A stretch of 64,000 nucleotides of DNA, taken from positions 1,079,927 to 1,143,926 of the forward strand of contig NC_014664.1 of NCBI RefSeq assembly GCF_000166055.1, read 5' to 3'. The stretch comes from Rhodomicrobium vannielii ATCC 17100 (GTDB lineage Bacteria; Pseudomonadota; Alphaproteobacteria; Rhizobiales; Rhodomicrobiaceae). This document shows, one piece after another, positions 1 to 64,000 of the stretch. The notes beneath the pieces were generated by a model, which saw only the letters and a list, made by a program, of their open reading frames with translations, was not told the origin of the DNA and made no database searches. The position numbers and the translations under genes were made by a program. Within the stretch, counting starts at the first letter, position 1. Each line of letters starts with the position of its first letter.

Positions 1-1118
1 TCGAATCGAGCCGCCCGCTCTCGATCACGCGCCAGTTCACCGGCCACAGCCCGAGCGAAATCGCGCAAACGGTTTCGCTTCTGTTCGCGACCTGCAAGGC
101 GGCGCAGTCCGTCGCCGCGGCCGTGGCCCTTGAGGAAGCGCACCGCATCGTCGTGCCGGAGAGCACGCGCCGCGCGCGAGAGATGCGCGTCATCGCTGAA
201 AGCGCGCGCGAGCATACGCTTCGCATCCTCATGGACTGGTCGCAGTTTCTCTATAAGCCGGGGTTGCCACCCGCCACCGAGCTTCGCGCCGCCATGCAAG
301 CGGAACGCGACCTCGCGCGCCATCTCGACGAAGGTAGCGCGGCGCTCCGCTTCGCCGGCACTTTCATCTATGAGAAAGACGGCGTCGAAAAGGACATCGC
401 GGCCAACGAAGCGCTGCTCGAATGCGCAATCTTCGGCGAGCCTCTGCGCATCTGGCGGGCGCGCGAAACAAAGGCCGACCTCATCAACTGGGCCGAGCAA
501 CGGCACACCGTCGCGCAGCTGCTGTTCGACCAGATCGCAACCGATGGCTTTCTCGACGCGGGCGCAGCTCCCGTTTCGCCGCTTCCCGCTTTCGACCGCG
601 ACCGCCTCGCCCAGCGGCTCTTCGACGACAGCCAGGCTCATTTCGTCGCCGCGCCGGATTGGGAGGGCGCACCGCGCGAGACATCGCCGCTTGCGCGCTC
701 GCTCGATCATCCGCTGATCCGCGCGCTCGAAACGGACGACGGTTTCGGCCTCGGTGCGCGGCTCGCCGCCTGCCTCGTCGAACTCGCGAGCGTCCCGCGG
801 CGTCTGCGCGATGCGGCGGCGACGCTTGACGCCCCCAACCACGCGGCGCCGGAGCGTGACGAAACCGCGCCCGGCATCGGCCTTTCGCAAATCGAAGCCG
901 CGCGCGGGCGCCTCGTGCACGCCGTCGAAATGAGCGGCGGCAAGGTTTCCCGCTATCGCATCCTTGCGCCGACCGAATGGAACTTCCACCCCGAAGGCGC
1001 GGCCGCGCGCGGTCTCGCCCGCATCGCGCAAGGCGATTCTCACGATGTCGCGAGAATCGCTCGCCTTTTTGTGACCGCCGTCGACCCTTGCGTCGGCTAT
1101 GAAGTGAGGGTGCATTGA
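1..1118 (+). CDS. hupK: Hydrogenase expression/formation protein HupK (3' part, 5' end outside window)
   Basis: The frame is open from the left edge (first full codon at 3), so the start lies outside the window; a GTG at 123 is internal. About 370 residues are visible. The C-terminal part contains TEWNFHPEG followed by VDPCVGYEVRVH at the very end. This mimics the C-terminal nickel-binding region of the NiFe-hydrogenase large subunit but lacks the second Cys of DPCxxC. Such a degenerate large-subunit relative is what HupK (HoxV) is: a proposed scaffold for building the metal centre of HupL. Its stop overlaps the hypA start (ATGA), so it is read in the same operon as the hyp genes. The hydrogenase structural genes hupSL probably lie further left (inference). 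Confidence 0.85.
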   Translation, partial: ESSRPLSITRQFTGHSPSEIAQTVSLLFATCKAAQSVAAAVALEEAHRIVVPESTRRAREMRVIAESAREHTLRILMDWSQFLYKPGLPPATELRAAMQAERDLARHLDEGSAALRFAGTFIYEKDGVEKDIAANEALLECAIFGEPLRIWRARETKADLINWAEQRHTVAQLLFDQIATDGFLDAGAAPVSPLPAFDRDRLAQRLFDDSQAHFVAAPDWEGAPRETSPLARSLDHPLIRALETDDGFGLGARLAACLVELASVPRRLRDAAATLDAPNHAAPERDETAPGIGLSQIEAARGRLVHAVEMSGGKVSRYRILAPTEWNFHPEGAAARGLARIAQGDSHDVARIARLFVTAVDPCVGYEVRVH

Positions 1119-1459
1119 TGCACGAGATGGCGTTGGCGCAAGGTGTCGTGCGTATCCTCGAAGAGCAGGCGACCCAGCAACATTATTCCCGCGTGCGCGT
1201 TGTGCGGCTCGAAGTCGGGCCGTTTGCAACCGTCGAGCCGCAGGCGCTGCGGTTCTGCTTCGACGCTGCAACGCGCGGCACCATCGCGGAAAATGCCACG
1301 CTCGACATTGTGGAGACGGCGGCTGCGGCGTGGTGTTTCGCATGCGGCGAGAGCGTCATCATAAAGGAGCGTAGCGGAACCTGCCCAAGTTGCGGCAGCT
1401 TCCAGTTGCAGGTAACGGGCGGCGACGAATTAAGAATAAGAGAGCTGGAGGTTGACTGA
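1118..1459 (+). CDS. hypA: Hydrogenase nickel incorporation protein HypA
   Basis: This 113-residue protein delivers nickel to the hydrogenase large-subunit precursor together with HypB. It begins MHEMALAQ, which gives the MHE nickel-binding N-terminus of HypA. Near residues 73-92 it has two CxxC pairs (CFAC and CPSC) that form the structural zinc site. I chose the ATG at 1118, which overlaps the hupK stop by one base; a TTG one codon upstream would add a residue before the essential His2 and is unlikely. The hypB start overlaps the stop (TGATG), so translation is probably coupled. Confidence 0.95.
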
Positions 1460-2520
1460 TGTGTGGGACGTGCGGATGCGGAGACGGCGAAACGAAGATC
1501 GAGGCTGCGTCCGTCAATGCGGCGGGCGCGCATCAACACGGCGATGCGCACAGCCACGACCACACACACGATCACGACGGCCATCACCACCACGACCACA
1601 CCCATAACCACGCCCACGAACACACCCATGAAGACGGCGTGACGCATTCTCACCCGCACGAGCATCATCACACCCACGACCACGAGCACGGCGAAGGTCA
1701 CGAACACCCGCACGAGCACGGCGAGGGCGACCATCACGATCATGGACACGGGCACGCCCACAGCCATGGCGGCGACGATCATCATCACGACCACGAGCAT
1801 TCGCACGAGCACGGCCATACCCACGAGCATGACCACAAGGCGCGCGTGGTGAAGATCGAGCAGGACGTGCTGTCGAAGAACGACGCGTTTGCCCGCGAAA
1901 ACCGCGCCCGCTTCACCCGCGACGGTATCCTCGCGCTAAACCTCGTCTCGTCGCCCGGCTCCGGCAAGACGACGCTTCTCGTCGCCAGCATCGAGCGGCT
2001 CAAGGCGGACGTGCCCGTTGCGGTCATCGAGGGCGACCAGCAGACGACGAACGACGCCGAGCGCATCCGCGCGACGGGCGCGCCCGCGATCCAGATCAAC
2101 ACCGGCAAGGGTTGTCATCTCGACGCGCACATGACGGGCCATGCCGCCGACCACCTCGCGCTCGAAAAGGGCGCGGTGCTGTTCATAGAGAATGTCGGCA
2201 ATCTCGTCTGCCCAGCGATGTTCGACCTCGGCGAAGAAGCGCGCGTGGTGCTCTGCTCCGTTACCGAGGGCGAAGACAAGCCGCTGAAATACCCCGACAT
2301 GTTTCGCACCTCGCATCTGATGCTCATCACCAAGGTGGACCTGCTGCCGCATCTCGATTTCGACGCCGACCTGCTTGCCGCCAACGCGCGCGCCATCAAC
2401 CCGCGCATCAAGATCCTGCGCGTGTCGGCCAAGACGGGCGAAGGCATGGACGCGTGGGCGGCTTACATCAAGGCGCAGCGCGCGCTCGCGCTGACGGGCC
2501 TCGAAGCGCCGGGAGTGTAG
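1459..2520 (+). CDS. hypB: Hydrogenase nickel incorporation GTPase HypB with very long histidine-rich domain
   Basis: HypB is a 353-residue GTPase that loads nickel into hydrogenase. It starts MCGTCGCG, the CxxCGC high-affinity metal motif. Residues about 25-128 form a His-rich segment with roughly 48 histidines by hand count, interspersed mainly with Asp, Glu, Gly and Thr. The G domain follows, with P-loop SSPGSGKTT near residue 165, then [15 protein letters not shown] and the guanine-specificity stretch ITKVDLL. His-rich HypB proteins of rhizobia store nickel. The stretch here is longer than the few dozen residues usual for such proteins, so strong nickel storage is inferred. hypC starts three bases downstream. 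Confidence 0.97.
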
Positions 2521-2523
2521 CCC

Positions 2524-2778
2524 GTGTGCCTCGCCATCCCCGCCGAGATCGTGTCCGTGAACGAAGCCGCCGACACGGCAATTGTCGCGCTCGGGCCGGT
2601 GCGCAAGGAGATCTCCATCGCGCTGATCGAGGACGCGAAGCCCGGCGAGTTCGTGCTCGTCCATGTCGGCTATGCGCTGCACAAGGTTTCGCCTGACGAG
2701 GCCGCACGCACGCTTGCCATGATGCGCGAGGCGGGTCTCGATGCGGAGTTCGCCGAATTTGGGGAGGCCGCGCGATGA
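2524..2778 (+). CDS. hypC: Hydrogenase assembly chaperone HypC
   Basis: This small protein of 84 residues starts at GTG and begins MCLAIPAEIV. The invariant N-terminal Cys2 of the HypC/HybG family carries the Fe(CN)2CO unit with HypD and docks on the large-subunit precursor. The length fits the family. The stop overlaps the hypD start (ATGA). No internal better start exists, because Cys2 must directly follow the initiator residue. Confidence 0.95.
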   Translation: MCLAIPAEIVSVNEAADTAIVALGPVRKEISIALIEDAKPGEFVLVHVGYALHKVSPDEAARTLAMMREAGLDAEFAEFGEAAR

Positions 2779-3887
2779 AGTTCGTCGACGAGTTTCGCGA
2801 TCAGGCGCTGGCTATGGGCCTCGCCGCCGCCATCGCGCGGGAAGCCGACCCGGCGCGGCGCTATTCCATCATGGAATTCTGCGGCGGCCATACGCATGCG
2901 ATTTTCCGCTACGGCGTGCATGATCTGATGCCGGAAAATGTGGGCTTCGTGCACGGCCCCGGCTGCCCCGTCTGCGTGCTTCCCATCGGGCGCATCGACA
3001 ACGCGCTGGAACTCGCGGAGAAGCACGGCGTCATCCTCTGTTCCTATGGCGACATGCTGCGCGTGCCCGCGTCGAAGCGCCGGAGCCTGCTCAAGGCGAA
3101 GGCGGAAGGCGCGGATGTGCGCATGGTCTATTCGGTGGACGACGCGCTTCGCATCGCGCGCGACAACCCGAGCCGCGAAGTCGTGTTCTTCGCCATCGGT
3201 TTCGAGACGACGACGCCGCCGACCGCCGTCGCGCTGCGCACCGCGAAGGCCGAGGGCCTGAAAAACTTCTCCGTCTTCTGCAACCACGTGCTGACGCCCG
3301 CCGCGCTCAATCACCTGCTTACGGCAGCAGGCCTCGACGTAGACGCCTTCATCGGCCCGTCGCATGTGAGTTCGGTGATCGGCAGCCGCCCCTATGAATA
3401 TTTCACCGAGACGTTTCACCGCCCGGTCGTGATCGCGGGCTTCGAGCCGCTCGACGTGATGCAGGCCGCGCTGATGGCGATCCGCCAGTTGAACGAGGGC
3501 CGCGCGGAGGTGGAAAATCAGTATATCCGCGTCGTCACCCGCGACGGCAACGCGAAGGCGCGCGCGATCGTCGACGAAGTGTTCGAGCGCCGTGAGAGCT
3601 TCGAGTGGCGCGGCCTCGGCGCGGTGCCCGACAGCGCGCTCCGTATCCGCGACGCCTATGCCGCCTTCGACGCCGAGAAACGCTTTGCCATCGTCACACG
3701 CTCCGCACCGGATGCGAAATCCTGCGAATGCGCGGAAATCCTGCGCGGCGCGAAGAAGCCGGTCGACTGCAAGCTGTTCGGCAAGGGCTGCACGCCTGAC
3801 AGCCCGGTCGGCTCGTGCATGGTGTCGTCCGAAGGCGCTTGCGCCGCATATTGGACCTATGGCCGCTTCCGGCAGGAGGCAGCATGA
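2775..3887 (+). CDS. hypD: Hydrogenase formation protein HypD
   Basis: HypD (370 residues) is the iron-sulfur scaffold on which cyanide and CO ligands are attached to iron. The diagnostic stretches are present: MEFCGGHTHAIFRYG near residue 34, GPGCPVCVLP near residue 61, and a C-terminal cysteine set around CKLFGKGCTPDSPVGSCMVSSEGAC that binds the 4Fe-4S cluster. The start overlaps the hypC stop by four bases. The stop overlaps the ATG of a 25-codon frame that bridges to hypE. Confidence 0.97.
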   Translation: MKFVDEFRDQALAMGLAAAIAREADPARRYSIMEFCGGHTHAIFRYGVHDLMPENVGFVHGPGCPVCVLPIGRIDNALELAEKHGVILCSYGDMLRVPASKRRSLLKAKAEGADVRMVYSVDDALRIARDNPSREVVFFAIGFETTTPPTAVALRTAKAEGLKNFSVFCNHVLTPAALNHLLTAAGLDVDAFIGPSHVSSVIGSRPYEYFTETFHRPVVIAGFEPLDVMQAALMAIRQLNEGRAEVENQYIRVVTRDGNAKARAIVDEVFERRESFEWRGLGAVPDSALRIRDAYAAFDAEKRFAIVTRSAPDAKSCECAEILRGAKKPVDCKLFGKGCTPDSPVGSCMVSSEGACAAYWTYGRFRQEAA

Positions 3888-3961
3888 CCCGCGCGCCGCT
3901 TCTTCAGCGTCCCTTTGGAGCAAGCCGCCCCCTGATGACGAAGCGGAGCGCCATCCGATGA
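3884..3961 (+). CDS. 25-codon bridging ORF between hypD and hypE
   Basis: A minimal frame starts with an ATG overlapping the hypD stop (ATGA at 3884-3887) and ends with a TGA overlapping the hypE ATG (ATGA at 3958-3961). The product would be MTRAPLLQRP plus 15 more residues, with no recognisable domain. It may simply keep ribosomes coupled from hypD to hypE across a 70-base gap. Whether the peptide itself matters is unknown. Confidence 0.3.
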   Translation: MTRAPLLQRPFGASRPLMTKRSAIR

Positions 3962-5007
3962 GCGTGATCGAGGCACGGTTCGGCGCGCGCGACGCGAAGC
4001 TTTCCGGCGCGGTCGAGATGATCCACGGCGCGGGCGGTCGCGCCACCGCCGAACTGATCCGCACGCTGTTCCGCCGCCACCTCGACAACTCGCTTCTCGC
4101 GCAAGGAAACGATCAGGCCGCGTTCGCTGTCAAGGCAGGCCGCATGGTGATGACGACCGACGCGCATGTGATCGCGCCGCTGTTCTTTCCCGGCGGCGAC
4201 ATCGGCTCGCTCGCGGTCCACGGCACCATCAACGACGTGGCGATGGCGGGTGCGCGACCGCTCTATCTCTCGGCGGCGTTCGTGCTTGAAGAGGGCTTTC
4301 CGCTCGCCGATCTCGACCGCATCGTTGCCAGCATGGCGGCGGCGAGCCGCGCGGCAGGCGTGCCCATCGTCACCGGCGACACGAAGGTGGTCGAAAAGGG
4401 CAAAGGCGACGGCGTCTTCATCACGACAACCGGCATCGGGGTTGTCCCCGATGGCGTCGAGATTTCGGGCGACCGTGCGCGGCCGGGCGATATGGTGCTG
4501 CTTTCGGGCAGCATCGGCGACCACGGCATCGCGGTGCTGTCGAAGCGCGAGAACCTCACCTTCGAAACGGAAATCCTCTCCGACAGCGCGGCGCTTCACA
4601 CCCTCGTCGCGGACATGGTCGCGGCCGTGCCCGGCATCCGCGTGCTTCGCGATCCGACGCGCGGCGGCCTTGGCGCGACGCTGAACGAGATCGCGCAGCA
4701 ATCCCGCGTCGGCATCCGGCTGGACGAGGCCGCGATCCCGATCAAGCCCGACGTCTCCGCAGCGTGCGAACTCCTCGGCCTCGATCCGCTTTACATCGCG
4801 AACGAAGGCAAGCTCATCGCCATCGCGCCGCCCGATAAGGCACAGCTCTTGCTTGCCGCCATGCGCGCGCATCCTCTGGCGCGTGACGCGGCCATCATCG
4901 GCGAGGCCATGCAAGACCCTCACGCCTTCGTCCAAATGCGTACGAGGTTCGGCGGAAACCGCATGGTAGATTGGCTCGCGGGCGATCCGCTCCCAAGGAT
5001 ATGTTGA
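3958..5007 (+). CDS. hypE: Hydrogenase expression/formation protein HypE
   Basis: HypE (349 residues) dehydrates the thiocarboxamide made by HypF on its own C-terminal cysteine to a thiocyanate, the source of the cyanide ligands. The N-terminal motif IHGAGGRATAELI, the central MAGARPLYLS and DPTRGGLG of the PurM-like fold, and the terminal PRIC with the acceptor cysteine as last residue are all present. The frame is open upstream into hypD, but the ATG at 3958 gives normal family length and sits in an ATGA overlap with the bridging frame. Confidence 0.95.
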   Translation: MSVIEARFGARDAKLSGAVEMIHGAGGRATAELIRTLFRRHLDNSLLAQGNDQAAFAVKAGRMVMTTDAHVIAPLFFPGGDIGSLAVHGTINDVAMAGARPLYLSAAFVLEEGFPLADLDRIVASMAAASRAAGVPIVTGDTKVVEKGKGDGVFITTTGIGVVPDGVEISGDRARPGDMVLLSGSIGDHGIAVLSKRENLTFETEILSDSAALHTLVADMVAAVPGIRVLRDPTRGGLGATLNEIAQQSRVGIRLDEAAIPIKPDVSAACELLGLDPLYIANEGKLIAIAPPDKAQLLLAAMRAHPLARDAAIIGEAMQDPHAFVQMRTRFGGNRMVDWLAGDPLPRIC

Positions 5008-5065
5008 TGCCAGACTGTCCCCGTCACCCCCCCTTTCTCCGCCGCCGCGCCTCTCGGAGAGCGCC

Positions 5066-6568
5066 ATGACCGCGCTTCCTCCGGTGCTCGTAATCGATGA
5101 CGAAGTTCGCAGCGTCGAAGCCCTCGAACGCATCCTCGAAGACGACTTCGACGTAAAGAAAGCGACGAGCGCGCGCGAAGCCGAAGCCATCCTCGCCGAC
5201 GAAGCCATTCAGGTAGTGCTGTGCGACCAGCGCATGCCGGACATCTCGGGCGTCGATTTCCTGAAGGGTGTGCGCGAGCGCTGGCCCGATGTCGTGCGCA
5301 TGATCATTTCGGGTTACACGGACGCGGAAGACATCATCCAGGGCATCAACGAGGCCGGCATTTATCAGTATGTGACGAAGCCCTGGCAGCCGGATAGCCT
5401 GACGCTTACGCTCAAGAACGCCTCGCGGCTCTACAAGCTCCAGCGCGAGAACGAGCTTCTGGCGGTCGAGCTGAGGATGTCCTCGACCCGCGCCGAACGC
5501 GTCGTCGCGACCCGACGTGCGGATCTGCGCGAGCATTACGCGGGCGACGACGGCATCGTGCGCGAAAAGTCGAGCCCGATGAACGACGTTTGCGACCGCA
5601 TGCGGCGCGTCGCCCCTTTCGATGTCTCGGTGATGATTACGGGCGAATCCGGCACCGGCAAGGAGCTCATTGCGCGCGCTCTCCACTATAAGAGCCTGCG
5701 CTGGAACAAGCCGTTCGTGGTCGAGAACTGCGCGGCCCTGCCCGACGAACTCCTCGAAAGCGAACTCTTCGGCCACAAGCGCGGCGCGTTCACGGGCGCG
5801 GTGGAAGACCATATCGGCCTGTTCCAGCGCGCCGATGGCGGCACCGTCTTCCTCGACGAGATCGGCGAAGTGTCACCCAGGCTTCAGGCGAAGCTGCTCC
5901 GCGTGTTGCAAGAGGGCGAGATCCGCCCCGTCGGCGGCCAGAAGACGCGAACCATCAACGTACGCGTCATCGCCGCCACGAATCGCGACCTCGAAGCCGA
6001 GGTTCAGGCTGGCCGCTTCCGTGAAGACCTTTATTACCGCCTCGCGCCGGTCACGATCCACCTGCCGCCCTTGCGCGAGCGCCTGTTGGACATCCCGCCG
6101 ATTGCGCGCGCGCTCATCGACAAGGCGCAGAAGCAACTCGGGAAATGCGTGAAGGGCCTGTCGCCGGAAGCGGTGGCGTGCCTCAAGGCTTACCCATGGC
6201 CGGGCAATGTCCGCGAGCTTCAGAACGAGATCCAGCACGCGCTCATCATGGGGCCACAGGGTGGAGTGATCGGCGCGGAGCATCTGTCCCGGCGCGTGCA
6301 GCAGGCGGCAGCCGGACCCTCGCCCTCGAAGCTCGATTTCGCGGGCGTCGATCTTTCGCTCGCTGGTCTCGAAGGCACGCTGCGCGAGCGCATCGAGTCG
6401 GTTGAGGCGCAGATCCTGAAGGAAAGCCTCATCCGCCATCGCTGGAACAAGAGCCGCGCGGCGAAGGAACTCGGCCTGTCGCGCGTCGGCCTTCGCGCCA
6501 AGCTCGAACGCTACGGCCTCGAAAAGATCGAGGCGCTGCCGCTGGAGCCCGCCAAGAAGCGGGCCTAG
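5066..6568 (+). CDS. hupR: Hydrogenase transcriptional activator HupR/HoxA (NtrC family)
   Basis: This is a response regulator of 500 residues. The receiver domain (about 6-125) has the acidic pair DDE at 11-13 and the phospho-acceptor Asp54 in VLCDQRMPD. The AAA+ domain begins near 165 with Walker A GESGTGKE, carries the sigma-54 contact motif GAFTGA, and has GGTVFLDEIGE as Walker B. A Fis-type helix-turn-helix ends the protein (KSRAAKELGLSRVGLRAKLERYG). It sits between hypE and the cognate kinase hupT, as in Rhodobacter and Bradyrhizobium. In R. capsulatus HupR the non-phosphorylated form activates hupSL; the same is only inferred here. A Shine-Dalgarno-like GGAGAG precedes the ATG. Confidence 0.93.
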   Translation: MTALPPVLVIDDEVRSVEALERILEDDFDVKKATSAREAEAILADEAIQVVLCDQRMPDISGVDFLKGVRERWPDVVRMIISGYTDAEDIIQGINEAGIYQYVTKPWQPDSLTLTLKNASRLYKLQRENELLAVELRMSSTRAERVVATRRADLREHYAGDDGIVREKSSPMNDVCDRMRRVAPFDVSVMITGESGTGKELIARALHYKSLRWNKPFVVENCAALPDELLESELFGHKRGAFTGAVEDHIGLFQRADGGTVFLDEIGEVSPRLQAKLLRVLQEGEIRPVGGQKTRTINVRVIAATNRDLEAEVQAGRFREDLYYRLAPVTIHLPPLRERLLDIPPIARALIDKAQKQLGKCVKGLSPEAVACLKAYPWPGNVRELQNEIQHALIMGPQGGVIGAEHLSRRVQQAAAGPSPSKLDFAGVDLSLAGLEGTLRERIESVEAQILKESLIRHRWNKSRAAKELGLSRVGLRAKLERYGLEKIEALPLEPAKKRA

Positions 6569-6603
6569 AGCCGATCCCGATTCTTTCAAGATAGAGCGTT
6601 CCA

Positions 6604-8016
6604 ATGGGGAACCGCTCTGACCGAAAGCGACCGCCCATGCTGAAGCAGCCCGCGCGCCCTGAAGACAGCCGAAGCCTCGTCGCGCGGGCGGGCGTGGCAG
6701 GCGCGCTCGGCGATGGCGAAGCGGGCGAGGACGCTTGGATCGAAGTCATCCAGAAGATGGATGCGGTCTATGCCGAGCTTGTCGAAAATCAGGTCGAGCT
6801 TGAGGCGAAGAACGCGGCCCTCGAAGAGGCGCAGGCGCTCATGGCGAGCGTGTTCGCCTCCATGGCCGATGTGCTCGCCGTGTGCGACCGGGGCAACCGC
6901 ATCGCCCGCGTGAACCGCGCCCTCGAAGCCGTCACCGGGCGACACGAGGCGAGCCTCTCGGGCGAACCCTTCGCGTCGCTGTTCGCGACCGAGAACGCCG
7001 CCGCCGTGGACGACATGCTCGCCCGCGCCCGCGAAGACGGCGCGGTGACGGACTGCGAACTGTCCTTGCGCGATACGGCGGGCGCGCCCTCGCCCTTCGT
7101 CATGAACTGCTCGGCGCGCTTCGACCACAAGGGGCGTTTCGCTGGCGTCGTCGTGGTGGGCCGCCCGCTCGGCGAGCTTCGCCGTGCCTATAAATCGCTC
7201 AACGCCGCGCACCGCGAGCTTCAGGAAGCGCAACAGCACCTCATCTTTTCGGAGAAGATGGCGGCGCTCGGCCGTCTCGTCGCGGGCGTAGCGCATGAAC
7301 TCAACAACCCCATCAGCTTCGTTTTCGCGAACATGCATGCGCTGAAGAAATACGGCTTGCGCATCCGCACCTATCTCGAAGCCATGAACGACGGCGTGTC
7401 CGGCGACGCGCTCGCGGCGCTGCGCAAGGAGCTCAAGATCGACCGCATCCTCGCCGATATCGAGCCGCTGCTCGACGGCACGCTCGAAGGCGCAACGCGC
7501 GCGAGCGAGATCGTGCAGGATCTGCGCCGCTTTTCGGCCAATCAGACGGAAACACCGGAAGATTTCGAGCTTCTTCGCGTGGTGCAGACGGCGGCGAACT
7601 GGGTTGTGAAGATCGCGCGCTCGCGGCAGGACGTGGCGATCCATGTGCCCGAGGGGCTATCGGTGCATGCGCCGCGCGGCGCGATCCATCAGATCCTCGT
7701 CAACCTCATCCAGAACGCGCTCGACGCGATGGACGGCGATCCGCATCCGCTGATCGAGATCGACGCGACCGAGGACGGCGGCTTCGTCGCGCTCCGCGTC
7801 CGCGACCACGGCCCCGGCATCGCGCCCGACGGCATGCAGAAGCTGTTCGAGCCGTTCTTCACGACGAAGCCCGTCGGCAAAGGACTCGGCCTCGGCCTTT
7901 ATCTCAGCTTCGGGCTTGCGCAGGATTTCGGCGGGAGGCTCGCGGCGGCGAACCATGAAAGCGGCGGCGCGGTGTTCACGCTGAGCCTGCCGAAGGGGGC
8001 GTGGCATGGCGCGTGA
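6604..8016 (+). CDS. hupT: Hydrogen-sensing histidine kinase HupT (HoxJ)
   Basis: A soluble sensor kinase (470 residues) without obvious membrane segments. A coiled-coil-like stretch near residues 50-80 precedes a PAS domain (about 80-195). The dimerisation and phosphoacceptor helix follows with EKMAALGRLVAGVAHELNNP (His231), and the ATPase domain has NLIQNALDAM, DHGPGIA and GKGLGLGLYLS. An alternative start is Met12 (6637). The end overlaps hupU by 11 bases, so the kinase and its H2 sensor are translationally linked. HupT receives the signal from HupUV and acts on HupR. Confidence 0.92.
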   Translation: MGNRSDRKRPPMLKQPARPEDSRSLVARAGVAGALGDGEAGEDAWIEVIQKMDAVYAELVENQVELEAKNAALEEAQALMASVFASMADVLAVCDRGNRIARVNRALEAVTGRHEASLSGEPFASLFATENAAAVDDMLARAREDGAVTDCELSLRDTAGAPSPFVMNCSARFDHKGRFAGVVVVGRPLGELRRAYKSLNAAHRELQEAQQHLIFSEKMAALGRLVAGVAHELNNPISFVFANMHALKKYGLRIRTYLEAMNDGVSGDALAALRKELKIDRILADIEPLLDGTLEGATRASEIVQDLRRFSANQTETPEDFELLRVVQTAANWVVKIARSRQDVAIHVPEGLSVHAPRGAIHQILVNLIQNALDAMDGDPHPLIEIDATEDGGFVALRVRDHGPGIAPDGMQKLFEPFFTTKPVGKGLGLGLYLSFGLAQDFGGRLAAANHESGGAVFTLSLPKGAWHGA

Positions 8017-9082
8017 TTTGCCGTGCGATCCGGTCAGGAACGTCGCGCGCGATGCCACGGGCCGCCCCGCGCGCCTGAGCCTGCTGTGGCTGCAATCCGG
8101 CGGTTGCGGCGGGTGCTCCATGTCGCTTCTCAACGCCGATAGCCCGGACCTGTTCGCGGCACTCGACCTCGGCCGCATCGACGTGCTCGCCCATCCCTCG
8201 CTCAGCGAGGCATCCGGCGAAGATTATCACGCGCTTATCGCGCGCATCCTGTCCGGCCAGCAGCCGCTCGACATCCTCTGCGTCGAGGGCGCGATCTTGC
8301 GCGGGCCAAACGGCACCGGGCGCTTTCATCTCCAGCCCGGCACGGGCAAGCCCGTGATGCAGCTCGTCGCGGAGCTTGCGGCCTGCGCGGGCCATGTCAT
8401 CGCCATCGGCTCATGCACGGCCTATGGCGGCGTTTCGGCGGCGGGCGACAACGTTACCGAGGCATGCGGCCTCGCCTTCGAGGGCGCAGAACCGGGCGGC
8501 CTTCTCGGCCCCGGCTTCCGCTCGCACTCCGGCCTCCCCGCGATCAACATCGCAGGATGCCCCACCCATCCGGGTTGGATCGTCGAAACGCTCGTACAAC
8601 TCGGCGACGGCACGTTCAGCGCATCCGACCTCGATACATACGGTCGCCCCCGTTTCTACGCGGATCACCTCGTACATCACGGCTGCACCCGCAACGAGTT
8701 CTATGAGTACAAGGCGAGCGCGAAGGAGCCGGGTCAACTCGGCTGCCTGATGGAGCATCTCGGCTGCATCGGCACGCAGGTTCACGGCGATTGCAACATG
8801 CGGGCATGGAACGGCGAAGGCTCGTGCATTCGCGGCGGCTATCCGTGTATCGGCTGCACCGAGCCGACGTTCGGCGAACGCGACGCGCCCTATCTCGAAA
8901 CGCCGAAGCGCGGCGGCATTCCCGTGGGCCTGCCGACCGACATGCCGAAGGCATGGTTCGTGGCGCTGGCCTCGCTCGCCAAGGCCGCAACACCGGAGCG
9001 CCTGCGCAAGAATGCGCTCGCGGAGCGCATCGCGGTGCCGCCGGGCCAGGCATCCGGCAAGGCATCGGGGAAACCCAAATGA
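8006..9082 (+). CDS. hupU: Regulatory [NiFe] hydrogenase small subunit HupU (HoxB)
   Basis: Small subunit (358 residues) of the H2-sensing hydrogenase. The iron-sulfur cysteines are visible: SGGCGGCSMS near residue 33, IGSCTAYGG, NIAGCPTHPGW, and the distal set HHGCTRNEFYE, GCLMEHLGC, GYPCIGC. There is no twin-arginine signal peptide and no C-terminal membrane anchor, so the protein stays in the cytoplasm, as expected for HupU rather than the uptake enzyme HupS. The stop overlaps the start of hupV (ATGA). Confidence 0.94.
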   Translation: MARDLPCDPVRNVARDATGRPARLSLLWLQSGGCGGCSMSLLNADSPDLFAALDLGRIDVLAHPSLSEASGEDYHALIARILSGQQPLDILCVEGAILRGPNGTGRFHLQPGTGKPVMQLVAELAACAGHVIAIGSCTAYGGVSAAGDNVTEACGLAFEGAEPGGLLGPGFRSHSGLPAINIAGCPTHPGWIVETLVQLGDGTFSASDLDTYGRPRFYADHLVHHGCTRNEFYEYKASAKEPGQLGCLMEHLGCIGTQVHGDCNMRAWNGEGSCIRGGYPCIGCTEPTFGERDAPYLETPKRGGIPVGLPTDMPKAWFVALASLAKAATPERLRKNALAERIAVPPGQASGKASGKPK

Positions 9083-10536
9083 CGCGCCTCATCGTCGGGC
9101 CGTTCAACCGCGTCGAAGGCGACCTCGAAATCCGGCTTGACGTGGAGGATGGGCGCATCGCGGCGGCTTACGTAAATTCCCCGCTCTATCGTGGTTTCGA
9201 GCAGATCCTTGTCGGCAAGGCGCCCGCCGATGCGCTCGTTTATGTGCCGCGCATCTGTGGCATCTGCTCGGTGTCGCAGTCGATAGCGGCAGCGGCGGCG
9301 CTCGCCAATTCGCAAGGACTGACGCCGCCCGAAAACGGCACGCATCTGCAAAACATCATCCTCGCCGCCGAGAACGTCGCGGACCACCTCACACATTTCT
9401 ACCTGTTCTTCATGCCGGATTTCGCGCGCGAGATTTACGCAGGCGAGCCATGGGCAAAGGCGGCGGCGCGCTTTCGGGCGATGGGCGGCGATGCCCAGCG
9501 CGAGTTTCTACCGGCGCGCGCGGCGTTCCTGCGCATCATGGGCCTGCTCGCGGGGCATTGGCCGCACACGCTCGGCCTGCAACCGGGCGGCACGACCCGC
9601 GCCATCGGCCGAGCGGAGCAGACGCGGTTGCTAGGCCATATCGCGGGGCTTCGCCGCTTCCTTGAGGCGACATTCTACGGCGATGCGCTGGAAGCGGTGG
9701 GGGCACTCGACAGCGCCGATGCGCTCGATGCGTGGGCTGCTGAAGGCGCGGCTGAAGCGAGCGGCGGCGATTTCCGCGCGTTCCTCGCCTTCTCGCGCGA
9801 CGCCGGGCTTGAAGCGCTCGGCCCCGGTCCTGGCCTCTATATCAGCTTCGGCGCGTATTCGCTGAACGGCGGCCACGCCTTCGCGCACGGGGTCTGGCAA
9901 GGCGGCGCGGTCGGCCCGCTCCGCTGGGAAGACATCGCCGAGGACCACGCCCGCGCATGGATGGTGCGCGCGGCGGAAGGCCCGCGTCCGCCCTCGCGCG
10001 GGATCACGCTACCCGATGCCGACGCGGCCGACGCCTATAGTTGGTGCAAGGCTCCGCGCCTCGGCGGGCGCGTGGCGGAAACCGGCGCTTTCGCCCGACA
10101 GCTCATCGACGGCCAACCGCTCGTGACGAGCCTTGCCGCGCGCTCCGGCAGCAACGCGCGAAATCGCATGATCGCCCGCGCCGTCGAGGTAGCGCGGCTC
10201 GTCCTCCTGCTGGAGAGCTGGGCGGCGGCGATCCGTCCCGACGAGCCGTTCTGCCTCGCCACGCCCATGCCCGAAGAAGCGCACGGCATCGGCATGATCG
10301 AAGCGGCGCGCGGGAGCCTCGGCCACTGGCTCGACATCCGCAAGGGCCGCATTTTCAACTATCAGATCATCGCGCCGACGACGTGGAACTTCTCGCCCCG
10401 CGACGGCGGCGGGCAACCCGGTGCCTGCGAGGCGGCGCTTGTCGGCGCGCCCGTGCGGCGAGGCGAAACAACGCCCATCGCGGTGCAGCATATCGTGCGC
10501 TCGTTCGACCCCTGCATGGTCTGCACGGTGCATTGA
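9079..10536 (+). CDS. hupV: Regulatory [NiFe] hydrogenase large subunit HupV (HoxC)
   Basis: Large subunit (485 residues) carrying the NiFe site. The N-terminal metal motif is PRICGICSVSQS near residue 55 and the C-terminal one is FDPCMVCTVH. The protein stops exactly at this histidine, so the C-terminal peptide that an endoprotease removes from catalytic large subunits is absent, which is the hallmark of sensor hydrogenases. The frame is open far upstream inside hupU, but MTRLIVGPFNRVEGDLE at 9079 is the conserved N-terminus and overlaps the hupU stop. With HupU it senses H2 for HupT. Confidence 0.94.
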   Translation: MTRLIVGPFNRVEGDLEIRLDVEDGRIAAAYVNSPLYRGFEQILVGKAPADALVYVPRICGICSVSQSIAAAAALANSQGLTPPENGTHLQNIILAAENVADHLTHFYLFFMPDFAREIYAGEPWAKAAARFRAMGGDAQREFLPARAAFLRIMGLLAGHWPHTLGLQPGGTTRAIGRAEQTRLLGHIAGLRRFLEATFYGDALEAVGALDSADALDAWAAEGAAEASGGDFRAFLAFSRDAGLEALGPGPGLYISFGAYSLNGGHAFAHGVWQGGAVGPLRWEDIAEDHARAWMVRAAEGPRPPSRGITLPDADAADAYSWCKAPRLGGRVAETGAFARQLIDGQPLVTSLAARSGSNARNRMIARAVEVARLVLLLESWAAAIRPDEPFCLATPMPEEAHGIGMIEAARGSLGHWLDIRKGRIFNYQIIAPTTWNFSPRDGGGQPGACEAALVGAPVRRGETTPIAVQHIVRSFDPCMVCTVH

Positions 10537-10537
10537 G

Positions 10538-13009
10538 ATGGCGGACGCGGACGACATCAAGGGTGTATCGATCCGGGTGCGTGGCCTGGTGCAGGGCGTG
10601 GGCTTTCGCCCGCATGTGTGGCGGATCGCGCGCGAACTCTGGCTCACGGGCGATGTGCTGAACGACGCCGAGGGCGTTCTGATCCGCGCCTTTGGACCGC
10701 GCGCGGCGCTCGACGCGTTCATTGCCGCGCTTGCCGACCGCGCGCCGCCGCTCGCCCGCGTCGAGTGCATCGAGACCGCGCCGCTGAACGGCCCCGCGCC
10801 TGATATGTTTCGCATCGTCGAGAGCGGCGCGGGCGATGTCACGACCGGCATTGTACCCGACGCCGCCACCTGCCCTGCCTGTCTCGCGGACATCCGCGAC
10901 CCCGAAAACCGCCGCTACCGCTACCCCTTCACCAATTGCACGCATTGCGGCCCGCGCTTGTCCATCGTGCGTGCGATTCCGTATGACCGCGCGACGACGA
11001 GCATGGCCGCGTTCGAGATGTGCCCCGCCTGCCGCGCGGAATATGAGGACCCCGCCGACCGGCGCTTCCACGCGCAGCCGAACGCATGCCCTGTTTGCGG
11101 GCCGAGGCTGTGGCTCGAAGGCGCGGACGGGGCAGCGCTTCCGCTTCGAGGCGCGCGCGACGAGATCGAGGCCGCCGCCGCACTCATCCGCGATGGGGCC
11201 ATCGTCGCGATCAAGGGGATCGGCGGGTTTCATCTCGCCTGCGATGCCGCGAATGAGGATGCGGTGACGCGGTTGCGCGCCGGAAAGCGGCGAAGCGGCA
11301 AGCCGCTCGCGCTCATGGCGCGCAATGTGGCGATGGTTACGCGCTATGCCCACATCGCGCCGCCGGAGCGAGCCGCGCTCGAAAGCGCCGCCGCGCCCAT
11401 CGTGCTGCTCTCGCGCCGTGCCGACGCGCCGCCGCTCGCATCGAGCATCGCGCCGGGCCAGACGACACTCGGCTTCATGTTGCCCTACACGCCGTTGCAT
11501 CATTTGCTGATGGAAGCCCTGCCCGGCCCCATCGTGCTCACCTCGGGCAATGTCAGCGACGAGCCGCAAAGCATCGCGAACGACGACGCGCGCGAGCGAC
11601 TGTCCGAAATCGCCGACGCGTTCCTCATGCACGACCGGGACATCGTGAACCGGCTCGACGACAGCGTGGTGCGGCTCGCGGCGGGCCGCGTTCGCACCGT
11701 CCGCCGCGCACGAGGGCTTGCGCCCGCGCCGCTTCCGCTGCCGCTTTTCCAGGGCGCCCCCGCCGTGCTCGCCATGGGCGCGGAGCTGAAATCCACCTTC
11801 TGCCTCGCAAGCGGCGGTCGCGCCATCGTCTCGCAGCATATCGGCGACCTCGAAGATGCCGCCACACATGCGGATTGCCGCGCGAACCTCGCGCTTTATA
11901 AGCGCCTGTTCCGCTTCGCGCCGGACGTGGTGGCGGTGGACGCGCACCCCGATTACCATGCGACGCGATTGGGTGAGGCGCTCGCGGCGGAGCGCGGTTT
12001 GCCCATTGCACGCGTGCTGCATCATCATGCCCATGTCGCGGCGGTGATGGCGGAACATGGCGAGCCGCTCGACGCGACGCCGGTGCTGGGCATCGCGTTC
12101 GACGGCCTCGGCATGGGAGACGACGTGCCCGATCAACCCGCGCTCGAAGCGCCGCATTTGAGCACGGGCAAGTTGATCGATAACAAGGGAGAGCGGAGCG
12201 ACGCGTTCCAACGAACGCATCGCCCGCTGTGGGGCGGCGAGTTTCTCGTCGCGGACTATCGCGCCTGCCGCCGCGTTGCGAGCTTCGCGCCGGTGCCGCT
12301 GATCGGCGGCGCCAAAGCCATGCGCGAGCCATGGCGCAACCTGCTGGCGCATCTCGACGTCGCGCTCGGCTGGGACGAGGCGTCAGCGCGCTTTGGCGAC
12401 CTCTCGATCCTGCGCCGCCTCGCCGCGAAGCCCGTCGCGCCAGCGCTGCAAATGATGGCGCGAGGCGTGAACGCGCCGCCCGCCTCGTCGGCAGGACGTC
12501 TGTTCGACGCCGTCGCCGCCGCGCTCGGGATCTGCTTCGACGAAGCGACCTATGAGGGTCAAGCCGCGGTGGAGCTTGAGGCGCTAGCGGCCTCGGTCCG
12601 GTGCCGGGATTTCGGACGCTGGCCCATCGCTGCCCGGAAGCTTCCCTCGCGAGGCATGGGCGAGGACGGCGGCCCTATTCGCCTCGGCTGGGGCGAACTC
12701 TGGCAGGCCGTTCTCGATGACCTCGCCCGCGATGCGCCGCCCGCGATCGTCGCAGCGCGCTTCCATGCCTTCCTCGCCGACACGGTGGCGGACACTGCGC
12801 GCGCGCTCGCCCGACGCGATGGGTTGCGGCGCATCGTGCTGTGCGGCGGCGTGTTCCACAACCGACTGCTACTCGAAGGCGTCCTGGAACGGCTCGCGGG
12901 CGATTTCGAGGTGCTCGCCCCTGCCCTGTGCCCAGCGGGCGACGGCGCGATTTCGCTGGGGCAGGCGGTTATCGCGGCCGCACGCGCTATCCCCGCATCG
13001 CCTCGGTGA
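10538..13009 (+). CDS. hypF: Carbamoyltransferase HypF
   Basis: HypF (823 residues) makes the carbamoyl group that becomes the cyanide ligands of the hydrogenase iron, using carbamoyl phosphate and ATP. Domains in order are an acylphosphatase-like domain with VRGLVQGVGFRPHVW (residues about 8-95), two zinc-finger-like CxxC pairs including CPACLADIRD and CTHCGPRL (about 110-190), a YrdC-like domain (about 205-390), and the Kae1-like transferase domain with HHHAHVAAVMAEHGE and LCGGVFHNR. The start is one base after the hupV stop. The 3' end overlaps the convergent gene by 23 bases. Confidence 0.96.
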   Translation: MADADDIKGVSIRVRGLVQGVGFRPHVWRIARELWLTGDVLNDAEGVLIRAFGPRAALDAFIAALADRAPPLARVECIETAPLNGPAPDMFRIVESGAGDVTTGIVPDAATCPACLADIRDPENRRYRYPFTNCTHCGPRLSIVRAIPYDRATTSMAAFEMCPACRAEYEDPADRRFHAQPNACPVCGPRLWLEGADGAALPLRGARDEIEAAAALIRDGAIVAIKGIGGFHLACDAANEDAVTRLRAGKRRSGKPLALMARNVAMVTRYAHIAPPERAALESAAAPIVLLSRRADAPPLASSIAPGQTTLGFMLPYTPLHHLLMEALPGPIVLTSGNVSDEPQSIANDDARERLSEIADAFLMHDRDIVNRLDDSVVRLAAGRVRTVRRARGLAPAPLPLPLFQGAPAVLAMGAELKSTFCLASGGRAIVSQHIGDLEDAATHADCRANLALYKRLFRFAPDVVAVDAHPDYHATRLGEALAAERGLPIARVLHHHAHVAAVMAEHGEPLDATPVLGIAFDGLGMGDDVPDQPALEAPHLSTGKLIDNKGERSDAFQRTHRPLWGGEFLVADYRACRRVASFAPVPLIGGAKAMREPWRNLLAHLDVALGWDEASARFGDLSILRRLAAKPVAPALQMMARGVNAPPASSAGRLFDAVAAALGICFDEATYEGQAAVELEALAASVRCRDFGRWPIAARKLPSRGMGEDGGPIRLGWGELWQAVLDDLARDAPPAIVAARFHAFLADTVADTARALARRDGLRRIVLCGGVFHNRLLLEGVLERLAGDFEVLAPALCPAGDGAISLGQAVIAAARAIPASPR

Positions 13010-13943
13010 AAGCGTCGAGCAGGCGCAAATTCGTGGCCTCGTTCGTCGCCGCGACCGCCGACGCCGCCAATGCTACGCGCGGATGATCGATGATGCTCTC
13101 GCCCCATTTCCGAACGTAGGGCCACACGCCGCCCGCATAAGCCGGCGCGCTGTAATCGCCCACCACATCCGCGCCGACGATGATATGGCGCTCCGCGAGG
13201 CGGCCGATGAGGCGGAGCACATCGTCGAGCGAGAGCTTGCCCTGATCCCAGTTCGTCACCGCGTCGGCGGGCGCGAGCGCGTCCTTGTCGAGCGTGATGT
13301 AGATGTCCGCCGTTTCGATGCGCGACAGGAGAAGCTCGCCGAATGCCGCGAGTCCAATGTCTTCGATGCAGGTCCAGCGGACGTGGCCGCCCTCCTGCCG
13401 GTGGCTCGCGCCCGCGCCATAGTCGCCGCTCACCTTCGACGGGGCCTGCGCGAACGGAAACAGCTCAAGCCGCCCCTCCTTCAGCGCCGCGAGGTTGCCG
13501 CCCTTCCATTCCGGATGCTGGAGATCCTTGCTGCACACGCCGACGGTGACGATTTTCGCGACATTCGGAATGCCAAGCGCGCGGTTCACCCACGAGCCGC
13601 AATGCATGCCGCTCGAACAGCGCACCCAGTCGGGATGGTTGTCGAAATGCACGACGGTGAAGGGCCGCGATCCTGTCGCCGCTGCGCGCGCAATCAGCAT
13701 GGCGCTGACGTGATGGAAATCGCCCGACCCGAGAAAAGCGAGGACCGGGCCGCCATCGGCACCGCCCGCGCTGGCGCCAAGCTTCGCCTCCAGCCGCGCG
13801 AGGTCGGCGTCGTAGCCCCATAGCCGCACGCGAGGGCCGTCCGCCGTCGCATCCACCGAAACAGCCCTGCGCTCGGCGCACGCGTCGAGGAAGGCGCGCT
13901 GGCCCACAAAGGCGTCGTCAAGATGAATGAGTTCCAACCGCAT
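12987..13943 (-). CDS. Arginase/agmatinase (ureohydrolase) family protein
   Basis: A 318-residue protein if started at the ATG giving MRLELIHLDD; the frame is open further upstream but that part looks non-coding. The manganese-binding pattern of the ureohydrolase fold is seen as GSGDFHHV, VVHFDNHPDW and ITLDKDALAP, although the usual DAHxD reads DNHPD. The substrate cannot be told from the sequence: arginine, agmatine, formiminoglutamate or guanidino-acid hydrolysis would all fit. It converges on hypF with a 23-base overlap and is probably transcribed alone. Confidence 0.75.
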   Translation of the reverse strand: MRLELIHLDDAFVGQRAFLDACAERRAVSVDATADGPRVRLWGYDADLARLEAKLGASAGGADGGPVLAFLGSGDFHHVSAMLIARAAATGSRPFTVVHFDNHPDWVRCSSGMHCGSWVNRALGIPNVAKIVTVGVCSKDLQHPEWKGGNLAALKEGRLELFPFAQAPSKVSGDYGAGASHRQEGGHVRWTCIEDIGLAAFGELLLSRIETADIYITLDKDALAPADAVTNWDQGKLSLDDVLRLIGRLAERHIIVGADVVGDYSAPAYAGGVWPYVRKWGESIIDHPRVALAASAVAATNEATNLRLLDAFTEAMRG

Positions 13944-14244
13944 TCCGAAACGCTCCCCATCCGCCCCGCCGCTGACCACACCCCTTTTCGACGGTCGCTT
14001 GACCCTTAAACGCGTCGGCGGCGCTTGCAAGCGTTTCGCTGTTTCCCGAGCCCCACCCAGACGCACCTTCGCGCCGAAAGTCTCGGCTCCGAGCCGCCAG
14101 CCCCGGACAATCCAGAGTTTGCACAAAGACACACCAGCGACTATATTATGCGCTAACCCTTCGATTGCGGGTTCCCCCACACAATCGGAAATTGAATGCC
14201 CAGGAAGCGGAGAGGGCTCGCGCTTCCAGGACCGGAGGAAATTT
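13944..14244. other. Intergenic region upstream of two divergent genes
   Basis: This 301-base gap separates the divergent starts of the ureohydrolase-like gene and the DUF1013 gene, so it should hold both promoters. I see the ribosome-binding site GGAGGA at 14234-14239 for the DUF1013 gene but no convincing -35/-10 pair, repeat or small gene. Confidence 0.4.
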
Positions 14245-14868
14245 ATGAGCGACATACCCTTGATGCCGAAGGCGACGGCCGTCTGGCTCGTCGAGAACAC
14301 CTCGCTGACATTCGACCAGATCGCCGATTTTTGTGGATTGCACGTGCTCGAAGTGAAGGGGATCGCAGACGGCGACGTCGCGGCCGGCATTCGTGGCGCC
14401 GATCCGATTGGCGCGGGCCAACTCACCCGCGAGGAAATCGCCCGCGGCCAGAAAGATTCATCCTATCGGCTCAAGCTGGCGCGCTCCAAGGTGCACATCC
14501 CGGAGATCAAGACGAAGCGCGCGCCGAAATACACGCCTGTTTCGCGCCGTCACGACCGCCCGAACGCGATCCTCTGGCTTCTGCGCCATCATCCCGAGTT
14601 GCGCGACACGCAGATCATGCGCCTTGTCGGCACGACGAAATCGACCATCGAGAGCATCCGCGAGCGCACGCACTGGAATTCCGCCAGTCTTCAGCCGCAA
14701 GACCCGGTCGCGCTCGGCCTTTGCTCGCAGATCGACCTCGATAATGAAGTGAAGAAGGCCGCGAAGCGCGTCGAGGAAGAGCAGCCGGAAGCCGCGCTGG
14801 AAACCGCGGGCGTCACCATCGCGCCGCCGTCCGAGCAGCCTTATCTCGACATCGAGGAGTGGAAGTAG
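14245..14868 (+). CDS. DUF1013 (TrcR-like) family regulator
   Basis: A 207-residue protein starting MSDIPLMPKATAVWLVENT. The N-terminal part (WLVENTSLTFDQIADFCGLHVLEVKGIADG) looks like a helix-turn-helix unit. A second such unit appears around NAILWLLRHHPELRDTQIMRLVGTTKSTIESIRER. This arrangement and sequence match the DUF1013 family, found almost only in alphaproteobacteria, members of which have been linked to cell-cycle transcription and RNA polymerase. The ATG at 14245 is preceded by GGAGGA at six bases, which decides the start over the longer open frame. A hairpin terminator follows. Confidence 0.85.
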   Translation: MSDIPLMPKATAVWLVENTSLTFDQIADFCGLHVLEVKGIADGDVAAGIRGADPIGAGQLTREEIARGQKDSSYRLKLARSKVHIPEIKTKRAPKYTPVSRRHDRPNAILWLLRHHPELRDTQIMRLVGTTKSTIESIRERTHWNSASLQPQDPVALGLCSQIDLDNEVKKAAKRVEEEQPEAALETAGVTIAPPSEQPYLDIEEWK

Positions 14869-14896
14869 CATAACACGGCGCGTGTTGGGATAAGCG

Positions 14897-14919
14897 AAGG
14901 CCGTTTTGTCGGGCCTTTT
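14897..14919 (+). terminator. Probable terminator after DUF1013 gene
   Basis: The inverted repeat AAGGCC / GGCCTT encloses a nine-base loop and is followed by T residues, 28 bases after the stop codon. Confidence 0.5.
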
Positions 14920-14960
14920 GCAGCATCCGTAGGCACTTCGCTCGAAACATTCGGAAAATC

Positions 14961-14986
14961 AAACGGCCGGTTTTACCCGGCCGTTT
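14961..14986. terminator. Bidirectional rho-independent terminator
   Basis: A perfect ten-base stem AAACGGCCGG / CCGGCCGTTT has a six-base loop. The A-rich left arm and T-rich right arm make it usable from both sides. It lies between the convergent DUF1013 gene and mtnA. Confidence 0.75.
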
Positions 14987-15014
14987 TCATGCAAGCCGTC
15001 AGGCGTGCAAGCCG

Positions 15015-16112
15015 CTACGCCGCCGTGCGCGCGTATTCCGGATACGTCGCAGCGAGCCCCTCACGCGAGGCAGGCGAGACACCCCGCTCGGTGATGATGC
15101 CCGTGATGAGCCGCGCGGGCGTCACGTCGAACGCAGGGTTCGCGCCCGCGCTTCCCGGTGCCGTCACCTGCACCGTGACGATGTCCCCGCCGTCCGTGCG
15201 GCCGGTCATATGGGTTAGCTCGCGCGCGTCGCGCTCCTCGATCGGGATATCGCGCACACCATCGAACAGCGTCCAGTCGATCGTCGACAGCGGCAGCGCG
15301 AAATAGAACGGCACGCCGTTATCCTTCGCCGCCAGTGCCTTGAGGTACGTGCCGATCTTGTTCGCCGCGTCGCCCGCCGCCGTGAGGCGGTCGCAGCCGA
15401 CGATGCAAAGGTCAACGTCCCCATGCTGCATGAGATGGCCGCCCGCATTATCCGCGATGACGGTATGCGGCACGCCATGCGCGCCAAGCTCGAACGCCGT
15501 CAGCGCCGCACCCTGATTGCGCGGGCGCGTCTCGTCCACCCAGACATGCACGGGAATGCCCGCGTCGTGCGCCTGATAGATCGGGGAAAGCGCCGTGCCC
15601 CAGTCGACGCAAGCGATCCAGCCGGCGTTGCAGTGGGTCAGCACGTTCACCGGGCCGTCCTTCTTCTTCGCGATGTCCTCGATGATCGCCTTGCCGTGCG
15701 CGCCAATGCGGCGGCAGGTTTCGACGTCCTCGTCGGCGAGCTGGGCGGCCTTGGCGAAAGCGGCAGCGGCGCGCTCGGCGGGTGCGATGGGGCGCAGGAA
15801 TGTCAGCATCTCGTTCAGCGCCCAAGCGAGGTTCACCGCCGTCGGACGCGTGGCGGCGAGCGTCTTCGCTGCGCTTTCGAGGCCGGCGTCTGACGCATCC
15901 GCGCGGAGCGCCAGCGCGAGACCGTAAGCCGCCGTCACGCCGATCAGCGGCGCACCACGCACTTGCATGACCCGGATGGCGTGGGCCGCGTCCTCAAGCG
16001 TCGAGAGCTTCAGCGTCTCGAAGGCATGCGGGAGTCGCGTCTGGTCGATGATGCCGACCGCGCCGTCGCTTTCCGGCCAGATCGTGCGATAATGGGTGCC
16101 GCCGATTTTCAT
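15015..16112 (-). CDS. mtnA: S-methyl-5-thioribose-1-phosphate isomerase MtnA
   Basis: A 365-residue enzyme of the methionine salvage pathway, converting methylthioribose 1-phosphate to methylthioribulose 1-phosphate. It starts [12 protein letters not shown] and contains [27 protein letters not shown] and [18 protein letters not shown], the last holding the catalytic Asp of the family. The ATG is preceded by AGGAGTGAG. The gene is flanked by a terminator on its 3' side. No other salvage gene is next to it. Confidence 0.96.
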
Positions 16113-16258
16113 GTCTCACTCCTGCGCCGAAGGGGGTGCTGCTTGCGTCTTTCGAAATAACGAAATCGCCTTTTTGCGCGGTGAACGCAACCCCTGCCGA
16201 CGCGTGGCCGTTGCGGCAGATGTGGCGCGCGCCGAAATTCGCCGACGCCCGGTTCGCT

Positions 16259-16441
16259 TTACTTCTTGAAGAAAGCGCTCGCCGCGTCGAGATGCGCGGA
16301 CTTTTTCGCGATGGTCTCTTCCGCCCGCGCGATTTCAGCTTTCAGCGTCGCGATGTAGACACGAAGCTCGTCGACCGAGTAAACTGCAAGGTCTTTCGGC
16401 TTCGAAATCTGTTTGCGGGGTTCGAGGTCGTCTATATCCAT
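16259..16441 (-). CDS. DUF1192 family small protein
   Basis: A 60-residue protein with the pattern MDIDDLEPRKQ, then VDELRVYIATLKAEIARAEETI, a charged helix likely to form a coiled coil. This matches the short DUF1192 proteins of alphaproteobacteria, whose role is unknown. Frame, size and composition all support a real gene. Confidence 0.75.
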   Translation of the reverse strand: MDIDDLEPRKQISKPKDLAVYSVDELRVYIATLKAEIARAEETIAKKSAHLDAASAFFKK

Positions 16442-16655
16442 GGCGGTTCTTCAGGCGGCGTTTCTTGTCCGCTCATCATAAGGGTTCGCGCTCGCCCCGC
16501 AAAGCACGGAGCTTCTCGCCCGGCATTTGCAGCTCGCACCGTGATAACTGACGTTGCGATTGTGTTACAGCGCTGTGCCGTAAAAGACGCAGCTTGCGCT
16601 ATAAGTTTCTGCTTCCTATCAGCTTTCTGCAATCGGTCCGATTAACAGAGGCTGA

Positions 16656-17516
16656 CTAGATGTCGCCACGGCTTGCAACGACGCGAAGTCGCGCGGGTGC
16701 GTTCTTGGTCATATCGACGATTTCGGGAAGTCTCACTGGCTCGGGCTTTACGATCACCTTCTTCGCTCTCACGCTCCAGTTCCAGAGCGCCTCAGCCGGA
16801 ATGGGGAGCACCAGAAACCAGTGCTCGATAATGCCGAGCGTGAGGATCACGATCGAAAAGGTAAGCGCGAGCGCCTCAAAGGGTGAATGCTGCATCTCGA
16901 CCGCCTTATGAACGAGAGCAGCCGCGAAGGCCGTCGAAACGGTGATCGAAACCGGGAAAAGCAGGTTCATCGGCCTCTTGCGCAGAAACGAGCTGAGATA
17001 ACGCAGGTGCTCGGGAAAGAAGTGGTCGTTGAGGTTGCGGACGCCGAGGACCGCGTTCACCTTCGCGCTCGCATGCATGAGCCAGATCACGGTGTAGGTC
17101 CAGGAGCCGATGTGGTTCGTGCCGTTGAGCGTCGCGAAGCATACGGCGACGCCGAGAAGCGCCGCGCTCGCCTCATGATAGAGGCAGGTTTCGGCGGCAT
17201 GCCAGAGATGACGCGGGCCGGAGCAGCCGGGAGGGCAAGCCGTCTTGCGCGGTCCGGTGATCACGCCCGTGTAGAACGTCAGCTGCGTCCACGCCCACGC
17301 GAGCAGACCGCAGGTGAAGCTGACATAGGCAGCGAGCACCGTCTGGCTCTGGCTCGCGGCGTAAAGGCCGTAGAGCGAGCCCAGCATCACGAGCGTCCCG
17401 CCGAGCACACTCCATTTGTACGTACGCTTCGGCAGGTTGTTGAGATACAGGACAGCCCCGGTGCTGAACCACCAGACGAAGAGAACGTAGAGGGTCGGAA
17501 GCCCGTAATGTATCAC
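16656..17516 (-). CDS. puhE: Photosynthetic complex assembly protein PuhE (DUF3623)
   Basis: A polytopic membrane protein of 286 residues with about seven hydrophobic segments. It starts at a GTG that overlaps the TGA of a short upstream frame (GTGA). Recognisable PuhE stretches are HYGLPTLYVLFVWWFSTG, HVW-like Trp-rich turns, and ASAKVNAVLGVRNLNDHFFPEHLRYLSSF. It is the last gene of the bchF-to-puhE transcription unit, as in other purple bacteria, where loss of puhE disturbs reaction-centre and light-harvesting complex assembly. Confidence 0.93.
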   Translation of the reverse strand: MIHYGLPTLYVLFVWWFSTGAVLYLNNLPKRTYKWSVLGGTLVMLGSLYGLYAASQSQTVLAAYVSFTCGLLAWAWTQLTFYTGVITGPRKTACPPGCSGPRHLWHAAETCLYHEASAALLGVAVCFATLNGTNHIGSWTYTVIWLMHASAKVNAVLGVRNLNDHFFPEHLRYLSSFLRKRPMNLLFPVSITVSTAFAAALVHKAVEMQHSPFEALALTFSIVILTLGIIEHWFLVLPIPAEALWNWSVRAKKVIVKPEPVRLPEIVDMTKNAPARLRVVASRGDI

Positions 17517-17664
17517 TGCCCTGCCCTCGTTAGCACACTGTTCGCGGCCTCGCCGACTGCGGCGCGCGAAGCGCCACGACCGGCAAAGGCGAGCACCCGG
17601 CCGCGCTCCCGGAAAACACGAGTTTCCTTGATGAACGACCGCTCACCTCGTGAACCAGCCTCAT
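17513..17664 (-). CDS. Possible small ORF in the PuhD position (two competing frames)
   Basis: Between puhC and puhE in some purple bacteria lies a small gene (orf55/puhD of R. capsulatus). Here the 144-base gap contains two candidates. One is a 44-codon frame whose ATG overlaps the puhC stop (17664 down to 17530). The other frame ends in a TGA overlapping the puhE GTG at 17513 and reads SFIKETRVFRERGRVLAFAG in its middle, but it lacks a clear start after the puhC end. Neither shows a domain I recognise. A spacer without a gene is also possible. Confidence 0.3.
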
Positions 17665-18110
17665 CGAGGCACGCTCGCCTGGGGGAGGAGTTGCGAAAAG
17701 GTATCGGCGTTCCTCTGCCCGTAAGCGGCAAGTTCCAGTGTTTCACCCGTTGTCGGATCGGTCAGCGTCAACTTGCCGTCGCTCCACTGGGTGACGACAA
17801 ATGGCGTTTCGGGCCCAGCCTTGGAACGCGTCTGACGCACTTGGCCAAGAAGGCGGAGCGACGTTGCCATGAATGTGTTCTTCTCGCGCTCCAGAACCTG
17901 GAAAGGCTCGGTTGCCCCCTGATCAAAGGCGGCAATACCTCCCGAAGGAGCGTCCCGGAACACGACAGCGCGCGAGACGAGCGGACGGCGCGACGCATCC
18001 GCAACGCCTCCGCCATGTCTATCGATGACGCTTGTGCCTATTACTATAACGAGAAGAGCGGCCACCGCCACGCTTCCCAGAAGCAGCGCTTTGTTCACAC
18101 CCTTGAACAT
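17661..18110 (-). CDS. puhC: Photosynthetic complex assembly protein PuhC
   Basis: A 149-residue protein with one N-terminal membrane helix (about residues 8-28, ALLLGSVAVAALLVIVIG) and a periplasmic domain. The order puhA-puhB-puhC and the pattern of a short anchored protein ending in TDPTTGETLELAAYGQRNADTFSQLL identify PuhC, which organises the reaction centre and LH1. It begins 21 bases after puhB. Confidence 0.9.
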   Translation of the reverse strand: MFKGVNKALLLGSVAVAALLVIVIGTSVIDRHGGGVADASRRPLVSRAVVFRDAPSGGIAAFDQGATEPFQVLEREKNTFMATSLRLLGQVRQTRSKAGPETPFVVTQWSDGKLTLTDPTTGETLELAAYGQRNADTFSQLLPQASVPR

Positions 18111-18131
18111 GCCGGTGCGTTTCCAATTCGT

Positions 18132-18818
18132 TTACGCTGCCTCGGCAGCCGGCTGACCGATGTCAGACTCTTTTTTTTCCGCACCCTGCTGATCGGTCGC
18201 GGTCTGCGTCTCTCTATTTTCATTCTCATCTAAGCTCTGTGCGGCAAATGGCGCAAGAGCCGTTTTGAGGATTTCGGCAACCTTTTCCGCTTCCGGGACC
18301 GAACGCAACATCGGCTGCGTCGGCGAGACACGCCATGGCCTCGTATGAGGCCACAAGATGAGATAGGCGATGCGGTCTTTGCCGCTCGTTTCGAAAGCGA
18401 CGTCCGCGCAGCCGTTCGAATGCCTGTTCATGGCGACATTCTTGACGAGGCGGAGCGGCACATTGACGGCTTTGGTGAAGGCGATCCCGTAACGCAACAC
18501 CACACGCCGAGACGTTATCGTGTAGATCGTCGTCTTGGCTAGAAGCAGCGACCAGATCACCGCCATAGCGACAACGATACCGTTCAGAAGCGCGAGAAAG
18601 GCCGCGAGTTCGAACGCGTCCGAAACCGGCTTTCCGTCGAGAACGGGAACCAGAAGCCGCCACGCAATCAAAACCGCGAAGTAGAGCGTTATCGTGCGCA
18701 CGTGGCAGAGATGAACGGCCAGGGACCGCCATTTAGGCGACCCCTGCCAAAGGATTTTTTCATCCTCGGGAAGCTGGTACGGGAGTCCCCGTACCGGCTC
18801 GTAGTCGTATTCACTCAT
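18132..18818 (-). CDS. puhB: Photosynthetic complex assembly protein PuhB
   Basis: A 228-residue membrane protein beginning MSEYDYEPVRGLPYQLPEDEK, with two or three hydrophobic segments (about 45-65 and 75-105) and a PH-like cytoplasmic part containing YTITSRRVVLRYGIAF. PuhB is a reaction-centre assembly factor. The ATG at 18818 overlaps the puhA stop (ATGA); the frame is open upstream but that is the antisense-free shadow of puhA. The last 40 residues are acidic and low-complexity. Confidence 0.92.
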   Translation of the reverse strand: MSEYDYEPVRGLPYQLPEDEKILWQGSPKWRSLAVHLCHVRTITLYFAVLIAWRLLVPVLDGKPVSDAFELAAFLALLNGIVVAMAVIWSLLLAKTTIYTITSRRVVLRYGIAFTKAVNVPLRLVKNVAMNRHSNGCADVAFETSGKDRIAYLILWPHTRPWRVSPTQPMLRSVPEAEKVAEILKTALAPFAAQSLDENENRETQTATDQQGAEKKESDIGQPAAEAA

Positions 18819-19582
18819 AAAAGGGGCTCCTGGCGGGCCGGGGTGGCATACAGGATGCCGCCTGCGAAATACGCGCAGACCTTGTCTTCTTCGAGTCGCG
18901 TGATGCGATCCGGGTTGGCGAGCTTCGGCGCGTCTTCGATCTGGGCGCCGAGGATCGATTCGAGCACGACCTTCCCCTTGCCCTGGTCGATCTTGGACAG
19001 CGTGAAGGGCACGAGAACATTGCGGCCCTTCGGCGTCGTCACTTCGAGATAGCGGATGATGACTTCCGAACGGTCGAGCCACGCATCGCGGATCTTACCG
19101 GCCTTGACGCCATCGGCGCCGTAAACCGTGAAGCCGCGCGGGTCGCGGTCGTGCTCGTCGATCGCGTGGTCTGTGGCTACGCGCAGGGGAGCGATGCGGG
19201 TCAGACCGTCATAGGTCAGATCCGGAACGTCCTGACGCTGCACCCACGAAGCCGGGCCCACGCCGTCGATCATCGGGTTGCCGGTCGGCACATACGGCGA
19301 GCCGGGATGATTGGTGAGGGGCTTCAGCTTCAGGTCGCGTTGGGGCTTGGCTGGCTGAGGAGAGGTCGTCGTGCCGCCGTGGAAAAGACGGAAGATCTTT
19401 TTGTCCGGGATCGTGAGATAGCCGTCATTCTGCGGCTGGCCCGTCGATTCGTTGATGAGGGGATAACCCTCGCGCCGGTCTTCGCGGCGCAGGTAAAGGA
19501 TCAGAAGCGCGAAGAAGATCCAGAACGCGTACAACGTCACCTGGGCGACGTCGAGATGTGATGTCAGTGCGCCGGTTGGCAT
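18815..19582 (-). CDS. puhA: Photosynthetic reaction centre H subunit PuhA
   Basis: The 255-residue H subunit caps the cytoplasmic side of the reaction centre and helps proton delivery to QB. One membrane helix near the N-terminus (VAQVTLYAFWIFFALLILYL) is followed by the arginine- and acid-rich turn RREDRREGYPL typical of H subunits. The cytoplasmic PRC-barrel part contains HDRDPRGFTVYG. I start at the ATG at 19582 because GGAGG lies just upstream of it; a TTG at 19594 overlaps that ribosome site. The gap to lhaA is only 22 bases. Confidence 0.96.
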   Translation of the reverse strand: MPTGALTSHLDVAQVTLYAFWIFFALLILYLRREDRREGYPLINESTGQPQNDGYLTIPDKKIFRLFHGGTTTSPQPAKPQRDLKLKPLTNHPGSPYVPTGNPMIDGVGPASWVQRQDVPDLTYDGLTRIAPLRVATDHAIDEHDRDPRGFTVYGADGVKAGKIRDAWLDRSEVIIRYLEVTTPKGRNVLVPFTLSKIDQGKGKVVLESILGAQIEDAPKLANPDRITRLEEDKVCAYFAGGILYATPARQEPLL

Positions 19583-19604
19583 TAATACCTCCAAAGTTTT
19601 TTCT

Positions 19605-21260
19605 TCAACCCGGATAATCAGCTAGGCCGAATTGCGGCGGCTTTTGCCTTGATGCATTACCCGCTGTTCGCACCAGGGGGCCGATAGCCACGAGCGTCGC
19701 GAACAACAGGGCAATTTCGATATGATAGACAATGAGGTAACTTGTGTCTGTGCGCATTAGCGCCTCACCGAGGCTACCGTTCGCCGCAAGGGTCGCGCTA
19801 ACGTCGCGGATCGCGCCGCCGAGTGCAATTCCGCCTCCTGTCGCAGAGGCACCGACCGCACCCCACGCACCAAGCGCTAACCCCGCCTGAGAGGCTTTTG
19901 CAAGCTCCATCGCGGCGGTAAGCGTGCCTGCGGCAAAAAAGCCGCTGCCGAAACCGAGCGCAACGACACCCACTTCGAATAGGAGTGGTTCGCCGACGGG
20001 GGCGGAAAAAACGAAAGCGGTGAGTGCCAGGAGGCCGACCAATACACCTTGTGCGGCGAGCCGATGCGGGTTGGCGCCAGCGTCGAGTCGGCGCGCGGCA
20101 ATGGCGAGCGAAACGAGGGCGCCAAGTGCGAAAAACGCCGTCAACGCAGTGGTTTGCGCGACCGTCATACCGAGAACCTGACCGCCATAAGGCTCGATCA
20201 GGATGTCCTGCATGCTGAAGCCGACCGTACCGAGGCCCAACGCCACGAAAATGCGCTTCCAGTTGCCCGTCGCCATGAACGTGCGCCACGCTTCGCCGAA
20301 ATCGGGCTTCGGCTCGTCATCGGCGAGGCGGCGCGGCCTGCGCGGCTCCTGCTTCCACAGTGCGACAATATTCAGCACCATGGTCGTGAGCGCGGTGCCC
20401 TGAATCACCTCGATGAGCCGCAGCTGACTGAAATTCGTGAGGAGGTCGCCCAGAATCAGCGCGCTGACGCTCATGCCGATCAGCAGCATCACGTAGAGAA
20501 AGGCGACGACTCGCGGCCGCTTTTCAGCGGGCGAGAGATCCATTGCGAGCGCAAGCCCGGCTGTCTGAGTCGTATGCATGCCTGCGCCGACGAGCAAGAA
20601 TGCCAGCGCAGCGGCGAATTGTCCGAGAATCGGCGGTCCTTGCGTGTCGCCCGACAGCAGAATCAGCGCGAACGGCATGATGGCGAGCCCGCCGAATTGC
20701 AGCAGCGTGCCGAACCAGATATAGGGCACGCGCTTCCAGCCGAGCAGCGAGCGGTGCGTGTCGGACTTGAACCCGAGAAGTGCGCGGAACGGTGCGAAAA
20801 CCAGCGGGATCGCGATCATGAGCGCGACGAGCCACGCCGGCACGCCGAGGTCGAGAATCATGATGCGGTTCAGCGTGCCGTTGACGAGCACCAGCGCCAT
20901 GCCGACCGTCACCTGAAACAGCGAAAGGCGCAGAAGCCGGTGCAGCGGAAGTTGCGGCGTGGCCGCGTCCGCGAAGGGCAGGAATTTCGGTCCGAGGCCC
21001 TTCAGGAAGAGGTACGCCCCGCTTGGGTGCGTGGCCGATGTGCCCCGCTTGGCTTCGGACGCGACAGCAGCTTGCGACTGATTCGCGGCCGAATCCTTCG
21101 CGCCAGCGCTCTCGATTGCGTCTCCCCCGCGATGCGGAGGAGCCTCGGCGGGTTGCGTCGTGAAAGAAGCGGCCGGATCGCGCAGGGCGCAGGGATCTTC
21201 CGGCGCCTCTTTCGAAGTTCCGGGCGTTTCCACGTTCCTATGACCGCCGACATCCGTCAC
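19605..21260 (-). CDS. lhaA: Light-harvesting 1 assembly protein LhaA (PucC family)
   Basis: A 551-residue transporter-like protein of the PucC/BCD family with about twelve hydrophobic segments between residues 110 and 535. It starts with GTG in an overlap with the bchM stop. Family stretches include FQVTVGMALVLVNGTLNRIMI near residue 115 and IWFGTLLQFGGLAIMPFA. In other purple bacteria LhaA is needed for LH1 assembly, possibly delivering bacteriochlorophyll. The first 85 or so residues are polar, Ala/Ser/Glu-rich and absent from the compact family core. Confidence 0.93.
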   Translation of the reverse strand: MTDVGGHRNVETPGTSKEAPEDPCALRDPAASFTTQPAEAPPHRGGDAIESAGAKDSAANQSQAAVASEAKRGTSATHPSGAYLFLKGLGPKFLPFADAATPQLPLHRLLRLSLFQVTVGMALVLVNGTLNRIMILDLGVPAWLVALMIAIPLVFAPFRALLGFKSDTHRSLLGWKRVPYIWFGTLLQFGGLAIMPFALILLSGDTQGPPILGQFAAALAFLLVGAGMHTTQTAGLALAMDLSPAEKRPRVVAFLYVMLLIGMSVSALILGDLLTNFSQLRLIEVIQGTALTTMVLNIVALWKQEPRRPRRLADDEPKPDFGEAWRTFMATGNWKRIFVALGLGTVGFSMQDILIEPYGGQVLGMTVAQTTALTAFFALGALVSLAIAARRLDAGANPHRLAAQGVLVGLLALTAFVFSAPVGEPLLFEVGVVALGFGSGFFAAGTLTAAMELAKASQAGLALGAWGAVGASATGGGIALGGAIRDVSATLAANGSLGEALMRTDTSYLIVYHIEIALLFATLVAIGPLVRTAGNASRQKPPQFGLADYPG

Positions 21261-21954
21261 GAGGCAGACAACTCCATCGCATTCGAGGTGTAGAACCCGT
21301 TCACGATTCGCTCCGAGCGCCCCTGTGCAAAGCCCGCGAGGCGACTATCCTTCGCGATCATCCCTGAAAGTTTGGCTTCCGCAATAGGTTCGATGGCTGG
21401 CGACCGATCCGAGCGGGGGAAAAGTTTGCCCGCGCTGTGCATGACCGAGAGCGCAAGCGTCCTCGGGGCGAAAGTAAAGAGCACCTTCTGGTCGGCGAGA
21501 GCCGCGAGGCCCGAAAGCGCGCTCACAAGGTCGTCGGCCTTGTAATGGATGAGCGAGTCCATCGCGACGCAGAAGTCGTAGCGGCCGCGCGAAGCATCCA
21601 GCATATCGCCGGAGTAGAACTCGATGCGGTCGGCGACATCTTCAGGCATGCGCTCCTGAGCGATGCCGACGAGCGTCGGGGACAGGTCCACCGCCACGAC
21701 ATGCGCGCCGCGCCGCGCCGCTTCCACCGAGAGAAGCCCCGTGCCGCAACCCGCGTCGAGAAGGCGCGCGCCGGAGAGGTCGTCGGGAAGCCAGCTCATG
21801 AGAGTCGCGCGCATGCGGTCGCGACCCGCGCGAACCGTCGCGCGCACGCCGCTGACGGGGGCATCCGCCGTCAGCTTCGCCCACGCATCCGCCGCCGTCC
21901 TGTCGAAATAGGTCTTAAGGTCGTGGCGGCGATCGAGGTAGGACTGCGTCGTCA

Positions 21955-21955
<1 letters not shown>
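21257..21955 (-). CDS. bchM: Magnesium-protoporphyrin IX methyltransferase BchM
   Basis: A 232-residue S-adenosylmethionine-dependent methyltransferase that esterifies Mg-protoporphyrin IX. The SAM-binding motif is LLDAGCGTGLLSVEAARRGA, followed by VVAVDLSP. It begins MTTQSYLDRRHDLKTYFDRTA, as BchM does. Its start overlaps the bchL stop by one base and its stop overlaps the lhaA GTG, so the three are tightly coupled. The substrate comes from the magnesium chelatase subunit BchH encoded just upstream. Confidence 0.96.
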
Positions 21956-26637
<4,682 letters not shown>

Positions 26638-26663
<26 letters not shown>

Positions 26664-28206
26664 CGTAAAGTGTCTCTACCGTGATGTTCGAGATGCCTTT
26701 TTCGGCGGCGTAGCGCTCAGTGTTCCGTTTCGCTTTGCCGCGAACGAAAAAAGGAATTTTGCGAAGCTCGGCCTCGGCGTCAGCGAGCCATACGAGCGCG
26801 GACGGCGTGGCGGGTGTGTCGGCGAGCGCGACCTCTGCCGGGGCAGCGACCGCGAGTTCCCGCGCGGCAGGCGCTTCCTTCGGGGCTTGCGGCGCGGCGC
26901 CGAGATGCGAGGGGGCCTCCTGAAACTCGAAGTCCTCGCGGAACATGCGAAGCAAATGCTCCTCAAGGCCCATCATGAGCGGATGCACCCAAGTGTCGAA
27001 CAGCACGTTCGCGCCTTCGAATCCCATCTGCGGCGAGTAGCGCGCGGGGAAATCCTGCACATGGACGGGTGCGGAGATCACGGCGCACGGAATCCCGAGG
27101 CGCTTGGCGATATGCCGCTCCATCTGCGTACCGAGCACGAGTTCCGGGTTGCTGTCGCGCACCGCGGCTTCGACTTCGAGGTAATCGTCGGTGATCAGCG
27201 GCTCGACGCCATATTCGGCGGCGGCGGCGCGGATCTCGCGGGCGAATTCGCGGCTGTAGGTGCCGAGGCCGACGACCTGGAAGCCGAGTTCCTTCGAGGC
27301 CACCCGGGCGGCGGCGAGCGCATGCGTCGCGTCGCCGAAGATGAAGACGCGCTTGCCGGTGAGATACGTCGAGTCGACCGAGCGCGAGTACCACGGCAAC
27401 CGCGTGCGCTCCGGCACGTCGGCGGAGACGCCGGCGATCTGCGCGACCTCGGCGATGAAGGCGCGCGTCGCGTTCACGCCGATGGGAACGGTCTTCGTAT
27501 AGGGCTGCTTGAACGCGCGCTCCAGCCATTGGGCGGCAGACAGCGCATGTTCGGGATAGAGCACGAGGTTGAAATCGGCATCCGGGATGCGCTGGATGTC
27601 GGCGGGCGAGGCTCCGAGCGGCGCCACCACATTGACGCCGATGCCCATGCTGTCGAGGAGGCGCGTGATTTCGACGATGTCGTCGCGATGGCGGAAGCCC
27701 AGAGCGGTCGGGCCGAGCAGGTTCGCGAGCGGTCGCTCGTTCTTCGGGCGCTCCTGCCCCTGACGGGGTGACGCCAGCGTGCGAACGATGCGGTAGAAGG
27801 TTTCGGCCGCGCCCCAGTTCTCTTTCTTCTGATAGGCGGGCAGTTCGAGCGGGATCACGGGAACGGGCAAGCGCAGCGCGTCGGCGAGGCCGCCTGGGTC
27901 GTCCTGGATGAGTTCGGCCGTACATGACGAGCCGACAAGCATCGCCTGAGGCTTGAACCGCTCATACGCATCGGCGAGCGCCGACTGAAAAAGCTCCGCC
28001 GTGTCGGTGCCGAGATCGCGCGCCTGAAATGTCGTGTAGGTGACGGGCGGACGCTTGTCGCGACGCTCGATCATCGTGAACAGAAGGTCGGCGTATGTGT
28101 CGCCCTGCGGCGCATGAAGGACATAATGCACGCCCGTCATCGCGGTCGCGACGCGCATCGCTCCGATATGCGGGGGGCCTTCATAGGTCCATACGGTAAG
28201 TTGCAT
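26638..28206 (-). CDS. bchB: Light-independent protochlorophyllide reductase subunit B (BchB)
   Basis: The 522-residue NifK-like subunit forms the catalytic tetramer with BchN. Near the N-terminus it has [20 protein letters not shown] and [15 protein letters not shown], with the cluster ligand cysteine. The C-terminal PCP-reductase-like part ends in [19 protein letters not shown]. Between them an Ala/Pro-rich linker (about residues 420-460) is low in complexity. It begins three bases after bchN. Confidence 0.97.
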
Positions 28207-28209
28207 CCG

Positions 28210-30011
<1,802 letters not shown>

Positions 30012-30400
30012 GCGCTATCCCCACATCATGTCGGTGGCATTTAGAACTGCTGTCAATCGACTGTCAACAAAACTTGACGTAAAGTCCGATTTACAGTTAC
30101 CTTAAGCTGCGTCGTTCGGAGAGCCCTGCGTGACGGTGGGCTAGCGGCTCGTTGAATTCGTTTGATGAGGCGCACCCCTTTAGCTTAAGCCTCACCCAAG
30201 TTTCAACCCGTCGTGGTTGCGGGCCGGGTTGCTAGGCCGGGCTTGAAGATCGTGTCACTTATCGCTGGCAGGAGGAAAAGGCAAGCAGACGTGAAGGCGC
30301 AGGATCTCGCGCTCATCGCGATCGCGGTTCGTCCGGACGACTTGCCAAACGATGAGAGGGTGAGACCATTTCACAGCTTCTTGTTGCTCTTCATGCCGAC
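30012..30400. promoter_or_regulatory. Divergent control region between bchF and ppaA/aerR
   Basis: This 389-base gap separates the two divergent photosynthesis transcription units. It is AT-rich close to bchF, where two PpsR-like sites sit (30062-30095). The part nearer ppaA contains an open frame (30213 onwards) that runs through the ppaA start in another phase and looks like a shadow. No ATG, GTG or TTG exists in the ppaA frame between its upstream stop at 30353 and 30401. Confidence 0.55.
30062..30095. promoter_or_regulatory. Tandem near-consensus PpsR/CrtJ operators upstream of bchF
   Basis: TGTCAACAAAACTTGACG (30062-30079) is TGT-N12-ACG and CGTAAAGTCCGATTTACA (30078-30095) is CGT-N12-ACA. 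Each differs by one base from the PpsR consensus TGT-N12-ACA. They share a two-base centre, so the pair is symmetrical and ends in perfect TGT and ACA. The site begins about 50 bases before the bchF start, as expected for repression of the bchF operon by PpsR in oxygen. Confidence 0.5.
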
Positions 30401-31099
30401 ATGCCCAAGCCCGCAGCAGCAGGCATGGCAGAATTCACACCCGGCGACATCGAGCGCTTCACTTCTCTTCTTCTGTCGCCCGACGGCGCGGGAGCGGCTG
30501 CCTTCGTCGACCGCACTCGCAGGGAGGGCCACGAGGTTGAGGCCATCCTTCTCGACCTGTTCGGGCCTGCGGCAGTTCGTCTCGGCCATCTCTGGGAGTC
30601 GGATCGCTGCGGTTTCGCGCAGGTCACGATCGCAGCTTCGCGCCTTCGGGAACTGCTGCGAACACGGGCCGTTTCCTTTGAAAACAACGTTCACGTGTGG
30701 CATCACGGCCGCCGCGCGCTTCTCGCCTCGACGCCCGGCGATCAACACTCACTGGGTTTGTTCGTGGTCGAATCTTTTTTTCGTCGCGATGGCTGGGATG
30801 TGTACGGGGGCCAGATTGACTCGAGCGATGAAATTACCCACTTAGTCGACAGGCAATGGTTCGCCGTCGCCGGATTTTCTCTCAGTTCAGAGCGATTCCT
30901 GGATCGGCTTTCGTCGCTGATCCGAAGCGTCCGGCGGCACTCGTGCAACCGCGATATAGGCGTGCTTGTAGGCGGCGCAGCGTTTCTTCAGCGGCCCGAT
31001 CTGGTGGGACAGGTCGGAGCTGACGCATTTGCCCCCGACGGGCGCTTGGCTGTGTCACGCGCACGGGCTTTGCTCGCGCACAAGCCTCTGCGCAATTAG
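30401..31099 (+). CDS. ppaA: Cobalamin-binding photosynthesis regulator PpaA/AerR
   Basis: A 232-residue protein with the B12-binding domain of the AerR/PpaA group. The motif TPGDQHSLG (His116) corresponds to the cobalamin-ligating His of this family, and LFGPAAVRLGHLWESDRCGFAQVT belongs to the upstream helical domain. AerR modulates the repressor CrtJ/PpsR, whose gene follows 26 bases downstream. The ATG at 30401 has no clear Shine-Dalgarno sequence; Met9 (30425) or a non-standard upstream start are alternatives. Confidence 0.88.
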   Translation: MPKPAAAGMAEFTPGDIERFTSLLLSPDGAGAAAFVDRTRREGHEVEAILLDLFGPAAVRLGHLWESDRCGFAQVTIAASRLRELLRTRAVSFENNVHVWHHGRRALLASTPGDQHSLGLFVVESFFRRDGWDVYGGQIDSSDEITHLVDRQWFAVAGFSLSSERFLDRLSSLIRSVRRHSCNRDIGVLVGGAAFLQRPDLVGQVGADAFAPDGRLAVSRARALLAHKPLRN

Positions 31100-31125
31100 C
31101 GAGGCGAGAGGATATTGGCGCAACA

Positions 31126-32571
31126 ATGGAGATCCTGGTCTCTCGCACCGTGAACTCGTTTCAATCACCGAAGAAGTCGCTTGGTTCGCTGAACGCAAGC
31201 GTCGTCGCACGGCTGATTTCCGCCGCGGCCGATGTCGCGCTCGTTGTCGACAAGAGCGGCATCGTCAAAGACATCGCGGTGGGCAGCGAGGATCTTGTCA
31301 ACGCCGGTTTCGGCGAATGGATCGGTGTGTCCTGGGTCGACACGGTAACGCCGGAAAGCCGTCACAAGATCGAGGAGCTGCTGCGCGAGGCCGCGCTCAA
31401 GGTTCCCACGCGGTGGCGCGAAGTCAACCACACGGCGCCGGGCGGCGACCTCGTCCCGGTGCGCTATTCGGTCATCCAGATCCGCCCCGACGGACGCGTC
31501 GTTGCCTTCGGACGCGACCTTCGCGCGCTGGCGAGTCTCCAGCAGCAGCTTGTCGACGCGCAGCTTTCGATCGAGCGCGATTATGCGCGGCTCAGGCAGT
31601 CCGAGCTTCGCTACCGGCTGCTCTTCCAGATCGCTTCCGAGGCCATCGTCATCGCCGACGCCTGGTCCGGCCGCATCACCGAGGTGAACCCGGCCGCGCA
31701 GACGCTGATCGGCGAATCCTCGAAAAAGCTCACCGCGCAGACGCTCGCCGATCTCGTCGATCCGGCCGACGCGGCCGCGCTTCAGGATCTTCTCGCGACG
31801 GTTCGATCCACGGGCGTCGGCGACAATGTCGTCGTACGGCTCGCCGGTCTCGATCGGCGGTTCACCTTTTCCAGCTCGTTCTTCCGGCAAGGAGCCAGCG
31901 CGTTCATTCTCGCGCGAATTGCGCCCGTCGACCCCGATGTCTGCGAATGCATGCCCGGCAAGACGGGGACGCTCGACCGGATTCTCGAACGCCTGCCCGA
32001 AGGTTTCGTCATGACCGACGCCGATGGGCGGGTGATTTCGGCGAACACGGCGTTCCTCGACCTGGCGCAGCTTTCCAATCCCGAGCAGGCGCAGGGCCAC
32101 GCGCTCGAAAACTGGCTCGGCCGCTCCGGCGTCGACATGAATGTGCTGATGGCGAACCTGCGCGAGCACGGCTCCGTGCGCGGCTTCCCGACCATCGTGA
32201 ACGGCGCCTATGGCTCGCTCGAAGATGTCGAAGTGTCTGCCGTGTCCGTGCCGAACGGGCAACAGCCCTGTTTCGGCTTCGTGATCCGCTCATCCGCGAC
32301 GCGCGCCGCCCAGCAGAAGGCCGCGCGTCCGGCAAATCTGGCGCGCTCCGTCGACCAGCTCACCGAACTCGTCGGTCGGGTTTCGCTGAAAGACCTCGTG
32401 CGCGAATCGAGCGACCTCATCGAGAAGCTCTGTATCGAGGCCGCGCTTGAGCTCACCGGCGACAACCGCGCCTCGGCCGCCGAAATGCTGGGGCTGTCTC
32501 GCCAGAGCCTGTATGTGAAGCTTCGCCGCTACGGCCTCGGCGATCTGCAGCCGGAAGGCAGCGGCGAGTAA
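31126..32571 (+). CDS. ppsR: Aerobic repressor of photosynthesis genes PpsR/CrtJ
   Basis: A 481-residue transcription factor. The N-terminal region (about 25-140), a PAS domain after a Q-linker helix (about 160-270) and a second PAS domain (about 285-395) precede a Fis-type helix-turn-helix at the C-terminus (DNRASAAEMLGLSRQSLYVKLRRYG). Cys436 in EKLCIEAALELTG is at the position of the redox-active cysteine of CrtJ/PpsR; further cysteines are 273, 275 and 382. It represses bch, puf and crt operons under oxygen by binding TGT-N12-ACA, and such a site lies before bchG just downstream. Confidence 0.95.
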   Translation: MEILVSRTVNSFQSPKKSLGSLNASVVARLISAAADVALVVDKSGIVKDIAVGSEDLVNAGFGEWIGVSWVDTVTPESRHKIEELLREAALKVPTRWREVNHTAPGGDLVPVRYSVIQIRPDGRVVAFGRDLRALASLQQQLVDAQLSIERDYARLRQSELRYRLLFQIASEAIVIADAWSGRITEVNPAAQTLIGESSKKLTAQTLADLVDPADAAALQDLLATVRSTGVGDNVVVRLAGLDRRFTFSSSFFRQGASAFILARIAPVDPDVCECMPGKTGTLDRILERLPEGFVMTDADGRVISANTAFLDLAQLSNPEQAQGHALENWLGRSGVDMNVLMANLREHGSVRGFPTIVNGAYGSLEDVEVSAVSVPNGQQPCFGFVIRSSATRAAQQKAARPANLARSVDQLTELVGRVSLKDLVRESSDLIEKLCIEAALELTGDNRASAAEMLGLSRQSLYVKLRRYGLGDLQPEGSGE

Positions 32572-32657
32572 CAGGGCACGCCCGACGCACCGAAAATCAG
32601 CGGCTTCCCGACAAGCTTCAGCCGGATAGGGTTTTTTGCCTCACAGCCCTCACGGCC

Positions 32658-32675
32658 TGTAAACCCAAATTGACA
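32658..32675. promoter_or_regulatory. Perfect PpsR/CrtJ operator upstream of bchG
   Basis: TGTAAACCCAAATTGACA matches the consensus TGT-N12-ACA exactly. It lies 30 bases before the bchG ATG and 86 bases after the ppsR stop, so it probably covers the bchG promoter and allows ppsR to control the block it precedes. Confidence 0.7.
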
Positions 32676-32704
32676 GGCGTCGATGTAAAATCTAGTGTCC
32701 GGCC

Positions 32705-33583
32705 ATGAACCGGCCTGACTTTGCAACCATCCTCGAATACATGAAGCCCATCACGTGGTTTGCACCCATGTGGGCTTTCGGCTGTGGACTGATCTCATCA
32801 GGCTTCAGCTTCGGCAGCAATTGGCAAATCGTGGTCGCGGGCGTGTTGCTCGCGGGGCCCATGGTCTGTGGCACAAGCCAGGCCGTCAACGACTGGTACG
32901 ATCGCCACGTCGACGCCATCAACGAGCCGAATCGGCCAATCCCGTCCGGGCGACTGCCCGGAAACTGGGGCTTCTATATTTCCGTCACATGGACGATCCT
33001 CTCGTTGATCCTGGCGACCACGCTCGGTTTCTGGGGTTTCGCAGCGGCAACCCTCGGCCTCATCCTCGCGTGGATGTACAGCGCGCCGCCCTTCCGCCTG
33101 AAGCAGAACGGCTGGTGGGGGAATCTCGCGTGCGGGCTCGCCTATGAAGGGCTGCCATGGATCACGGCTGCCGCCATCATCGCGGCTGCCCTGCCCGACT
33201 GGCGCATCCTGACCGTCGCGCTTCTTTATAGCCTCGGCGCGCATGGCATCATGACGCTGAACGACTTCAAGTCCGTCGAGGGCGACATCAAGATGGGCGT
33301 GCGCTCCCTGCCCGTGCAGCTCGGCGTTCGCAAGGCGGCGTGGCTCGCCTGCGTCGTCATGGCACTGCCGCAGGTGATCGTGATCGGCCTGCTCTTCTCC
33401 TGGAATAGCCCTTGGCATGCGGGCATGGTTTCGGCGCTTCTCGTCGTGCAGTTCGTGCTGATGCGCCGGTTCCTCGGAAATCCCCGCGAACAGGCCATCT
33501 GGTACAACGCCACCGGCACCACCCTTTATGTTCTCGGCATGCTCGTCACCGCTTTCGCATTGCGTCCGCTGTTGCAGGGTTAA
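32705..33583 (+). CDS. bchG: Bacteriochlorophyll synthase (geranylgeranyl transferase) BchG
   Basis: A UbiA-family membrane prenyltransferase of 292 residues that attaches geranylgeranyl to bacteriochlorophyllide a. The Asp-rich substrate motif is NDWYDRHVDAINEPNRPIPS near residue 61, and a second acidic motif is NDFKSVEGDIKMG near residue 185. Around eight membrane helices are visible. The PucC-family gene starts six bases downstream. Confidence 0.96.
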   Translation: MNRPDFATILEYMKPITWFAPMWAFGCGLISSGFSFGSNWQIVVAGVLLAGPMVCGTSQAVNDWYDRHVDAINEPNRPIPSGRLPGNWGFYISVTWTILSLILATTLGFWGFAAATLGLILAWMYSAPPFRLKQNGWWGNLACGLAYEGLPWITAAAIIAAALPDWRILTVALLYSLGAHGIMTLNDFKSVEGDIKMGVRSLPVQLGVRKAAWLACVVMALPQVIVIGLLFSWNSPWHAGMVSALLVVQFVLMRRFLGNPREQAIWYNATGTTLYVLGMLVTAFALRPLLQG

Positions 33584-33589
33584 ATGTAA

Positions 33590-34948
33590 ATGTCCACGAC
33601 ACTCGGCTGGTTTGGCATCGTCCGGCTCGGACTCGTGCAGATGGCGCTCGGCGGCATCGTTGCGCTGGCCACTTCGACGCTGAACCGGGTGATGGTGGTG
33701 GAGCTTATGCTTCCGGCGACGCTGCCGGGCTTGCTGTTCGGCATACATTACGCGGCCGAGATGCTCCGCCCACGTTGGGGCCACGGCTCCGACAAGGGCG
33801 GCTCGCGCACACCGTGGATCATTGGCGGCATGGCCGTCCTCGCGCTCTCGGGCGTCGGCGCAGCGGGGTCCATCGGGCTCATGTCGACGAACACGACCGC
33901 GGGCATCGCCTGCGCGGTCCTCGCCTATATCGGCATCGGCATCGGCGCGGGCGCGGCGGGAACCTCGCTTCTCGTCCTCGTCGCAAAATCGACGGCCCCC
34001 GACCGCAAGGCCACGGCCGCCGCCATCGTCTGGACGTTGATGATCGCCGGCACCGCGCTCGCGGCGGGCTTTGCGGGCTATATGCTCGCGCCGTTCTCGA
34101 TGGAGCGGCTCATCGCCGTCAGCGCGTCAATCTCGGCCATCGCATTCACAATCGCCGTGCTCGCCATCTGGGGCGTCGAGCGGCGTGTGGTCGACGGAGC
34201 GGAGAAACCGAAGGAAAAGCCGGCGCACAGCTTCATCGATGCCATGAAGGATGTGCTGTCCGAGCGTGACGCGCGTCGCATGACGATCTTCATCTTCATC
34301 TCCATGCTCGCCTTCAGCGCGCAGGAGCTGCTTCTCGAACCGTTCGCGGGGTCAGTCTTCGGGCTCACGCCAGCCGAAACGGCGAAGCTGTTCGGCTCGC
34401 ACCGCGCGGGCATCGTGCTCGGCATGGTGGCGGGCGGCCTTCTCGGCATTTTCTCCGCGAAGAGCAGTTCCCTCGGACGATATTGGGTGGCGGGCGGTTG
34501 CTTCGCCTCGTCGGCTGGGCTTTTCGCGCTCGCGGCTGTCGGCCTCGGAGCCGAATCCGGGCTCCTCAAGACCGTCGTCTTCTCACTCGGAATGGCGAAT
34601 GGCGTCTACGCGGTCGCCGCCATCGGCACCATGATTTCGATGGCAAGCATCGGCAAGGGCTCTCGCGAGGGCGTCCGCATGGGCATGTGGGGCGCGGCGC
34701 AGGCCGTGGCCTTCGGGCTTGGCGGCGTCGTCGGCACGGCATCCGTGGATGTGGCGCGCGTGGCGCTCGGCTCGGCCGCCGCCGCCTATTCGCTCTTGTT
34801 CATCATCCAGGGCGTGCTGTTCGCGTTCTCCACCTACCTCGCCTTCAGGCTGACTGCCGCTACGCAAGTCCCTGACGAGTCGCATCACGAAGCAGACCTT
34901 TCTTATCATCAGAATGCCCCGTTACGGGTCCATCCGGAGCAAGTTTGA
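33590..34948 (+). CDS. PucC-family bacteriochlorophyll delivery protein (bch2/ORF428 type)
   Basis: A 452-residue protein with about twelve membrane segments. It begins MSTTLGWFGIVRLGLVQMAL and contains TLNRVMVVELMLPATLPGLL and HYAAEMLRPRWGHGSDKGG, typical of the PucC/BCD family. In other purple bacteria the gene between bchG and bchP (often named bch2 or ORF428) holds this place. A role in moving or inserting bacteriochlorophyll is inferred from its relatives PucC and LhaA. Confidence 0.9.
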   Translation: MSTTLGWFGIVRLGLVQMALGGIVALATSTLNRVMVVELMLPATLPGLLFGIHYAAEMLRPRWGHGSDKGGSRTPWIIGGMAVLALSGVGAAGSIGLMSTNTTAGIACAVLAYIGIGIGAGAAGTSLLVLVAKSTAPDRKATAAAIVWTLMIAGTALAAGFAGYMLAPFSMERLIAVSASISAIAFTIAVLAIWGVERRVVDGAEKPKEKPAHSFIDAMKDVLSERDARRMTIFIFISMLAFSAQELLLEPFAGSVFGLTPAETAKLFGSHRAGIVLGMVAGGLLGIFSAKSSSLGRYWVAGGCFASSAGLFALAAVGLGAESGLLKTVVFSLGMANGVYAVAAIGTMISMASIGKGSREGVRMGMWGAAQAVAFGLGGVVGTASVDVARVALGSAAAAYSLLFIIQGVLFAFSTYLAFRLTAATQVPDESHHEADLSYHQNAPLRVHPEQV

Positions 34949-34950
34949 CT

Positions 34951-36144
34951 ATGACCGATCTTGACACTTTCGACGTCATCGTGGTCGGCGGCGGCCCCGC
35001 CGGTGCTACGGCAGCAAACGATCTCGCGCGAATGGGCCATCACGTGCTTCTGCTCGACAGGGGGCACCGCATCAAGCCTTGCGGCGGCGCAATCCCGCCC
35101 CGGGCGATCAAGGATTTCGCCATTCCCGGCGAATGCCTCGTCGCGCGCATCACCTCCGCCCGCATGGTGGCGCCATCGGGCAAGGAAGTGGACATGCCCA
35201 TCGACGGCGGCTTCGTCGGCATGGTCGATCGCGCAACCTTCGACGAGTGGCTTCGGAACCGGGCGGCGGATTCGGGCGCCGAGCGTCGGAAGGGCAAGTT
35301 CGAGAAGTACTGGCGCGACGAGAAGGGCCGCGCCGTCATCACCTACAAGACAGCGGATGGCGAGCACGTCAGCGTGGCGGCCAAAGCCGTCATCGGCGCG
35401 GACGGCGCGAACTCGGAAGTGGCCAAGCAGGCGCTGCCCGACGTGAAGAAAGTGCCGCTCGTGTATGCATATCACGAAATTGTGAAGACTCCGGTTGGCG
35501 GGCTGACGAACTACGATCCCACCCGCTGCGACGTCTATTATCAGGGCAAGCTCTCGCCCGACTTCTACGCCTGGATCTTCCCGCACGGCGACACGGTCAG
35601 CATCGGCACCGGCACCATGATCAAGGGCTTCGACATGCGTCAGGCCGTGGCCGACCTTCGCAAGCATGTCGGCCTTGACGAAGAGCACGCTGAAACGCTG
35701 CGCTGGGAAGGCTCGCCGATTCCACTCAAGCCCTTGAAACGCTGGGACAATGGCCGCGATGTCGTGCTGGCGGGCGACGCGTCCGGGGTGGTCGCTCCGG
35801 CTTCGGGCGAAGGCATCTATTATGCGCTGCTGGGTGGCCGCCTCGCCGCCGAAGCCGCTGCCGAGTTCCTCAAGACCGCCGACGCGAGGGCGCTCGCTAC
35901 CGCGCGCAAGCGGTTCATGAAGGAGCATGGGAAGGTGTTCTGGGTGCTCGAACTCATGCAGCACTTCTGGTACCGGAACGACAAGCGCCGTGAACGCTTC
36001 GTGAACATTTGTCAGGACAAGGACGTTCAGCGCCTCACGTGGCAGTCCTATATGCATAAGGAACTAGTTCGCTCGAATCCCGTTGCTCATGCTAGGATCT
36101 TCTTCAAGGATCTGGCTCACCTTCTGGGATTGGTACGAACGTGA
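34951..36144 (+). CDS. bchP: Geranylgeranyl reductase BchP
   Basis: A flavoprotein (397 residues from the ATG at 34951) that reduces the geranylgeranyl tail of bacteriochlorophyll to phytyl. The FAD-binding Rossmann motif VIVVGGGPAGATAANDLARMG is at the N-terminus, CGGAIPP follows, and the second nucleotide motif DVVLAGDASGVVAPASGEGI lies near residue 270. A TTG two codons upstream is closer to the GGAG at 34936 (five bases against eleven), so that start is also possible. The stop overlaps the tspO GTG. Confidence 0.96.
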   Translation: MTDLDTFDVIVVGGGPAGATAANDLARMGHHVLLLDRGHRIKPCGGAIPPRAIKDFAIPGECLVARITSARMVAPSGKEVDMPIDGGFVGMVDRATFDEWLRNRAADSGAERRKGKFEKYWRDEKGRAVITYKTADGEHVSVAAKAVIGADGANSEVAKQALPDVKKVPLVYAYHEIVKTPVGGLTNYDPTRCDVYYQGKLSPDFYAWIFPHGDTVSIGTGTMIKGFDMRQAVADLRKHVGLDEEHAETLRWEGSPIPLKPLKRWDNGRDVVLAGDASGVVAPASGEGIYYALLGGRLAAEAAAEFLKTADARALATARKRFMKEHGKVFWVLELMQHFWYRNDKRRERFVNICQDKDVQRLTWQSYMHKELVRSNPVAHARIFFKDLAHLLGLVRT

Positions 36145-36671
36145 CGTATACACACACGGACACTGCGGAAGCGCTCGCTGGGCCCCGGCCGGGGTTCTGG
36201 AAGCCCTTTGGAATCGCATTTCTTCTCGCCATGGTGGTCGGCGGCCTCGGTGCGCTGACGACCGACCTTTCGTCCTGGTATCTTTCGCTGAACAAGCCGT
36301 CGTGGCAGCCGCCGGACTGGGCGTTCGGCCCGGCCTGGACGATAATTTATGCCTTCACCGCTCTCGCCGCCGTCTATGCGTGGCGCGAGGCTCCCACGCG
36401 CGACGACAAGCTGACAATCATTGTCCTGTTCCTCTGCACAGCGTTCTTTAACCTGCTGTGGAGCCTTTTGTTCTTCCGCCTTCAGCGGCCCGATTGGGCG
36501 TTGATTGAGGTGGGCGCGCTCTGGGCGTCGGTGTTCATTCCGATCATCGTTCTGGCGCGTTACTCGAAGACGGCGAGCTGGCTCCTCATGCCCTATCTGG
36601 TATGGGTTACGTTCGCGGGCTTCCTGAATTATACCGTGGTTCAGCTGAACCCGCAGGTCATCGCGCAATAG
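36141..36671 (+). CDS. tspO: TspO/MBR family tryptophan-rich sensory protein (CrtK)
   Basis: A 176-residue protein with five membrane helices. It is rich in tryptophan and has the family pattern WYLSLNKPSWQPPDWAFGPAW and FNLLWSLLFFRLQRPDWALIE. TspO binds porphyrins; in R. sphaeroides it negatively affects photosynthesis gene expression. The GTG start overlaps the bchP stop. A hairpin follows at 36678-36699. Confidence 0.94.
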   Translation: MTYTHTDTAEALAGPRPGFWKPFGIAFLLAMVVGGLGALTTDLSSWYLSLNKPSWQPPDWAFGPAWTIIYAFTALAAVYAWREAPTRDDKLTIIVLFLCTAFFNLLWSLLFFRLQRPDWALIEVGALWASVFIPIIVLARYSKTASWLLMPYLVWVTFAGFLNYTVVQLNPQVIAQ

Positions 36672-36677
36672 CTCGGC

Positions 36678-36699
36678 ATGGCCGGGTAAGCCCGGCCAT
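36678..36699 (+). terminator. Hairpin after tspO
   Basis: The stem ATGGCCGGG / CCCGGCCAT has a four-base loop and begins seven bases after the tspO stop. There is no T tract, so it may be an attenuating or RNA-stabilising hairpin rather than a full terminator. Confidence 0.45.
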
Positions 36700-36767
36700 C
36701 CTGATCCCGCCTCACCATTCCATTCGCCCGGCCCCGCTTCCGGGCGTTTCCGTCATGCGATTACTCA

Positions 36768-37025
36768 ATGACAACGCTTCTCGACATCATCCTCGTGCTA
36801 GTTGTTGCGGAGGCCGGCTTACTCGCGGCGCTCCGCGTCCGGAATAACGAGGCCTCGGCGATCACGTCGGATCTTGCTTATCTCGCGTCGGGTTTTTTCC
36901 TCATGCTGGCGGTACGTCTCGCCTGGACCGAGTCGTCGCCGGTGCTACCGGTGCTGGCCCTCGTCACGCTCGCCGGTATTTCCCATATCTTCGACATCAT
37001 GCGGCGTTTCAGGAAGTCGGCCTGA
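36768..37025 (+). CDS. Small membrane protein of unknown function
   Basis: An 85-residue frame with three hydrophobic stretches (about residues 5-22, 38-52 and 58-72) and a basic C-terminus RRFRKSA. It follows tspO by 96 bases on the same strand. I do not recognise the family. The regular alternation of hydrophobic segments and charged ends argues for a real membrane protein. A link with photosynthesis is only positional. Confidence 0.55.
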   Translation: MTTLLDIILVLVVAEAGLLAALRVRNNEASAITSDLAYLASGFFLMLAVRLAWTESSPVLPVLALVTLAGISHIFDIMRRFRKSA

Positions 37026-37352
37026 GCGATCAGCGTTCCCGACCGAAAAGCACGCCGCGTTTCACCGCTCAGCGCAATCGTAATCGGCTAGCTTCGGGTA
37101 GCTTGAGCGGACCGCATCCGTAACTCTCGCGGAGTGGTTTGCCCGCACGTCGCCATTCCCAGAAACACACGCGACCCCGCGCGGGCAAAAGAAAGTTATA
37201 ACGCGCGCGCTCCATAGTAACCCGCCCGGGCGGTCGCGTGAGCAGTTGGCCGTTCCCGCTATGCAAACGATCGCCTATCCTGCCCACGCGACCGCGCGAG
37301 CAACAAAAAAGGCACCCTCGCGGGTGCCTTTTTCCAAAAACCGGCGAGCGGC
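37026..37352. other. Intergenic region between small membrane protein and cycA
   Basis: A 327-base convergent gap that holds the cycA terminator at 37305-37334. Otherwise I see no gene, RNA or repeat in it. Confidence 0.4.
37305..37334 (-). terminator. Rho-independent terminator of cycA
   Basis: The stem GGCACCC / GGGTGCC has a four-base loop and is flanked by A and T tracts. On the minus strand it gives a hairpin followed by a U run, 20 bases after the cytochrome stop. Confidence 0.8.
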
Positions 37353-37730
37353 TTACTGGCCGTGCTGCGTCGCAAGAAACGCGATGACGTCCGCGCGATC
37401 CTGCGGGTTCTTCAGACCGACGAACACCATCTTCGTGCCCGGAACAACGGCCTTCGGGTTCTCGAGATACTTGTCGAGGGTGGCTTCGTCCCACGTCAGG
37501 CCCGAGTTCTTCATGGCATCGGAATAGTTGAAGCCCGGGCGCGAGCCAGCCTTCGAACCGACGACATTGTTCTGCACGGGGCCGACGCCCGGCTTCGCCG
37601 TCGGGCCAACCTGATGACAGATCTTGCACTGCTTGAAGACCTGCTCACCCTTCACCGGATCGCCGGCGGCATAAGCCGAAGCCGACCAGACGAGGGCCGC
37701 GCCGACCATAGCGATTTTGATAGCTTTCAT
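37353..37730 (-). CDS. cycA: Cytochrome c2
   Basis: A 125-residue secreted electron carrier that re-reduces the photo-oxidised reaction centre and links it to the bc1 complex. A signal peptide (MKAIKIAMVGAALVWSASAYA) precedes the mature start AGDPVKGEQVFKQC. The haem motif is CKICH, and the axial Met lies in VPGTKMVFVGLK. I use the ATG at 37730; a GTG five codons upstream lies in the probable ribosome site. From memory the mature sequence is close to the R. vannielii cytochrome c2. A large nested palindrome lies just upstream. Confidence 0.95.
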   Translation of the reverse strand: MKAIKIAMVGAALVWSASAYAAGDPVKGEQVFKQCKICHQVGPTAKPGVGPVQNNVVGSKAGSRPGFNYSDAMKNSGLTWDEATLDKYLENPKAVVPGTKMVFVGLKNPQDRADVIAFLATQHGQ

Positions 37731-37747
37731 GATTTCACCCTGCACCG

Positions 37748-37823
37748 TTTAAGGTCACTCTGATGGCGTGTGTTTCAATCAGAAAAATGCCTGAAACACA
37801 ATAATTCTAAACGTCACCTTAAA
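37748..37823. repeat. Nested inverted repeats upstream of cycA
   Basis: Two perfect eight-base inverted repeats share almost the same centre near 37785. The outer arms are TTTAAGGT (37748-37755) and ACCTTAAA (37816-37823); the inner arms are GTGTTTCA (37770-37777) and TGAAACAC (37792-37799). The structure begins 18 bases before the cytochrome start codon, so it could be an operator pair or a leader hairpin. Confidence 0.6.
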
Positions 37824-38029
37824 GAATTCGGAACGGCCTACCGCGTTTCAAGCCGCAGAGAAAATAAAAAAGAATTCAGGTATAAGAAGGCGTTGCGACA
37901 AAGTGCCCTCTTGGGTAAACGCGTATCGACGCATGCGGTTTCACCGGCTTTCTCTTGAAGCGCGCGGCACGATCTGATCCACTCGACCCGACGCTGCGCC
38001 CCCCGCCAGGAATCGCGTATTCTAACGCC

Positions 38030-38824
38030 ATGCAAACTTACCTCGACCTCCTGCGCGACGTGCGCGACCATGGCACCCGGCGGGACGACCGCACAGGCAC
38101 GGGCACGCTGAGCCTTTTCGGCCGCCAGCTGCGTTTCGACCTCGAAGCGGGTTTTCCACTGGTTACGACCAAGAAGCTGCACCTGAAATCCATCGTGCAT
38201 GAGCTTCTGTGGTTTCTCGCGGGCGACACGAACACCGCGTATCTGAAGGCGAACGGCGTTTCGATCTGGGACGAGTGGGCCGACGCGAATGGCGATCTCG
38301 GCCCGGTCTATGGGGCGCAGTGGCGCTCGTGGCCCGAGCGGGACTGCGGCACCATCGACCAGATCGCGGAAGTCATTCGCGCAATCCGCACCGACCCGAA
38401 TTCGCGCCGCCTTGTCGTATCGGCCTGGAACCCCGCCGACCTGCCGCGCATGGCGCTGGCGCCGTGTCACTGCCTTTTCCAGTTTTACGTCGCGGACGGC
38501 CGCCTTTCCTGCCAGCTCTACCAGCGCTCCGCCGACATCTTCCTCGGCGTGCCGTTCAACATCGCCTCCTACGCGCTGCTGACCATGATGGCGGCGCAAG
38601 TGACGGGCCTGCGCCCCGGCGACTTCGTGCATACCTTCGGCGACGTACACCTCTACCTGAACCACAGGGAGCAGGCCGACGAGCAGCTTGGCCGCGAACC
38701 GCGCCCGCTGCCGCGCATGACCCTCAACCCAGCCGTGACATCGATCTTCGATTTCGCCTATGCCGACTTCAAGCTCGAAGGCTATGCCCCACATCCGGCG
38801 ATCAAGGCGCCCGTGGCGGTATGA
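38030..38824 (+). CDS. thyA: Thymidylate synthase
   Basis: A 264-residue enzyme, the exact length of E. coli ThyA, that methylates dUMP to dTMP using methylenetetrahydrofolate. It has [14 protein letters not shown], the catalytic cysteine in [13 protein letters not shown], and [20 protein letters not shown]. The frame is open further upstream, but [11 protein letters not shown] at 38030 is the conserved N-terminus. folA starts within the stop codon, coupling the enzyme that makes dihydrofolate to the one that recycles it. Confidence 0.97.
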
Positions 38825-39357
38825 GCGAGGCGCGCCCGTTCACTCTCGCGCTCGTGGTGGCGGCCGCCGAGAACGACGTCATCGGCCGCGAGGGCAAGCT
38901 GCCCTGGCGGCTGAAAAGCGATCTCAAACGGTTCCGCAGGCTCACGATGGGGCATCCGCTCATTATGGGCCGCAAGACATTTGCCTCCATCGGCAAGCCG
39001 CTCGACGGGCGCGATTCCGTGATCGTCACGCGCGATGCCGCGAGCGTTTCCCCGCAGCCGGGTGTGTTCGTCGCGACGTCGATCAAGGATGCGCTGGACA
39101 TCGCACGGGCGCGCGCTGCGGAACGCCGCGTCGCTGAGGCTTTCGTCATCGGCGGGGCCGAAATCTTCGCTCTGGCGTTGCCTTACGCAGACCGTATCCA
39201 CCTCGCCCGCGTCCACGCCAGCCCCTCCGGCGACGCATATTGGCAAGCGCCTCCCGCCGAAGAGTGGCAGGTCGTATCGCGCGAGGAATGGCCTGCGAAC
39301 CAAACCGACGAATTTTCAGTCACCGATCTCGTGCTGGAGCGGTCGCCGCGCGCTTGA
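38821..39357 (+). CDS. folA: Dihydrofolate reductase
   Basis: A 178-residue NADPH-dependent reductase. Key stretches are [20 protein letters not shown] (substrate loop), [16 protein letters not shown] and [19 protein letters not shown]. Its ATG overlaps the thyA stop (ATGA), the usual thyA-folA pair. Confidence 0.95.
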
Positions 39358-39555
39358 CGCGAGCGATAGCGGAAGCCATATGCGAAGCACCTTCCGAGTG
39401 TGTCCGGCCCCGCACCCGAATGTGGCGGTCGCCCCAAAATTGACACGCAATTGTCAAACGCGGGCCACATTCGAACACCCTGTTACTAAGCAATTCTGGC
39501 CTCGCTTGCCGAGGTGAAGCGGGACTAAACCCGCCGATCGTAAAGGAAAACGCAT

Positions 39556-40683
39556 ATGCCGTGGAATCAGAGTGGCGGCGGAGGCTGGAAGGGCGGCCCG
39601 AGCGGCGGCCCTTGGGGACAAGGCCCCGCCGGCGGTGGTTCGCCTCCCCCCGATCTCGAAGAAATACTGCGCCGCAGTCAGGACAAGCTGCGCCAGGCCG
39701 TGCCGGGAGGCGTCGGCTTTGCTGGCGTCGGGCTTCTCCTGTTGGTTCTCGCCGCTGCGGTCGGCTATTTCGGCTTCACGGTCCGCATCAATCCGGACGA
39801 GCGCGGCGTCGTTCAACGGTTTGGCGCGTACGACCGAGAGCTATCGAACGGCCTCAATTTCCGCTGGCCGTACCCCATTGAGGAAGTGACCGTCGTTCCG
39901 TTCACGCGCCAGAACCGCGTCGAGGTCGGCTTTTCGAGCGGGCCTACCGGCCCATTCGGCGCAATCCGCTCCTCCGCCCGCAATGAGGAAAGCCTCATGC
40001 TGACCGGCGACGAGAACATCGTGGAGCTGAACTTCAACGTCTTCTGGAACGTCAAGGACGCCCCCGCCTATCTGTTCAACGTCCGCAATCAGGGCGACAC
40101 GCTCGACGCGAGCCCGAACGTGAAGGCCGTGGCCGAGAGCGCCATGCGCGAAGTGATCGGCCAGAACGATATTCAGCCGATCCTCACAAAGAGCAGGCAG
40201 AACATCGAGGAGTCGGTGAAGACGCTCATCCAGCGCACGCTCGACAGCTACAAGTCCGGCATCAACATCAACCAGGTGAACCTGCAAAAGGTCGATCCGC
40301 CGACCGAGGTCATCGCGGCCTTCCGCGACGTCCAGGCCGCGCGCGCCGATCAGGAGCGCTTGCGAAACGAGGCGGAGGCTTACGCCAACCGCGTCGTACC
40401 CGAAGCACGAGGCGAAGCGCAGCGCATCCTTCAGGGCGCGCAGGGCTACCGCGAGCAGGCCGTTGCCGAGGCCACGGGCCGAACCGAGCGCTTCCTCAAG
40501 GTATTCGACGAATATCAAAAGGCACCGGATGTGACGCGCAAGCGCATGTATCTCGAAACGCTTGAACGCGTGCTGGGTGGCATGGACAAGATCATCATTG
40601 ACGAAAAGTCCGGCTCCAACGGCGTGGTGCCCTATCTTCCCTTGAACGAACTTCAGCGCACCCAGAGCGGAGGCCAGCGATGA
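39556..40683 (+). CDS. hflK: FtsH protease modulator HflK
   Basis: A 375-residue SPFH-domain membrane protein that with HflC surrounds and regulates the FtsH protease. A Gly/Pro-rich N-terminus (residues 1-32) is followed by one membrane helix (about 53-75, VGFAGVGLLLLVLAAAVGYF), then the SPFH domain with INPDERGVVQRFGAY. A charged helical region rich in Arg, Glu and Ala lies near 255-310. An AGGAAAACGCAT leader precedes the ATG. hflC starts in an ATGA overlap. Confidence 0.95.
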   Translation: MPWNQSGGGGWKGGPSGGPWGQGPAGGGSPPPDLEEILRRSQDKLRQAVPGGVGFAGVGLLLLVLAAAVGYFGFTVRINPDERGVVQRFGAYDRELSNGLNFRWPYPIEEVTVVPFTRQNRVEVGFSSGPTGPFGAIRSSARNEESLMLTGDENIVELNFNVFWNVKDAPAYLFNVRNQGDTLDASPNVKAVAESAMREVIGQNDIQPILTKSRQNIEESVKTLIQRTLDSYKSGININQVNLQKVDPPTEVIAAFRDVQAARADQERLRNEAEAYANRVVPEARGEAQRILQGAQGYREQAVAEATGRTERFLKVFDEYQKAPDVTRKRMYLETLERVLGGMDKIIIDEKSGSNGVVPYLPLNELQRTQSGGQR

Positions 40684-41627
40684 GAACCGCAGCTGTCGGA
40701 TTCCTCATTCTCCTTGTCACCGGCGTGGTGATCGCGGTGGGCTTCTCCGCCTTCATCGTGCCGCAGACGCATCGTGCTCTCGTGCTGCAATTCGGCGAGC
40801 CAGTCCGCGCGATCGACAAACCGGGCCTCTACTGGCGGATGCCGTTCGTGCAGACGGTCGTGCAGTTCGACCGCCGTATCCTCGATCTTCAGACCGAGGA
40901 GCAGGAGGTCATTGCGTCCGATCAGAAGCGTCTCATCGTCGATGCCTTCGCGCGCTACAGGATCAGCGATCCGCTCGCGTTCTACCGCGCGTTCCGCAAC
41001 GAAATCGCCGCGCGGCAGCGCCTCACCGCCATCGTGGATTCGACGATCCGCAGCGTGCTTGGCCGATCCACGTTCATCGACCTTGTGCGTAACCAGCGCG
41101 AGGCGCTCATGAAGCAGACCATCGCTTTCGTGAACAATGACGTTCGCGGTTTCGGCGTGGAAGTCGTCGACGTCCGCATCCGCCGCGCCGACCTGCCCGA
41201 GGCGAACAGCCAGGCCATCTTCCGCCGCATGCAGACCGAGCGTCAGCGTGAAGCAGCCGAACTGCGCGCCCAAGGTGCTGAGCAGGCGCAGCGCATCCGT
41301 TCGACCGCCGACAAGGAAGTGACCGTTGTCACCGCGAACGCGAATCGCGATGGCGAGCGTACCCGAGGCGAAGGCGACGCGGAAAGGAACCGCATCTACG
41401 CCGACGCATTCGGACGCGACCGCGACTTCTTCGCCTTCTACCGCTCCATGCAGGCTTACGAAGAATCGCTCAAGGGTAGCCACACTCGCATCGTGGTCTC
41501 GCCCTCGTCCGAGTTCTTCCGTTATTTCAACGAGCCGATGAGCGCGGCGCCTGATGCCATCAAGAGGCCGGCGCCCGCCGGTCAGACGGGATCCAGCGCC
41601 GCTGCGGCCACGCCTGCAGTGCGCTGA
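40680..41627 (+). CDS. hflC: FtsH protease modulator HflC
   Basis: A 315-residue partner of HflK with one N-terminal membrane helix (about residues 4-26) followed by an SPFH domain containing VPQTHRALVLQFGEPVRAIDKPGLYWRMPF. The coiled helical region includes RAQGAEQAQRIRSTADKEVT. The C-terminal tail is Ala/Pro-rich and disordered. A hairpin follows the stop at 41668. Confidence 0.95.
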   Translation: MRTAAVGFLILLVTGVVIAVGFSAFIVPQTHRALVLQFGEPVRAIDKPGLYWRMPFVQTVVQFDRRILDLQTEEQEVIASDQKRLIVDAFARYRISDPLAFYRAFRNEIAARQRLTAIVDSTIRSVLGRSTFIDLVRNQREALMKQTIAFVNNDVRGFGVEVVDVRIRRADLPEANSQAIFRRMQTERQREAAELRAQGAEQAQRIRSTADKEVTVVTANANRDGERTRGEGDAERNRIYADAFGRDRDFFAFYRSMQAYEESLKGSHTRIVVSPSSEFFRYFNEPMSAAPDAIKRPAPAGQTGSSAAAATPAVR

Positions 41628-41667
41628 ATCAATCGTTGAGAACGGAATATTACCTTTCACTACCTAT

Positions 41668-41696
41668 CGTCGAGTGCATGAACATTGCACTCGACG
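41668..41696 (+). terminator. Perfect hairpin after hflC
   Basis: An eleven-base perfect stem CGTCGAGTGCA / TGCACTCGACG has a seven-base loop and is followed by CCTTTATGT. It probably ends or attenuates the hflKC transcript before the protease gene; the T tract is weak. Confidence 0.55.
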
Positions 41697-41843
41697 CCTT
41701 TATGTCTCACTTTATAGGCAGGCATGGATTCCCCGCCCCTGCGGCGGACCAGGTAACCCGAGGGTCGAGAACCCCGGGAGCATGGAACTCGAGTGGCATG
41801 GCGCGGTTTGCAGCATTGTCTCGTGTGTTTTAAGGTGAGGCTC

Positions 41844-43274
41844 ATGGCGATCCACCATCATCTGCGGCTGCTTCTCGGGGCAAGCCTTCTGGCGTTCGGT
41901 GGCGTTGCTGCTGCCTCCCCTACGTTCGCGGTCGAGATGAAATCCGGCGAATCCTTCTCCGATGTCGCAGCGCGCGTCCGCAATTCGGTCGTCAGCGTAT
42001 CGGCACAGGTCACGGAGGAACTCGGCAGTTCGAGCGCCAGGCGCAGCCGTGGCGAGGGTTCGCGCGGCCCGAAGAAGGGTCAGAGCGTCCTGCAAAAGAC
42101 TTCCGTAGGCTCGGGCTTCATCATCGATGCAAGCGGCATCATCGTCACCAATAACCACGTGATCGAGGATGGCAACACCGTGTTCGTGGTGTTGCCCGAT
42201 GGATCCGAGGTGAAGGTCGATAGGGTTATCGGGCGCGACACCAAGACGGATATCGCCGTACTCAAGATCACGCCCAGGGCCAACAAGCCGCTGACGCCCG
42301 TTTCCTTCGGCGACTCATCTCACATGCGCATCGGCGATTGGGTGATTGCGGTCGGCAATCCGTTCGGCTTCAAGGGCTCCGTGACGGCGGGCATTCTCTC
42401 AGGGCGCGGCCGAGACATCAGCGCTGGCCCGTATGATGATTTCCTTCAGACCGATGCCTCCATCAACAGCGGCAATTCCGGCGGCCCGCTCTTCAATGCG
42501 CGCGGCGAGGTTATCGGCATAAACACCGCAATTTTCTCTCCTTCGGGCGGCAGCATCGGCCTTGGCTTCGCGATCCCGTCGAACACGGCGAAACGCATCG
42601 TCGAGCAGTTGCGCAAGCACGGGGAAATCCGCTGGGGCTGGATCGGCGCGCGGCTGCAAACGCCGAGTGACGACATTGCTGAACATCTCCATCTCGACCA
42701 TGCCGAGGGCGCGCTGATCGCCCGCGTCGACAAGGGCAGCCCGGCCGAAGCGGCTGGCTTGCAGGAAGGCGACGTCGTGCTGGCGTTCGCCGGAACGTCG
42801 GTGAAACACGCGCGCCAACTTCCGCGCTTTATCGCGCAATCAAACGTGGGCGAAGACGCCGACGTGCTGATCCTTCGCAACGGTGAGAAGAAGACGGTCA
42901 AGGTGAAGGTCGGCCGCATGATCGAGGCCGACTGGTCCGGCGCTCTCCCCCTGTCGCAACAAAAAGCCAAGCGGCAAAAGCTCGGCAAGATCAGCTTCGC
43001 GCCATTGTCCGACGATTTGCGGTCGCGGCTGGGCCTCTCGTCGGATGCGGAAGGCGCCGTCGTATCGGCCGATGAAAGCCGGGTGGTCGCGCGGGGGAAC
43101 CTCAATCCGGGCGATGTCGTGATCGAGGCGGCCCATGGGCCGGTTCGGACCGCCGACGAGCTTGACCAGCGCCTCACGCAGCTACGCGCACTGTCGCGCA
43201 GCCAAGCAACGCTAACTGTGAGAGACGCGAGCGGCGCCATCCGCTTCGAGAGCGTCTCACTCGATCAAGACTAG
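41844..43274 (+). CDS. DegP/HtrA-type periplasmic serine protease
   Basis: A 476-residue secreted protease. The N-terminal signal peptide ends near ASPTFAVE. The trypsin-like domain has the catalytic triad in TNNHVI (His), TDIAVLK (Asp) and INSGNSGGPLF (Ser). Two PDZ domains follow (about 280-365 and 375-470), the first with DHAEGALIARVDKGSPAEAAGLQEGD. I choose the ATG at 41844 because AAGGTGAGG precedes it; an ATG at 41793 would push the signal peptide inwards. Its place after hflKC is common in proteobacteria and fits membrane quality control. Confidence 0.93.
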   Translation: MAIHHHLRLLLGASLLAFGGVAAASPTFAVEMKSGESFSDVAARVRNSVVSVSAQVTEELGSSSARRSRGEGSRGPKKGQSVLQKTSVGSGFIIDASGIIVTNNHVIEDGNTVFVVLPDGSEVKVDRVIGRDTKTDIAVLKITPRANKPLTPVSFGDSSHMRIGDWVIAVGNPFGFKGSVTAGILSGRGRDISAGPYDDFLQTDASINSGNSGGPLFNARGEVIGINTAIFSPSGGSIGLGFAIPSNTAKRIVEQLRKHGEIRWGWIGARLQTPSDDIAEHLHLDHAEGALIARVDKGSPAEAAGLQEGDVVLAFAGTSVKHARQLPRFIAQSNVGEDADVLILRNGEKKTVKVKVGRMIEADWSGALPLSQQKAKRQKLGKISFAPLSDDLRSRLGLSSDAEGAVVSADESRVVARGNLNPGDVVIEAAHGPVRTADELDQRLTQLRALSRSQATLTVRDASGAIRFESVSLDQD

Positions 43275-43278
43275 GCCG

Positions 43279-43605
43279 TTGGAACTCCATCCTGCCAAAG
43301 CGCTCAAGGTGATCGCGAAATCGCCGATCTACGTCTATCGATACGCGATCTCGCCGATCATCGGGCCGCGTTGCCGCCATCTCCCGACCTGCTCGCAATA
43401 TGCGCTCGACGCCATCGACGTGAATGGCGCGTGGCTCGGCGGCTGGCTGACGCTCGGCCGCATCCTGCGTTGCCACCCGTGGGGCAGTTCAGGCTGCGAT
43501 CCCGCGCCCGATCTCCGCGCTGAAAAGATCCCCTTCTGGGCCCCTTGGCGCGTCTGGCGCTACCGGCGCGCTCGCGCCGCCGCCGATCAGATCGAAACAA
43601 CGTGA
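43279..43605 (+). CDS. yidD: Membrane protein insertion efficiency factor YidD
   Basis: A 108-residue protein starting at TTG four bases after the protease stop. It has the YidD pattern YRYAISPIIGPRCRHLPTCS, then LTLGRILRCHPWGSSGCDP. It supports insertion of inner-membrane proteins through YidC. An amphipathic N-terminal helix is followed by the cysteine-containing core. The TTG is the first start codon in frame that preserves the conserved N-terminal helix. Confidence 0.92.
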   Translation: MELHPAKALKVIAKSPIYVYRYAISPIIGPRCRHLPTCSQYALDAIDVNGAWLGGWLTLGRILRCHPWGSSGCDPAPDLRAEKIPFWAPWRVWRYRRARAAADQIETT

Positions 43606-43788
43606 TCGGTGAAGTCTCTATGGATGTTCGGTTCGTATTGACGTGCAAGCTGATCGTAGCTCTTGCTCGCTGCGGATCAGGTAACCCGCTGATAGCGCCT
43701 GTAAAATTGCCACCACCGCTTTAGCTGGCCATTATCGCTTCCCCCCTATTATCGATTGCATCAAATCGTTCGAAGCGGGGGAACCGTT

Positions 43789-44055
43789 ATGCGTCTCGTC
43801 AAAACCGCGCTCTTCTCCGGCCTTGCCATGGCTTGCGCCGGGGCACTTTCATCGGCCAGCGCCCAGTGCGTTCAGGCCTATACCATCACCACGTTCAACG
43901 GGTCGCCGTGGAACTACCTTTGCGGCGACTGCCCGCCGCCGGTCGTTGTGAAGAAGGTCAAGCCCGCGCCGGGCAAATGCGGTGTCGGCAAGTTCTATCA
44001 AAAAGGAAAATGTATCTCCCCGACCAAGGCCGCCGTGTGGGAAAGGATCCGGTAA
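43789..44055 (+). CDS. Small secreted cysteine-containing protein, function unknown
   Basis: An 88-residue protein with a clear signal peptide (MRLVKTALFSGLAMACAGALSSASA) and a mature part of about 60 residues. The mature part has five cysteines, a CGDCPPP turn and a basic stretch VKKVKPAPGKCGVGKFYQKGKC. Disulfides in the periplasm are likely. I recognise no family. GGGGGAACC precedes the ATG. Confidence 0.6.
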   Translation: MRLVKTALFSGLAMACAGALSSASAQCVQAYTITTFNGSPWNYLCGDCPPPVVVKKVKPAPGKCGVGKFYQKGKCISPTKAAVWERIR

Positions 44056-44451
44056 CGCCAAACGAGCGATGCCGGAATCAGGAGCGCGACCATTCAACGG
44101 GATCGCGCTCCGACTAGCGCGTCGAGCGGGCCGCTCCCGACGACGCAACCCTTTACGGCGACGCCTGTCGAGCGCTCTTGGCGCCACATCATTAACCTTT
44201 CATAAGCGACGCTCTAGATGCCGCCGGAGGCGCGTGCGGGCCTCTTCTCGAAAGCCCTGTCCTTATCAGGCCGAATTTGGCCGCGGGTCCGGCGAAAGGG
44301 CTTTCAAGCGGAGTGCGCTGCTTTGTGCGTGGATCAACCCGACTGCCCCGCTCGCGTCCGCTCAACCAACATCCCGACCTGCGATTAACCCATTTGCCAG
44401 AGTGCCTGAATCCCCACAAGGTCTTATGCTAAGCAAAGATCGAGGTGATCC
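44056..44451. other. Intergenic region before the sensor kinase
   Basis: A 396-base gap. An inverted repeat GGAGCGCGA / TCGCGCTCC at 44081-44111 with a 13-base loop may end transcription of the small secreted gene. The rest probably holds the kinase promoter; GAGGTG at 44442-44447 is the ribosome site of the next gene. I see no other structure. Confidence 0.4.
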
Positions 44452-46593
44452 ATGCAGCCGCAGGCGAAACGCTTCATGTCCGGGATCGAGGAAGAAACGG
44501 TGGCGCTTCCGCGCGATCAGGCAATGCCGTCGCTAGTCGATGAGCTGATGGCATCGTCACGGGATTGCATGGCGTTACTCGACGAAAGCGGCGCTATCCT
44601 CGCGATCAATCCGTGGGCCTGCGAAACGATGACCCTCGGCGCGGCCGAGGGCGTCAAAGGCAAGGCGTGGCGCAGGCTCTGGCCGGACGAAGTTCAGGCC
44701 CAGGCGGACCAATTGCTCGCCGACGCTCGCAGAGGCAAGCGCGCGACCGCGATATTGTTTCATGCATCGGCCAAGGTTCCACCGACCCGAGATAACCACG
44801 CGCCTTCCTGGTGGGCCGTAACGCTCAGCCCCATAAAAGATGCCGCGTGTCCAGCGGCGCGCTTTCTCGTCTTCGCGCAAAGTCTAGGTGGAAGCGCCGC
44901 TTCGCAGACCGAGCTTTCGAGCCTGATCGCGCAGCAACGCGCGACCCTCATAGGTCTCTCACGCCAGCTCGCAGACCAGACCGACCGACTCGCCGAGACC
45001 CGCAAGCAGGTCACCCAATCCGAAAAGCTGACGCTTCTCGGGCAATTCGTCGGCAGTGTGGTGCACGACATCAATAACGTCCTGACGGTCATGGCGAGCG
45101 CCTCGCGATTTCTGCGAAAGGGCGACCCGACGAAAGCTGCGGTGGCACTCGAACATGTCGATGCCGCCATCGCGCGCGGCGCAACGCTCGTGCGTCAGCT
45201 TCTCGATTTCTCGCGAAACGACCCGGCGCCATCGGAAGTCGTCGACATCGACCGTGTCCTTACCGAAGATGCCGATTTGCTGCGCCATCTCGCCGGCCCC
45301 CGCGTAACCATCGATTTCGCTGGCGAGGGGGAAGTTTGGCCTGTGCTCGCATCGCGGGGAAGAGTTCAGGCGGCGGTCTTCAACCTCGTCGCTAATGCAC
45401 GCGATGCGATGCCCGACGGCGGCCGTTTGACAATCGCCATCGCGAATTGCCGCGCCAACGAGAGGCCGCTCGGGCTTGCCGCAAACGACTACGTCATGCT
45501 TTCCATCGCCGACACCGGAAAGGGCATGCCACCGGAGGTTCTAAAGCAGGCGGGCCGACCGTTTTTCACCACGAAAGCCAAGGGCGAAGGCAGCGGGCTA
45601 GGCCTGGCCTCGGCCTTCAGCCTCGCGGAGCAGGCGGGCGGCGGCGTCCGCATCGACAGCACGCCGGGACAGGGCACGCGAGTTTCGCTCTATCTGCCGC
45701 GAGCCGCACTCTCCGACGCGAGATCTTCGACGGATTCGAGGCGTGAGCCCGACCTGCACGGCAACGCCCGCATCCTCGTTGCCGAGGGCGATCGCTCCGC
45801 AAGGGAAGCACTCGCCTCATTGCTGAGAGGGCTGCGATACGCGGTGGCCGAGGCTGGCACACCCGACCAGGCTGCGGCCGAGGCGTTGGCAAACAGGCCG
45901 GATCTCATCGTCTGGTCTTTTGACCCAGCCTCACGCACAAGCTTCGATCTGTTGCAGGCGGCCGAAGGTAGCGCGCCTCCGTGCCTCTACACCGCGACGA
46001 CGAATGCGGCCTTGCATCTTCCCACAGGCGAGACCGTCCTGCGCAAGCCGGTGCCGGAAGATCTTCTTTGCCGCGCGGTGCTTGAAAAGCTCGGGCGCAT
46101 TCCGCCTGCGATTATCCCTGAGGAAGCGCTCAGGCTCGCCGACCGCGTTCGCGAGCGGGTCCGAGGCGCCCGGGTGCGAGCGATCTACGAGCTTTGGCGC
46201 ACGGTTTTCGCAGACAAGGCGCGACTTCCGCTTCTCGCCGAAGCCAGGATTTTCGAGGCGCGCGATGTGGCCGATACCTTTCTCATCGAGGTCATTGGCG
46301 AATGGTCCCGGCCCTCTTTCCGCTTCGTTCGCGTCGGAAGTGCGCTGACCGAAAGATATGGCGCACCACTCGATGGGGTCACTCTTGCCGACGACGAGGC
46401 GGACGCCTTCGGCCCGATCGCCCGCGCCTACAAGAGATGCCTTCAGGGCGTCGCCTATTTTGATTACTCGCGTGTCTCGCTTGGCGACGGCAAATTGACG
46501 CTTTTCGAGAGAATGGTTTTGCCAATTTCTGACGATCAGCTGACTATTACCCATCTTTTCGGCATCGCAACCTTTTGCGACATAGACCCGTGA
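44452..46593 (+). CDS. Hybrid sensor histidine kinase: PAS, HisKA, HATPase, degenerate receiver, PAS_5-like
   Basis: A soluble 713-residue kinase. A PAS domain (about 28-145) precedes the phosphoacceptor helix with LLGQFVGSVVHDINNVLTVM (His205) and an ATPase domain containing NLVANARDAMPDGG, DTGKGMP and GEGSGLGLASAFSLAEQAGG. A receiver-like domain follows (about 435-550, ARILVAEGDRSAREALASLL) in which the expected phospho-Asp position in DLIVWSFD is not aspartate, so it is probably a pseudo-receiver. The C-terminus (about 580-710) resembles the PAS_5 family (FRFVRVGSALTERYGAPLDG). It is followed after ten bases by a photoactive-yellow-protein-like gene, suggesting a light- or redox-signalling pair (inference). 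Confidence 0.85.
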   Translation: MQPQAKRFMSGIEEETVALPRDQAMPSLVDELMASSRDCMALLDESGAILAINPWACETMTLGAAEGVKGKAWRRLWPDEVQAQADQLLADARRGKRATAILFHASAKVPPTRDNHAPSWWAVTLSPIKDAACPAARFLVFAQSLGGSAASQTELSSLIAQQRATLIGLSRQLADQTDRLAETRKQVTQSEKLTLLGQFVGSVVHDINNVLTVMASASRFLRKGDPTKAAVALEHVDAAIARGATLVRQLLDFSRNDPAPSEVVDIDRVLTEDADLLRHLAGPRVTIDFAGEGEVWPVLASRGRVQAAVFNLVANARDAMPDGGRLTIAIANCRANERPLGLAANDYVMLSIADTGKGMPPEVLKQAGRPFFTTKAKGEGSGLGLASAFSLAEQAGGGVRIDSTPGQGTRVSLYLPRAALSDARSSTDSRREPDLHGNARILVAEGDRSAREALASLLRGLRYAVAEAGTPDQAAAEALANRPDLIVWSFDPASRTSFDLLQAAEGSAPPCLYTATTNAALHLPTGETVLRKPVPEDLLCRAVLEKLGRIPPAIIPEEALRLADRVRERVRGARVRAIYELWRTVFADKARLPLLAEARIFEARDVADTFLIEVIGEWSRPSFRFVRVGSALTERYGAPLDGVTLADDEADAFGPIARAYKRCLQGVAYFDYSRVSLGDGKLTLFERMVLPISDDQLTITHLFGIATFCDIDP

Positions 46594-46603
46594 AGGGCAG
46601 CCC

Positions 46604-46984
46604 ATGTCCGTTTCGTTCGCCGATCCGAAGCTAGCCCGGAAGCTCGAAGCGCTTTCCGACGAGGAGCGGCACGACCTCCCCTTCGGCATAATAAAGCTCG
46701 ACAGCAACGGGGTCGTTTCCTTCTTTAGTCGGACGGAGGCTAGGGAATCGGGTTGGAAAAAGCGGCCCGCACTCGGCATCGATTTTTTCGTCGGCATCGC
46801 GCCCTGCATGGCCACGCCCGAGTTCAAGGGACGCATCGAAGAAGCGGCCCGTCACGGTGCGGTTGATATCGAACTCGGCTGGGTCGGCGATTTCGACGAT
46901 CCGAATGGCGAAATGACCGTGCGCATTCAATCGGCGGCGGATGGCGGCATCTGGATTTGCCTCGACCGACCGGATCAAGGCTAA
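46604..46984 (+). CDS. Photoactive yellow protein (PYP)-like PAS protein
   Basis: A 126-residue single-domain PAS protein, the length of Halorhodospira PYP (125). It aligns over its whole length from memory: MSVSFADPKLARKLEAL matches the PYP N-cap, then LPFGIIKLDSNG, then FFVGIAPCMATPEFKGR. The chromophore cysteine of PYP (Cys69) is present as Cys68, and the buried Glu46 is present as Glu45. Other chromophore-pocket residues differ: Tyr42 is Phe41, Thr50 is Ser49, Arg52 is Trp51 and Tyr94 is Trp93. It lies ten bases behind a histidine kinase gene with its own ribosome site AGGGCAG. Light sensing through p-coumarate is possible but not shown; no chromophore-synthesis gene is in the window. Confidence 0.75.
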   Translation: MSVSFADPKLARKLEALSDEERHDLPFGIIKLDSNGVVSFFSRTEARESGWKKRPALGIDFFVGIAPCMATPEFKGRIEEAARHGAVDIELGWVGDFDDPNGEMTVRIQSAADGGIWICLDRPDQG

Positions 46985-47334
46985 CCCTCGCCGGAAATCG
47001 CGCGCGTATCCGCCCACCCTCCTCCGCCTTCGCAGCGGCCTGCGCGGACGCGCACCGAGCGGCCTCTCCTCCCCACTTGTTCCACATCGTAATATCAGTC
47101 GGTTTCCACAGAAAAAGATCGGGACGCGCTGTTCTCTTCCGCTGGAGAGAAATACGGTAGCCACAACTAGTGGTCAGACTCCGATTGCAGCACGCTCGCG
47201 AGCAGATGTTGGAATCCCAACCACTAGCAAATCCCGGGTTTCCAGTGGAGCCTTTGAATTTGACGATTGAGCGAGAGGCTGACAGCAACCGGGACTCAGA
47301 TGTCAAACTCGCCCCACCAGGGGTGGAGCGCCGC
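46985..47334. other. Intergenic region after the PYP-like gene
   Basis: A 350-base stretch. The acyltransferase frame stays open back to 47170, but that part lacks family-like sequence, and GTGGAGCG lies right before the ATG at 47335. No repeat or RNA was seen. Confidence 0.35.
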
Positions 47335-49437
47335 ATGATCAATTATCGCCCGGAGGTGGACGGCCTTCGCGCCGTTGCCATCGCGTCCGTGGTTCTGTTC
47401 CACACCGGAAGCCCCGTCTTCGCGGGCGGCTATGTCGGCGTGGACATCTTCTTCGTCATCTCCGGCTATCTCATCACGTCCATCATGTTGAAGGCGCGAA
47501 ACGAGGGCGGATTCTCCTATCTCGACTTCTACGCCCGCCGTGCCCGGCGCATCCTGCCGGCATTATTCGCGATGCTGGCGCTTGTGTCGGGGGCGTGCCT
47601 TCTGCTTTTGGCGACGAACGACCTCGCGAGCTACGGGAACGTGCTGGCCTATACGGTGCTGTTCGCAGCAAACATCCGCCTCATGGGGAGCATGTCCTAT
47701 TTCCATCCCGATTCGCAGCAAAACCCGCTGCTGCACATGTGGTCTCTTGCGGTCGAGGAGCAGTTCTACATCCTCTGGCCGACGCTCCTGCTCGGCGTCC
47801 TCGCCTTGATAAGCGCGCGGCGGGCGAAGGTGCTGTTCGTGGCGCTCGCCGTGGGCTCGCTGATCGTCTCGGAAATCCACATGGTCCTGCGGCCGGAATT
47901 CGCCTTCTATCAGCTCCCCTCGCGCGGCTGGGAGCTTCTCGCGGGCGCGTTGCTCGCCGTGGGCATCGCTCCGCCCATCCGCTCGCACAAGCTCGCAGAA
48001 GCTGTGTCCCTCACCGGCCTCTCGCTCATGATCGCGCCGGTCTTGTTCTACGACAAGACGACATCGTTCCCCGGCTTGGCGGCTCTGCCCCCGGTGCTCG
48101 GCTGCGCCTTCGTAATCTGGGCCGAGACGGGACGCCGGACGCGCTTCGGATCGCTGCTGCGTCTGAAGCCCGTCGTGTTCCTCGGCCTCATTTCCTATTC
48201 GCTATATCTTTGGCACTGGCCGGTGTTCGCGCTCACCAAATATGTGATGATCCGCGAGCCGACACACGCCGAGAGCGCCCTCCTCGTCGCGCTGGCGGTG
48301 CTGGCGGGTTGGGCCTCGTGGCGTTTTGTCGAGCGCCCGTTCAGGCATCGCCCCGCGTCCGCCGCGACTTCCGTTGGCCGGGAGCGGTCTGGGCCGAGAG
48401 TTTTTGCGCTGCCATTCACCCTGCCCGCTTATGGCGCGGGGGCGTTTGCGGCCGTTCTCGTCGCCACCGGAGCCTATTTTCAGCTGTCGGGCGGGGCCAG
48501 TTGGCGCTTCTCGCCCGACCTGATCGAAAAGCTGGACGCCGCCTTCCTCGCGCCCCCGATGTCTTGTGCGAGATCCGCGGAAATCGCGCCGGGGCTTGAG
48601 AAATGCGAGACGGGCCGTCTCGACGGTGGCACCAAGAACGATGTCGTGATGTGGGGTGATTCTCACGCGCGGCATTATCAAGCGCTCATCGCCGCCGTAT
48701 ACGGGGACACCACGACGCTTTACCGGCCGCGCTGCACGCCCGTTGCGGGCGTCTATCTCACTTTCGAACGGCGCAATGCCGACGTCTTGCAGTGCTTCGA
48801 GCAGAAAGCCGCCGTGCTCGCCGATCTCGTGCAAAAAAGACCGCGGGTCGTCATCCTCGCCGGGCGCTGGGGTTTTGCGGAAACCGCGACCGCTACGCGC
48901 ACCCTTTACGAAAGGCCGGACATGCGCCGGTCGCGCGATGTCTTCGCCGCAGCGCTGCGCGAAACGGTTTCGCGGCTTACCGATGCGGGCATCAAGGTGG
49001 TGCTTATGGCTCAAGTGCCGGAGATCCGCGTGCCGACAAGCCACTGTCTCGGCGTCTACAAACATGTTTTCGGCTGGACGGACTGCTATTTCGTGTCGCG
49101 CAACGACTATGTCGCCCAATTCGGCTGGACGAACGATCTCCTGCGATCCATCGCCGACGACACTCCCAACGTAGCGGTTTTCTGGCCCGCAGAGTCCCTG
49201 TGCGAGGGCGATGTGTGTCGACCGGTACGCGACGGCAAGCACCTCTATTCCGATAATAACCATCTGACGGCGGAAGGCGCGCTATCGCTCGTGAGCGCCT
49301 ACAGGTCGACGGTCCCGGCGGCGTTTCTTCCTTTACCCGAGCCGCGGTCGGTCGACAGCGCGTGGGCTCCCTCTCCGATGGAGACGGGCAATCTCGCGGC
49401 CAGCACCTTCCAACCCGAGGGAGGCGCTTCCCGATAG
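47335..49437 (+). CDS. OafA/YrhL-type acyltransferase with SGNH domain
   Basis: A 700-residue membrane acyltransferase. It begins INYRPEVDGLRAVAIASVVLFH and has VGVDIFFVISGYLITSIML and HMWSLAVEEQFYILWP, the motifs of the acyltransferase-3 family, with about ten membrane helices to residue 400. The periplasmic SGNH part starts at DVVMWGDSHARHYQ and ends with DNNHLTAEGA, giving the Ser and Asp/His of the esterase-like fold. Such proteins O-acetylate surface polysaccharides or lipopolysaccharide. The start is uncertain by up to 55 codons. Confidence 0.9.
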   Translation: MINYRPEVDGLRAVAIASVVLFHTGSPVFAGGYVGVDIFFVISGYLITSIMLKARNEGGFSYLDFYARRARRILPALFAMLALVSGACLLLLATNDLASYGNVLAYTVLFAANIRLMGSMSYFHPDSQQNPLLHMWSLAVEEQFYILWPTLLLGVLALISARRAKVLFVALAVGSLIVSEIHMVLRPEFAFYQLPSRGWELLAGALLAVGIAPPIRSHKLAEAVSLTGLSLMIAPVLFYDKTTSFPGLAALPPVLGCAFVIWAETGRRTRFGSLLRLKPVVFLGLISYSLYLWHWPVFALTKYVMIREPTHAESALLVALAVLAGWASWRFVERPFRHRPASAATSVGRERSGPRVFALPFTLPAYGAGAFAAVLVATGAYFQLSGGASWRFSPDLIEKLDAAFLAPPMSCARSAEIAPGLEKCETGRLDGGTKNDVVMWGDSHARHYQALIAAVYGDTTTLYRPRCTPVAGVYLTFERRNADVLQCFEQKAAVLADLVQKRPRVVILAGRWGFAETATATRTLYERPDMRRSRDVFAAALRETVSRLTDAGIKVVLMAQVPEIRVPTSHCLGVYKHVFGWTDCYFVSRNDYVAQFGWTNDLLRSIADDTPNVAVFWPAESLCEGDVCRPVRDGKHLYSDNNHLTAEGALSLVSAYRSTVPAAFLPLPEPRSVDSAWAPSPMETGNLAASTFQPEGGASR

Positions 49438-49462
49438 AGCGGCGGCGATGGGCGCGACAGCC

Positions 49463-50731
49463 TCAGGCCGAAAGCCTCTCGACCATAGTCTCCACGCCGA
49501 AAAGGAACATCCCCGAGCCGCCGATGAGGATATGCGAGACGGTCGCCGCCATCAGCGAGTTCGTCCGGGCGAAGATCCAGCCCCACAAGATGCCGGGCAG
49601 GAACGCGGCGAGCGCGAAGGCGAGACTGATATGCGCGTGAGCCGCCGCAAACACGAGGTTTGATGCCAGGATCGACGCCCAGCGGCGCTTCAATTCGCTG
49701 CCATGAAGGAAGGCGTAGAGCGGCGCCTGAATGCCGGAGCGCGCCACGAACTCCTGCATCGGGGTCAGCAACAGATAGACCGCGAGCGCGACCCAGTACC
49801 ACGCCGAATTCGTCCCAAGGTGCCCTTCCATCTGGACGTCAGCGCCGTCGATCAGCGACACGTCCGCAAAGCTTTGGGTGGTATGGATCAGCACCCACTT
49901 CACCGCGAGGAAGAACAGGATGAACAGCAGCGACATGCGTAGCGAGTAAGCTAATGCAGGACGCCAGTTGCGCAGTTGGAGCCCGAAGAAGCTCAAAGGA
50001 AAACCGCTTGTCGCGATGATTGGGATGAAGGACAGGCTGAACAGCAGGATGATCAGCGGAGAAAGCGCGAAATTCGCGTGCGCCACACTCTTGAAGGCGG
50101 GCAGAAAGCTGAGCGTCAGCGTGTAGAACGACAGAAGACACAAGGTGGTGACGACGATGTGTCCGACGCCGTTGCGGTAGGCGGAGAATTCGTTTTCGAG
50201 CTGAAGGGTGTTCACGCGCAAGGTCACCGAGTCGTCGGCGTGCCGGGCGATGCGATGGCGAAGCTTGCTTGTTACGATCTCCCTGAGCCGCCTTGTGGTG
50301 CGTCGGCGGGCCGAACCGCTGAGGTCGAGCACCGCGACCGTCGCCTCAACCGTCGCCGTGAACGTCAACGCGCTCGGCTTTCCGTCAACAAAAGACAGTT
50401 CGCCGAAGATGTCGCCGCGGCGCATCAGGCCGATCTCGTAGGATGTCGGCAGCCCTTCGATGGGCGAAAGCCCGAGTTTCGTGGCCGCCACCTGCCCTTC
50501 GATGACGATGAAGATTTTTCCGGGGTTTCTTTGCCCCTCGGACAGGATTTCGCGTCCGGTCTTGAAGCGCTTATACTTGATATGCGGGAGGATGATCCTG
50601 ATCTGCTGCCGCGTAAGGCTGGAAAACAGAGGGTTTCTGGGAATCTCGATAGAGTTGTTTCTTACCCTCGCGTGAAGGCGAGGCAGAGCCGGGGCGGCCA
50701 GAGTGTTTGCCAATTCAACCATATGTTCCAA
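49463..50731 (-). CDS. Cyclic-nucleotide-binding domain fused to CPBP-type membrane protease
   Basis: A 422-residue protein in two parts. Residues about 35-150 form a cNMP-binding fold (FKTGREILSEGQRNPGKIFIVIEGQVA and GDIFGELSFVDGKPSALTFTATVEATV). From about 190 onward there are six or seven membrane helices with the CPBP/CAAX protease motifs QEFVAR, FAAAH and SHILIGG. The first motif usually reads EExxxR; here the first Glu is Gln, so activity is uncertain. The second motif FxxxH is intact. Nothing next to it suggests a substrate. It converges with the acyltransferase gene. Confidence 0.8.
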   Translation of the reverse strand: MEHMVELANTLAAPALPRLHARVRNNSIEIPRNPLFSSLTRQQIRIILPHIKYKRFKTGREILSEGQRNPGKIFIVIEGQVAATKLGLSPIEGLPTSYEIGLMRRGDIFGELSFVDGKPSALTFTATVEATVAVLDLSGSARRRTTRRLREIVTSKLRHRIARHADDSVTLRVNTLQLENEFSAYRNGVGHIVVTTLCLLSFYTLTLSFLPAFKSVAHANFALSPLIILLFSLSFIPIIATSGFPLSFFGLQLRNWRPALAYSLRMSLLFILFFLAVKWVLIHTTQSFADVSLIDGADVQMEGHLGTNSAWYWVALAVYLLLTPMQEFVARSGIQAPLYAFLHGSELKRRWASILASNLVFAAAHAHISLAFALAAFLPGILWGWIFARTNSLMAATVSHILIGGSGMFLFGVETMVERLSA

Positions 50732-50934
50732 AAACCGTTCTTCAGGTCCAGCTTATCGTTTTTCTCCAGTGTATGCTCTTCAAAACCACGTAATGATAAA
50801 ACGATCCCGATGCGCATGCCTGTTATGCTTTCGTATGCTACCAAGAGTAGCTGAATCGGAAGCGCTTCGCGTTTCACATTTCATTACAATTGGACACGTT
50901 GACGCTGCGGCCAAGATGGAGCAGCGCGCACAAA

Positions 50935-50958
50935 AAAGGCCGGGAATGCCCGGCCTTT
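50935..50958 (-). terminator. Rho-independent terminator of thrS
   Basis: A ten-base perfect stem AAAGGCCGGG / CCCGGCCTTT has a four-base loop, flanked on the thrS-distal side by further A residues that give a U run on the minus strand. It starts 23 bases after the thrS stop. Confidence 0.85.
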
Positions 50959-50980
50959 CGCTCAGTTCTTGTTGCCGACG

Positions 50981-52903
50981 CTACCGGCGCAGATCCGGCG
51001 GCACCGCCTCCGTCGCGATCCGCGCGATTGCCTCGTCGAGCGACAGCGTCTCCTGCGCCTGACTGCCGAGCCTGCGCACCGAAACGGTCCGCTCCTCCGC
51101 CTCGCGCTTGCCGACGACGAACATCACCGGCACCTTCGCGAGGCTGTGCTCACGCACCTTGTAGTTGATCTTCTCGTTGCGAAGATCGGTCTCGGCACGG
51201 ACGCCCGCCGCAACCAACGCCGCCTCGACCTCGCCCGCATAGGCATCGGCGTCGGAAACGATGGTCGCCACCATCGTCTGCACCGGCGAGAGCCACAGCG
51301 GCAGGTGCCCGGCGTAGTTCTCGATCAGGATGCCGATGAAGCGCTCCAGACTGCCGAACAGCGCGCGGTGGATCATCACCGGCGTATGCTTCGCGCCGTC
51401 CTCGCCGATGTAAAACGCGCCGAGCCGCACCGGCAGGTTGAAGTCGAGCTGGATCGTGCCGCACTGCCATTCGCGGCCGATGGCGTCGCGCAGCGTATAT
51501 TCGAGCTTCGGCCCATAGAACGCGCCTTCGCCGGGGTTGAGCGTATAAGGCTCGCCCGCGGCTTCCACGGCGGCTTTCAGCGCCGCTTCGGCCTTGTCCC
51601 ACACCTCATCGGAGCCGACGCGCTTCTCGGGCCGCGTCGATAGCTTGATGACGACGTCCTCGAAGCCGAAGTCGCGATAGATCGACAGCAGGAGGCTGTT
51701 CAGATGCACGCATTCTTCCGTGATCTGCTCCGGCGTGCAGAAGATGTGCGCGTCGTCCTGCGTGAAGTGGCGCACGCGCATGATGCCGTGGAGCGCGCCC
51801 GACGGCTCGTAGCGGTGCACCTTGCCGAACTCCGCGATGCGCAGCGGCAGGTCGCGATAGCTCTTCAGCCCGTTCTTGAAGATCTGGATGTGGCCGGGGC
51901 AGTTCATCGGCTTGCAGCAGAACACGCGCTCGTCGGGCGTCTCGGTGACGAACATGTTCTCGCCGAACTTTTCCCAGTGGCCGGATTGCTCCCAGAGCTT
52001 CCGTTCCATCATGTCGGGCGAGTTCACCTCGACATGGCCGCTCGCATGCTGGCGGCGACGCATGAACGCGATGAGCGCCTGGAACACCGTCCAGCCCTTC
52101 GGGTGCCAGAACACCGAACCCGGCGCTTCCTCCTGAAGGTGGAACAGATCCATCTCGCGTCCGAGGCGGCGATGATCGCGCTTCTCGGCTTCCTCAAGCA
52201 TGGTGAGATAAGACTTGAGCTGCTCGTCGCTCGCCCATGCGGTGCCGTAGATGCGCTGGAGCTGCTCGCGGTTCGAGTCGCCGCGCCAATAGCTGCCGGC
52301 GAGGCGCATCAGCTTGAACGCCTTGCCGACCTTGCCGGTGGAGGGCAGATGCGGGCCGCGGCACAGGTCGAGCCAATCGCCCTGGCGGTAGATCTTGAGA
52401 TCCTGCCCCTCGGGGATGGCGTCGATCAGTTCGACCTTGAAGCCCTCGCCTTCCGCCGCGAAGAAGTCCTGCGCCTTGGCACGCGACCACACTTCCTTCA
52501 CGAAGGGCTTATCGGCCGCGATGATCTCGCGCATCTTCTCCTCGATCTTGGCGAGGTCGTCGGGCGTGAAGCTCTCGGCGCGGTAAAAATCGTAATAGAA
52601 GCCGTTCTCGATGACGGGGCCGATGGTGACCTGCGTGCCGGGGAAAAGCTCCTGCACGGCCTCGGCCATCACATGGGCGGCGTCGTGGCGGATGAGTTCC
52701 AGCGCTTCGGGGTCGTCGCGGGTCACGATCCTGACGCGCGCGTCGGTCGCGATCGGGTCAGCGAGGTCCGCGAGCTGCCCGTCGAGGACGACCGCGACGG
52801 CCTTTTTCGCCAGCGATTTCGAGATGGATGCGGCAAGTTCCGCGCCTGTGATGGCGGCGTCGAATGAACGTGCGGAACCGTCTGGGAAAGTCAGTGTAAT
52901 CAT
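50981..52903 (-). CDS. thrS: Threonine--tRNA ligase
   Basis: A 640-residue class II synthetase, the normal length. It has an N-terminal TGS domain ([15 protein letters not shown]), the editing domain with [17 protein letters not shown], and the catalytic core with motif 2 ([21 protein letters not shown] shortened here) and motif 3 ([17 protein letters not shown]). The anticodon-binding domain with PLWLSPVQ ends the protein. The zinc-binding cysteine lies in [12 protein letters not shown]. Confidence 0.97.
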
Positions 52904-53179
52904 GGTGTGCCTCTCACTCCCGCCTACTTGCGCGGGTAAGATATTGGGATGGCACCGTATTGGCGTTTGCGTCGCCCGATGTCAAGACCGCGGGGGTTGG
53001 GGGCGGCAGGGCTGGGACAAGACTTGCAAGGCGCGGCAAAATCGCAACTTATGACAATTCGCTCCGGTTGCGCTGCCATTGCAAAGCCGGGCACAATCGC
53101 CTTCCCCTTTAAATTCCGCGCGACCGGACCGAGCTAAGGCGCTATAACCTGCGGCAGAACGCGCAGGGACAGGAATTCC

Positions 53180-56122
53180 TTGACACAGACACATATCGCG
53201 ATACGCGGCGCGCGCGAGCATAACCTCAAGAACGTCTCGCTCGACATTCCGCGCGAAAAGCTCGTGGTCATCACGGGCCTGTCCGGCTCCGGCAAATCGA
53301 GCCTCGCCTTCGACACGATCTATGCCGAGGGCCAGCGTCGCTATGTCGAAAGCCTGTCGGCTTATGCGCGGCAGTTTCTGGAGATGATGCAGAAGCCGGA
53401 CGTCGATCTCATCGACGGCCTGTCGCCCGCCATCTCCATCGAGCAGAAGACGACGAGCCGCAACCCGCGCTCCACCGTCGGCACCGTCACCGAAATCTAC
53501 GACTACATGCGTCTGCTGTGGGCGCGCGTCGGTGTGCCCTATTCGCCCGCGACCGGGCTTCCCATCGAGAGCCAGACCGTCAGCCAGATGGTGGATCGCG
53601 TGCTCGAATTGCCCGAGGGCACGCGGCTTTACCTGCTCGCGCCGATGATCCGCGGCCGCAAGGGCGAATACCGGAAGGAACTCGCCGACCTCCAGAAGCG
53701 CGGCTTTCAGCGCGTGAAGATCGACGGCACGTTCTACGAAATCCCGGACGCGCCGGCGCTCGACAAGAAATTCAAGCACGACATCGACGTTGTCGTGGAT
53801 CGTATCGTGGTGCGCGGCGATATCGGCACGCGGCTTGCGGACAGCTTCGAGACAGCGCTGGAACTCGCGGACGGCATCGCCATCGTGGAATTCGCCGACG
53901 CGCCCAAGGCCGAGCCGGATGCGGGCGGCAAGAAGAAAAAGTCCGCGCCGAAGCCCGACGAGCCGCGCCGCATCACCTTCTCGCAGCGCTTCGCCTGCCC
54001 CGTCTCGGGCTTCACCATCGACGAGATCGAGCCGCGCCTGTTCTCGTTCAACAACCCGTTCGGCGCCTGCCCGAAATGCGACGGCCTCGGCACGGAGCTT
54101 AAGTTCGAGCCGCAACTCGTCGTGCCCGATCAGTCGCTCAGCTTGCGCAAGGGCGCAATCGTCCCGTGGGCGCGCACGGGCAACACCTCGCCCTATTACA
54201 CGCAGACGCTCGACGCCATCGCCGCGCACTTCAACGTGTCCATGGATACGCCGTGGAGCAAGCTGCCGAAAAAGGTGCAGGACACGATCCTGTTTGGCTC
54301 GGGCGGCGAGGTGATCGCGTTCATTTATGACGACGGCATGCGCACCTACACAACGCGCAAGGCTTTCGAGGGCGTCGTCACGAATATCGAGCGGCGCTGG
54401 AAGGAAACGGACAGCCAGTGGGTGCGCGAGGAGCTTTCGCGCTATCAGTCGAACCAGCCCTGCGAGGAATGCAACGGCTTCCGCCTGAAGCCGCAGGCAC
54501 TCGCGGTGAAGATCGACGGGCTCCATATCGGCGAGGCGTCGCGCCTGTCGATCAAGGCGGCGAACGACTGGTTCGCGACGCTGTCGGGCAAGCTGACCGC
54601 GAAGCAGAACGAAATCGCGACGCGCATTCTGAAGGAAATCCGCGAGCGCCTACGCTTCCTGAACGACGTCGGCCTCGATTATCTCGCGCTGTCGCGCAAC
54701 TCGGGTACGCTGTCCGGCGGCGAAAGCCAGCGCATCCGCCTCGCCTCGCAGATCGGGTCGGGGCTGACGGGCGTGCTCTATGTGCTCGACGAGCCGTCCA
54801 TCGGCCTCCACCAGCGCGACAACGCGCGCCTGCTCGACACGCTGAAGCATCTGCGCGACCTCGGCAATTCGGTGATCGTGGTCGAGCATGACGAGGACGC
54901 GATCCTCACCGCCGACCATGTGGTCGACATCGGCCCCGGTGCGGGCGTCCATGGCGGGCGCGTGATCGCGGAAGGCACGCCCGCCGACATCAAGGCGCAC
55001 CCAGAGAGCCTCACCGGGCAATATCTCACCGGCAAGCGCGAGGTGCCGCTGCCGACGGCGCGCCGCAAGATCGACAAGCGCCGCATGCTGACCGTGCGGG
55101 GCGCGCGCGGCAACAATCTGAAGGACGTCACGGCGTCGATCCCGCTCGGCTGCTTCACGGCGGTGACGGGCGTTTCGGGCGGCGGCAAGTCCACGCTCCT
55201 CATCGAGACGATCCAGAAAGCAGCGTCGCGGCGGCTCAACGGCGGCGGCGAGACGCCCGAACCGTTCGACGCGCTCGACGGCATCGAGTTTCTCGACAAG
55301 GTCATCGACATCGACCAGTCGCCCATCGGCCGCACGCCGCGCTCGAACCCGGCCACCTACACGGGCGCGTTCGGCCCGATCCGCGACTGGTTCGCGGGGC
55401 TGCCCGAATCGAAGGCGCGCGGCTATCTGCCGGGGCGCTTTTCGTTCAACGTGAAGGGCGGGCGCTGCGAGGCGTGCCAGGGCGACGGCGTCATCAAGAT
55501 CGAGATGCACTTCCTGCCGGACGTCTATGTGACGTGCGACGTCTGCAAAGGCCACCGCTACAATCGCGAGACGCTCGACATCAAGTTCAAGGGCAAGTCC
55601 ATCGCCAACGTGCTCGACATGACGGTGGACGAGGCGGCCGAGTTCTTCAAGGCAGTGCCCTCCGTGCGCGACAAGATGGAGACGCTGCAACGCGTCGGCC
55701 TCGGCTACATCAAGGTGGGCCAGCAGGCGACGACGCTGTCGGGCGGCGAGGCGCAGCGTGTGAAGCTGTCAAAGGAGCTGTCGCGGCGCGCCACCGGCAA
55801 GACGCTGTACATCCTCGACGAGCCGACCACGGGGTTGCATTTCCACGACGTGGCGAAGCTGCTCGAAGTGCTGCACCAGCTAGTGGACGCGGGCAACACG
55901 GTGGCTGTGATCGAGCACAATCTCGAAGTGATCAAGACCGCCGACTGGGTGATCGACCTCGGCCCCGAGGGCGGCGACGGCGGCGGCCGCATCGTGGCGG
56001 AGGGCCGCCCGGAGGACATCGCGGAGGCGGGGGGCAGCTATACCGGGCAGTTCTTGAAGGAGCTGCTCAAGCGCCGCCCCGCCGCGAAGGGCAAGGCGAA
56101 GGTGGCGCGGGCTGCTGAGTGA
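53180..56122 (+). CDS. uvrA: Excinuclease ABC subunit A
   Basis: A 980-residue DNA-damage recognition ATPase. It starts at TTG with AGGA nine bases upstream; [20 protein letters not shown] is the conserved N-terminus. Two ABC domains are complete: Walker [10 protein letters not shown] near residue 33 and GVSGGGKST near 660, signatures [18 protein letters not shown] and [18 protein letters not shown]. Zinc fingers are seen around CPKCDGLG and CEACQGDG...CDVCKGH. I found no convincing alphaproteobacterial SOS box upstream. Confidence 0.98.
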
Positions 56123-56134
56123 TCATTTAGCTTT

Positions 56135-57155
56135 TCAAGCTTGAAGTGCTCGTCCGTAGGACTGCATTAGGGAGTGACAAGAACCATCGTGACTCATGAT
56201 CGCATCTGCAGATATATTAAAGGTTGATTGAATTTTTGAAATAATATATTTTCGATCTCCTTCGGAGGAGCCGAGCGCTGTGAAGAAAATGCGCCTATCT
56301 CGCATAACCAATTCATTTATTTCTAAAAGCTCGATATTTTGTTTATGGAAGTGAAATCCGAGAAAAACAATTATATCTGCCTTACTTAGAGTATTTCTAA
56401 TACGAATTTTATCACTAGCGTATTTTATTTGCTCAGAGAACGTTTTAATCCCAGAGGATATCTCAATGAGCTTCTTCCCATTAGCTTCACCGCCAAAATG
56501 CAGGTTATTCCCTGATTCAGCAAGCTTTCCGATGTGGCCATACGGATATATCACCGTGAGCTCGTCAACCAACTCAAGCGCCCTAGCGCTATCAATGTTA
56601 TAGTATTCCTGTATCGCCTTGCAGAGATATTGCTGTATACATCGGTCATAATTATAATTAATAAAAGAAACTCCGTGAAAAATTTTTCGCAGATTATCTG
56701 ACGAAACGTCGGCGCATAGCATTCTAAAAATATCCAAAAACCAAGTTTCTTCCATCTTATTAGCTAGTTCAGTTCCACTTGAGCAATATATCTGAGAATG
56801 CCTTTCAGCCTCTAATATGCATTTACAGATGGCCATTTTTCCGAACAATTTTACCATTTCATTGGATTCATGGGCTGATAGCAAATTGTCGATGGAGGCA
56901 GCGTGTGGTGCGCCTCTTCTGATTATCTCAAACGCCTTGCTATATGGAGACAGGTCTTTTCTCCAGTCACCCACGGCTTCCACATGTTCCGTGATCGCCT
57001 CCCGAATCGCGCGATCCGCAATCGGCCGTCCAAAGGAATCGATTTCGAGGTGCAGGCAGGAAGCGACTTGGGTCTTTAGGTCTTTACCAAGGGGCATACC
57101 TGCCTCGTGACTTTGAACCGGCCCCCAGAATGAAAACAATATTTGATTGGAACAT
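56135..57155 (-). pseudogene. SIR2-like NAD-binding protein gene with apparent frameshift near its 5' end
   Basis: The main frame (TTG at 57139 to the stop at 56135, 334 codons) reads AGMPLGKDLKTQVASCL near its start. The adjoining frame, from an ATG at 57155, reads MFQSNIVFILGAGS. Removing one A from the AAA at 57112-57114 joins them as FILGAGSSHEAGMPLGKDL, the GAGxS glycine motif that opens SIR2-like domains. Further family-like stretches are INYNYDRCIQQYL, YPYGHIGKL and DIIVFLGFHFHKQNIELL. The gene is clearly AT-richer than everything around it, so it was probably acquired by transfer. A true frameshift or a sequence error cannot be told apart here. SIR2-like proteins often act in phage defence by consuming NAD. 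Confidence 0.65.
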
Positions 57156-57331
57156 GAATCACCTCTGCTCGCTGGAAGAGGTCAGATTTTTATTGTCCTG
57201 TTAAGTGACCCGGCATTCGCTCCACAAGAAATTTTCGAGGCCGCTCCACATTGGCGGGTGAGGCGTGCGCTCGGCTGCGATCGTACCCGCAACCGCTTGA
57301 CAACCATCCGCACCCCGCCAAAATCATCGCC

Positions 57332-57637
57332 ATGAGCCACAACGACATCATCGCCACGCTTTCCGCGCAAAGAACGCTGTTGCAGGCGCGCGGCGTGCAG
57401 CATCTCGCGCTGTTCGGCTCTTATGTGCGCGGCGATGTGGGAGAACAGAGCGACCTCGACGTGCTGATCGATATCGACCCCGCGCGCGAGCGGTTTTCGC
57501 TCGTCGATCTGGCTGGGATCGCCAATCTGTTAACGGACATCACCGGGATCGAAACAACGCCCGTCGAGCGAAAGATGGTCAATCGCGACCTCCATTTCGC
57601 GCGACGCGTCGCCGACGACATTGTCGAGGTATTCTAA
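57332..57637 (+). CDS. mntA: MNT-type nucleotidyltransferase antitoxin (MntA)
   Basis: A 101-residue minimal nucleotidyltransferase with the active-site pattern LFGSYVRGDVGEQSDLDVLI (GSx...RG...SDxD). In MntA-HepT modules this protein neutralises HepT, in known cases by AMP transfer. The stop overlaps the hepT ATG by one base. I use the ATG at 57332; the frame is open upstream without family-like sequence. Confidence 0.88.
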   Translation: MSHNDIIATLSAQRTLLQARGVQHLALFGSYVRGDVGEQSDLDVLIDIDPARERFSLVDLAGIANLLTDITGIETTPVERKMVNRDLHFARRVADDIVEVF

Positions 57638-57981
57638 TGGCGCGAGCGTCCGTCGGAGATCGGCTTCGTCACGTTTCACGCTCCATCGCGGCAATCGAGG
57701 GCTACTGGAGCGGCAAAAGCCTTCAGGATTTCGAAGCAAGCGAGCCGCTCCGTGCGGCAACCGAGCGCCATCTGCTCATCATTTCCGAAGCCGTCCGGCA
57801 TATCCCGCAAGAGGATAAAGACCGGTACCCGCACATTCCGTGGCGCGATATTGCTGGCATCGGCAACATCCTGCGACACGGCTATGACGCCGTCGACCCC
57901 GCTCGGATCTGGGCAGTTGTCGTGGCCGATTTGCAGCCGCTGAAAGCGGCGGTTGAAGACATTGCAAGCCGCCCCGAATAA
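57637..57981 (+). CDS. hepT: HepT-like (DUF86) toxin
   Basis: A 114-residue helical protein of the HepT/DUF86 family: ASEPLRAATERHLLIISEAVRHIP and DIAGIGNILRHGYDAVD. The usual RNase motif has Arg five residues before the His (RNxLxH); here this position is Gly (GNILRH), a variant seen in one branch of the family. RNase activity is therefore uncertain. It forms an overlapping pair with mntA. Confidence 0.85.
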   Translation: MARASVGDRLRHVSRSIAAIEGYWSGKSLQDFEASEPLRAATERHLLIISEAVRHIPQEDKDRYPHIPWRDIAGIGNILRHGYDAVDPARIWAVVVADLQPLKAAVEDIASRPE

Positions 57982-57987
57982 GCGTGC

Positions 57988-58836
57988 TTACGCCGTCACC
58001 GGCTCCGCCCTCCCCCGCCGCGCGGTCGCCACAAACGTCACCCCCAGCGCGATCATCGGCAGCGAATACACCACGCCCTCCGAGAAAAACGCCGTCGTGA
58101 AGAATTGGCCGTAGTCCCACTCCTTGAAATACTCGGCGAAGATGCGGAAAACGCCATAAGCGGAGAGGAAGACGCCCGTCACGAGCCCCGGCGCGCGCAG
58201 CGCGAGGCGGCTGTGCGTTAAGTAACGTAGCAGGACAAACATCACCAGGCCCTCAAGCGCGGCCTCGTAAAGCTGCACCGGGTGGCGCGGCCCGGCGGCA
58301 TCGCCCGCCAGCAGCACGCGCGCGGGAAACTCCACCGCCCACGGAACATCGCTGAGCCGCCCGTAAATCTCGCCGTTGATGAAATTCGCCAGCCGCCCGA
58401 AGAACAGCCCGAACGGCACCGCCGCCGCCGACAGGTCCATCAGCGAGCGCACGGGGATGCGGTTCAGCCGCGCGAAAATCCAGATCGCCACGCCGACGCC
58501 GAGGAGCCCGCCGTGGAAAGCCATGCCGCCTTCCCAGATGCGGAAGAAGCGCAAGGGATCGTGAAGGAGCATCGACGGCTCGTACATCAGGAAAAAGCCG
58601 ATCCGCCCGCCGATCACCGTGCCGAGCGTCGCCCAGAAGAGGAAGTCGTCGGCCTGATGCGGCGTCACCGGCGAAGCGCCGCCCCAGAGCCGAGGCTCCG
58701 CGCAAAGCCGTCGCATATAAAGCCAGCCGAGCAGCAGCCCGGCCATATAGGCAAGGCCATACCAGCGCACGCCGAGCGGCCCGATATGAACCGCCACGGG
58801 GTCGTTGAACGGGAATGCAATCGCCATCAGGTCCAT
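57988..58836 (-). CDS. lgt: Prolipoprotein diacylglyceryl transferase
   Basis: A 282-residue inner-membrane enzyme that adds diacylglycerol to lipoprotein signal cysteines. It has GLAYMAGLLLGW, the Lgt signature with IGGRIGFFL and EGGMAFHGGLLGV, then FGRLANFINGEIYGR and HPVQLYEAALEG. I start at the ATG at 58836 because GGAGG lies six bases upstream; the frame opens 20 codons further with basic, non-conserved residues. Confidence 0.96.
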   Translation of the reverse strand: MDLMAIAFPFNDPVAVHIGPLGVRWYGLAYMAGLLLGWLYMRRLCAEPRLWGGASPVTPHQADDFLFWATLGTVIGGRIGFFLMYEPSMLLHDPLRFFRIWEGGMAFHGGLLGVGVAIWIFARLNRIPVRSLMDLSAAAVPFGLFFGRLANFINGEIYGRLSDVPWAVEFPARVLLAGDAAGPRHPVQLYEAALEGLVMFVLLRYLTHSRLALRAPGLVTGVFLSAYGVFRIFAEYFKEWDYGQFFTTAFFSEGVVYSLPMIALGVTFVATARRGRAEPVTA

Positions 58837-59157
58837 CGCCAGCCTCCGCGCGCGCTTCGCTGGCTCCGCTTTAGCAGGTGACGGGGCGAGCGCCAACCGG
58901 CGGTTGATGCGGCGAAGGCGGGCGTTCCGGGATGGACGGCCGAGCGATACCCTCGCGCAAGGTCCATCGTTCAGAAGGGTTGGGCCAATTCTGCTGCGCC
59001 AAGAAAAGCGAGTTTTCGCGGCCTTGGTCGCGCTTCGTTACCCGCGCGCTATTTGGACTATATTAAAAGTATTATCGTTCTAAATTAAATATTTACCATT
59101 GAAGACAGCCCTCGCCCCAGACTATACTCCGGCAAGATTCAGGCGGAGGAGGACCGG
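58837..59157. promoter_or_regulatory. Divergent intergenic region lgt / haem-uptake operon
   Basis: A 321-base gap. A strongly AT-rich segment lies at 59051-59095, about 65-105 bases before the hmuS start, and probably holds its promoter. It contains TTCTAAA (59088-59094), which equals one half of an iron-control (Irr) element, but the other half does not match. GGAGGAGGACCGG is the ribosome site before the ATG at 59158. Confidence 0.4.
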
Positions 59158-60117
59158 ATGTTGGACGACGGCATCCCGGCCCGTGGCGAGCGGCTTCGGG
59201 GCGGCGCACTCAGGGAAGCCATGCTTCGGCTGAGGGAAGAGGAAAAGCTTCGCGCGCGCGATGCCGCCACGCGTCTCGGCGTCAGCGAGGCGGAATTCGT
59301 GGCGGCGAAGGTCGGTCACGAGGCCATCCGTCTCAAGCCCGATTTCCCGGAGATCCTGCGCGCGCTGTCTGGCGTGGGCGAGGTTCTGGCGCTGACACGC
59401 AACGAGCACTGCGTCCACGAGAAGCAAGGCACGTTCGAAACCGTCGTCATCGAAGGCGAAACGGCCAGCGTGCGCGATGGCGGCGGGCTGGAGTTGCGGC
59501 TGTTTCTGAACCGCTGGCATCATGCCTACAAACTCACCGACGAGGGCGAGATGGGCATGATCATGACCAGCCTTCAGTTTTTCGATGCCGACGGCACGGC
59601 GGTGCACAAGGTCTATCTCACCGAAAACAGCGACCGCGTCGCCTTCGATGCCATCGTCGGGCGCTTCATGCATGCCGACCAGTCGAACGAACTGAATGTA
59701 ACGGCGGACGAGCGCGCCCCCGATACGACGCCCCCCGCCGAGGGTACCCGCGTAGCGCCGGGCGCGCTGCGCGTGGCTCTCGAAAAGGCGGCGGAAACGG
59801 GCGCGCCGATCAGCGTCGTTGTCGGCAATCCCGGCGCAATCCAGATCCACACCGGGCCGATCTCGAAGGTCATGGCGACCGGCCCCTGGTACAACATCCT
59901 CGATCCGCGCTTCAACATGCACCTGCACGAAGCCGGGGTCGACACGGCGTGGTTAGTGCGCGAGCCCTCCGCCGATGGCGTCGTCACCTCGCTTGAACTT
60001 TTCGACGCCACGGGCCGCCGCATCGTGCAGATTGCTGGCGAGCGTAGCCCCGGCACGCCTCAATCCCCGACGTGGCGCGCGATCGTGGACAGCCTCTCCC
60101 TTTCTCATGCAGCGTAA
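59158..60117 (+). CDS. hmuS: Haem-utilisation protein HmuS/HemS family
   Basis: A 319-residue cytoplasmic haem-handling protein made of two similar halves. The first half contains GEVLALTRNEHCVHEKQGTF, with the conserved His of the family, and FLNRWHHAYKL. The second half contains GPWYNILDPRFNMHLHEAGV. HemS-type proteins bind or degrade haem after uptake. It leads the hmuS-hmuT-hmuU group; hmuT starts eleven bases downstream. Confidence 0.9.
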   Translation: MLDDGIPARGERLRGGALREAMLRLREEEKLRARDAATRLGVSEAEFVAAKVGHEAIRLKPDFPEILRALSGVGEVLALTRNEHCVHEKQGTFETVVIEGETASVRDGGGLELRLFLNRWHHAYKLTDEGEMGMIMTSLQFFDADGTAVHKVYLTENSDRVAFDAIVGRFMHADQSNELNVTADERAPDTTPPAEGTRVAPGALRVALEKAAETGAPISVVVGNPGAIQIHTGPISKVMATGPWYNILDPRFNMHLHEAGVDTAWLVREPSADGVVTSLELFDATGRRIVQIAGERSPGTPQSPTWRAIVDSLSLSHAA

Positions 60118-60127
60118 AGAGGTTCGA

Positions 60128-61003
60128 ATGAAGCCTGTATCGCGGCTCCTGTTGCTCGCGGCCGCTCTTGTTCTGGCCGCGCTTTCCCCCAGTCGCGCGG
60201 CCGACAGCGGCAAGCGGGTTGTCACCGTCGGCGGCGACGTCACCGAGATCGTGTTCGCGCTCGGCGAAGGCGGCCGCATCGTCGGTCGGGACACAACTTC
60301 CTCCTTTCCGCCCGAGGCCGGACGCGTGCCCGATGTCGGCTACATGCGCCAGCTGGGCGCGGAGGGCGTGCTTTCGCTCAAGCCCGACATCGTGATCGCT
60401 TCCGCCGGGGCGGGCCCTGCCGAGGTTCTGAAGCAAATCGAATCCGCAGGCGTGCGCGTGGTGCGCGTTCCCGATCCGCACAGCGTCGAAGGTCTTTTCC
60501 AGAAGGTGACGACCGTCGCGGATGCGCTCGATGCGAAGGCGGCTGGCGCAGCACTCACCGCGAAGCTTGCGCAAGACCTCACGAAGGCCAAAGCCGAGAT
60601 CGCGGACCTGCCGGGCCACCCGCGCGTTCTCTTCATCATCACCGCTGGTGGAGGGCCTCCGATGGCCGCCGGGACGGGCACCGCAGCTGACTCGCTGATC
60701 CGGCTTGCGGGCGGCGAAAACGTCTTCGCCGCACATACCGGCTACAAGCCGATCTCGCTGGAAGCCGCTGCCGCCGCGTCGCCCGAAGCCATTGGGCTGA
60801 TGGACCAGACGCTTCAACAGATGGGCGGCGTCGACGCTGTGGCGAGCAATGCCGCGCTCCGGCTCACACCCGCCGCGAAGGAGAAACGCATCTTCGGCCG
60901 CGAAGGCAGCTACCTCCTCAGCTTCGGCCCGCGCCTGCCGCAGGCTTTGTCCGATTTCGCCCACGCCATCCGCGAGAAAGCGGCGGAGAAAGGAGCGCTG
61001 TGA
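60128..61003 (+). CDS. hmuT: Periplasmic haem-binding protein HmuT
   Basis: A 291-residue secreted substrate-binding protein of the FecB/HmuT class. Signal peptide: residues about 1-24 (LLLLAAALVLAALSPSRAA). The mature protein starts DSGKRVVTVGGDVTEIVFALG and has TTSSFPPEAGRVPDVGYMR and SLKPDIVIASAGAGP. The frame is open upstream into hmuS, but the ATG at 60128 with AGAGG before it gives the signal peptide at the right place. The stop overlaps the hmuU GTG. Confidence 0.92.
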   Translation: MKPVSRLLLLAAALVLAALSPSRAADSGKRVVTVGGDVTEIVFALGEGGRIVGRDTTSSFPPEAGRVPDVGYMRQLGAEGVLSLKPDIVIASAGAGPAEVLKQIESAGVRVVRVPDPHSVEGLFQKVTTVADALDAKAAGAALTAKLAQDLTKAKAEIADLPGHPRVLFIITAGGGPPMAAGTGTAADSLIRLAGGENVFAAHTGYKPISLEAAAAASPEAIGLMDQTLQQMGGVDAVASNAALRLTPAAKEKRIFGREGSYLLSFGPRLPQALSDFAHAIREKAAEKGAL

Positions 61004-62079
61004 CAAGCGCCGCCATCGATGTGAGTGCCCGCATCCGCGACATGCGCGCGGCGCAGAACAGAACCAGACGGCTTTTCCTCGTGTGCCTCGCAGCGGGGCT
61101 ATGCGTGGCCTCACTCGCGGGGCTGGTGATCGGGGCCGTGCCGATCCCGCTCAGCGATGTTTTCGGCGCGCTCTCGCCGTTCCATGACGCGCAAGGGCAA
61201 TATGGCGAGATCGTGCAGTCCATCCGCATGCCGCGCCTCGCTCTCGGGCTGTGCGTCGGCGCGGTGCTGGGCCTTTCCGGCGCGGCTTTGCAAGGGCTGT
61301 TCCGCAATCCGCTGGCCGACCCGGGTATCATCGGCGTGTCGAGCGGGGCGGCGCTCGGCGTCGCGTTCGTGATCGTGCTCGGCAACGCAGTCATGCCGGG
61401 CGCGCTCGCCATCGCCGGACCTTTCGCGCTTCCAGTCGCGGCGTTCGGTGGCGGCATGGCGGCACTGCTCGGCGTCTACGCCCTGTCGCGACGCGCGGGC
61501 GCGTTGTCCGGCTCGTCGCTGATCCTCGCCGGCATCGCGATCAATGCGATTGCGGGCGCGGCGCTCGGCTATCTTTCCTTCGCCAGCACGGACGAACAGC
61601 TGCGCCAGGTCACGTTCTGGACGCTCGGCAGCCTCGGCCGCACGAACTGGGCGAGCCTCATCCCCGCCGCCATCGCGATGATTGCGGCGTCCGTGCTCCT
61701 CCTGCGCCTCGCGCCGGTGCTGAACGTCTACCTGCTCGGCGAGCGGGAGGCGGAGCATCTCGGCGTGAATGCCGGTCGCCTCAAGAACCAGGTCATCATG
61801 CTGTCGACGCTCGGTGCCGGTGCGGCCGTTGCCGTCTCCGGCATTATCGGTTTCGTGGGGCTTGCCGCGCCGCATATCGTGCGCCTGTTCGCGGGCGCGG
61901 ATCACCGCGTGGTGCTGCCGGGATCGGCGCTGCTCGGCGCGCTGCTGCTCGTCTCGGCGGACCTTATCGCGCGGACAGCGGTTGCGCCTGCGGAGCTGCC
62001 GGTCGGCATCCTCACAAGCGCGCTCGGCGGACCTTTCTTCCTGTGGCTGCTCGGTCGCTATCGCCGCGAGCTATTGTAG
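61000..62079 (+). CDS. hmuU: Haem ABC transporter permease HmuU (FecCD family)
   Basis: A 359-residue permease with about ten membrane helices. Signature stretches are RMPRLALGLCVGAVLGLSGAALQG, RNPLADPGIIGVSSGAALG and SGIIGFVGLAAPHIVRLFAG. It starts GTG in overlap with hmuT. The ATPase HmuV that should drive it is not next to it; the following gene is convergent and overlaps by nine bases. Confidence 0.94.
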   Translation: MTSAAIDVSARIRDMRAAQNRTRRLFLVCLAAGLCVASLAGLVIGAVPIPLSDVFGALSPFHDAQGQYGEIVQSIRMPRLALGLCVGAVLGLSGAALQGLFRNPLADPGIIGVSSGAALGVAFVIVLGNAVMPGALAIAGPFALPVAAFGGGMAALLGVYALSRRAGALSGSSLILAGIAINAIAGAALGYLSFASTDEQLRQVTFWTLGSLGRTNWASLIPAAIAMIAASVLLLRLAPVLNVYLLGEREAEHLGVNAGRLKNQVIMLSTLGAGAAVAVSGIIGFVGLAAPHIVRLFAGADHRVVLPGSALLGALLLVSADLIARTAVAPAELPVGILTSALGGPFFLWLLGRYRRELL

Positions 62080-64000
62080 CGGCGGTTCGCCCGACCGCAT
62101 TTTCGGGCGCGGTCGCGGGCAAGACTTGAGCCTGCGATAGAGCGTGTTGCGGCTGATGCCGAGGCGGCGCGCGGCCTCCGACATGTTGCCCTCGCTCGCG
62201 AGCACCGCCCGCTCGATCATGCTGTCGGAACTGGCGCGAAGCGATGCGGCCTCGCTGCCATCGTCACCCTCCGACGCGGCGGGGGCGTCGATGTCTTGCA
62301 GATCCTCGATCAGATCGTCCGGCAAATGCCGCCAGCCGATCATCACCTCGCCCGGATCGACCACGGCGCAGGCGAACAGCAGCGCATTCGATAGCTGGCG
62401 CAGATTGCCCGGCCAGCGATAACGCGCGAACGCGGCCGCGACGTCGGGGGCCAGCATCAGCGACTTGTCCGGCTCAAACGCCGCGAGCATCCGCGCCACG
62501 ATGGCCATGAAATCGGTGCGCGCACGAAGCGCCGGAAGCTTCAGCGTGAGGCCGTTCAGCCGGTAATAGAGGTCGGAACGGAAACGACCCGCCTCGACCT
62601 CGGCCTTGAGCGGCTTGTGGCTGGCTGCGATGAGCGCGAAATCCACCTTCGCGGGCTTTCCTCCACCGAGCGGCACGACCTCGCGTTCCTGAAGCACTCG
62701 CAAAAGGCGCGATTGCAGCGAAAGCGGCATGTCTCCAATCTCGTCGAGAAACAGTGTGCCCCCGTTCGCCTCGCGGATGCGACCGGGCGAGCCCTCGCGG
62801 CGCGCGCCGGTGAAAGCGCCGGGCGCATATCCGAAAAGCTCTGACTCGATCAGATGCTCGGGCAGCGCCGCGCAGTTCACCGCGATGAAGGGCGCGTCCT
62901 TGCGCGGGCCCGAAGCATGGATCGCGGCGGAAACGCGTTCCTTGCCTGCACCCGACTCGCCCTGAAGCAGGATCGGGATCGGCTTGCCAGCCACCTTGCG
63001 CGCGCGCTCGATCACGAGCTTCATCGTCTCGTCGCCCGTGTCGAGGTCGGCGAGCGCGTCGCGAAGCGGCAACTCGCGGGGCGCATCCCGCCGATGCGCG
63101 GGCGCGATTCGGCTGCCCGGTTCGATGCGAAGGCAAAGCTGCCGCCCGGCGCGGGTCACGGTAGGCGCCACGCGGCCATTCTGGCGATGGGCGAGATCGC
63201 AAAGGCTCGGCATGTCGAGCGACAGGAAGGAGCCGATCGCTTTTCGGCCAATATCTTCGGCGCGGAGGTCGAGAAGCACCCGCGCCGCGTGGTTCGCGCC
63301 CGCGATGCGACCGTCCTCGGCGAGCGCGACAAGCCCTTCCGCGAGCGTGCCGATACCTTCCGCCTGCGGATGAAGGCGCAGCCGCATCTGGCTCTCGTGA
63401 TGAAGCTCGAACAGCCGGTTCTCGATCATATGGCTCGCCGCGCTGACGAGCCCCGACGTATGCGGATGGCGCACGCGATGGTGGCCCGACACGTCGATGA
63501 CGCCGAGAATCCGCCCGTCGGAGCCTGTCACGGGCGCGGCGGCGCAGGTCAGAAAGCGGTTGTGCTCAAGGAAATGCTCCGCGCCATGCACAAGCACGGC
63601 AGTTCCTTCAACGATGGCGGTTCCGATGGCATTCGTGCCCCGGTTCGTTTCGTGCCACGACGCACCGGGCTTGAGCGCCACGCGAGATGCTCGCTCCACG
63701 AACTCGGCGTCGCCCAGCGCCTCGATCAGCACGCCTTGCTCGTCGGCGAGGACAACCATGCTGCCGGAGCCGCGAACCTGCGCATAGAGATAGTCCATCA
63801 CCGGCCGGGCGCGTGTCAGAAGCTCGCGCCGACGCTCCAGCGTTTCCTTCAGGCGGGATGTGGAGATGCGGTCTTCGGCATTGAGCCGCCCGAACGGAAC
63901 CAGCCCGGCGCCAAGACATCGCTCCCAGCTTCGCGAGACGGTCGCGCCGACGAGGGCGGCGGGCGGAATTTCTCCGCGGTCGAGCATCCTGCGGGCGCGA
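62071..64000 (-). CDS. AcoR-type sigma-54-dependent activator (5' end outside window)
   Basis: At least 638 residues from an ATG at 63987, but the frame runs on as RARR to the window edge and the family usually has more residues before the SWxRC helix (here RSWERCLGAGL), so the real start is probably outside. A GAF domain (about 55-185) contains NRGTNAIGTAIVEG. The AAA+ domain has Walker A LQGESGAGKE, GAFTGA for sigma-54 contact and GGTLFLDEIGDMP. A Fis-type helix ends it (NMSEAARRLGISRNTLYRRLK). Such proteins sense small metabolites and activate adjacent dehydrogenase operons; the target is beyond the edge or unknown. Confidence 0.9.
   Translation of the reverse strand, partial: RARRMLDRGEIPPAALVGATVSRSWERCLGAGLVPFGRLNAEDRISTSRLKETLERRRELLTRARPVMDYLYAQVRGSGSMVVLADEQGVLIEALGDAEFVERASRVALKPGASWHETNRGTNAIGTAIVEGTAVLVHGAEHFLEHNRFLTCAAAPVTGSDGRILGVIDVSGHHRVRHPHTSGLVSAASHMIENRLFELHHESQMRLRLHPQAEGIGTLAEGLVALAEDGRIAGANHAARVLLDLRAEDIGRKAIGSFLSLDMPSLCDLAHRQNGRVAPTVTRAGRQLCLRIEPGSRIAPAHRRDAPRELPLRDALADLDTGDETMKLVIERARKVAGKPIPILLQGESGAGKERVSAAIHASGPRKDAPFIAVNCAALPEHLIESELFGYAPGAFTGARREGSPGRIREANGGTLFLDEIGDMPLSLQSRLLRVLQEREVVPLGGGKPAKVDFALIAASHKPLKAEVEAGRFRSDLYYRLNGLTLKLPALRARTDFMAIVARMLAAFEPDKSLMLAPDVAAAFARYRWPGNLRQLSNALLFACAVVDPGEVMIGWRHLPDDLIEDLQDIDAPAASEGDDGSEAASLRASSDSMIERAVLASEGNMSEAARRLGISRNTLYRRLKSCPRPRPKMRSGEPPLQ

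Follow-up and report, generated by a model that had tools for sequence, protein, structure and literature searches.

We analyzed a window of 64,000 nucleotides, a term that we use throughout for this whole stretch of DNA, from Rhodomicrobium vannielii, a purple bacterium whose genome (4,014,469 bp in one contig) was found to contain a single pyp-like gene. This gene is located on the forward strand at positions 46604–46984 and encodes a protein of 126 aa related to photoactive yellow protein (PYP). An orphan histidine kinase gene (44452–46593, forward strand; 713 aa) ends 10 bp upstream, which bears out the statement of the initial annotation that the pyp-like gene adjoins a kinase gene. Domain analysis gave the order PAS_4, HisKA, HATPase_c, a degenerate receiver domain (REC) and PAS_5 for the kinase. 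Downstream, an Acyltransferase-3/SGNH gene (47170–49437) sits between pyp and a reverse-strand gene (49463–50731) whose 422-aa product appears, by eye, to combine a cyclic-nucleotide-binding N-terminal part with a CAAX-protease-like membrane part. This last protein is kept in all the Rhodomicrobium genomes that we checked.

The pyp product matches the PYP family over nearly its full length. The TIGR02373 profile (photo_yellow) covers residues 4–118 (E = 4.4e-19; 68.8 bits); this score is below the equivalog cut-off of the profile (143.05 bits), which is reported to recover only ~20% of PYP homologues (PMC9664959). The best solved structures were those of Ppr of R. centenum (1mzu; E = 6e-14), again nearly full length, and wild-type PYP chains of the PDB matched at about E = 1e-10. 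A profile built from the four members of the kinase-linked clade described below retrieved PDB PYP chains with E-values down to 4e-24. PAS was the sole Pfam match (E = 0.003, below cut-off), and the match to FixL was weak relative to that of TIGR02373 (E = 0.07 versus 4.4e-19). The open reading frame is therefore real and its best matches are to PYP rather than to another PAS family, as the initial annotation had supposed when it claimed full-length similarity and proposed a profile search. Membership was assessed following PMC9664959, which treats as members those PYP homologues that conserve Cys69. Whole-domain homology to PYP exceeds homology to other PAS families, the cysteine is present in an APC motif, and of the two hydrogen-bonding residues Tyr42 and Glu46, at least one of which a member should have, the glutamate is present, position 42 being a phenylalanine. 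The closest named relative is found in Rhodomicrobium sp. Az07 (assembly G006; 87% identity), and a search of plasmids yielded more distant PYPs only. A fold predicted from two sequences (the window protein and L004) was of low confidence (mean pLDDT of 56) and found PDB PYPs, but at a TM-score of about 0.4.

The active site was compared using the alignment to H. halophila PYP, which is without gaps to about residue 110 and in which residue i of the query corresponds to residue i+1 of PYP (H. halophila numbering is used below unless one-letter codes are given). The two proteins are only ~25% identical, but they share a single domain of ~125 aa, an N-cap, a nearly ungapped alignment, Cys69, Glu46, Pro68 and Phe62/63. 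The initial annotation had pointed to the N-cap, to the chromophore cysteine of the APC motif and to the buried glutamate, and all of these are present: C68 (codon 46805–46807, forward strand) aligns with Cys69 and E45 (46736–46738, forward strand) aligns with Glu46. Its reading of four substitutions was exact as well (Tyr42 to F41, Thr50 to S49, Arg52 to W51 and Tyr94 to W93), and the alignment adds four changes that it did not list (Phe96 to G95, Met100 to D99, Asn43 to S42 and Thr70 to M69). Positions 42, 52, 94, 96 and 100 all differ from H. halophila PYP. The substitutions listed in the initial annotation are not all special. Trp94 is unusual, since Tyr94 is reported to be highly conserved among PYPs, whereas the other three have precedents or affect a variable position: Phe42 occurs in 8.9% of 984 PYPs, Ser50 is known from two characterised PYPs whose absorption is blue-shifted, and position 52 is weakly conserved (PMC12826048). 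The combination of Phe42 and Ser50 leads us to predict a shifted or split absorption band. Mutation of Phe96 is reported to slow the photocycle and Met100 has been proposed as the catalyst of re-isomerisation (PMC9664959); the loss of both residues predicts a slow dark recovery.

The kinase-pyp gene order is common to four genomes: R. vannielii, Az07, an order-level relative (G323, an assembly that is fragmented with 6% contamination) and a member of the Azospirillaceae (G741). The HisKA/HATPase gene is found directly upstream of pyp in each of them, with a spacing of 10 bp in R. vannielii, about 7 bp in Az07 and 10 bp in G323, and with a 4-bp overlap in G741. The four kinase-linked PYPs form one clade (support of 99/99), a grouping to be taken with caution given the long branches in the tree set. 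The whole clade is marked by Ser50, Gly96 and Asp100, and Trp94 is found in three of its members, the one of G323 presenting a cysteine. Cys69, Glu46, Pro68, Ser50 and Gly51 are retained by all four PYPs, and the APC motif, Cys69 and Glu46 are identical between R. vannielii and Az07. Within the clade, Phe42 and Trp52 are restricted to Rhodomicrobium.

The catalytic core of the kinase (45037–45705, forward strand; HisKA, 32.8 bits; HATPase_c, 77.3 bits) conserves the phospho-acceptor His205 in the motif VVHDINN, the N box and the G box, and H205, N311, N315 and D354 are invariant columns of the kinase alignment. The receiver domain (45760–46095, forward strand) is degenerate, with a PF00072 score of 15.7 bits that is below cut-off. 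Its phospho-acceptor aspartate is replaced by serine (DLIVWS) in both pyp-carrying Rhodomicrobium species; the Azospirillaceae homologue (L051 of G741) reads DLVVTD and has an intact receiver (55.3 bits), and the G323 kinase retains the same aspartate with the usual acidic pair missing. A direct Pfam search gave no match for the tail of the kinase. However, a profile of the PAS_5 proteins from the compared genomes matched residues 570–707 (46159–46572, forward strand) in a profile-profile comparison, with an hhalign probability of 98.7% and a score of 99, as against at most 15.7 for ten column-shuffled profiles. On this profile evidence, the last 140 residues of the kinase are a divergent PAS_5 domain (PF07310-type). 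The fold of this tail, predicted from two sequences (the window protein and L004), had a mean pLDDT of 37.

Kinase and pyp were jointly present or jointly absent among the genomes compared. A full-length match to the kinase was obtained in only three of the eight compared genomes, all with pyp (G000, G006 and G323), and the other five match just the common kinase core. Three of the five Rhodomicrobium genomes are missing pyp; in G004 and G005, neither kinase nor pyp was found. In the close relative G007, the segment 44154–47056 is missing as a unit, with flanking DNA ~92–95% identical on both sides and a neighbour protein 99% identical to its R. vannielii counterpart. The kinase-pyp pair of Az07 adjoins the same CAAX-protease-like gene as in R. 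vannielii, indicating that the locus is shared between these species. Judged by the neighbour genes that they share, G007 stands closer to R. vannielii than Az07 does, and a loss of the segment as one unit is therefore the simpler reading. Az07 also encodes a homologue of the Acyltransferase-3/SGNH protein (48% identical), which is located across the CAAX-type gene, on the opposite side from the R. vannielii arrangement. This position of the acyltransferase homologues on different sides of the same gene shows that the spot is rearranged between species.

Between R. vannielii and Az07, the dN/dS of pyp is 0.11, which indicates that the gene is under purifying selection. The kinase presents a dN/dS of 0.21 and is evolving faster than its neighbours. 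This faster evolution, the degenerate receiver and the patchy presence of the pair within Rhodomicrobium would be expected of a horizontally acquired module that is decaying without function. We consider such a remnant very improbable: the frames are open in both species, the kinase catalytic residues are intact, the operon spacing is maintained and the low dN/dS of pyp argues against decay.

We found no recognisable dedicated genes for chromophore supply. The Lyase_aromatic profile (PF00221) has zero matches in the R. vannielii genome, neither a tyrosine ammonia lyase (TAL) nor a histidine ammonia lyase, and none in the Az07 genome. By profile, the PYP-type p-coumarate:CoA ligase (TIGR02372) was detected in neither genome; the best match (50.7 bits) is a general acetate-CoA ligase, aligned over the C-terminal third common to AMP-forming ligases. 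The R. vannielii locus is therefore not a classical pyp-pcl-tal operon, and in this respect it differs from H. halophila PYP. The initial annotation had named missing chromophore-synthesis genes as evidence against its own proposal; these genes are missing by profile, but the PYP homology, the conserved cysteine and glutamate and the kinase linkage are upheld. The lack of these genes does not imply that the chromophore is absent, because most pyp operons are without TAL: of the published operons, just ~5% carry TAL and 32% the ligase, and p-coumarate uptake is regarded as possible (PMC12826048). These figures indicate that the missing genes lower the case for a p-coumarate chromophore without removing it. 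R. vannielii also encodes a protein of the benzoate-CoA-ligase family (604 bits), which could in principle activate a hydroxycinnamate taken up from outside. A literature search returned nothing linking R. vannielii to coumarate.

In G323, pyp is followed by a TIGR02372 p-coumarate:CoA ligase gene (238 bits), so that a relative of the module is built around p-coumarate. An ammonia lyase of the same genome (L037) was rejected as a TAL; it is probably a histidine ammonia lyase, since it sits in a hutI-hutH-hutG-like cluster. Six single-domain canonical PYPs from other alphaproteobacteria (L054–L059) each lie near or adjoin a p-coumarate:CoA-ligase-like gene, unlike those of Rhodomicrobium.

The main alternative is that the Rhodomicrobium PYP has moved off p-coumarate and acts as a light-independent regulatory subunit of the kinase, which would serve as an adaptor or would sense redox state or some other ligand. 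This is possible, though we do not favor it. Both pyp-carrying Rhodomicrobium genomes are without the lyase and the ligase, the ligase adjoins pyp in G323 and not in R. vannielii, Phe42 and Trp52 are found only in Rhodomicrobium, and the receiver aspartate was lost on that same branch. A precedent is offered by the PYP domain of methylobacterial Ppr, which is proposed to have lost light sensing and likely gained a new function (PMC9664959). However, the methylobacterial domains thought to be without chromophore have neither Cys69 nor Glu46, whereas both residues and the APC motif are unchanged between R. vannielii and Az07, and many PYPs are photoreceptors even though most pyp operons lack TAL (PMC12826048). 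In a more specific and somewhat unlikely version, PYP would have left p-coumarate light sensing after its chromophore supply was lost and would now be selected as a regulatory subunit of the kinase, possibly as a sensor of another aromatic acyl thioester. If true, this PYP would be in the middle of a change of function with its chromophore cysteine still present.

It is also conceivable, but we think it doubtful, that the reshaped pocket holds another hydroxycinnamate or aromatic acyl thioester, so that the protein would either be a photoreceptor with a distinct spectrum or monitor the supply of aromatic-CoA. The change of Phe96 to glycine would free space, and Trp52, Trp94 and Met70 would add bulk nearby; the benzoate-CoA-ligase family enzyme is compatible with such a ligand, and a phototroph living in waters rich in plant material could plausibly obtain aromatics from its surroundings. 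Against this, the related operon of G323 carries a p-coumarate-type ligase, and the pocket is read here from an alignment, the structural model being of too low confidence to be usable.

We favor the interpretation that the R. vannielii protein is a kinase-coupled PYP photoreceptor, a slow blue light sensor that uses scavenged p-coumarate or a close analogue, with a probability of roughly one in two. Cys69 and Glu46 have been kept under selection, whereas four of the five Methylobacterium-type Ppr domains that we examined have lost the two together, and this pattern of residues favors a bound thioester chromophore. The lack of an ammonia lyase and of a PYP-type ligase and the five departing positions in the pocket region count against the photoreceptor interpretation. 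Under this model, pyp would be the sensor half of a two-gene module with the PAS-HisKA-HATPase-(pseudo)REC-PAS_5 histidine kinase. Cys68 of the apoprotein would take up a p-coumaroyl-type thioester derived from external plant aromatics that a general aromatic-CoA ligase would have activated. Blue light would isomerise the chromophore, which would be protonated by Glu45, and PYP would then partly unfold. The altered contact between PYP and the kinase, perhaps at the C-terminal PAS_5 domain (docking to this tail is our guess), would change autophosphorylation. Because the Rhodomicrobium kinase receiver is without its aspartate, the phosphate would have to pass to a separate receiver protein and not to the kinase's own REC domain.

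Among known systems, Ppr of R. centenum and of methylobacteria shares with this protein Ser50 and the pairing of PYP with a histidine kinase, and 1mzu was its best-scoring structure. However, the PYP of Ppr is fused to a phytochrome-kinase, whereas here it is encoded by a separate gene and the kinase has no phytochrome; in addition, the methylobacterial forms examined are mostly without Cys69 and Glu46. Within one genus (g85, probably Methylobacterium), the Ppr-type PYP domains L007, L008, L009 and L011 have lost both residues and L006 retains both. A fusion of another kind is found in G741, which carries, besides its separate kinase-pyp pair, a single protein (L052, 2921–6153) in which a kinase is fused at its C-terminus to a PYP with the canonical Tyr42, Tyr94 and Phe96. 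A p-coumarate:CoA-ligase-like gene lies just upstream of L052 on the same strand and overlaps it by 4 bp. Another match in G741, the third (L053), is an ordinary PAS region and was rejected as a PYP. Our literature search found nothing linking Rhodomicrobium to photoactive yellow protein, and the supplementary tables of the PYP surveys may already list the gene.

For a single-domain PYP, the signalling partner is unusually clear here, as it is a single kinase gene that is co-conserved and co-lost with pyp. The members of the clade also form a natural gradation, which starts with an operon that has Tyr42 and a ligase gene and ends with one that has Phe42/Trp52, a dead receiver and no recognisable chromophore genes. 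Together, these features open PYP-kinase signalling, as well as chromophore loss or alteration, to direct testing in a genus that can be cultured. Kinase-pyp operons are already known: HisKA/HATPase genes upstream of pyp are reported as a recurrent pattern (8–9 operons; PMC12826048, Table 2), with the kinase gene immediately 5′ of pyp as in our four genomes. The main text of that study makes no mention of the PAS_5 tail, the lost receiver aspartate, the pocket of this clade or Rhodomicrobium. Relative to these operons, the co-occurrence of kinase and pyp and the state of Rhodomicrobium, without chromophore genes and without the receiver aspartate, are new, as is a clade defined by its own pocket signature and its PAS_5-tailed kinase.
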